Shown piece by piece: positions 1 to 32,401 of a stretch of 32,401 nucleotides of DNA. The stretch spans positions 1-32,401 of the forward strand of contig CAITJF010000174.1 in NCBI GenBank assembly GCA_903892645.1, given 5' to 3'. Under the pieces are notes generated by a model. That model was not told where the DNA came from. It worked only from the letters and a program-made list of their open reading frames with translations, and made no database searches. The first letter of the stretch is position 1. The number at the start of each line of letters is the position of its first letter. The translations under genes were made by a program, and so were the position numbers. Source of the DNA: an uncultured Nitrosomonadales bacterium. Lineage in GTDB: Bacteria; Pseudomonadota; Gammaproteobacteria; Burkholderiales; Gallionellaceae.

Positions 1-2
1 AA

Positions 3-866
3 TTATCGGTGATGTTACGGACTATAGAATTGTACAACAGCCAACATGCCAAGGAGGCAATTGAAATAGTAAGAAACAATTCTGGCAAGGATTTGATGGA
101 TAGTATTCGCGTCGTCGCAAGTGACTTCAATAAAATGGAGAGCCGTTTGTTGGCGCAACGTGAAAGCGAATACAACTCTCAGTTGAGAAATTTGCTGACG
201 ACAATGGCTGTTTTAATTGTGCTTGCGTTTTTAATGATTTTTATTTTCGCCAGCAAGGCAAGACAGGAATTTCGTGAAAGGCTAAGGATTCAGGCAAAGG
301 AAGAGGAAATAATCCGCAATCTGGCGTTCTATGACACGCTAACCCAATTACCTAACCGGCGCCTGCTTGACGACCGGTTGCAACAAAGCCTGGCCTCCAG
401 CAAACGCAGTGGCCTGTATGGCGCGCTGATATTTCTTGACATGGATAATTTTAAACCTCTCAATGACTTGCACGGCCATCTTGCGGGCGACGCACTGCTA
501 GTGGAAGTGGCGCACCGCCTCAATGCTTGTGTGCGCAAGGTGGACACCGTCGCACGTTTCGGCGGCGACGAGTTTGTGGTAGTACTCAGTGAGCTGGATG
601 TGGATAAAGCCAAGTCTACGAAGCAAGCTGGCAACATCGCTGAAAAAATCCGCGATGCGCTGGGAGAACCTTACCTACTGAAAATTCACCCCGAAGGCCA
701 AGCGGAAATCACCATCAAGCATGGTTGCACTTCGAGTATCGGCGTGGCGCTGTTCATCAACCACGAAGGCAGTGCGGGAGAAGTTCTCAAGCAGGCCGAC
801 ATAGCGATGTATCAGGCCAAAGATGCTGGCCGTAATTCGATTCGGTTTTATGAACCTATAGCTTGA
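3..866 (+). CDS. CHASE3-like/GGDEF membrane diguanylate cyclase, 5' partial
   Basis: Predicted inner-membrane diguanylate cyclase making c-di-GMP from two GTP. The frame is open to the window edge, so the true start is probably outside; GTG at 9 and ATG at 12 are only internal candidates. Counting from GTG 9, residues 1-60 look like the end of a helical CHASE3-type sensor, residues 62-81 are one membrane segment, and a linker leads to a GGDEF domain (about 105-284). The active-site GGDEF is intact at 185-189. The product-inhibition I-site RxxD (RKVD, 176-179) lies five residues upstream, as in feedback-regulated enzymes. The CHASE3 assignment is tentative because the N-terminus is missing. 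It ends in YEPIA, a usual GGDEF ending. Confidence 0.88.
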   Translation, partial: LSVMLRTIELYNSQHAKEAIEIVRNNSGKDLMDSIRVVASDFNKMESRLLAQRESEYNSQLRNLLTTMAVLIVLAFLMIFIFASKARQEFRERLRIQAKEEEIIRNLAFYDTLTQLPNRRLLDDRLQQSLASSKRSGLYGALIFLDMDNFKPLNDLHGHLAGDALLVEVAHRLNACVRKVDTVARFGGDEFVVVLSELDVDKAKSTKQAGNIAEKIRDALGEPYLLKIHPEGQAEITIKHGCTSSIGVALFINHEGSAGEVLKQADIAMYQAKDAGRNSIRFYEPIA

Positions 867-960
867 CTGGCCGCTTTCTGGAATTGTGAACGTCTCTTGT
901 GTGTCGGTAGCGCTACTTTGCGAGCATCTGCTTACGGGTGATCTGAATAAAGGAAGAAAT

Positions 961-1164
961 ATGGACAAATTACTGCCGCGTTGGTTGGACCCAAGAGCGC
1001 TACTCATTGGCCTCATTTTTGGGGCGTACAATTGGTATAACGAGGCGGTTCTCTATGGATTCAGCTTGGAGGGCAATGTCGGGGCCGTGATTAGAGGGGT
1101 TGTTAGCGCGGTTTTGTTGGGTGCAATAATTACATGGTCATACCCGTCGCGCCCAAAAAACTAA
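961..1164 (+). CDS. Small two-helix membrane protein, unknown function
   Basis: A 67-residue protein starting at ATG 961 behind a good ribosome site (AAAGGAAG, 949-956). An in-frame upstream extension to 886 lacks such a site. Two hydrophobic stretches (about residues 13-30 and 44-60) flank a short NWYNEAV/GFSLEGN segment, and the tail is basic (YPSRPKN). I do not recognise the family. It may be cotranscribed with the GGDEF gene 94 nt upstream, but nothing ties the two functionally. Confidence 0.6.
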   Translation: MDKLLPRWLDPRALLIGLIFGAYNWYNEAVLYGFSLEGNVGAVIRGVVSAVLLGAIITWSYPSRPKN

Positions 1165-1306
1165 ACTTTTGGGGTGTGAAGGCTGAAGTTCACCAGTTGA
1201 AAGCCGCTATTCGCCAGCATCCGCTTTGCGACATGAGCTCCCGTTAACAAAGCCTCGGTTCTGCCCCAGAAGCAAGTTCATAAACAATCCGGCAGCCCGC
1301 AAATGA

Positions 1307-1312
1307 TATAAT
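1307..1312 (+). promoter_or_regulatory. Possible -10 box upstream of argS
   Basis: An exact TATAAT followed by a GC-rich stretch lies 28 nt upstream of the argS ATG. No convincing -35 hexamer is present at the usual distance, so this is a weak call. The rest of 1165-1339 shows nothing else I can name. Confidence 0.3.
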
Positions 1313-1339
1313 CCGCGCCTCATTTGAAGGTGCTGTGTA

Positions 1340-3076
1340 ATGACTGCCGTATTGAATTTCAAATCCCATCTTTCCGATCTGTTTGCACAAGCCTTGCACG
1401 TCGTTGCGCCGGAGCAGGCGGCCACCATTTTACTGGAGCGCCCGAAGCAGACGCAGCATGGCGATTACTCTTGCAACCTGGCGATGCAACTGGCCAAGCC
1501 GCTCCGGCGAAGCCCGCGAGACATCGCGCAGGCTTTGATGGCCGCGCTGCCTGCATCCGAGGTGGTGGAAAAAGTCGAAATTGCCGGAGCAGGTTTCATC
1601 AATGTGTTCCTCACCGTGGCGGCCAAGCAGAGTGTGGTGCGTAGCGTATTACACGCGGGGGCCGATTACGGCCACATTCGGCTCGGTGCGGGGAAGAAAG
1701 TACAGGTGGAGTTTGTTTCCGCCAACCCGACCGGCCCGCTGCATGTTGGGCATGGGCGCGGCGCGGCATATGGCGCGAGCCTGTCCAACGTGCTGGATGC
1801 GGCGGGTTATGCAGTTTCACGCGAATTCTATGTGAACGATGCCGGGCGGCAGATGGATATTCTGGCGTTGTCCGCTTGGCTGCGTTATCTCGCTCTGCAC
1901 GGCATTTTTGTGCCGTTCCCGCCGAATGCTTACCAAGGCGATTATGTATGTGACATGGCGCAACAGATCAGCGCGGCAAATGGCACGCGCTATGTGCGCG
2001 CCGCCGCCGAGGCGATGCATAGCGTGCCGTCCGTGGAAGAAGATGCGGATGCACATCTGGATGCATTGATCGCCAACGCCAAGCGCTTGCTGGACGAGGA
2101 TTATGCTTATATCCACAACCATGTATTGACGGAGCAGCTGGGCGATTGCCGCAATGACTTGGCCGAGTTCGGCGTGCATTTTGATGAGTGGTTTTCCGAG
2201 CAGTCGCTGTTCGATTCCGGACTGGTCGCGCACGCGGTAGATGCGCTCAAGCAGGGCGGGCATCTGTACGAACAAGATGGTGCGCTGTGGTTTCGCTCCA
2301 CCACTTTCGGCGATGAAAAAGACCGTGTGGTGCAACGCGAGAACGGCTTGTACACTTACTTTGCTTCCGATATCGCCTATCACCTGAACAAGTTTGAGCG
2401 CGGCTTCGACCGCGTCATCAATATCTGGGGCGCGGACCACCACGGCTATATCGCGCGCGTGAACGGCGCGCTCAAGGCGCTGGGGCTGGACAGCGACAAG
2501 CTGACCATCGCGCTGGTGCAATTCGCGGTGCTGTACCGCAACGGCGAGAAAGCGGCAATGTCCACGCGCAGCGGCGAATTTGTCACCTTGCGCGAATTGC
2601 GCAAGGAGGTGGGCAATGACGCAACGCGCTTTTTTTATGTGCTGCGCAAGAGCGATCAGCATCTGGATTTCGACATGGATCTGGCGAAATCGCAGAGCAA
2701 TGAAAACCCGGTGTATTACCTCCAGTATGCCCATGCGCGTATTTGCAGCGTGCTGCAGCAATGGCAGGGCGATGTGGCGGCGCTACGGCAGGCCGATGTG
2801 AGTGTGCTGGAAAGCGATTACGAAAAGGTACTGCTGCAACACTTGATTGATTACCCGCAGGTGATCGAAGGCGCGGCAGAAGATCTGGCACCGCATCTGA
2901 TCGCGTTCTACCTGAAAGACTTGGCGGCGGATTTTCACAGCTACTATAATGCCTCGCGCTTCCTGGTCGAAGATGAGAAGATCAAGCAGGCGCGGCTGGC
3001 ATTGGTTGCTGCGGTGGCACAGGTGATGCGCAATGGCTTGGCCTTGCTGGGTGTTTCCGCACCCGAAAAAATGTGA
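1340..3076 (+). CDS. argS: Arginyl-tRNA synthetase
   Basis: Class I cytosolic aminoacyl-tRNA synthetase that charges tRNA-Arg with arginine at ATP cost. It has 578 residues, close to the E. coli enzyme. In order: an N-terminal Arg-tRNA-synthetase domain (about 1-90, ending KVEIAGAGFINVFL), the Rossmann core with the HIGH-type motif HVGH at 135-138, NIWGADHHGY at 361-370, the KMSKS-type loop AMSTRSG at 406-412, and a helical DALR anticodon-binding domain (about 455-578). The first lysine of KMSKS is absent, which is common in bacterial ArgS. The start at ATG 1340 fits the family; the ribosome site is poor. It leads an argS-SPOR-dsbA run. Confidence 0.97.
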   Translation: MTAVLNFKSHLSDLFAQALHVVAPEQAATILLERPKQTQHGDYSCNLAMQLAKPLRRSPRDIAQALMAALPASEVVEKVEIAGAGFINVFLTVAAKQSVVRSVLHAGADYGHIRLGAGKKVQVEFVSANPTGPLHVGHGRGAAYGASLSNVLDAAGYAVSREFYVNDAGRQMDILALSAWLRYLALHGIFVPFPPNAYQGDYVCDMAQQISAANGTRYVRAAAEAMHSVPSVEEDADAHLDALIANAKRLLDEDYAYIHNHVLTEQLGDCRNDLAEFGVHFDEWFSEQSLFDSGLVAHAVDALKQGGHLYEQDGALWFRSTTFGDEKDRVVQRENGLYTYFASDIAYHLNKFERGFDRVINIWGADHHGYIARVNGALKALGLDSDKLTIALVQFAVLYRNGEKAAMSTRSGEFVTLRELRKEVGNDATRFFYVLRKSDQHLDFDMDLAKSQSNENPVYYLQYAHARICSVLQQWQGDVAALRQADVSVLESDYEKVLLQHLIDYPQVIEGAAEDLAPHLIAFYLKDLAADFHSYYNASRFLVEDEKIKQARLALVAAVAQVMRNGLALLGVSAPEKM

Positions 3077-3107
3077 CACTTTGTATAATTATTTGTAAGG
3101 AACAAGC

Positions 3108-3713
3108 ATGGCAAAAAACAGCAACACCCGGTCCGCGCCGCCACGCAAGGGTAGCTCACTGCTGGTCGGCATTATTGTCGGCATGGTGGTTGGGCTGGCT
3201 ATCGCCGCCGGGGTGGCGTGGTATATTTTGAAGACCCCCAATCCGTTTGCGAGCAAAGAGCCGCGCGAGGCGGTTCGGCTTGCCCCGGATGCCGTGAAGC
3301 CTGCTCCGGCGCCGGCTTCTGAGGCTGCCGCCGCATCAGGCGTGAGTGAAGGCAAGCCGCGCTTCGAGTTTTACAAGGTGCTGACCGACAAGCAAGACGC
3401 GACAGTTTCCGTCCAAAAAGGCAGCGACAAACCGGCTCTTGCCAAGCCTGTGCAACCTGCGGAAAAGACGGATGCGAAGGAAACTTATTTTCTGCAAGCA
3501 GGGGCATTCTCCAATGCGGATGATGCGGACAAGCTGAAAGCTAAATTGGCCATGCTGGGTATGGAAGCCAGCATCCAGACGGTGACTATTCCTGACAGGG
3601 GCGTGTGGCATCGTGTGCGCCTGGGGCCGTACAAAGGCACGGATGAAATGAACAAAACGCTGGCAGTGCTGAAACAAAATGGGGTCAATGCCACTCCAAC
3701 GCGGGCACAATAA
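3108..3713 (+). CDS. SPOR-domain envelope protein
   Basis: A 201-residue inner-membrane protein with a periplasmic peptidoglycan-binding SPOR domain. It has a basic N-terminus, one membrane helix (about 18-40), a Pro/Ala-rich linker (about 55-85) containing the PRFEFYKVL motif common in this family, and a C-terminal SPOR domain (about 126-199) with YFLQAGAF, VWHRVRLGPY and a final LKQNGVNAT strand. SPOR domains bind glycan strands stripped of stem peptides and often localise to septa (family knowledge). It starts 31 nt after argS behind AAGGAAC. Similar to FtsN-like proteins in layout, but I would not name it ftsN. Confidence 0.88.
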   Translation: MAKNSNTRSAPPRKGSSLLVGIIVGMVVGLAIAAGVAWYILKTPNPFASKEPREAVRLAPDAVKPAPAPASEAAAASGVSEGKPRFEFYKVLTDKQDATVSVQKGSDKPALAKPVQPAEKTDAKETYFLQAGAFSNADDADKLKAKLAMLGMEASIQTVTIPDRGVWHRVRLGPYKGTDEMNKTLAVLKQNGVNATPTRAQ

Positions 3714-3748
3714 GTTTTTTAGGGATATCAAACTTTAAGGAGGAACAC

Positions 3749-4375
3749 GTGAAACTTATCAAGCAATTTCTTGTAATGCTGGCATTGCTGTGCGCCACCC
3801 AAGTGTTCGCCGAACCTGAGGCGGGCAAGGATTATGCGGTGCTCAATCCGGCGCAACCCACGCACAGTGGAAATAAAGTTGAAGTGCTGGAATTTTTCTT
3901 TTATGGCTGCTCGCACTGCTTCAAGTTACACCCGATGATGAGCGCGTGGGAAAAGAAGATGCCAAAGGATGTCGAGCTGACCTTTGTGCCGGCCATCTTC
4001 AACCCATCCTGGGAACCGATGGCGCGTACTTTCTATGCGCTGGAAACGCTGGGGCAGCGGGCACAATTGCATGATGATTTATACAACGCCTGGAATGTCA
4101 GCAACATGGACTTGACCGATGAAGCCAAAATCACCGACTTCGTTGCCCAGCATGGCGTAGACCGGAAAAAATTCAGCGACGCCTACAATTCCTTCTCTAT
4201 GCAAAGCAAAGTGACGCGCGCCAAACAAATGGGGCAGAGCTACGTCATCCGCGGCACGCCGACGCTGATAGTGGATGGCAAATACCTGATCACCGGCCTG
4301 CATCCGGCAGAAACCGTGCAAGTGCTGAACGCCCTGATAGACAAGGCGCGCAAGGAGCGCGCGGGCAAGCATTAA
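3749..4375 (+). CDS. dsbA: Periplasmic thiol:disulfide oxidoreductase DsbA
   Basis: Introduces disulfide bonds into exported proteins. It has 208 residues with a GTG start preceded by a strong AAGGAGG site at 3738-3744. A signal peptide (about 1-21, cleavage near VFA-EP) precedes a thioredoxin fold with an inserted helical domain. The active site is CSHC at 54-57 within FFYGCSHCFKLHP, and the cis-proline loop is RGTPTL with Pro171. CSHC differs from the E. coli CPHC dipeptide, which should shift redox potential, but it is seen in other betaproteobacterial DsbA proteins. It is separated from the SPOR gene by 35 nt, probably in one transcript. Confidence 0.95.
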   Translation: MKLIKQFLVMLALLCATQVFAEPEAGKDYAVLNPAQPTHSGNKVEVLEFFFYGCSHCFKLHPMMSAWEKKMPKDVELTFVPAIFNPSWEPMARTFYALETLGQRAQLHDDLYNAWNVSNMDLTDEAKITDFVAQHGVDRKKFSDAYNSFSMQSKVTRAKQMGQSYVIRGTPTLIVDGKYLITGLHPAETVQVLNALIDKARKERAGKH

Positions 4376-4384
4376 TACCCGCCT

Positions 4385-4520
4385 ATGCGCCGGTCCACAC
4401 AGGCAGTGTTGGTGCTGGCGCGGCATTATCTTGAGCAAGGCGCGGTGGTTGGTACAATCACCCGCCGCGCCGAGTTGCTGCAACCTCTTTTCAAACAATT
4501 TCCCATTCAGGGATCTCAAG
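4385..4520 (+). pseudogene. Decayed short-chain dehydrogenase N-terminal fragment
   Basis: Residues LARHYLEQGAVVGTITRR followed by AELLQPLFKQFP, read in the frame of ATG 4385, match the first Rossmann helix and strand of short-chain dehydrogenases. The preceding dinucleotide loop is visible only in another frame, where the DNA reads HTGSVGAGAAL (TGxxxGxG). The motif is therefore split by a frameshift near 4410-4425. After about 4520 the reading frame continues to 4717 without any dehydrogenase-like sequence, so the rest of the gene is missing. This is a remnant call made from motif memory; an alignment to SDR proteins would settle it. Confidence 0.5.
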
Positions 4521-4719
4521 TGATACCCTCTGCGCCCGATCACCCCAAACTCTCGCAGACGCGGGAAGGCCATGTATTATCACAAAAAATTTTATGTTCA
4601 AACGAACGGATAAACGCTAATTTCTCCCCCAGTTCACCGGAGTGTGTTGGTAATGTGCGTAGTAAATTGCTCCTTAAACGTAGACTCCGCACTCATGCCA
4701 GCTCCAATTATATATAGCT
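4521..4719. other. Intergenic stretch after the dehydrogenase remnant
   Basis: About 200 nt with no gene I can support. It becomes A/T-rich near 4580-4610 and near 4707-4716 (ATTATATATA), just before the decarboxylase start. It could hold that gene's promoter, but no clean -35/-10 pair is visible. Confidence 0.4.
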
Positions 4720-6171
4720 ATGCTGGAAACCTCTGAAAACACACTTGACCCATCCGATTGGCAAGCCTTTCGGGTACAAGGCCACCGGATGTTGGACGAT
4801 ATGCTGGACTATCTCGAGCACCTGCGCGAGCAACCGGTGTGGCAACCCATTCCGCAAGAGGCGCGCGATTTATTCCGGCAACCACTTGCCAGCGAACCGC
4901 TTGATCTCGCTGCAGCGCATGACACGTTCATGCAGAACGTGCTTCCCTATGCCGTGGGTAATGCGCATCCGGGCTTTATGGGCTGGGTTCATGGTGGCGG
5001 AACGCCCGTCGGAATGCTGGCGGAAATGCTGGCCGCCGGACTGAATGCCAATCTTGGCGGACGCGACCAGATGCCGATTGAAGTGGAACGGCAGGTGGTG
5101 CAATGGGTTCGTGAATTGTTCGGTTTTCCTGAGTCCGCCAGCGGCCTGTTTGTAACCGGCACCTCTATGGCAAACCTGATCAGCGTGCTGATTGCACGCA
5201 CCGCCGTCTTTGGCAGCAGCGTGCGCCAAAGCGGAATTGCTGCCGGACAACGCCTGACCGCTTATACATCCGCCAGCGCCCATGTCAGTATTGCACAGGC
5301 GATGGATATTGCGGGTATCGGCACGGATTTCTTGCGCATGATTCCGGTGAATGACCAGTACCAGATGGATGTTGATGCACTCGAACGAGCCATCGCAGCG
5401 GACAGGAAGGCTGGCATGACCCCGTTTTTTATTGCCGGAACGGCGGGCACCGTGGATGTCGGTGCAATCGACCCGCTCGCCGCCCTTGCGGAGGTCGCGC
5501 ATCGCGAAGGAATCTGGTTTCACATTGACGGCGCTTACGGAGCGCTCGCCATGCTGGCTCCAGACATTGCGCCGCGTTTGCGGGGAATCGAACGGGCCGA
5601 CTCCATTGCTTTTGATTTCCATAAATGGGGGCAGGTGCCCTACGATGCGGGTTTTGTCCTGGTTCGGGATGGAGCGCTTCATCACAGCACATTTGCATCG
5701 CCGGCAGCTTATTTGAAACGGGAAGCCCGTGGCATGGCGGCGGGTTCACCGTGGCCGTGTGATTTCGGCCCGGATCTTTCGCGTGGTTTCCGGGCGCTCA
5801 AAACCTGGTTCACGATAAAAGTATATGGCTCGGAAAAGCTGGGGCGGGTCATTTCGAATACCTGTGCACTGGCCCAATACCTGAAGCAGCGTATCGAGGC
5901 AACGCCGCTGCTGGAACTGCTCGCGCCGGTTTCACTGAATATTGTTTGCTTCCGTTATCGCTGCGAGGATGCCGACCGGGTAAATGCGGATATTGTTGTC
6001 GCGCTGCAGGAGTCGGGAATTGCCGCACCCTCAACGACTACCATTGATGGGCATCTTGCGATTCGCGCTGCGATTGTCAATCATCGCACCAACGCGAGTG
6101 ACATCGACGCTCTGATCAGTGCGACAATTAAATTCGGTGAAGCGCACACTGCACACGGGCAAACATCATGA
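4720..6171 (+). CDS. PLP-dependent group II amino acid decarboxylase
   Basis: A 483-residue cytosolic enzyme of the aromatic-L-amino-acid/glutamate decarboxylase fold (pyridoxal_deC). Visible family marks are NAHPGFMGWVHGG (81-93), a phosphate-binding GTSM (147-150), a ring-stacking His188 in SAHVS, TAGTVDVGAID (241-251), FHIDGAYGA with Asp270 for the pyridine nitrogen, and the Schiff-base lysine Lys302 in FDFHKWGQVPYDAG. The usual asparagine of NPHKW is replaced (DFHKW). Full length suggests it can be active. The substrate cannot be read from sequence. The start has little ribosome-site support. It overlaps the next gene by 4 nt (ATGA), so the two are coupled. It sits in a stretch of broken genes and may be acquired. 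Confidence 0.88.
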   Translation: MLETSENTLDPSDWQAFRVQGHRMLDDMLDYLEHLREQPVWQPIPQEARDLFRQPLASEPLDLAAAHDTFMQNVLPYAVGNAHPGFMGWVHGGGTPVGMLAEMLAAGLNANLGGRDQMPIEVERQVVQWVRELFGFPESASGLFVTGTSMANLISVLIARTAVFGSSVRQSGIAAGQRLTAYTSASAHVSIAQAMDIAGIGTDFLRMIPVNDQYQMDVDALERAIAADRKAGMTPFFIAGTAGTVDVGAIDPLAALAEVAHREGIWFHIDGAYGALAMLAPDIAPRLRGIERADSIAFDFHKWGQVPYDAGFVLVRDGALHHSTFASPAAYLKREARGMAAGSPWPCDFGPDLSRGFRALKTWFTIKVYGSEKLGRVISNTCALAQYLKQRIEATPLLELLAPVSLNIVCFRYRCEDADRVNADIVVALQESGIAAPSTTTIDGHLAIRAAIVNHRTNASDIDALISATIKFGEAHTAHGQTS

Positions 6172-6635
6172 ATCCCGGCACACTGAACCTCGATATCCCG
6201 GCGCAATATCCCGCCAATGACACGGGCCAAGAGCCGCTCATTGGGCTTGCAAAGCTGATGCGGATGGCCTTTTCCGGAGTTGATCTCGCACCCTTGGGTA
6301 CGCAATTGATCGAACGCGCCGGAGCTGATCCGCGTGCCGCGAGCGCCAATGCATTGATGGATTTATCCACGGTCTTGCAACTCAGGGGAGACCGGGAGCT
6401 GGCCTTGGTCATGCAGGCCCAGGCGCTGGAGATACAGCAAATTTACTCTCCGCCGACTGCCGTCGGCCAAGCAGGAATCCGGCTTCTCGCCATCATGGGG
6501 CCGGGTGATTTGATGGCAAATACACCTCTGGAATTTTTGCTGGAAGATTCAGATGTTGCGCTCGATATACTCTACGTTGCGCCAAGTTTGCCCTTGCCAC
6601 CATCGCTGGCCAACGCGATGAAGCGCGGCCTGTAA
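6168..6635 (+). CDS. TPR-like hypothetical protein, probably 3'-truncated
   Basis: A 155-residue protein whose start overlaps the decarboxylase stop (ATGA), implying translational coupling. The middle, NALMDLSTVLQLRGD followed by RELALVMQAQALEIQQ, resembles one tetratricopeptide-type helix pair. IRLLAIMGPGDLMANTPLEF and VALDILYVAP look like the beginning of a second domain. From memory, relatives continue well past this point, into a region with an ATP-grasp-like domain; here the protein ends abruptly with SLANAMKRGL. I infer loss of the 3' part. Function unknown; the coupling suggests a shared pathway with the decarboxylase. Confidence 0.6.
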   Translation: MNPGTLNLDIPAQYPANDTGQEPLIGLAKLMRMAFSGVDLAPLGTQLIERAGADPRAASANALMDLSTVLQLRGDRELALVMQAQALEIQQIYSPPTAVGQAGIRLLAIMGPGDLMANTPLEFLLEDSDVALDILYVAPSLPLPPSLANAMKRGL

Positions 6636-6669
6636 CTTGAAGCATTGAGGTTAACAGGAACTACGGGCA

Positions 6670-7929
6670 ATGAATGCGAAGCCAAAATCAAATATCGGAA
6701 AGGCTTCCAGAAAAACCAGGCCGCCATTCGAATTCGACATCAACGGCAATATAACCGTTTCTGCGTTTGCAACAAAAGCAGAAGATGTTAACGAGTTTGC
6801 GAACCGCTACGTAAGGGAGTGGCTGTTGTGGCACCGCTCTGGCCGTCTCGACGCACGCGTGTGCGATATAGCTGCGCTTATTGTTTCAATTATTGATTGT
6901 CAGTTTCTCCCCAATTATTTTTTTGATCACAAAATTGAGTGGATTGAAAAAACCTTCCTGCTGAAAAAGCTAAGGGAGACTATTCCGGTACGGTTTTCAG
7001 AATATTCGGCAGCAACGCTTGCGGCATTGCGCGCTCTCAGGCCGACCATTTGCCAGGAAGCTGAAATGCCAGGCATTGATGCTTGCGACGAACTTCTTCA
7101 ACTCGCGCTGCCTGTTGAAAAAATGCTGGTGCTTGGCGGCGATCATCGCTTGGTCGTGGATCAGAGCACCCAATTGAACAGTTACGGATGCCGCCCTTTT
7201 CCTCGCCCCGAGGCAATTACATTTTCATCGTCTACCGCAACATCCATTTCAAAATATGCATTCGATCTGGTTGAAAAACGGCGACAGCAATTTATTTCAG
7301 AAGCCATTGAAAGCGGCGTTCAAACTGCCGTGGCCGATTTGGCGCAAGAAGTCCGCACCGGAATTTGTCATCAGTTGGGTATTGGAGCAAGCCTTGCCGA
7401 AGTGGTCATAACAGCCTCTGGCACCGATAGCTTTCTCATAGCGCATGGACTTACCCGGCTCCTTTCGGGCAGCCCGACAGTAACGCTCATAGTGGGGGTG
7501 GACGAATCTGGGTCTGGTGTGAAGCTTGCCTTGCAGGAACGGCATTTTGCCGACGATACAGCTCTGTCATATGCCGTTCAGAAAGGTCAGCCTCTCTCCA
7601 CTGGAAGCAGCCAGGAGCGCCAAATTGATATTCCAATCCGGGATACAGCCGGGGGTGAAGTTCCAATAACAGTCCTGGATAGTCAAGTGCGGGACTTGGT
7701 CGTCACGAATGTTGCAGCCGGTAGCTACGTGGTCGTTCACGCAATGAACCATTCAAAATTGGGCTACTCCGGCCCATCCAGAGCTCTGCTCATGGAGCTT
7801 AAGCGTATGCTGGGGCCTAAAGTCTGTATCGTTGTTGACGCGTGCCAAATGAGGCTGGACCGGGAAGAGATCATTGAATACCTGGAACATCAAATGATGG
7901 TTCTCGAAGTTAACAGGAAGAATGGTTAA
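6670..7929 (+). CDS. PLP fold-type I transferase-like protein lacking the lysine region
   Basis: A 419-residue protein. The N-terminal ~200 residues are unrecognised; the second half resembles a fold-type I PLP enzyme. It has a phosphate-binding ITASGTDS (247-254), DESGSGVKLAL (278-288), an HSKLGYSGPS segment (361-370) and a cofactor-contacting VVDACQMRL (388-396, Asp390). In such enzymes the Schiff-base lysine follows about 20-25 residues later. Here the chain ends 29 residues after Asp390 with MVLEVNRKNG and no recognisable lysine motif, so catalysis is unlikely and the gene is probably truncated. It starts 34 nt after the previous gene, with AACAGGAA upstream. Confidence 0.6.
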   Translation: MNAKPKSNIGKASRKTRPPFEFDINGNITVSAFATKAEDVNEFANRYVREWLLWHRSGRLDARVCDIAALIVSIIDCQFLPNYFFDHKIEWIEKTFLLKKLRETIPVRFSEYSAATLAALRALRPTICQEAEMPGIDACDELLQLALPVEKMLVLGGDHRLVVDQSTQLNSYGCRPFPRPEAITFSSSTATSISKYAFDLVEKRRQQFISEAIESGVQTAVADLAQEVRTGICHQLGIGASLAEVVITASGTDSFLIAHGLTRLLSGSPTVTLIVGVDESGSGVKLALQERHFADDTALSYAVQKGQPLSTGSSQERQIDIPIRDTAGGEVPITVLDSQVRDLVVTNVAAGSYVVVHAMNHSKLGYSGPSRALLMELKRMLGPKVCIVVDACQMRLDREEIIEYLEHQMMVLEVNRKNG

Positions 7930-8026
7930 CGCTCTTATAGAAGATGAATTCTGGCAAATTGGCGTGACGCTTGGAAAGATCGAGCTTTTGCTTAGTGCGT
8001 ATTCGAACAATGAAATTGAATTGTGA
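7922..8026 (+). CDS. Possible 34-residue peptide gene overlapping the PLP-like gene
   Basis: ATG at 7922 opens a 34-codon frame that overlaps the preceding stop by 8 nt and follows ACAGGAAG closely. The translation (MVNALIEDEFWQIGVTLGKI and on) is protein-like but short. It could be a coupled small protein or the remnant of a gene truncated at its 5' end. A second overlapping frame, 8010-8141 (43 codons), is equally unproven. Confidence 0.25.
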   Translation: MVNALIEDEFWQIGVTLGKIELLLSAYSNNEIEL

Positions 8027-8181
8027 AGGGGCACATGAAGAAAGATACTCTGGCACCCATTTTTCAGCCAATCTTACTTTGGCAGCATTAGGCAAAACGG
8101 CGTTGCTTATCCTTTCTGGCAAAGGCGGATGCAGGTATTGACACTCCGCCTGGCTGCCAGGGTCATGTCAGTTCGGCAAGA
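8027..8181. other. Intergenic stretch, no clear gene
   Basis: The region between the accessory island and the convergent PilZ gene contains only short frames in either direction. I see no hairpin strong enough to call a terminator. Confidence 0.4.
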
Positions 8182-8970
8182 TCAGGGGTCGTTGCTTAAG
8201 CCTTTCACCAGGCTTTCACTTTGCAGGCGAGTAATATAGTTTTGCAACAGGGAGTTCGTCTGGTTATCCAGACGTCCAAATTGGCAGCCCGCGCGTGTAT
8301 TAACCAATTCGTTGTGGGTGGTGTTTATGTTATTTTTTACCTCGATGTTAACTCTCAGGTTGCCGATATCAGGTAGCGAAATCAGGCAATCTTGAAAAGT
8401 CCTTCCAGGCCGCAATTCGGTTTCATGTTCGTCGCACAGCAGAGAGACGCCTCCGCCGCTGATATCCAGGACAGTCACTTCACGCAAAATTTCAGGTTCC
8501 TCTGGCTTGTCTGGGTTGTATAGTTTAATTGGGATGATGCACTTGACAGGCGCGCTAGCCGGAATGCTTAAGCGGAAATAGTCTCTTCGTTGTATGCGTA
8601 ACAGGTAATCGGGCAACTCCAGATAAAACGTCTCGTCACCTTCAAGCAACACACTCTCAATTTCATGTGCTTCGAACTGCACCTTAACGTGCTGATGCAG
8701 GCTTACAAAAGTAATTTTCTCGCTAAGCAGAATGCGCTTGTTTTCCGGGGGGAATGGGCCGACATCCAGCCACATGCCGTTCTCGTTAGCGCCATACAGG
8801 GTGGTCAAAATGAAATTATGATCGTCGTAGTACAGCGCGATACGTGTGCCATTTTCCGCAATGTCTTGCAGGATGAACAGCATTTCCTTTTTTGATTTGA
8901 TGCGGAATTCGATATCCTGGCCGCGGGAAAAACGTTCTATTTGCAATGTAACTTCTTTTTTTCTGGACAT
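8182..8970 (-). CDS. ycgR: YcgR-type flagellar brake protein with PilZ domain
   Basis: A c-di-GMP receptor that in enterobacteria binds the flagellar motor and slows swimming (family knowledge). The N-terminal YcgR domain covers about 1-120 and the PilZ domain about 130-245. The c-di-GMP contacts are present: RDYFR (RxxxR) in IQRRDYFRLSIP, and DISGGGV (DxSGGG) about 45 residues later. I chose ATG 8970 (MSRKKEVTL, 262 residues). A TTG at 8991 would add seven residues, and neither has a good ribosome site. It is the last gene of the leftward flagellar run, 39 nt after the FlhB-like gene. Confidence 0.9.
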   Translation of the reverse strand: MSRKKEVTLQIERFSRGQDIEFRIKSKKEMLFILQDIAENGTRIALYYDDHNFILTTLYGANENGMWLDVGPFPPENKRILLSEKITFVSLHQHVKVQFEAHEIESVLLEGDETFYLELPDYLLRIQRRDYFRLSIPASAPVKCIIPIKLYNPDKPEEPEILREVTVLDISGGGVSLLCDEHETELRPGRTFQDCLISLPDIGNLRVNIEVKNNINTTHNELVNTRAGCQFGRLDNQTNSLLQNYITRLQSESLVKGLSNDP

Positions 8971-9009
8971 GCAATAGTCTACATATTTCAAATTGAGGTT
9001 TGCATTTTA

Positions 9010-9312
9010 CTATTTTTTCTCCTTTGGCGAGTCCAAATGTGCGGGGGTTTCCAGGTGCTCCAAACGGTATAACCATGCGAGCAGTTCCGCTACGGCCATA
9101 TAGAGTTGCGGCGGAATGTGTTGATCCAGTTCGACTTGCATCAGTAAGCCCACCAGCTCTTTCGATTCATGCACATATACGCCGTGTTGTTTGGCGCGTT
9201 CGATGATGGCTTGTGCGATCAGGCCGCGACCCTGCGCCACCACCTTGGGTGCGGGGTCGTGCCCACGGTAAGCCAGCGCAACGGCCATTTGGCGTTTATT
9301 GGGCACCGTCAT
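9010..9312 (-). CDS. FlhB C-terminal-domain paralogue (FhlB-like)
   Basis: A 100-residue soluble protein matching the cytoplasmic C-terminal domain of FlhB/YscU, the export-gate switch protein: MAVALAYRGHDPAPKVVAQG, then IIERAKQHGVYVHESKELVG, LLMQVELDQHIPPQLYMAV and AELLAWLYRLE. The four FlhB membrane helices are absent. The self-cleavage NPTH motif is also absent; the chain begins TVPNKRQMAVAL where FlhB has NPTHYAVAL. Such stand-alone proteins can partly replace the cleaved FlhB tail in some bacteria. Its ATG overlaps the fliK-like stop by 4 nt, so the two are coupled, and FliK-FlhB contact controls substrate switching. Confidence 0.88.
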   Translation of the reverse strand: MTVPNKRQMAVALAYRGHDPAPKVVAQGRGLIAQAIIERAKQHGVYVHESKELVGLLMQVELDQHIPPQLYMAVAELLAWLYRLEHLETPAHLDSPKEKK

Positions 9313-10379
9313 ATTGTTGTGACCTGCGTGCTAAGTACCGGGATGCCGACGTCCGACAGGGCGGCAACCAGTTGTGTACTGGCATTGCCCAACATCGCAC
9401 GTGTTTCGGGGGTCCCTGCGTTTAACGTGAGGCTCAGGCCTGCATTGTTAAAACGTAGTGTGGCCGCAACCTCGCCCAGATTGGGTAGGTCCAGGCGCAG
9501 CTGGGTGACCCATTGCCGTTGCTCTTCTGCACCGGGAGTTGGTGAAGGCTGTTCGTGGACTTCCCATTGCATAGTCTGTTCCGGCCATACATTGCCCTGC
9601 CACACCATTTGTCTGGTTTCCAGAGCATTGAGTTGCTGTTGCACCAAAGGCTGCAAATGCTCGGGGATAACCAGTGCCTTGTCTTCCGGCATGAGTGTCG
9701 TATTCGGCTGATTTGATACATTTGTATTGGCGGTATTGCTTGTCGTAACTGATTGATTGGCAGTATCGCCCACCATCACAGCTTTCCCTGTGGCGTTCTC
9801 CGCCATCGCGGTTTTGGCCTGCTCGGGTGTCATGTTCTGCGGTTCATGCAGCAGTTGCGCGGTGCTGCGCGTGCCTTCAAGCCATTGCGCCTGATGCGAT
9901 TCATAGAACAGGCCGCTATTGCTCAGTGTCTCACGCAGCAGTCCGGATAGTTGCTTGCTTTCAGGAGGCTGGGGTTTATCCCAAAGCGGCGCACTTTGCG
10001 CCGCACGCACAAAAGCCTTTTCCGGCGCCTGTTGTGACAAGGAGGACAGCAGCCGGGCTGCGGAGCCCAGTTGCTCCGGCGTGGATAGCGGGTTGGCCGA
10101 ATTAACCATGCTGAAGGTCAGGCGCGGCTGGTTGGCGATGACTTGCAGCATTATCGTGTCACCGCTACGGATGTTTGCCGGAAGCTGCATCTGGACAAGC
10201 TGCTGTGCGATGCGCACATTGAATATACCGGGGGAGACTTGGGCTTGCACACTGCCCGCGAATTTTACCCCTAGTTCAAACTGCCCGGTTTTGGGCGTCG
10301 TTTCGGCAGCCGCAGGAAGCGGCAGCTTTTGCTCAAGTGCGTATGCCTTGAGTGCATTTAAAAGGTTGGCAGGCAGCAT
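9309..10379 (-). CDS. fliK: Flagellar hook-length control protein, FliK-like
   Basis: A 356-residue exported ruler/switch protein. The N-terminal third (FAGSVQAQVSPGIFNVRIAQ, then SGDTIMLQVI) resembles the N-terminal part of non-enteric FliK proteins. The middle is Gln/Thr/Asn-rich and low in complexity. The C-terminal Flg_hook domain (about 265-356) shows WVTQLRLDLPNLGEVAATLR, LSLTLNAGTPETRAML and a closing LVAALSDVGIPVLSTQV. The name fliK is by domain only; a second, canonical fliK may exist elsewhere. It is coupled to the FlhB-like gene downstream and lies 18 nt after fliT. Confidence 0.85.
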   Translation of the reverse strand: MLPANLLNALKAYALEQKLPLPAAAETTPKTGQFELGVKFAGSVQAQVSPGIFNVRIAQQLVQMQLPANIRSGDTIMLQVIANQPRLTFSMVNSANPLSTPEQLGSAARLLSSLSQQAPEKAFVRAAQSAPLWDKPQPPESKQLSGLLRETLSNSGLFYESHQAQWLEGTRSTAQLLHEPQNMTPEQAKTAMAENATGKAVMVGDTANQSVTTSNTANTNVSNQPNTTLMPEDKALVIPEHLQPLVQQQLNALETRQMVWQGNVWPEQTMQWEVHEQPSPTPGAEEQRQWVTQLRLDLPNLGEVAATLRFNNAGLSLTLNAGTPETRAMLGNASTQLVAALSDVGIPVLSTQVTTI

Positions 10380-10397
10380 GCATTGAGAAACTGTATT

Positions 10398-10718
10398 TTA
10401 TTCGCCGGAATAAGCTTGTTGCAAACGGCGCTCCTGCCCGTTACTTTGTATGAGGTGCTGTAATTGCGCCATCCACGGCTCGGTGTGGTTGCGGATCTCT
10501 TTGTCGTCAGCGAGCATTTTGCGGATCAATGCCACTTTGCGCAGCCGTGTATTTTCGTCAATCTGGGTTGCTGCATCCTGAGCTTTCATGGTTTCCACGC
10601 GTTGGCTGCATTGGCCTTCCAGTTCCACCAGATGATCCCACTCACCTTGCGTGGCGGCCACACGCATCTGACCCATTATGGAGGAGAGAAGCTCGTAATT
10701 TTCGATAACCGGGTTCAT
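10398..10718 (-). CDS. fliT: Flagellar export chaperone FliT
   Basis: A 106-residue all-helical protein. In the family FliT binds the FliD cap protein and, in enterics, FlhDC. Seen here: MNPVIENYELLSSIMGQMRV, then a WDHLVELEGQC helix, then LRKVALIRKMLADDKEIRNH (the conserved I..iL..d..Ir motif), then a C-terminal helix. Position directly after fliS (3 nt gap) supports the call, since the family is weakly conserved. Confidence 0.82.
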   Translation of the reverse strand: MNPVIENYELLSSIMGQMRVAATQGEWDHLVELEGQCSQRVETMKAQDAATQIDENTRLRKVALIRKMLADDKEIRNHTEPWMAQLQHLIQSNGQERRLQQAYSGE

Positions 10719-10721
10719 CGC

Positions 10722-11189
10722 TCACATCCTTCCGTAAGTCAGCGCAGCTGGTTTTTCGGGTGCTGTTTGTGGCTGGGCAGTGGTGCCTCGCTGCGCAGAT
10801 GCGGCTGCCGGGCGTATTTCTTCCCACGCTCCCTTGAGTTCGGTAAGCAGGCGGCTTACTTCGTCCAGCGCGGCGATATCATTTTTCAGATTGGCGATCA
10901 GCAGGCGCTGGTTCATGTAGTCATACAGAGCGGACAGGTTTTGTGCCAGGTCGCCGCCTGCATTCTTGTCAAGGCTGGATTTTAGTCCTTCGTCGATAAT
11001 CATGATGGCATGGGAAATGGATTTTCCCTTGGCGGCGATTTCCTTGCGCAAAATTTGGTTCTTGGCCGAGCTTATTGCCAGCAAAGCGCCCTGATACAGC
11101 AACAAAATAAGTTTGTGCGGGTCTGCCGCCGTCACGTTGGTTTCCAGCCCGACTTTCGCATAAGCCTTGATTACGGTGGTGGCGTTCAT
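10722..11189 (-). CDS. fliS: Flagellin export chaperone FliS
   Basis: Binds the C-terminus of flagellin and prevents premature polymerisation in the cytosol. It has 155 residues with typical four-helix markers: YAKVGLETNVTAADPHKLIL near the N-terminus, LLYQGALLAISSAKN, KGKSISHAIMIIDEGLKSSL and LYDYMNQRLLIANLKND. The C-terminal ~30 residues are an Ala/Gln/Pro-rich tail, making it slightly longer than usual. A GGAGAG site precedes the ATG. A structured repeat element (11203-11267) lies between it and fliD. Confidence 0.95.
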   Translation of the reverse strand: MNATTVIKAYAKVGLETNVTAADPHKLILLLYQGALLAISSAKNQILRKEIAAKGKSISHAIMIIDEGLKSSLDKNAGGDLAQNLSALYDYMNQRLLIANLKNDIAALDEVSRLLTELKGAWEEIRPAAASAQRGTTAQPQTAPEKPAALTYGRM

Positions 11190-11202
11190 GACTCTCTCCG
11201 GT

Positions 11203-11267
11203 TATAACCAACGACTTTCCCAGCGTATTTTGACGGGTTAGTCGGATGGCTAGTAGTTCTTTCAGTA
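11203..11267. repeat. Structured repeat element, copy A (fliD-fliS spacer)
   Basis: Shares TATAACCAACGACTTT and TTAGTCGGATGGCTAGTAGT with the copies at 21547 and 24581. The arms CGACT/AGTCG pair, followed by CCC/GGG. It is the shortest and most diverged copy. A 7-bp direct repeat CGGTTAT flanks it at 11199-11205 and 11268-11274, the latter reaching into the fliD stop codon. It leaves the fliS ribosome site intact. Confidence 0.7.
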
Positions 11268-11270
11268 CGG

Positions 11271-13307
11271 TTATGGCAGTTTGGCCAATTGTTGCGACAG
11301 ATAATTCATGGTTGAGCCCATGCTGCTAAGCATGGTGTCCAGTGTCGAGTATTGTTTCGTTAAACGTGTCTGGGTATCGGCCAAGCGCACATTCAGCGCA
11401 TCGCGCTGTTTTCCGATGTCCGTGATGCTGCTGTTTATCCCTTTGGTCGCAGTGTCCAGCAGGCCATTATTCGCCAGTAGCGAAGTGGATAATTGATTCA
11501 ATGCGTAGGCGTAACCCTGTGAATAGTTCACCTTGCCGCGCGCACCTGTTGCCCCACCGTTAATCTGGATTTTGAGTCCCGTCGCGTCCCCTGCGGTGGC
11601 GGTAAGAAACTGGCCCGATCCTGTTGCCGCCACCCCGTCTATGGTGCCGGCCACGTCCACACCAAGTGTGCCTGCCCCGCCCATGCCGAAATTTGCCACG
11701 GGAGTGCCCGTGCCGTCGGTCATGCTGATCGTGGAAGCCGAGCCGTAACGGCTGGAGGTGAGGGTCATTAAGCCGCTGACGGCATTAATGGTGGCGGCCA
11801 CGGAAGATCCGAGCACTGAGAATGCGGATGTGCCATTGATAGCCGACTGAATCATCGCGGCCAGTTGGGAGGAGGTATAGGTAGTTCCGGCTGCCAGCGC
11901 AACCGAAGCGCTAATTCCGTCCAAGGTCGCATTTATTGTGGTGCCGGGGGCGATGGTGATCGGAGCGGCAGCATTCAAGTCAACATTGCCGATGTTGCTG
12001 CCCTGAGTTGCCAGCGTGCCCACGTTGATGGCGTAGCTGCCCTGCTTGGTGCTGGTCGTGACTGAGTTGTAAGCAACCAGGCTGTCGGATGCTTTGCCCA
12101 CCGTCGCGAACAGCGCGGCGATGTCACTGAAGTTGTTGCTGATGGCGGTGTTCAGCTTGGTGGAGTCCAGCGCCAGTGTGCCGTCTTTCTGGAACGACAC
12201 GCCGATTTGCGACAGGTTGGTGAACGAACCGCCAGTGCTGCTGATGGGTGTATTCAATACCGCGCGTACTTGCGTTTGCAGTGTGCGCACCGTGGAATCG
12301 CCCTGCAGAACCGCGCCTTTTTTAGTGGTGGGGTCATAGGCGGAAGCGTTCTTCAGGGTTGTGTTCAGGTCGTTGTAGGCTTTCACAAAGCCGGCTACCG
12401 AGGCGCTGGCCTTGGAGGTGTCGCGCGCAACGGTCACGGTTGCCGGTGCGGTGGTCGGGGCTTTCAGCAGGCTCAACGTGACACCCTGGATGGCGTCGGT
12501 AATGGTGTTGCTGGCCTTGCTCACGAATATGCCGTTCACCTTGAACTCGGCATTTTGTGCCGTTACGGTCTCGGCAAGGTTTTGTGTGCCGCTTGCCGGG
12601 GCGGTTCCCGGATCATGCGCGAGCAGTGTGCCCAGTGTTGCATCGCCTGCAACGGAGATCTTGATGCTGTTGCTGTTGCCTATGCTGTCGGAACTCAGCG
12701 CCAGGCGATAGGGTGTGGCAGTTCCGTCATTGACGAGGGTCGCGGTTACGCCGATTTTCGCGCTGTTGATGGCGTCGCGGATGCCTTGCAGCGAGTTATT
12801 CGTGGCATCAATGGTGACGGTTTTCGTGCCATTGCCATTGGAGGTGAAGCTTGCACCGGTGTATTTTCCGGTCACCGGGTCGAAGCTGCCGCCCCCGATT
12901 GCGATGCTGCCGAAATCGAAAGTCAGCGTGGTTGATGCGCCCGTGCCGATGGCCGCCGTGTCGCTGGCTTTTCCGATGGTCGCCAGCTTTTGCGCTTGCG
13001 CCAGCTTGGTTACGTCAAGGGAATAAGTACCCGTTACCGCAGTGGGTGCAGCCGAAACGGTCGCTACGCTGCTGTCTGATGTGGTGGCATTTAGCGCCTG
13101 GAATTTGCTTATATCGCTTAGTCCGGATACCGTGGTCTGGAAACTGCCCAGCGCCCCCTTGATGCTGCCGTAAGCGGAAAGCTTGGCCTGATAGCTGGCT
13201 TCCTTTGTGGTTAGCTTGGCAAGCGGCCGCTGTTCAAGCGTCATCAGTTGACTGACGATACCGGCGACGTCAATGTTCGAACCCGTGCTCACCGAAGTAG
13301 TTGCCAT
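11271..13307 (-). CDS. fliD: Flagellar filament cap protein FliD (HAP2)
   Basis: The exported cap pentamer that folds flagellin onto the filament tip. It has 678 residues, longer than the enteric protein because of a large variable surface region. The N-terminal FliD_N domain starts GSNIDVAGIVSQLMTLEQRP with LTTKEASYQAKLSAYGSIKG. Central repeats are Ala/Thr/Ser-rich. The C-terminal FliD_C region holds GVSFQKDGTLALDSTKLNTA and ends with a coiled coil, RLADTQTRLTKQYSTLDTML, then SSMGSTMNYLSQQLAKL. The ATG at 13307 has a CAGGGGAT site. It is 13 nt after flaG. Confidence 0.97.
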   Translation of the reverse strand: MATTSVSTGSNIDVAGIVSQLMTLEQRPLAKLTTKEASYQAKLSAYGSIKGALGSFQTTVSGLSDISKFQALNATTSDSSVATVSAAPTAVTGTYSLDVTKLAQAQKLATIGKASDTAAIGTGASTTLTFDFGSIAIGGGSFDPVTGKYTGASFTSNGNGTKTVTIDATNNSLQGIRDAINSAKIGVTATLVNDGTATPYRLALSSDSIGNSNSIKISVAGDATLGTLLAHDPGTAPASGTQNLAETVTAQNAEFKVNGIFVSKASNTITDAIQGVTLSLLKAPTTAPATVTVARDTSKASASVAGFVKAYNDLNTTLKNASAYDPTTKKGAVLQGDSTVRTLQTQVRAVLNTPISSTGGSFTNLSQIGVSFQKDGTLALDSTKLNTAISNNFSDIAALFATVGKASDSLVAYNSVTTSTKQGSYAINVGTLATQGSNIGNVDLNAAAPITIAPGTTINATLDGISASVALAAGTTYTSSQLAAMIQSAINGTSAFSVLGSSVAATINAVSGLMTLTSSRYGSASTISMTDGTGTPVANFGMGGAGTLGVDVAGTIDGVAATGSGQFLTATAGDATGLKIQINGGATGARGKVNYSQGYAYALNQLSTSLLANNGLLDTATKGINSSITDIGKQRDALNVRLADTQTRLTKQYSTLDTMLSSMGSTMNYLSQQLAKLP

Positions 13308-13320
13308 GGTGATCCCCTGC

Positions 13321-13698
13321 CTACGCTTTCTGTTTAATCAGCAAACCCTGTTGCATATTATCAATTGCTCGCGAAATTGCCAAAATTTCCTCGGACGGGA
13401 ATTGCCGGATCACTTCCCCTGTTTTGGATTCTACCACCTTGATTACGGTTTGCTTGGTTGCCTGGTCAATGCTGAATTCCACATTGGAATTGATCTGCCT
13501 CATTGCCTTATTGAGGCTGTCTACCGCAGTTTGCACCTGCGCCGGGGTAGGCGGGGCAACATCCGGAGCAGCCTTGACGGCGATTTGCTGCGGCTCAATC
13601 GGCGCAGCCTTGGTTTCCGACGCAACAACGGGAGTGGGCGCACTATCGCTAGTGAGCCTGGGCGCCGATGCGGCACTGCTTGCATTCTGGATGAGCAT
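13321..13698 (-). CDS. flaG: FlaG family flagellar protein
   Basis: A 125-residue protein. The first ~50 residues are Ala/Pro-rich and disordered. The conserved FlaG domain follows: VDSLNKAMRQINSNVEFSID, then TKQTVIKVVESKTGEVIRQF, then PSEEILAISRAIDNMQQGLL. FlaG proteins influence filament length and assembly; the mechanism is poorly known. Start ATG 13698 has AAGGAGAGG. It sits between the fliC terminator and fliD, so it likely begins the flaG-fliD-fliS-fliT unit, though I see no clear promoter in the short gap. Confidence 0.93.
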   Translation of the reverse strand: MLIQNASSAASAPRLTSDSAPTPVVASETKAAPIEPQQIAVKAAPDVAPPTPAQVQTAVDSLNKAMRQINSNVEFSIDQATKQTVIKVVESKTGEVIRQFPSEEILAISRAIDNMQQGLLIKQKA

Positions 13699-13720
13699 GA
13701 TGCCTCTCCTTACTTAAAAG

Positions 13721-13746
13721 CCCAGCCGGAACGATTCCCGGCTGGG
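13721..13746 (-). terminator. Terminator of the flagellin gene
   Basis: Perfect 9-bp GC-rich stem (CCCAGCCGG/CCGGCTGGG) with an 8-nt loop. On the minus strand it is followed by CTTTTAAG and lies about 22 nt after the fliC stop. This fits strong, separate expression of flagellin. Confidence 0.8.
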
Positions 13747-13768
13747 TTTATACTCTACACTACTACGC

Positions 13769-14920
13769 TTACCTCAACAGGGCCATTACGCCGTTCGGGA
13801 CTGCATTGGCCTGCGCCAGCATCGCCGTACCGGCTTGTTGCAGGATCTGCGAACGGGTGAGCTGTGCAGTTTCTGCGGCAAAGTCGGTGTCCTGGATCCG
13901 GCTGCGCGAGGCAGTCAAGTTCTCCGACGTTGTTTGCAGGTTGGCAACCGCAGAGCTGAAACGGTTCTGGTATGCGCCCAAAGCAGCCCGTGAGATATTC
14001 ACCGCGGCCAACGCATTGTCGGCTTGGGCGATCGCAAACTGGGCGTTGGTATAGGACGAAACATTCAGGCCCGCAATACCCGTTTGCGTAACGAGCGCAC
14101 CCACTGCACCGGCATTAGCAAAGCCCCCGACGGTTGCATCATTCGTGGTACCGGCTACTGCAAAAGTTGCGGCCGACGAGTAAGTAATATTCCCGGTAGT
14201 CGCATCATAGCTTGCACCGACACCCGTTGTTGACGATACTCGGTTGGTAGCATCTACCAGTTGCGCGGCACGTTGCTGGGCGTTGGAGGCAGCCCCTATA
14301 GCACCGATATCCGTACCGTTGATGGTTATACCGCCTGCAGCGATAGTTGTGGCAAAACCTGTCAGCGTGGACGCCAGGTAAGTGGCGGTTGTTTGGTTGG
14401 TAACGCCGCCGAGTGAGGCAACTTGTGCGTTTGCGAGACCCGTAACCGTGATCGATTCACCAGCGTTCGCACCAACCTGGAATAACGCAGAACCCATCGA
14501 GCCATCAAGCAGTTTTTGGCCATTGAATGCGGTTTGGGTGGCAACACGCTGAATTTCCGTCAGCAGTTGACCAACCTCATTGTTCAGCGCGTTGCGGTCT
14601 GCCTGCGTGTTGGTCGCGTTGGATGCCTGGACGGACAGATCACGGATACGCTGCAAATTGTTGCCGACTTCGGAGAGTGCGCCTTCAGCCGTCTGCGCCA
14701 GGGAGATACCGTCGTTGGCGTTGCGCGCAGCCTGGGTCAGGCCGTGAATTTGCGAAGTCATCCGATCGGCAATGGACATGCCCGCTGCGTCGTCTTTCGC
14801 GCTGTTGATGCGCAGGCCGGAAGACAGGCGTTGCAGCGAAGTTGCCAAGGCACCTTGCGACGTGTTCAGGTTGCGTTGGGCATTGAGCGACGCAATATTG
14901 GTATTGATGAATTGAGCCAT
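13769..14920 (-). CDS. fliC: Flagellin
   Basis: The filament subunit exported by the flagellar type III system, 383 residues. The N-terminal D0/D1 signature [40 protein letters not shown] and [20 protein letters not shown] is textbook. The C-terminal D0/D1 part has [40 protein letters not shown] and a final [18 protein letters not shown]. The central ~150 residues are a Thr/Ala/Gly-rich variable surface domain, shorter than in enteric flagellins. A strong AAGGAG site lies 8 nt upstream. Transcription is predicted from the sigma-28 promoter at 15020-15046. Confidence 0.98.
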
Positions 14921-15019
14921 TTTAGTTCTCCTTCAATCTTGACTTTAAATACAGCGTTGCCGCCGTCCACTTTGGTCTGCCCAGTGTTGCAAGGCACAAT
15001 CAACCGCCGTTAGGTTAGG

Positions 15020-15046
15020 TTATCGGGCTCAGCCCGGAAAACTTTA
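15020..15046 (-). promoter_or_regulatory. Sigma-28 (FliA) promoter of fliC
   Basis: On the minus strand the sequence reads TAAAGTTT, 11 nt, CCCGATAA. The known class 3 flagellar consensus is TAAAGTTT-N11-GCCGATAA, so 15 of 16 positions match with ideal spacing. It predicts a leader of about 90 nt before the fliC ATG. Confidence 0.9.
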
Positions 15047-15129
15047 GCCCTTTATGCATCCGGCCGTAGATGGGCTGCGCGGAGGCCAATAGAATGGGCG
15101 GGGGCTGCTGGGCCGGTGCGTATGTTGTC

Positions 15130-15172
15130 GGGGCTTCAGCCCCTTGCAACCACGGCGTACCCCTTGCGGGTA
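15130..15172 (-). repeat. Double-hairpin motif downstream of the GGDEF gene
   Basis: Read on the minus strand, just past the GGDEF stop: TACCCGCAAGGGGTA (15158-15172, itself TACCC/GGGTA), then GCCG, then a GGGGC-TGAA-GCCCC hairpin (15130-15143). The same 15-mer and layout recur at 24649-24690. It may act as a terminator, but no T-run follows. The rest of 15047-15129 shows nothing else I can name. Confidence 0.55.
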
Positions 15173-15180
15173 TAAATTCA

Positions 15181-16968
15181 TCAATCTGCCGCGACCACGC
15201 GGTTCTTGCCGGTTTGCTTGGCGTGGTACATGGCCTTGTCCGCACGTCCAATTATCTCCTCTGGGTCTTCTTCCTCGCCGCGTAGCGCCACCCCGGCGCT
15301 GAAGGTGATCAGCAGCCGGTTATTGTCGTGCAGGAAGAATTTTTTGGTGAGCTCGCGTTGCAGGCGGGTGATGGTCGCCATCGCTTCCTCCAGCCCGGTA
15401 TCGGGCATGATGATAAGGAATTCCTCGCCGCCGTAACGTGCTACCGCATCGGTCGGGCGCACCGCTTCCTTGATTACATTGGTCAGGTGAACCAGCGCCT
15501 GGTCGCCGGCCTGATGCCCCAGGGTGTCGTTGAGTTGCTTGAAATTATCGATGTCGAGCAGCGCAAGGCTGACCGGGGATTTCTGGCGCTCGGCGCGTTG
15601 GATCTCGCGATCCATCGCTTCATCCATGCCGCGCCGGTTGAGCGCGCCGGTGAGCTGGTCTTCGTGCATCTTTTCGCTGGCTTCTTCCAGTTCCTGTTCC
15701 AGCTGTCTGACGCGTTCCTCGGCATCGTGTGCCTGCTTGCGTGTGTTGACCAGTTCCTCGTGCGAGCGTTGCGCGCTTTCCTGGATGATGCGCGTGTCGT
15801 GCATGATGTCATTAAGGATATGGCTCAATTCGGCGATGTTGTCGGCACTCCCGACTTTCTTGCTATAGCCGGCAATCTTGGTGTGATACTCGCCGGTGCT
15901 TTCGGTCAATTCACCCAGATGATCGATGAAGGTGGTCATCAGGCTCTTGAGTGTGGTCTTGGCATCAACCAGGCTCTGTTTCAGAAAACCCTGCTTGATG
16001 ATCGCGCTGCGCAGGTTGCGTTCCGCATCGGCAATGGTGCGCTTGTCCATCGGTCGCGCGATGATTTCCTGCAGGGTGGCGATCTGGCCGTGCAACCACT
16101 TGTCGTCGGACGACAGTTCGCCGACATTCTCCACCAGCAGGCGCAACAGGCGCACCAATCCTTCCTGTATTTTGGCCTTGTCGCTGCCGTGCAATTCCAG
16201 CTTGATCCAGAAGTGGCGTAGCTGCTTGGATAGCTTGGTGGTCTGATCATAATCGCCAATGGCGCGCGCCTGTTGCGCCAATGCCTGAATTTCGCTGGTC
16301 ATCTCGGGTTGTGCGCCGATCGAGCTTTCCAGGGTTTGCGCCAGCATCTCGCGCAGTTGTGCGACCATCTCGGCATATATTTTTGCACCAGGAGCGGTCG
16401 TTGCCACGGTAGCAGGTGGCGTGGCGGCTGTTGCAGTCTGTTCCGGCATTGCCGAGGGAACCAGTTCGCCGGGGCTGGCCGTGGTTGGTGCGCTGGCCCA
16501 GGAGCGAAACAGCCCCTGCAGTTTCTCGAATAGCACATCGGGGTCGCCGGCAAATTTGTTCAGCACGGTTTCCAGGCCGTCTTTCTTGCGTGAAATGGTG
16601 ATGCCCTTGTGCGGTGTTTCCAGTTGCTTGAACAGGTCGCGGATCAACAGTGGCCATGCCAAGGCTGGCTTTGACTCGCCATTGGACGGGAATAAATATT
16701 TTTGCAGTTCCGTCTGGCAGCGCGCCCAGTCGTTTGCTGCCATGGCCTGCTTCATGGCCTGGCCAATGGGCGCACTCCTGGGCGATTCCTGCGCCAGACG
16801 CTGTGCGACCCCTGCCAAGACCTTATCGGCACCGCCGACGGCCGCAGGTTTGCCGCTGATTTCCTGATACACGCGCGCATAGCTGTCCGGCGTCGGGGCG
16901 ATTTTGCGCGTGGACAGGGTTTTCAAGGTTTCCCGTGCGATTTCGGAAGGGCTGGTGTGAGTGGCCAT
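15181..16968 (-). CDS. Soluble diguanylate cyclase with long helical N-terminus
   Basis: A 595-residue protein with no membrane segments. Residues 1-160 start SPSEIARETLKTLSTRKIAP, a helical region seen in some betaproteobacterial GGDEF proteins. An Ala/Thr/Pro linker spans about 160-195, helical segments about 195-400, and a coiled coil about 400-435. The GGDEF domain (about 435-595) has an intact GGEEF at 513-517 and the inhibitory I-site RPTD at 504-507. It is predicted to make c-di-GMP. Placement immediately upstream of fliC and near a PilZ brake gene suggests motility control, by inference. The N-terminal partner or signal is unknown. Confidence 0.9.
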   Translation of the reverse strand: MATHTSPSEIARETLKTLSTRKIAPTPDSYARVYQEISGKPAAVGGADKVLAGVAQRLAQESPRSAPIGQAMKQAMAANDWARCQTELQKYLFPSNGESKPALAWPLLIRDLFKQLETPHKGITISRKKDGLETVLNKFAGDPDVLFEKLQGLFRSWASAPTTASPGELVPSAMPEQTATAATPPATVATTAPGAKIYAEMVAQLREMLAQTLESSIGAQPEMTSEIQALAQQARAIGDYDQTTKLSKQLRHFWIKLELHGSDKAKIQEGLVRLLRLLVENVGELSSDDKWLHGQIATLQEIIARPMDKRTIADAERNLRSAIIKQGFLKQSLVDAKTTLKSLMTTFIDHLGELTESTGEYHTKIAGYSKKVGSADNIAELSHILNDIMHDTRIIQESAQRSHEELVNTRKQAHDAEERVRQLEQELEEASEKMHEDQLTGALNRRGMDEAMDREIQRAERQKSPVSLALLDIDNFKQLNDTLGHQAGDQALVHLTNVIKEAVRPTDAVARYGGEEFLIIMPDTGLEEAMATITRLQRELTKKFFLHDNNRLLITFSAGVALRGEEEDPEEIIGRADKAMYHAKQTGKNRVVAAD

Positions 16969-17091
16969 AATTATGAATCCTTCTTGCTTGTTTCTGAATG
17001 TTGTCCATTATCGGTAATACACTGGGCGGTTCAAACCGTGAATAGTGGCAGTTTCTTTTTTTAATTTAGGGGATTTTCTGGGCCCTTCAGC

Positions 17092-17730
17092 TTATTCAAC
17101 CAGATGGTTGCTGACTGCATAACGGATAGCTTCGGCATTGTTCTTGAATCCCATTTTTTCCAGCATGCGCGCACGGTACACGCTGACCGTCTTGGCGCTC
17201 AGCGACATGATGTCCGCCATTTCACTCAAGCTCTTGCCGGCCGCCATCAGGCACAACGTCTGGTACTCGCGATTGGACAAAACCTGATGCGATATTTCTT
17301 GCCGGCTATCTTTCGTCAGGTCGTTGGCCAGTTGTTCCGCCAGTTCACCGCTGATGTATTTTTTGCCGCTGGCGACTTTGCGAATGGCGGTAACCAGTTG
17401 CGAGGGGGCGCTTTGCTTGTTCATGTAGCCGGACGCCCCCGCCCTGATAGCACGCATGGCATACTGGTCGTCCGGGTGCATGCTCAGGATCAGGACCGGC
17501 AGGGTGGGACAGTCCGCCTTTATTTGTTTGAGTACTTCGACACCGTGCTTGTCGGGCAGGGTGATATCGAGCAATACCATGTCATAGCCGTTATCACGCA
17601 CCATCTTGATGGCCTGCATGCCGGTTTCCGCTTCACCGGTTATCCGCATGTCGCTGGTGTCGTCCAGTATCTGCTTCAGCCCCTTGCGGATCAGTGCGTG
17701 ATCGTCCACCACCAGCACTTTAATTATCAT
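17092..17730 (-). CDS. NarL/FixJ-type response regulator
   Basis: A 212-residue DNA-binding regulator. The receiver (1-120) has VVDDHALIRKG with Asp9/Asp10, phospho-acceptor Asp55 in VLLDITLPD, and the conserved Lys in GYMNKQS. The C-terminal LuxR-type HTH has LSNREYQTLCLMAAGKSLSE, then MADIMSLSAKTVSVYRARML. I chose ATG 17730 (MIIKVLVVDD), which leaves 16 nt after the kinase stop. An upstream ATG at 17784 would add 18 residues overlapping the kinase and is not family-like. It is the partner of the kinase at 17747-18883; targets are unknown. Confidence 0.93.
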   Translation of the reverse strand: MIIKVLVVDDHALIRKGLKQILDDTSDMRITGEAETGMQAIKMVRDNGYDMVLLDITLPDKHGVEVLKQIKADCPTLPVLILSMHPDDQYAMRAIRAGASGYMNKQSAPSQLVTAIRKVASGKKYISGELAEQLANDLTKDSRQEISHQVLSNREYQTLCLMAAGKSLSEMADIMSLSAKTVSVYRARMLEKMGFKNNAEAIRYAVSNHLVE

Positions 17731-17746
17731 CGTTGTTATTCTCGCT

Positions 17747-18883
17747 TCAGAACAACGGTTGCTGCGGTTGTGGCAGTGCGTCATTCGCCATCGGATCTGC
17801 CGGGGCGTGCGGCAGATGGACTGCCACCGTGGTGCCGTGGCCGGGCGCGCTGCTGATCTTTACATTGCCATTGTAGTGCGCGACACGTTCCTGAATGCCG
17901 CGCAGGCCGAAGGAGCGCGGCTTGAGGCGGTCAGTCTCATTGAAACCACGGCCATTGTCGCTGACGATCAAATCCACACCCTCTGGCCGGTTGTGAATAT
18001 CCACTGTCACCTGACTAGCTTTGGCGTGTTTCATGATGTTGTTAAGCGATTCCTGAAAAATCCGGAACAGGGTAATCGCGTGTGTGTCAGGCAGTTCAAT
18101 GCTGTCCTCGGATTTTGCGACGCTGCAGGAAATACCGCTGCGCTTGCTGAATTCCTGGGCTTCAATTTCAATGGCTGCAACCAGGCCGAAGCAATCCAGG
18201 AATCCAGGACGCAGGCTGTGGGCCAGGTTGCTGGCGGCAGTACTCGTCTTGCTCACCAGTTCCTCTATGGTTTTTGCTTTTTCGGCGAGGGCGGGGTTGT
18301 TCTTTGGCAGCCGCTGAGTTAGCCATGCCAAATCCATTTTAATCGCGGTGAGCAGGCTGCCGATTTCGTCGTGAACTTCACGTGCAATGCGCAGGCGCTC
18401 TTGTTCCTTGGCGTCCTGGATGTGTGAGGAGAATTCAAGCAATTGCTGCTGTGTCCGCTTAACTTCGAGTTCGCTTAATTTGCTCTGCGTGATGTTGAGC
18501 ATGATGCCTTCCCAGCGCAGGTCGCCACCGGCGGTTCTTTGTGGCGTGGCCCCGAGGCTGACCCATTTGAACGTATCTCCGGGGAATAGCAGGCGCCCCT
18601 CCCAGTTCCAGAAACACAGTGTTTGTGCGGATTGTTGCAGTGTGCTCTGGAAAGACGCCTTGTCATCAGGGTGAATGAGGTTCAGGAAAAGCGCCGGGTT
18701 GTTTTGTAAATCATCGGGGGCGATGCCGAGCAACGTGATGCAGCCCTCGCTGACGTAGGGAAACGTGATTAACCCGTCTGCTTCAAGCTGGATTTGACAG
18801 GCCATGCCGGGCAAATTGGCGATAAATCCATGCAGCTTGTCCGGGGAGAGTTTTGAAGATGGCTCGAGAGTTCTTTTTGGCAT
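17747..18883 (-). CDS. Soluble PAS sensor histidine kinase (HisKA_3, NarX-like)
   Basis: 378 residues with no membrane helix, so it is cytosolic. A PAS fold (about 20-135: FPYVSEGCITLLGIAPDDL, then GDLRWEGIMLNITQSK) is followed by a coiled linker. The HisKA_3 dimerisation domain has the phospho-acceptor His171 in RLRIAREVHDEIGSLLTAIK. The HATPase_c domain has FRIFQESLNNIMKHAKA (N box), VSDNGRGF and FGLRGIQERV (G boxes) and PGHGTTV. This architecture pairs with NarL-type regulators, here encoded immediately downstream. The PAS ligand is unknown. Confidence 0.93.
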   Translation of the reverse strand: MPKRTLEPSSKLSPDKLHGFIANLPGMACQIQLEADGLITFPYVSEGCITLLGIAPDDLQNNPALFLNLIHPDDKASFQSTLQQSAQTLCFWNWEGRLLFPGDTFKWVSLGATPQRTAGGDLRWEGIMLNITQSKLSELEVKRTQQQLLEFSSHIQDAKEQERLRIAREVHDEIGSLLTAIKMDLAWLTQRLPKNNPALAEKAKTIEELVSKTSTAASNLAHSLRPGFLDCFGLVAAIEIEAQEFSKRSGISCSVAKSEDSIELPDTHAITLFRIFQESLNNIMKHAKASQVTVDIHNRPEGVDLIVSDNGRGFNETDRLKPRSFGLRGIQERVAHYNGNVKISSAPGHGTTVAVHLPHAPADPMANDALPQPQQPLF

Positions 18884-18997
18884 CTGTTTCCGGGGCTTGT
18901 CTGGTTCCTCTAGTGGCTTGCAGCTTACTACATCAGCGTAAGTGCCAGCAACTTTTAACCTTCCCCAATAAGGAATGAGCCTGAAAGGGTGGGTGTG

Positions 18998-19026
18998 TTG
19001 CTAATTCTATACGGTATAAGGATAAT
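18998..19026 (+). promoter_or_regulatory. Candidate sigma-70 promoter of the EAL/HDOD gene
   Basis: TTGCTA, 17 nt, GATAAT. This matches 4 of 6 and 5 of 6 consensus positions with ideal spacing. It predicts a leader of about 30 nt before ATG 19064 and would exclude the upstream in-frame ATG at 18989. Confidence 0.45.
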
Positions 19027-19063
19027 CCATGCCTTAAATCAAACTGAGAACTTGTTGAACCTA

Positions 19064-20290
19064 ATGCAACAAATCTTTCTCGCGCGCCAGCCTATCATTG
19101 ATCGTAAGGAGAGCCTGTGCGCTTTTGAGTTGTTATTCCGCTCCGGCAGCAAGACAGCGGAAGCGGGTGTGCTGGACGATACTCTCGCCACTGCGCAGGT
19201 GATGGTGAATGCGTTTGGGGAAATGGGCATTGCTGAAGTGCTTGGCGCGCACAAGGGGTTCATCAATCTGGATGCTAATTTTTTGTATAGTGACACGATT
19301 GAGTTGTTGCCCAGGAATCAAGTGGTGCTTGAGTTGCTGGAAACTATTGTTATCGATGACTCGGTCATCGCACGATGCCACGAATTGAAAGCAATGGGGT
19401 TCAGTCTGGCGCTGGATGATGTGGTGAAGTTGGGCGATGAAATCAAACCCTTGCTCAATATAGTGGATGTGATCAAGCTGGACCTGATGCAGATTGACCC
19501 TGCCGTATTGCCTGCGCTGGTAAAAAAACTCAAGCAATACCCGATAAAGCTGCTGGCGGAGAAGGTGGAAGATCACGAGCAGGCCCGCCACTGCATGGAG
19601 ATGGGCTTCGACATGTTTCAAGGCTACTACTTTGCCCGCCCTGAAACACTTTCCGGCAAGCGTGCAGACCCTTCCAAGATAGTGTTGTTGCGCATCCTTA
19701 CGTTGATGTTGAGCGATGCCGAGAACGAAAAAATTGTGGAGGCATTCAAGGGTCATCCGACGCTTGCCTATAACCTGATGCGCATGGTCAATTCTGTGGG
19801 CTCCGGCCTGGCCGTCAAAATCAGTTCGCTCAGTCACGGCCTGATAGTGATGGGGCGCCGACCGCTGCAGCGCTGGGTGCAATTACTGTTGTATGCCTCG
19901 GGCAAAGAGGGGGGGGCAGTCAGTCCATTGATGCAGCTTGCCGCCACACGCGGCAAGCTGATGGAGTTGGTTGCGCAGCAGGTGCGCCCGCACGACCGCG
20001 ACTATGTGGAACGCGCGTTCATGGTGGGTATGCTGTCGTTGCTCGATACTTTGATGAATGAACCACTGCCTGCGATTTTGGCGCGCATGAACCTGCAGGA
20101 AGAGGTTGAAGCAGCATTGCTGGAGCATAGCGGAGATCTAGGTGATTTGTTGGCCCTGTGCGAAAAACTCGAAACGGGTGATGTTGCTGCCGTGCAAGAA
20201 AAATTGCACTCCCGCCCCGGCTTGACTGCGAATGCGCTTAATAAGGCGCAACTGGAAGCACTGGGATGGGCTAATAATATCGCCGTGTAA
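19064..20290 (+). CDS. Degenerate-EAL/HDOD signalling protein (YuxH-like)
   Basis: 408 residues from ATG 19064 (MQQIFLARQPIIDRKE is the usual family start). The N-terminal EAL-like domain (about 1-205) keeps NLDANFL, LELLETI, LALDDV, VIKLDL and MFQGYYFARP, but the EAL signature itself reads ELL in CAFELLFRS. Phosphodiesterase activity is therefore doubtful. The C-terminal HDOD domain (about 205-400) has HPTLAYNLMRMVNSVGSGLA and ERAFMVGMLSLLDTLMNEPL. Related proteins act as c-di-GMP-linked regulators without catalysis (family knowledge). It is divergent from the histidine kinase gene. Confidence 0.9.
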   Translation: MQQIFLARQPIIDRKESLCAFELLFRSGSKTAEAGVLDDTLATAQVMVNAFGEMGIAEVLGAHKGFINLDANFLYSDTIELLPRNQVVLELLETIVIDDSVIARCHELKAMGFSLALDDVVKLGDEIKPLLNIVDVIKLDLMQIDPAVLPALVKKLKQYPIKLLAEKVEDHEQARHCMEMGFDMFQGYYFARPETLSGKRADPSKIVLLRILTLMLSDAENEKIVEAFKGHPTLAYNLMRMVNSVGSGLAVKISSLSHGLIVMGRRPLQRWVQLLLYASGKEGGAVSPLMQLAATRGKLMELVAQQVRPHDRDYVERAFMVGMLSLLDTLMNEPLPAILARMNLQEEVEAALLEHSGDLGDLLALCEKLETGDVAAVQEKLHSRPGLTANALNKAQLEALGWANNIAV

Positions 20291-20355
20291 TGGGTTGCCC
20301 CAGCACAAGGCGTGAATTAGGATAAAATACCGCTGTCTTAGAGTACCGATAACCC

Positions 20356-21441
20356 ATGCCCCCCACCCGCATTACTGCAATGCCTGAGCGCTTGCTCCGC
20401 AAGGAAGTGCTCGCCCTGCATGCCTACCATGTGCCGCCCGGCAATGGCATGGTAAAACTGGATGCAATGGAAAACCCTTACCCGCTGCCACCACAGCTGC
20501 GCCAGGAGATCGCCCGTGCAGTGGCGGATGCCGCCATCAACCGCTATCCGGATGCCAGCGCCCTTTGCCTGAAAGAAAAAATCCGCGCCGTGACCGGCCT
20601 GGCGCAGGGCACGGAGCTGTTGCTCGGCAACGGTTCGGACGAGATCATTCAATTGCTTGCGCTGGCGTTCGCCAAGCCGGGCGCTACGCTGTTGAGTGTA
20701 GAGCCGTCATTCGTGATGTACAAGATGATCGCGGCCTTCGCCGGTATGCAATATGTCGGTGTGCCGCTGACGGAAGATTTCGCGCTGGACTTGCCTGCCA
20801 TGCTGTCAGCCATGGAGCGCCATCAGCCCGCGTTGGTGTTCATCGCCTATCCGAACAATCCAAGCGGCAACCTGTTTGATGCGGAGGATGTTGAGCAAAT
20901 TATCCTGGCTGCGCCCGGATTGGTAGTGGTGGATGAAGCTTATTACGCCTTTGCCAGCGCCAGCTTCATCCCCATGCTGGCACGCTACCCAAATCTGCTG
21001 GTGATGCGTACTTTTTCCAAGCTCGGCATGGCCGGTTTGCGCCTGGGTTTTCTGGCGGGCAGCCCGTTATGGCTGGCGCAGTTGGAAAAGCTGCGCTTGC
21101 CGTATAATATCGGCGTGCTGACGCAATTGGTGGCAGCAAAATTATTGCAGCACCACGACATACTGTTGCAGCAGGCAGAACAGATCAAGCAGGATCGGAC
21201 ATGGTTGTACGAGCGCCTGGTCGGGACGGTGGATGTTCGGGCGTACCCGAGTGAGGCTAATTTTATTTTGTTTCATGTGGCGCACGCCGGTAAGGTTTTT
21301 GAGGGATTGAAGCAGCGCGGTGTGTTGATCAAGAATTTACATGGCGCACATCCGGCCCTGACAGGCTGCCTGCGCGTTACGGTGGGCACGCCGGAGGAGA
21401 ACGAGTTGTTCATCCGGGCATTGCAGGAAAGTATTCATTAG
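20356..21441 (+). CDS. hisC: Histidinol-phosphate aminotransferase
   Basis: A PLP enzyme converting imidazole-acetol phosphate and glutamate to histidinol phosphate. It has 361 residues, normal length. Markers: [30 protein letters not shown] (91-100), AYPNNPSGN (164-172), VVDEAYYAF (191-199) and the Schiff-base Lys222 in [15 protein letters not shown]. It starts at ATG 20356; a second ATG at 20380 is possible and neither has a strong ribosome site. First gene of the his run here; hisG and hisD are not upstream and must lie elsewhere. Confidence 0.97.
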
Positions 21442-21477
21442 AGCGGCTCTAAAAATTCAGAGTTCGCCCAAATGCGA

Positions 21478-21539
21478 GACGCGGAAAAAATTCCGCCGCG
21501 CCGCATATGTTGTATATGTAAGCAAGAAATTTTTTCCGC
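21478..21539. repeat. Inverted repeat 5' of structured element copy B
   Basis: Perfect 12-bp inverted repeat GCGGAAAAAATT (21481-21492) and its complement (21528-21539), enclosing a 35-nt segment with a small CATAT/ATATG palindrome. It abuts the conserved core at 21547. Copy C also has a separate hairpin in the same relative position, with different sequence. Confidence 0.65.
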
Positions 21540-21546
21540 AACGCAG

Positions 21547-21610
21547 CATAACCAGCGACTTGGCTGTCGTCTTTTGACAGCTTAGTCGAATGGTTAGTAG
21601 TTATACCAGT
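21547..21610. repeat. Structured repeat element, copy B (hisC-hisB spacer)
   Basis: Core hairpin: CATAACCAGCGACTT, inner stem GGCTGTC with GACAGCT around a GTCTTTT loop, then TAGTCGAATGGTTAGTAGTT. CGACT pairs with AGTCG and ACCA with TGGT outside it. It shares flanks exactly or nearly so with copy C at 24581 while the inner stem differs by compensating changes. It occupies most of the hisC-hisB gap and ends 34 nt before the hisB start. Confidence 0.8.
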
Positions 21611-21644
21611 TGGGATGAAATTTGGATTTTTATAAGGCGAAATC

Positions 21645-22232
21645 ATGCGTAGTGCGCAAGTTACCCGTAACACCCTGGAAACCCAGATTAGCGCCAAGCT
21701 AAATCTGGACGGCAGCGGCAAGACCGTATTCGATACCGGCCTGCCGTTTCTCGAACACATGCTAGACCAGGTTGCGCGCCACGGCATGGTTGACTTGGAT
21801 ATCGTCGCCAAGGGCGATCTGCACATTGATGCGCATCACACCGTCGAGGACATCGGCATCACCCTCGGTCAGGCATTCAACCAAGCGGTGGGTGACAAGA
21901 AAGGCTTGCGCCGCTATGGACATGCCTATGTGCCGCTGGATGAAGCGTTGTCACGCGTGGTACTGGATATTTCTGGCCGTCCCGGCCTGGTGTTCAATGT
22001 GGATTTTGTCCGCTCCAACGTGGGTGAGTTTGATGTGGACTTGGTGCGGGAGTTTTTTCAGGGCTTCGTCAACCATGCGCTGGTGACGTTGCACATTGAT
22101 AATCTGGCGGGCGACAATGCGCACCATCAGACAGAAACCGTATTCAAGGCATTCGGGCGCGCCCTGCGCATGGCGCTGGAAATTGATCCGCGCATGACAG
22201 GGATGATGCCATCCACCAAGGGAACCTTGTAG
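21645..22232 (+). CDS. hisB: Imidazoleglycerol-phosphate dehydratase
   Basis: Dehydrates imidazole glycerol phosphate to imidazole-acetol phosphate. It is a 195-residue monofunctional enzyme without the phosphatase domain fused in enterics. Manganese-binding His/Glu clusters are present: [31 protein letters not shown] and [22 protein letters not shown] 21645 follows ATAAGGCGAAATC, a fair ribosome site. It is separated from hisC by the repeat-containing 203-nt gap, unlike the short gaps elsewhere in the operon. Confidence 0.98.
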
Positions 22233-22250
22233 TAATACACGTAAACAAGC

Positions 22251-22892
22251 ATGGTGGATATTGCGGTTGTAGATTACGGCATGGGGAACTTGCGTTCGGT
22301 GCAGCAGGCATTGCGCACGGTGGCGCCGGGTGCTTCCATCGCGGTAACCGATGACCCGCATGAAGTTGCGCAAGCGGCACGCGTGGTGTTCCCCGGCCAG
22401 GGTGCGATGCCGGACTGCATGCGCGAGCTGGATGCACGCGGGCTGCGTGCAGCGGTGCTGCAGGCGGCGCGCAGCAAGCCTTTTCTGGGTATTTGTATCG
22501 GCCTGCAAATGTTGTTCGAACACAGTGCCGAGGGCAACATTCCGGGGCTTGGTGTCCTGCCCGGCAAGGTGGTGCGCTTCGCCAGCAATTTGCACGATGA
22601 GCAAGGTAACAAGCTGAAGGTGCCGCACATGGGCTGGAACCAAGTGCACCGCAATATTGATGGGCATCCGTTGTGGCAAGGTATTCCGCAAGACGCGCGG
22701 TTTTATTTCGTGCACAGTTACTATGTGCAGCCGCAGGATAATGTACTGGTGCAAGCTACCAGTTGTTATCCGCAACCCTTCACCTGCGCCGTGGCTCGTG
22801 ATAATTTATTTGCCGTGCAATTTCACCCGGAAAAAAGCCAAAGCGCCGGGCTGACCCTGTTGCGGAATTTTGTGAAATGGAATCCTGTTTAA
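22251..22892 (+). CDS. hisH: Imidazole glycerol phosphate synthase, glutamine amidotransferase subunit
   Basis: Releases ammonia from glutamine and channels it to HisF. It has 213 residues and a class I glutaminase fold. The catalytic triad is visible as Cys82 ([13 protein letters not shown]), His192 and Glu194 ([10 protein letters not shown]). The start [17 protein letters not shown] is family-typical. It lies 18 nt after hisB. The 56-nt gap to hisA is A/T-rich with no visible signal. Confidence 0.98.
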
Positions 22893-22948
22893 CTTTTGTT
22901 TGATTCTGATGTTTAATTTTTTTATTTCGTTCAATTGATAGTGCTGTC

Positions 22949-23707
22949 ATGCTAATTATTCCTGCGATTGATTTGAAAGATGGGCATTGTGTACGCCTGC
23001 GCCAAGGTGTGATGGAAGACGCCACGGTATTTTCCGAAGACCCTGCGGCAATGGCGCAACACTGGTTGCAACAGGGCGCTCGCCGTTTGCATCTGGTTGA
23101 CTTGAATGGTGCGTTTGCCGGCAAGCCGAAAAACGAGGCTGCCGTCCGTAGTATTGTGGAAGCCGTGGGGCTGGATGTGCCAATACAGCTCGGCGGCGGC
23201 ATTCGCGATCTGGAAACCATAGAACGCTACCTCGACATTGGTGTGACCTACGTCATCATCGGCACGGCGGCGGTTAAAGTGCCGGGCTTTTTACATGAAG
23301 CTTGCGACGCTTTCCCCGGACATATCATGGTGGGGCTGGATGCCAAGGCTGGCAAAGTGGCGGTGGATGGCTGGTCCAAGCTGACCGGGCATGATGTGCT
23401 CGACTTGGCCAAGCGTTTCGAAGACTACGGCATCGAAGCCATTATTTACACCGATATCGGGCGCGACGGCATGTTGTCTGGCGTGAATATTCCCGCGACC
23501 GTGGAACTGGCGCGCGAACTCACGGTTCCCGTCATCGCCAGCGGCGGTATTACCAATCTCGAGGATGTGCGTGCGCTGTGCGCGGTACAAGACGAGGGAA
23601 TCACCGGTGCGATCACCGGTCGTGCCATCTACGAAGGCACACTGGAGTTCACTCCGGCGCAGGCGCTGGCCGACCAGCTCACAGAGGAAATGGACGTAAA
23701 GATTTAG
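22949..23707 (+). CDS. hisA: ProFAR isomerase HisA
   Basis: An Amadori-type isomerase turning ProFAR into PRFAR. It has 252 residues and a (beta/alpha)8 barrel. The general acid/base Asp pair is present as Asp8 (IPAIDLKDG) and Asp131 ([15 protein letters not shown]). Phosphate loops are LGGGIRD (81-87) and ASGGITN. It begins at ATG 22949 with little upstream ribosome-site match. Order hisH-hisA-hisF is as in most proteobacteria. Confidence 0.98.
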
Positions 23708-23751
23708 GTGCGGGGTTCCCCCTTAACCCTTTCCTCTTTACCCTTCATGTT

Positions 23752-24510
23752 ATGTTAGCTAAACGCATCATCCCTTGTCTGGACGTCACTGCCGGGCGTG
23801 TGGTCAAGGGAGTCAGCTTCGTCGAGTTGCGCGACGCGGGCGACCCGGTGGAAATTGCGCGCCGCTACGATGAGCAGGGCGCAGACGAGCTCACCTTTCT
23901 CGATATCACCGCCAGTTCCGATGACCGCGGCATCCTGTTCCGCATCATCGAACAGGTGGCCGAGCAGGTATTTATCCCCCTCACCGTCGGCGGCGGCGTG
24001 CGCCAGGTGGAAGACGTGCGCAACCTGCTCAACGCGGGTGCCGACAAGGTGAGCATCAATACCTCGGCGGTGATGAATCCGCAACTAGTAGCCGATGCGG
24101 CGGCACGCTACGGTTCGCAGTGCATTGTGGTAGCGATAGATGCCAAGCAGGTTGTCCCCGGCAAATGGGAAGTGTTCACCCACGGCGGGCGCAAGGCAAC
24201 CGGCTTGGACGCGGTGGAGTGGGCGAGAAAAATGCAAGGCTTGGGCGCGGGAGAAATCCTGCTGACCAGCATGGACCGAGACGGTACCAAGAGCGGTTTC
24301 GACCTGGCGCTGACGCGCACCGTGACCGATGCGCTGGAAATTCCTGTGATCGCCAGCGGCGGCGTGGGCAATCTACAACATTTGGTGGATGGTGTGAAAC
24401 TGGGCGGCGCGGATGCGGTGCTGGCGGCGAGCATCTTTCATTACGGAGAGTACACTGTGCAGCAGGCGAAGCAATATATGGCGCAGCAAGGCATCGAGGT
24501 GCGGTTATGA
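23752..24510 (+). CDS. hisF: Imidazole glycerol phosphate synthase, cyclase subunit
   Basis: With HisH it converts PRFAR and ammonia to imidazole glycerol phosphate plus AICAR. It has 252 residues from ATG 23752 ([20 protein letters not shown]). The catalytic pair Asp11 and Asp130 (VVAIDAKQ) is in the standard positions; phosphate loops are TVGGGVR and ASGGVGN. The open frame extends upstream to 23578 but overlaps hisA and is not family-like. The stop codon lies within a 15-bp sequence repeated at the hisI start (see the repeat at 24496-24725). Confidence 0.98.
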
Positions 24511-24580
24511 CGCGGTGCGCAAAAGCGACGGGTGCGGGAATAACCGCATCGCACCTCCTCCCGCAAACGGCTGGCTGCGC

Positions 24581-24645
24581 CATAACCAGCGACTTGGCGA
24601 GCGTTGTTGGCTCGCCTAGTCGAATGGCTGGTAGTTCCACCAGTA
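24581..24645. repeat. Structured repeat element, copy C (hisF-hisI spacer)
   Basis: Core: CATAACCAGCGACTT, perfect inner stem GGCGAGC with GCTCGCC around GTTGTTG, then TAGTCGAATGGCTGGTAGTT. CGACT pairs with AGTCG and ACCAG with CTGGT. The first 18 nt are identical to copy B. The inner stem has three base pairs exchanged relative to copy B with pairing kept. Confidence 0.8.
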
Positions 24646-24648
24646 ACG

Positions 24649-24690
24649 TACCCGCAAGGGGTAGGCCGACGGGTGCCCCGCTGCTTTGCA
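24649..24690 (+). repeat. Double-hairpin tail of the hisF/hisI insert
   Basis: TACCCGCAAGGGGTA (24649-24663), GCCG, then a CGCTGC-TTT-GCAGCG hairpin. The 15-mer is identical, in opposite orientation, to 15158-15172, and the second hairpin sits at a similar distance with a different stem sequence. Confidence 0.55.
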
Positions 24691-24721
24691 GCGACCCTTT
24701 CGCTCTGTCGGAGGTGCGGTT

Positions 24722-25111
24722 ATGAGTGAAACGTGGCTGAACAAGGTGAACTGGACAGAAGACGGGCTGGTGCCCGCCATCGCGCAGGACACAGCCACCG
24801 GGCGCGTGTTGATGGTGGCATGGATGGATCGCGAGGCGCTCAAGCGCACTGTCCAATCCGGCGAAGCGGTATACTGGTCGCGTTCGCGCAAGAAACTGTG
24901 GCACAAGGGCGAAGAGTCCGGCCATACTCAGCGTGTGAAGGAAATCCGTCTCGATTGTGACGGCGACGTGGTGCTGCTGCAAGTGGAGCAGCGCGGCGGC
25001 ATCGCTTGTCACACCGGGCGCGCGAGCTGTTTTTTCAGCCGCTTGGAAAATGGGCAATGGGTGGAAATCGATGCGGTGCTTAAAGCACCGGAGGATATTT
25101 ACAAGAAATGA
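24722..25111 (+). CDS. hisI: Phosphoribosyl-AMP cyclohydrolase
   Basis: Opens the adenine ring of PR-AMP. It is a 129-residue monofunctional enzyme. Seen: [40 protein letters not shown], the metal-binding [12 protein letters not shown] (Asp-x-Asp-x-Asp type), and Cys residues in [14 protein letters not shown]. Start ATG 24722 follows GGAGGTGCGG; an in-frame ATG at 24686 lies in the repeat insert and is rejected. The stop overlaps hisE by ATGA. Confidence 0.97.
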
Positions 25112-25434
25112 ACGACATCCTGCAACGACTGGCTGAAACCCTGGAGGCGCGTAAACAGGCTGCACCAGACAGTTCTTACGTCGCAAAACTGTTCAGCAAG
25201 GGTGAGGACGCCATCCTGAAAAAAATCGGCGAGGAAGCCATCGAAGTTGTGCTGGCGGCCAAAGGCGGCGACAAGGCACATCTGGTTTATGAAACCGCCG
25301 ATCTGTGGTTTCATTGCATGGTGCTGTTGGCTCAATACGGTTTGAACGCGGACGATGTATTGAATGAACTGGCGCGGCGCGAGGGTGTGTCGGGTATCGC
25401 CGAAAAAGACAGCCGGAAAAAGGACTGGGCATGA
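25108..25434 (+). CDS. hisE: Phosphoribosyl-ATP pyrophosphatase
   Basis: Hydrolyses PR-ATP to PR-AMP, the second step of histidine synthesis. It has 108 residues and an all-alpha MazG-like fold. Markers: [31 protein letters not shown] (acidic Mg-binding helix) and [18 protein letters not shown]. It overlaps both hisI (ATGA) and hinT (ATGA), so translation is coupled. Encoded apart from hisI rather than fused as in E. coli. Confidence 0.97.
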
Positions 25435-25778
25435 GCGACTGCATTTTCTGCAAAATCGTGCGCGGCGAGATTCCCTGCCGCAAGGTGTATGAAGACGATG
25501 ATCTGTTCGCCTTCCATGACGCCCATCCCATCGCGCCGGTGCATTTTATGCTGATCCCCAAGCGGCATATTGCTTCGCTGATGGAAGCCGACGGCAGTCA
25601 TGCGGCATTGTTGGGCAAGATGTTGTTGCTGGTGCCCAGGCTGGCCAAAGAGCAGGGGCTGGACAACGGCTTCCGCACCGTCATTAACACCGGCAAGGGC
25701 GGCGGCCAGGAAGTGTTTCACCTGCACATTCACATCATCGGCGGTGGCCATATTCCGCCCATGGTGCGGCGCGATTAA
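25431..25778 (+). CDS. hinT: HIT family nucleotide-binding protein (HinT-like)
   Basis: 115 residues of the histidine-triad purine nucleoside phosphoramidase family. The N-terminal [20 protein letters not shown] and C-terminal catalytic triad motif HLHIHIIGG (His97, His99, His101) are complete. CxxC at Cys4/Cys7 is common in bacterial HIT proteins. It is translationally coupled to hisE and placed between his and tat genes, a conserved order in this group; a direct role in histidine synthesis is not implied. Confidence 0.94.
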
Positions 25779-25805
25779 CGTGGCTCAATTTTTAGGAGAA
25801 ATAAA

Positions 25806-26027
25806 ATGGGCTCCCTGAGCATCTGGCACTGGTTGATTGTTTTGCTGGTCGTCATCCTGATATTCGGCACCAAAAAACTGCGCAACATGGGCAGCGATCT
25901 GGGCGGCGCGGTAAAGGGTTTCAAGGAAGGCATGAAGAGCGATGAGGAGGCGCCCAAGCAAGTGCAGGGTGGACACACCATCGAGGGCGAAGTGAAGGAC
26001 AAGACCAACATCAACACCAACGTATAA
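25806..26027 (+). CDS. tatA: Sec-independent translocase subunit TatA
   Basis: A pore-forming component of twin-arginine export of folded proteins. It has 73 residues. One N-terminal helix ([20 protein letters not shown]) is followed by the FGTKKL hinge, the amphipathic helix [17 protein letters not shown] and an acidic, polar tail. A strong TTAGGAG ribosome site lies 7 nt upstream. First of tatABC, 27 nt after hinT. Confidence 0.97.
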
Positions 26028-26042
26028 CCAGCTCACATTTTC

Positions 26043-26411
26043 ATGTTTGGGGTCGATTTCTCAGAGTTGATGGTGATCCTGGTGGTGGCCCTTATCGTCA
26101 TCGGCCCGGAGCGCCTGCCCAAGGTGGCGCGAACTTTAGGCCATCTGTGGGGGCGTGCGCAACGCTACGTCTATGGCGTCAAGGCCGATATCGCGCGCGA
26201 AATGTCGATGGAAGAATTCCACCAGTTGCAGCAAAAGATGAATCAGGAAGTTCTTCGTGCCGAACAAGCGGCGAATCAAATCACGCAGACACTGGATCAG
26301 CAGGTACAACAACTCAATAGCGCCGTGGCTCAACCTGTGTCGCCAGCCACCGTGCAACAGGCGCAGTCTGAATTGCCACATGAGGCACAGAAAAAATTCC
26401 CCGTTGATTAA
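26043..26411 (+). CDS. tatB: Sec-independent translocase subunit TatB
   Basis: Forms the twin-arginine signal receptor with TatC. It has 122 residues and starts MFGVDFSELMVILVVALIVI, then the GPERLP hinge that distinguishes TatB from TatA, then an amphipathic helix (VARTLGHLWGRAQRYVYGVK) and a Gln-rich helical tail. It is 15 nt after tatA, and its stop shares one base with the tatC start. Confidence 0.97.
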   Translation: MFGVDFSELMVILVVALIVIGPERLPKVARTLGHLWGRAQRYVYGVKADIAREMSMEEFHQLQQKMNQEVLRAEQAANQITQTLDQQVQQLNSAVAQPVSPATVQQAQSELPHEAQKKFPVD

Positions 26412-27127
26412 TGGACAGCAGTGACAGCTTCATCGCCCACTTGATCGAACTGCGCACTCGCCTGCTGCATTCCATGGCGGCGCTGTTGGTGACATTTATT
26501 TGCCTGTTCCCATGGGCGGCCGACCTTTATGCGCTGCTCGCGCGGCCGTTGCTCGCCAAACTGCCCAAGGGCGGGCAGATGATTGCCACCGACGTTACCA
26601 CCCCGTTTTTCGTACCGCTCAAAGTGGCGCTGATGGCCGCGTTCCTGATTGCCCTGCCTTACATCCTGTACCAAGTGTGGCGCTTCGTTGCGCCCGGTTT
26701 ATATGCACATGAAAAACGTCTGGTGTGGCCGCTGATTATCGCCAGCACCTTGCTGTTTTTTTGCGGCATGGCCTTTGCCTATTTTGCCGTATTTCCCGTG
26801 GTGTTCGGTTTTATCACCGCCTCTGCCCCACAGGGTGTGGCGGTGATGACCGACATCGATAAATACCTGAGCTTTGTGCTGAATATGTTCGTCGCTTTCG
26901 GCTTAACCTTCCAGGTGCCGATTGCAGTGGTGGTGCTGGTCAGGATGGGTGTTGTGACTACCGCCAAGCTCAAGGAAATCCGCCCCTACGTGATTGTCGG
27001 CGCATTCGTTGTTGGCGCTATCTTTACCCCGCCGGATGTGGTGTCGCAGTTCATGCTGGCGATGCCGTTGTGGTTGCTGTATGAAGCGGGCATCGTGGTG
27101 GCGGGTTGGATGAAGAAACCGGTTTAG
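26411..27127 (+). CDS. tatC: Sec-independent translocase subunit TatC
   Basis: A polytopic membrane protein recognising the RR signal peptide. It has 238 residues with six predicted membrane segments. Markers: FIAHLIELRTRLLHSM at the N-terminus, PLLAKLPKGGQMIATDVTTP with FFVPLKVALM, YQVWRFVAPGLYAHEKRLVW, FGLTFQVPIAVVVLVRMGVV, and VVGAIFTPPDVVSQFMLAMP. These are the usual conserved loops. It ends 26 nt before the convergent protease gene, with no hairpin between them. Confidence 0.98.
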   Translation: MDSSDSFIAHLIELRTRLLHSMAALLVTFICLFPWAADLYALLARPLLAKLPKGGQMIATDVTTPFFVPLKVALMAAFLIALPYILYQVWRFVAPGLYAHEKRLVWPLIIASTLLFFCGMAFAYFAVFPVVFGFITASAPQGVAVMTDIDKYLSFVLNMFVAFGLTFQVPIAVVVLVRMGVVTTAKLKEIRPYVIVGAFVVGAIFTPPDVVSQFMLAMPLWLLYEAGIVVAGWMKKPV

Positions 27128-27153
27128 GAATTCCTGCTTCCCCGATTATGAAA

Positions 27154-28320
27154 TTACTCCTGTGGCTTTGACTTTGGTCTTGGCCGTTTGCCAACCTTCA
27201 CCTGCACCACTACTTCGCGCTGGTTGCGCAGCAACTTGAGCACGGCGACCTTGCCGGGCGGCAGACCGGAAATGGTTTCCAGCATGGCGTTGGAATCGGT
27301 CAGCGGCTTGTTGTCCACGGTGATGAGGATGTCGCCCGCCTTGATGCCGGCCTGATCAGCCGGGCTGCTACGCACTACTTCGGAAATCAGCACGCCCTGC
27401 GTATCGCCGAGCTTGAACGATTCCGCCAGTTCCGGCGTGAGTTCCTGTACCGCCACGCCTATCCAGCCGCGCGTCACCGAACCGTTCTGGATGATCTGTT
27501 CCATGATTTTCTTCGCCGTGCTGATGGGAATGGCGAAGCCGATGCCGAGCGAGCCGCCGCTGGGTGAATAGATGGCGCTGTTGATGCCGATCAGGTTGCC
27601 GTTCACATCCACCAGCGCGCCACCGGAGTTGCCGGGATTGATGGCGGCATCGGTCTGGATGAAATTCTCGAAGGTGTTCAGCCCGAGATGGTTGCGCTTC
27701 AGCGCGCTGATGATGCCCATGGTTACGGTTTGTCCCACATCGAACGGGTTGCCAATGGCGAGCACGATGTCACCCACCTGGGCTTGGTCAGCATGGGCAA
27801 AGGTGATGGAGGGGATGGTGCCGGGCAGGTCTATCTTGATCACGGCAAGGTCGGTCTCCGGATCGGAGCCGATGATGCGCCCCTTGGCCTTGCGCCCATC
27901 GGCCAGCGCCACTTCGATCTGGTCGGCGGCCTCAATTACGTGGTGGTTGGTGAGGATGTAGCCATCATGGCTGACGATGACGCCGGAACCCAGGCCGGAG
28001 CTTTTCTGTACCGCGCCTTCCTCGTCGAACTGGTCGCCGAAAAAGAAGCGGAAGCGCGGGTCTTCCATGAATGGGTTGTTGGGGTTTTTTATGGTGCTGC
28101 TGGTGAAAATATTTACCACCGCAGGCATGACTTTTTTTGCCGCTGCGCTGAAGCCTGCTGCAGGTATTTTGCTGCCGCTATCCGGCGCATTTTCGTATAG
28201 TGTCACCACGCCGCTGCGCGCCGCGTTGGGCAGCAGGCCGGGCTTGAGCGTGTGGATGATGAACAGCGCGGCCAGCCCGATGGTGGTGGCTTGTGCGAAC
28301 AAGAGCCAGAATTTACGCAT
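27154..28320 (-). CDS. HtrA-family periplasmic serine protease (DegS-like layout)
   Basis: 388 residues. An N-terminal membrane anchor (about 5-25) places the rest in the periplasm. The trypsin-like domain (about 55-275) has the catalytic triad His127 (ILTNHHVIEAA), Asp157 (DPETDLAVIKID) and Ser232 (NPGNSGGALVD). A single PDZ domain (about 280-375: RGWIGVAVQELTPELAESFK, KAGDILITVDNKPL) follows, then a basic tail. Anchor plus one PDZ resembles DegS more than DegP. Whether it senses misfolded porins is not shown, so no symbol is given. Convergent with tatC and divergent from the Nif3 gene. Confidence 0.93.
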   Translation of the reverse strand: MRKFWLLFAQATTIGLAALFIIHTLKPGLLPNAARSGVVTLYENAPDSGSKIPAAGFSAAAKKVMPAVVNIFTSSTIKNPNNPFMEDPRFRFFFGDQFDEEGAVQKSSGLGSGVIVSHDGYILTNHHVIEAADQIEVALADGRKAKGRIIGSDPETDLAVIKIDLPGTIPSITFAHADQAQVGDIVLAIGNPFDVGQTVTMGIISALKRNHLGLNTFENFIQTDAAINPGNSGGALVDVNGNLIGINSAIYSPSGGSLGIGFAIPISTAKKIMEQIIQNGSVTRGWIGVAVQELTPELAESFKLGDTQGVLISEVVRSSPADQAGIKAGDILITVDNKPLTDSNAMLETISGLPPGKVAVLKLLRNQREVVVQVKVGKRPRPKSKPQE

Positions 28321-28358
28321 GATATGATGAAATCACTAAGTTAACTGGTGAGGGCAAT

Positions 28359-29105
28359 ATGCTGCTGAACGAGTTGCGCGATTATATCGGAAGCCTGCTG
28401 GAAGTCAGCCGTTTTCGCGATTATTCCCCGAACGGGGTGCAGGTAGAGGGGAAGGCACAGGTTCATCGCATCGCCAGTGGGGTAACGGCCTCGCAACGCC
28501 TACTGGAAGCGGCAGCCGCATGGGGTGCGGATGCCATCCTGGTGCATCACGGTTATTTCTGGCGCAGTGAAGATGCGACGATTACCGGCATCAAGAAACG
28601 CCGCATCGCACATTTGTTGCAGCACGACGTGAGCCTGCTGGCCTACCACCTGCCGCTGGATGCGCATGCCGAACTCGGCAACAATGCGCAACTCGGCAAG
28701 CGGCTGGGCTTGGTGGAACGGGGCCGCTTCGGCGAACAGGACATTGCCTGTTATGGCGAACTGGCCCAGCCGCAAATGCTGGCGCAACTTTCTGCGTACA
28801 TCGAGGGCGTCTTGCAGCGTGCACCGCAAGTGATCGGGGAAGACAGCCGCACCATCCGCCGCATCGCTTGGTGCAGCGGCGGGGCGCAGGGCTATTTCGA
28901 GGCAGCCGTGGCGCTGGGTGTGGACGCATTTCTCACCGGCGAAATTTCCGAACAAAATGTGCATGTGGCGCAGGAAACCGGCGTGGCCTTCATCGCGGCG
29001 GGGCATCATGCCACCGAGCGCTACGGCATACGGGCACTGGGTGAGCACCTCGCGGCGCGCTTCGGCGTGGAGCACCGTTTCTTCGATATGGATAACCCGG
29101 TTTAA
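28359..29105 (+). CDS. Nif3-like dinuclear metal centre protein
   Basis: 248 residues of the Nif3/YbgI (DUF34) family, toroidal hexamers with a two-metal site. Metal-binding and conserved segments are LLEVSRFRDYSPNGVQVEG, AILVHHGYFWRSE, YHLPLDAHAELGNNAQL, CSGGAQGYFEAAVALGVDAF, LTGEISEQNVHVAQE and AAGHHATERYGIRALGEHLA. Reported activities vary (GTP cyclohydrolase I-like or metal-related) and the true role is unsettled. ATG 28359 is 38 nt from the divergent protease start. The 111 nt after it hold no clear signal. Confidence 0.93.
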   Translation: MLLNELRDYIGSLLEVSRFRDYSPNGVQVEGKAQVHRIASGVTASQRLLEAAAAWGADAILVHHGYFWRSEDATITGIKKRRIAHLLQHDVSLLAYHLPLDAHAELGNNAQLGKRLGLVERGRFGEQDIACYGELAQPQMLAQLSAYIEGVLQRAPQVIGEDSRTIRRIAWCSGGAQGYFEAAVALGVDAFLTGEISEQNVHVAQETGVAFIAAGHHATERYGIRALGEHLAARFGVEHRFFDMDNPV

Positions 29106-29216
29106 TGCCTGCCGATGCAGGGTGTTTTTTCAAATAGCTCCTTAAAGTTTTCCAAGCAATGCCGATAACCTAAATATGGGTTAATGATTTGGAGCAAAAC
29201 AGAAGCGAGGTGAATC

Positions 29217-29393
29217 ATGATTACTTTTACCGTATTGGGATTTGTGGCTGAAGGCGGAAAGTATTTTGATTTCAACCTTGATATCTTCGCCGAATCGCCC
29301 ATGGAGGCTATGGAGAAGGCGCTAAGGCAGCAATCGAATCTGGTTGTGTCGAGCGTATGCAGGGCTTGCACAGGAAGATTTGTTGATTACTGA
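29217..29393 (+). CDS. Small 58-residue protein with C-terminal CxxC
   Basis: ATG 29217 has a strong ribosome site (GCGAGGTG) six to seven nt upstream. The translation starts MITFTVLGFVAEGGKYFDFN, continues with an amphipathic helix containing SPMEAMEKALRQQ, and ends VCRACTGRFVDY with Cys48 and Cys51. The layout beta-hairpin, helix, strand is credible for a small folded protein, and the Cys pair could bind metal or form a disulfide. Family not recognised. It is followed 36 nt later by a strong terminator, which supports a real transcript. Confidence 0.6.
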   Translation: MITFTVLGFVAEGGKYFDFNLDIFAESPMEAMEKALRQQSNLVVSSVCRACTGRFVDY

Positions 29394-29429
29394 TTCTAGT
29401 TTAATGCCACACAATTAGTTTTGGTCGCT

Positions 29430-29463
29430 AAAAGGCCGTTCGTGCAAGCATGAATGGCCTTTT
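29430..29463. terminator. Rho-independent terminator, probably bidirectional
   Basis: A 16-bp stem with two G-U type mismatches: AAAAGGCCGTTCGTGC, AA loop, GCATGAATGGCCTTTT. The A-run and T-run at the base suit termination in both directions between the small gene and convergent folB. The remainder to 29616 holds a GCCGGT/ACCGGC hairpin (29542-29558) and an A/T-rich imperfect palindrome (29572-29599) near the folB stop. Confidence 0.8.
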
Positions 29464-29616
29464 GTGTGTTCAGCACGGCAGGCTGAACAAACCAATTTCC
29501 CCGCGCTATACAATTGTTGTTCAGCATTATCCAATGGGGTGGCCGGTCTAACACCGGCGAAGTTGTCTGGATTTATTTTTTGCGAAGCAAAATAAAAAAC
29601 GGCTGCCTCCTCGGCA

Positions 29617-29973
29617 CTACCCCCTTCTACCCCGTTCAATACTAACCCCCACCATCTTGCAGTTGCGGATCGCTTGCAGTTTGGCGATGCTGACCTTGAC
29701 CCACGGTGCTTTGAAGTCCTTGAGGATGATTTGTGCGATGTGTTCGGCCAGAGTTTCGAGCAATGAAAAATGCCCCTCGCTCAGCACGGTCTGGATATGT
29801 TGCGCGACCTGCGAGTAGTCCAATGCGTCGTTGATGTCATCGCTCTGGCAGGCGCGGCTGCTGGGCAGGGCGATCTCCAGGTCGAGTTGCAGGGTTTGCG
29901 GCACGCGCTTTTCCCATTCGTAAACGCCGATGAGCGTTTCGACTTTGAGTTCGCGCAGAAAGATGATGTCCAT
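29617..29973 (-). CDS. folB: Dihydroneopterin aldolase
   Basis: Cleaves dihydroneopterin to 6-hydroxymethyl-dihydropterin in folate synthesis. It has 118 residues from ATG 29973 (MDIIFLRELKVETLIGVYEW). The open frame extends to 30015, but the added 14 residues are not family-like. Markers: GVYEWEKRVPQTLQLDLEI, DYSQVAQHIQTVL, FSLLETLAEHIAQIIL and the catalytic-lysine strand VSIAKLQAIRNCKMVGVSIE. It is divergent from plsY with 57 nt between starts. Confidence 0.94.
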   Translation of the reverse strand: MDIIFLRELKVETLIGVYEWEKRVPQTLQLDLEIALPSSRACQSDDINDALDYSQVAQHIQTVLSEGHFSLLETLAEHIAQIILKDFKAPWVKVSIAKLQAIRNCKMVGVSIERGRRG

Positions 29974-30030
29974 CGCTGTCAGTAAAGAATGGCGTAAAAT
30001 TCGCCGCTCGTGCATTTTAAGATATTACCG

Positions 30031-30657
30031 ATGATGACCCTAGTTTTTGTTGTGTGTGCCTATCTGCTGGGTTCGGTTTCATTTGCGGTGTTGATGAGCA
30101 AGGCGTTTGGCTTGCCCGACCCGCGCACTTACGGCTCGAACAATCCGGGCGCGACCAATGTGTTGCGCAGTGGCAGAAAAGCGGCGGCGGCGCTGACCTT
30201 GCTGGGCGATGCGGCGAAGGGCTGGCTGGCGGTGTTTGTGGCGATACAGTTCGCCACGCGTGATGAACAAGGGGCGATGTTGGTTGCGGCGGTGGCGCTG
30301 GCCGTGTTCCTCGGGCATGTGTTTCCCATTTTCTTGCGCTTCAAGGGCGGCAAGGGGGTGGCGACGGCGCTGGGCGTGCTGCTGGCGTTGAGTGGCTGGT
30401 TGGGCTTGGCGGCGCTGGTGACTTGGTTGCTGGTGGCGCTGGTGTTCCGCCTGTCTTCACTGGCGGCCTTGTCCGCTGCCGTCGGTGCGCCAATCTACGC
30501 GATGCTGCTGGGCTTGCCGCATGAGTGGGTGCTGGCGTCGGGCATTATGTCGCTGCTGCTGGTGTGGCGGCACAAGGGCAATATCAGGAATCTGCTGGCG
30601 GGGAAAGAAAGCAGGATCGGGAAAAAATCCGAGTGCCGATCTGCTGATAACTCCTAA
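30031..30657 (+). CDS. plsY: Acyl-phosphate:glycerol-3-phosphate acyltransferase
   Basis: An inner-membrane enzyme starting phospholipid synthesis by moving acyl from acyl-phosphate to glycerol-3-phosphate. It has 208 residues from ATG 30031 ([20 protein letters not shown]); ATG 30034 or GTG 30010 are less certain alternatives. There are several membrane helices. The family motifs are [12 protein letters not shown] (35-46) and [13 protein letters not shown] (103-115), with a third near [20 protein letters not shown]. The basic, polar tail is slightly long. Divergent folB-plsY is a common arrangement. Confidence 0.95.
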
Positions 30658-30674
30658 CCGATCTTTAAATTGGC

Positions 30675-30755
30675 CATTCCCGCGCAGGCGGGAATCCAGC
30701 TATTCAAAAATGTCCTTGATTTAAACCCCACTGGATTCCCGCCTGCGCGGGAATG
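30675..30755. repeat. 25-bp inverted repeat pair, dRS3-like
   Basis: Two perfectly complementary 25-nt arms (30675-30699 and 30731-30755) enclose 31 A/T-rich nt. Each arm contains ATTCCC-N8-GGGAAT, the pattern of the neisserial dRS3 repeat. It fills the gap between convergent plsY and tsaD, so it could act as a bidirectional terminator. Not unique sequence by appearance; such repeats are typically multi-copy. Confidence 0.85.
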
Positions 30756-30763
30756 ACGGTTCC

Positions 30764-31816
30764 CTATGTTGCAGTGTTGATCTGCTGCAAATCCCAGCGC
30801 GGTTTCACGTTGAAGCGGTAGTCTCGCTTTGCCTCTTGCTGTTGTAAGCGTAGCGCCCCGGCGAAGGCAATCATCGCACCGTTGTCGGTGCAAAACTCCA
30901 GGTCAGGATAAAACACACGGTAGCCGCGCTTGTTTGCCGCTTGGTCAAGTTGTGCGCGTAATCGCTGGTTTGCGCCTACTCCGCCGGCAACCACCAGTTG
31001 CTTGAGGCCGGTCTGCTTGAGTGCCGAAAGCGATTTGCTGACCAGCACCTCTACAATAGCTTCTTGTGCCGCATGGGCGATGTCGGCGCGGGTTTGTTCA
31101 GTCATGTTTTGCTCGTCTGGGCTTTGTTCGGCCAGTTCGTGTTGCCGGGTGAGCGTGAGCACGGCAGTCTTCAGACCGCTGAAGCTGAAATCCAGATCGC
31201 CGCTGTGCAGCATCGGGCGCGGCAGTTTGAAACGCCACGGCTGCCCGCGCGTGGCCAGCTTTGCCAGTCCCGGCCCGCCTGGATAACCCAGTCCGAGCAG
31301 TTTTGCGCTCTTGTCAAAAGCTTCGCCTGCGGCGTCGTCCAATGTTTCTCCCAGCAGAATATATTGCCCCACGCCATCCACGCGCATGAGTTGAGTGTGG
31401 CCGCCAGAGACCAATAATGCGACGAAAGGGAATTCCGGTGCGGGGTCGGACAGCAGGGGCGATAACAGATGCCCCTCCAGATGATGTATGCCGATGGCGG
31501 GTATATCCAGTGCATAAGCCAGCGCACAGGCGATGCTGGCGCCCACTAACAGGGCGCCGGACAGCCCTGGCCCTTGCGTGTAGGCGATGGCATCCACATC
31601 TTGCAAAGTACATTCGGCTTCTTGCGCCACGGCGCGAATCAACGGCAGCGCATGGCGGATGTGGTCGCGTGACGCCAGTTCCGGTACTACTCCCCCGTAT
31701 TCGCTGTGCATCGCTACCTGGGTGTGCAGCACGTGTGCCAGCAAGCCGCGCTCTGTGTGATAGAGCGCAACGCCCGTTTCATCACATGAAGATTCAATGC
31801 CCAAGATTAATTTCAC
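30764..31816 (-). CDS. tsaD: tRNA N6-threonylcarbamoyltransferase TsaD
   Basis: Transfers threonylcarbamoyl to A37 of ANN-decoding tRNAs, with TsaB/TsaE. It has 350 residues from GTG 31816 ([19 protein letters not shown]) with AAAGG upstream. An upstream extension to 31864 is not family-like. ASKHA-fold markers: [29 protein letters not shown], the metal-binding HHLEGH (111-116), [25 protein letters not shown] and [16 protein letters not shown]. The C-terminus is typical. Confidence 0.97.
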
Positions 31817-31899
31817 GATGAGAAAGCCTTTAATGATACGACCAACCAGGTGCGCATTGTACAATTTTGTGGGGTTTCTATTGGGTTTGCGCGGACCTG

Positions 31900-31932
31900 C
31901 AAAAATATTTGAAAAAATACTTCAAAAAAACG
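31900..31932 (+). promoter_or_regulatory. A/T-rich UP-element-like region of rrn P1
   Basis: A run of A/T tracts (AAAAATATTTGAAAAAATAC and following As) lies directly upstream of the P1 -35 box, as in strong rRNA promoters where RNA polymerase alpha subunits bind. Confidence 0.55.
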
Positions 31933-31960
31933 TTGACGGTTTTTTTGTGCTAGATATAAT
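31933..31960 (+). promoter_or_regulatory. rRNA operon promoter P1
   Basis: TTGACG, 16 nt, TATAAT, followed by GCGCCCCC. The GC-rich discriminator is typical of stringently controlled rRNA promoters. Confidence 0.85.
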
Positions 31961-32030
31961 GCGCCCCCTCTTGCTGCTTCAGCAGGAGGTTTGGGGTGGT
32001 AAGGGCTGTAAATTAAGCCTGAAATACAGG

Positions 32031-32058
32031 TTGACGAAGCAGTATTGATCTGTATAAT
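32031..32058 (+). promoter_or_regulatory. rRNA operon promoter P2
   Basis: TTGACG, 16 nt, TATAAT, then GCGCCCCT. It has the same hexamers, spacing and discriminator as P1, 98 nt upstream, and is also followed by a small GCTGC/GCAGC hairpin. Confidence 0.85.
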
Positions 32059-32085
32059 GCGCCCCTCTCGCTGCTACGGCAGCCC

Positions 32086-32096
32086 GTTCTTTAAAA
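32086..32096 (+). promoter_or_regulatory. boxA-like antitermination site in the rRNA leader
   Basis: GTTCTTTAAAA resembles the rRNA boxA (TGCTCTTTAACA in E. coli), bound by NusB/NusE. It sits about 25 nt after P2, at the expected place in the leader. Confidence 0.65.
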
Positions 32097-32291
32097 GTTT
32101 ACAGACAACCGACGAGTGTGGGTATGTGCGTTGAGGAGTTGGAATTTTCGTGGTTTAGGCCGTGGATATTTTAATGACTCAAGACACAAGAAGTAACTCA
32201 CACAGAGTCGAAAAAATGAAATATTAATTCGCTTTGAGTGAGATCAGTTTGCCTGTAACAGGGTGAGCAAAAAAATTGCAGCATAGGTATT

Positions 32292-32401
32292 GAACTGAAG
32301 AGTTTGATCCTGGCTCAGATTGAACGCTGGCGGCATGCTTTACACATGCAAGTCGAACGGCAGCACGGGGGCAACCCTGGTGGCGAGTGGCGAACGGGTG
32401 A
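32292..32401 (+). rRNA. rrs: 16S ribosomal RNA, 5' end (partial)
   Basis: The first ~110 nt of 16S rRNA. The universal 27F site (AGAGTTTGATCCTGGCTCAG) starts at 32299, equivalent to E. coli position 8, so the mature end is near 32292. It continues with ATTGAACGCTGGCGGCATGC and ACATGCAAGTCGAACGG. The V1 sequence (CAGCACGGGGGCAACCCTG) is of betaproteobacterial, Gallionella/Nitrosomonadales-like type. The gene runs off the window. Confidence 0.98.

Follow-up and report, generated by a model that had tools for sequence, protein, structure and literature searches.

In methanogens, a tyrosine decarboxylase (MfnA) supplies an amine that is ligated to glutamate by MfnD, an ATP-grasp tyramine-glutamate ligase. 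ATP-grasp proteins also occur in flagellin modification, as in the sfmABCDE operon of Shewanella oneidensis, in which deletion of the gene for SfmE (412 aa) shifts the mass of flagellin (PMC3765264), and as CDR20291_0245 of C. difficile (PMC5207246). The sfm operon has its own PseI-like protein, an oxoacyl-ACP-reductase-like protein and a methyltransferase, and the main text of its description mentions neither a decarboxylase nor pyridoxal; Maf-like proteins are suggested there for the transfer of the glycan (PMC3765264).

The locus described here lies in a stretch of 32,401 nucleotides from an uncultured Nitrosomonadales bacterium of the Gallionellaceae (the window, in its full length). The best reading is that a conserved cassette of three genes has decayed here. 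The cassette shares an ATP-grasp protein with the sfm operon, but includes two pyridoxal phosphate (PLP) enzymes, one of them a decarboxylase; Maf-like proteins are absent from most cassette genomes tested. The three-enzyme pathway is apparently undescribed: no paper on the cassette was found among the literature matches listed, though it may be mentioned by Iyer et al. 2009, a paper on amidoligases to which PMC3765264 refers. The pathway probably makes an amine, forms an amide and serves the flagellum, and is probably inactivated in this genome.

The decarboxylase and its two partners

The first gene (4720-6171, plus strand) encodes a full-length group II PLP-dependent decarboxylase of 483 aa, identified from its open reading frame, motifs and match to PF00282 (residues 50-414, E 9.5e-70, 235.6 bits where the cut-off is 27), and its TGA overlaps the ATG of the second gene as ATGA at 6168-6171; both features had been proposed in the initial annotation. 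Both the lysine of the HK motif, within FDFHKW at residues 298-303, and the aspartate facing the pyridine ring are present, and the catalytic residues H194, D276 and K308 (numbered as in the first row of alignment A6) do not vary across 42 rows, that of the window among them. The protein resembles group II decarboxylases such as the tryptophan decarboxylase of R. gnavus and DOPA/tyrosine decarboxylases (4obu, E 1.8e-67), but reaches the cut-off of none of the NCBIfam decarboxylase models listed, including RhbB (L-2,4-diaminobutyrate decarboxylase, NF052646; 205.5 bits against 900) and MfnA (TIGR03812; 97.8 against 299.4); alignment to solved structures singled out no substrate. The gene shows a dN/dS of ~0.13 with respect to the same-genus locus L021 (NG86), and the window decarboxylase could still work by itself. 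The upstream open reading frame at 4385-4717 was rejected as a member of the cassette, having no Pfam family and not being seen at L021.

The second gene (6168-6635, plus strand) is a remnant of 155 aa which, by comparison with the L021 homologue, comprises a helical TPR-like N-terminal domain and the start of a ligase domain. Its match to the TPR family PF13424 is below threshold (18.6 bits against 30.1), and a threshold as lenient as E 0.01 yields TPR_12 matches in only 6 of 64 homologues. The third gene (6670-7929, plus strand) is recognised from homologues and motifs as the N-terminal part, 419 aa, of a PLP enzyme of class-V fold, with no accepted Pfam match.

In other genomes the intact cassette consists of the decarboxylase, a protein in which the helical TPR-like domain is joined to an ATP-grasp ligase, and then the PLP enzyme, so that all the components which the initial annotation had supposed from the remains are found in the homologues. 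When the three proteins were searched together, the order decarboxylase-ligase-PLP enzyme, all in the same direction, was found by tblastn in 69 of 80 loci, these 80 being the best of 400 relatives when ordered by resemblance to a Gallionella seed, and in 62 of the 69 whose upstream sequence suffices, rather than homologues of the window's lengths without linkage to the decarboxylase; tblastn was used for this count because the mechanical gene caller overlooked some genes in GC-rich loci. The decarboxylase and the ligase form a single open frame in three loci (L048, L108 and L109), and the pairwise distances of the three proteins are correlated over 37 loci (r 0.82-0.89; 0 of 1000 permutations as high). 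Cultured bacteria with an intact cassette include Methylobacter tundripaludum SV96 (L047) and Sulfuriferula multivorans (L066). The third gene family occurs in 38 of 158 genomes of the family; related genomes in the cassette counts are not independent. The alignments cover 66 of 70 (A4), 64 of 64 (A5) and 41 of 56 (A6, to which the window was added) eligible proteins.

The intact second protein has an ATP-grasp fold, as anticipated for full-length homologues: its model (pLDDT 93.5) gives as best fold matches, among the families listed by VIA-align and Foldseek, the carboxylate-amine ligases RimK (5zct, Z 19.1) and LysX (3vpd, Z 18.6), with a Foldseek E of 2.5e-12 for LysX/ArgX and a profile match to 3vpd at E 0.00073. 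It differs from the RimK/LysX/ArgX group in the additional TPR-like domain, in an identity of only 14-20% and in scores far under the curated cut-offs, since TIGR00768 of the RimK family is matched at 30.8 bits against 143.4. The model of the third protein (pLDDT 91.5) has a fold-type I, class-V-like architecture, close to NifS-like 4ixo (Z 23.3, rmsd 3.4, 345 residues) and AGXT (Z 22.9); over class-V enzymes including 2-aminoethylphosphonate transaminase the Z scores are 21.7-23.3 across 341-367 residues. Lysine and aspartate motifs are shared with these enzymes, and K281 is invariant in 66 of 66 rows; in contrast, identity is 8-15%, none of the Pfam or NCBIfam models tried matches the intact protein and, at E 0.01, no Pfam model, Aminotran_5 included, is matched by any of the 66 members.

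From these enzyme classes the pathway is likely to be amino-acid-derived. The inferred chemistry, order of steps and flagellar target are the following: the decarboxylase would most likely convert an amino acid to an amine, the second protein would most likely join an amine to a carboxylate at the expense of ATP, the third would carry out a further PLP-dependent step on a precursor or a product, and the product would most likely serve the flagellum, either by modifying one of its proteins or as a small molecule required while flagella are built. A decarboxylase paired with an ATP-grasp ligase could also produce a furan-type C1 cofactor, as with MfnA and MfnD in methanogens, a reading that the weak match of the first gene to the MfnA model would suit, as would the several hosts that are methanotrophs. 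It is nonetheless highly improbable, given that the MfnA score is far from its cut-off, that many hosts, among them Gallionella, Geobacter and Cupriavidus, are not known to be methylotrophs, that hosts and gene context differ, and that the tie to flagellin is close.

Internal deletions in the second and third genes

The initial annotation described the two partners as truncated at the 3' end; the early stops are real, the relatives being longer, but both genes carry internal deletions and their 3' ends survive. Compared with L021, whose intact homologue has 419 aa, the second gene lacks 795 bp, an in-frame loss of 265 codons, the junction being at 6605-6611 (plus strand), where two alignment blocks overlap by 7 bp, and its last codons are kept. 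The missing codons begin after residue 147 and include the glycine-rich loop and the FEVD motif, so that most of the ATP-grasp domain is deleted from the window protein. Relatives in 62 other genomes of the family have open frames mostly near 400-450 aa versus 164 in the window, the shortest of the others being those of G147 (127), G031 (309) and G030 (324 aa).

In the third gene a net 653 bp is absent with respect to L025 and the frame is lost at 7902-7904 (plus strand): the first alignment block ends at 7902, and the 3' end of the homologues resumes from 7904 in another frame. This surviving end (7904-8026, plus strand), out of frame with the 5' part, reads SKLTGRMVNALIEDEFW...NNEIEL-stop, the stop position being common to the homologues. 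The remnant keeps the DACQMR aspartate motif, and the TGSK motif with the PLP-binding lysine is absent from its 419 aa; relatives that are not interrupted by the end of a contig measure 453-669 aa. With the ligase domain mostly gone and the PLP lysine gone, the full pathway cannot run in this genome.

The surviving parts of the cassette genes still show purifying selection (dN/dS ~0.13-0.19, NG86), which, together with the 7-bp overlap at the first junction and an assembly of 268 contigs, would be in keeping with a cassette that is intact in the organism and interrupted by two assembly errors. This is rather unlikely, since the missing part of the second gene was found nowhere else in this genome's assembly and the single place found for the third gene ends at the junction. 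Neither the internal nature of the deletions nor the association with flagella described below had been foreseen.

Flagellar neighbourhood and possible roles

The window copy adjoins flagellar genes, all on the minus strand: a YcgR-like PilZN-PilZ flagellar regulator (8182-8991), an FlhB C-terminal-domain protein (9010-9312), a FliK-like hook-length control protein (9309-10379), FliT (10398-10718), FliS (10722-11189), FliD (11271-13307) and a flagellin (13769-14920). Among the cassette loci of at least 10 kb within the best 80 of 400 relatives, 33 of 65 contain core flagellar genes and 32 of 65 contain none; of 8 loci with non-cassette ligase paralogues, one of them only 5.3 kb long, none contains core flagellar genes. 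Flagellar genes were labelled by blastp (E 1e-6) against reference proteins taken from the window and other loci, and the core set leaves aside FliA, MotB, FlhG, YcgR, FlhF and FliI; the FlhF label in Methylobacter loci probably marks the related Ffh.

Flagellin is encoded in all 38 family genomes with the third gene family (116 of 158 in the family overall) and in 49 of 50 further cassette genomes, versus 125 of 229 genomes of the class; L064, one of the 50, matches the family genome G005 by coordinates, which leaves 48 of 49 outside the family. These 50 come from a pool of 61 of the 80 loci, 19 being left out as Gallionellaceae or short contigs, and L048, L049, L054, L057, L060, L062, L088, L094, L100, L101 and L105 were dropped by hand as near relatives or small contigs. 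The placement varies between lineages, with several different flagellar junctions. Such variation, with upstream regions devoid of flagellar promoters, would fit a cassette that is indifferent to flagella and settled in their clusters by chance or at a tolerant insertion site; this is improbable, as the non-cassette paralogues do not share the placement and flagellin is encoded even where the cassette locus shows no core flagellar gene.

Sigma-28-like sites (scoring at least 11 of 12) precede the decarboxylase in 3 of 71 cases, FliC in 15 of 16 and other genes in 4 of 300, and sigma-54-like sites are not enriched there, with controls for sigma-54 that are weak too; membership of a late flagellar regulon is rejected on these grounds. 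Inspection by eye shows no difference between the flagellins of 20 genomes with the cassette and those of 20 without it, a few of these proteins being cut by contig ends. PF01973, the family of the Maf flagellin glycosyltransferases, is absent from the genome of the window and present in 1 of 158 family genomes and in 6 of 41 other cassette genomes, a subset of the 50 used for flagellin; given this rarity, glycan tailoring through Maf is rejected as the general mechanism. In L047 a Maf-like protein of PF01973 is nonetheless encoded within ~3.5 kb of the cassette, and in L054 and L063 such a protein adjoins it.

The similar flagellins, the missing late-flagellar promoter and the 32 loci without core flagellar genes would also suit a biogenic amine converted to an amide that remains free and may be secreted, with a signal, siderophore-like or defensive function, the flagellar position reflecting shared regulation or a motility-linked ecology; all three enzyme classes are familiar from small-molecule biosynthesis, and on a Sinorhizobium plasmid a gene for a non-ribosomal peptide synthetase is immediately followed downstream by a relative of the third gene. 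The near-constant presence of flagellin in cassette genomes and the several different flagellar junctions speak against such a product, which appears somewhat unlikely. For normal motility of Shewanella, a section heading names only the first four sfm genes as required, not the ATP-grasp gene (PMC3765264), which counts against a flagellar reading of the cassette.

Within the preferred reading of a pathway that serves the flagellum, it is tentatively suggested that the cassette performs an undescribed, flagellum-dedicated and Maf-independent modification, present in several phyla and being lost here, in which the amine from the decarboxylase would be finished by the PLP enzyme and attached as an amide by the RimK-like ligase, whose N-terminal domain may recognise the flagellar protein.

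The cassette is compact and conserved, it includes a PLP family without a Pfam model and two catalytic partners that are fused in some genomes, and its tie to flagella is strong in iron oxidisers, methanotrophs and others. An unexplained gene set becomes a testable question, namely which amine-derived group or molecule is used by the flagellum. As the chemistry of SfmE and CDR20291_0245 is predicted and none is measured, in the available parts of their reports, the answer for the cassette could inform both.

Internal deletions in the window genes

In the window, the gene for a group II PLP decarboxylase is full length (4720-6171, plus strand, 483 aa); its stop is overlapped by the start of the second gene (6168-6635, 155 aa), downstream of which lies the third (6670-7929, 419 aa), all in the same orientation. 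The early stops of the last two, recognized in the initial annotation, are confirmed, while their nature is different, since DNA alignment to relatives reveals internal deletions instead of truncated 3' ends. In the second gene, the alignment blocks with L021, a locus of the same genus in which the protein has 419 aa, end at 6611 and restart at 6605 with 795 bp absent between them; thus, 265 codons are gone in frame and the last codons are kept. In the third gene, the match to the related locus L025 stops at 7902 and the 3' end of the homologue is picked up again at 7904, the old end being still legible at 7904-8026; the net loss of 653 bp implies that the reading frame is lost and that translation now ends at a new stop, at 7929. 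The first deletion takes most of the ligase domain, including the glycine-rich loop and the FEVD motif, and the second takes the TGSK lysine motif.

The surviving parts show low NG86 dN/dS values against L021 (~0.13, ~0.16, and ~0.19 for the first, second, and third gene, respectively), which points either to recent decay or to assembly errors behind the deletions. The assembly consists of 2.68 Mb in 268 contigs, and a search of it did not find the lost part of the second gene elsewhere. A short ORF between dsbA and the decarboxylase gene (4385-4717), whose N-terminus weakly resembles SDR proteins (NF005437, E 0.005) and which has no counterpart seen at the equivalent place in L021, is possibly a gene remnant.

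Intact cassettes and folds of their proteins

Relatives of the second gene are found in 63 of the 158 Gallionellaceae genomes, the window's own included, mostly as open frames of ~400-450 aa; the third gene has relatives in 38 of the 158, all of which also possess the second. A scan of named genomes with the gene-3 alignment gave 400 relatives, and the loci of the best 80 were examined; their titles include Gallionella, Methylobacter, Sulfuricella, Sulfuriferula, Oxalobacteraceae, Geobacter, Riflebacteria, and Fibrobacteria. The supposed linkage of the decarboxylase to both partners is borne out, as tblastn finds the three genes on the same strand, with the ligase after the decarboxylase and the PLP gene last, in 69 of these 80 loci (62 of 69 where the upstream sequence suffices); in the remaining 11 the decarboxylase is absent, the ligase is downstream, or a contig end cuts the locus. 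In three loci, decarboxylase and ligase form a single open frame (L048, 915 aa; L108, 863 aa; L109, 877 aa). Moreover, pairwise distances of the three proteins are correlated over 37 loci (r 0.82-0.89), with none of 1000 permutations as high.

The ATP-grasp domain suspected in full-length homologues of the second protein is supported by structure and profile. The AlphaFold2 model of the intact protein of L058 (pLDDT 93.5) has an N-terminal helical region followed by an ATP-grasp fold similar to RimK (5zct; Z 19.1, rmsd 3.7, 270 residues), LysX (3vpd; Z 18.6), and ArgX (3vpb; Z 18.3); Foldseek matches LysX/ArgX at E 2.5e-12 and a profile search hits 3vpd at E 0.00073. The family does not reach the curated RimK-family cut-off (30.8 vs 143.4 bits), and at E 0.01 the Pfam RimK model picks up just one of its 64 members; as TPR matches stay below threshold, "TPR-like" is descriptive and does not assign membership. 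The intact third protein of L043 is modelled (pLDDT 91.5) with a class-V PLP fold close to NifS-like 4ixo (Z 23.3, rmsd 3.4, 345 residues), AGXT (Z 22.9), and aminoethylphosphonate transaminase (Z 22.7); all 66 aligned rows share its lysine K281 and aspartate D254, none of the 66 members matches a Pfam model at E 0.01, and the two members tried have no NCBIfam match. The solved structure closest by sequence to the decarboxylase of the window is the R. gnavus tryptophan decarboxylase; the window protein scores under the cut-off of every NCBIfam decarboxylase model listed.

Association with flagellar genes

Downstream of the cassette, the window carries genes for YcgR, FlhB-C, FliK, FliT, FliS, FliD, and flagellin. 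In several Gallionella loci the cassette is flanked by flgN/flgM on one side and flgA on the other, elsewhere it adjoins fliE/fliF, fliK, or fliS-fliD-fliC, and in a Riflebacteria MAG it adjoins flagellin-like genes. Among the loci of at least 10 kb in the best 80 of 400, 33 of 65 have at least one core flagellar gene (by blastp labels, leaving aside FliA, MotB, FlhG, YcgR, FlhF, and FliI), but the other 32 have none, which counts against a simple flagellar story. Flagellar labels occur in eight of the 12 loci having the third gene among the first 20 of the family, and in eight family genomes compared the cassette lies 7.9-36.8 kb from flagellin on one contig.

Flagellin is present in all 38 family genomes with the third gene vs 116 of 158 overall (hypergeometric p 1e-6, kinship ignored), and in 49 of 50 further cassette genomes vs 125 of 229 class genomes (Fisher p 1e-10, kinship ignored), where the 50 include classes outside the background and one family genome (L064), without which the count is 48 of 49; the sole exception is a Geobacter MAG (L087). 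In the window's genus, G008 and the window's genome match flagellin and both partner genes, and G007 and G009 match none of them.

No core flagellar gene is found in the eight loci of non-cassette gene-2 paralogues among the first 20 family loci, of which L030 has YcgR and L033 spans just 5.3 kb. In four loci (L031, 7372-9634; L036, 7422-9816; L037, 1448-3768; L038, 6899-9808) the partner of the ligase paralogue is a class-V aminotransferase that looks SerC-like by eye and takes the place of both the decarboxylase and the third gene; these pairs stand apart from core flagellar genes and form a second, different cassette. TPR-rich proteins with a C-terminal part of no known function (L106, 14703-16376, with three related ones in this locus; L025, 10836-13001) adjoin cassette or flagellin genes.

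Sigma-28 sites are not enriched ahead of the decarboxylase, a score of at least 11 of 12 being reached in three of 71 cases (FliC control, 15 of 16; other genes, four of 300), and no sigma-54 signal was detected there, positive controls being weak too. By eye, the flagellins of 20 family genomes that have the cassette and of 20 that lack it are alike in length range, composition, and termini. The Maf-like family PF01973 occurs in one of the 158 family genomes and six of 41 other cassette genomes; this scarcity rules out a Maf-transferred glycan as general carrier.

Putative role of the cassette

The enzyme classes and the decarboxylase-ligase fusions suggest that the decarboxylase would pass an amine to the ligase, which would join it to a carboxylate as an amide, spending ATP. 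The substrates of RimK and LysX are protein carboxylates; the extra helical domain of the ligase could hold a protein substrate, and the third enzyme may prepare or finish the group. A less probable alternative to a flagellar role is a free metabolite as product, favored by plasmid pSMED03 of Sinorhizobium medicae. There, a gene-3 relative (L042, 8953-10488) begins within the end of the gene directly upstream, which encodes a very large non-ribosomal peptide synthetase; genes for a phosphopantetheinyl transferase and for a protein of the SagB family lie nearby.

Two ATP-grasp proteins linked to flagellin modification serve as precedents: in S. oneidensis, deletion of SfmE shifts the flagellin mass, although the sfm genes that a section heading lists as needed for normal motility are just the first four (PMC3765264); in C. 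difficile, such a role was proposed for CDR20291_0245 from its cluster position (PMC5207246). The cassette is not described among the matches listed in the literature searches, which covered titles and abstracts. The enzyme superfamilies are already known, but within this literature there appears to be no account of their combination, of the unclassified PLP family, or of the flagellar setting. Based on the position of the cassette and its co-occurrence with flagellin, the flagellum is the likely beneficiary.
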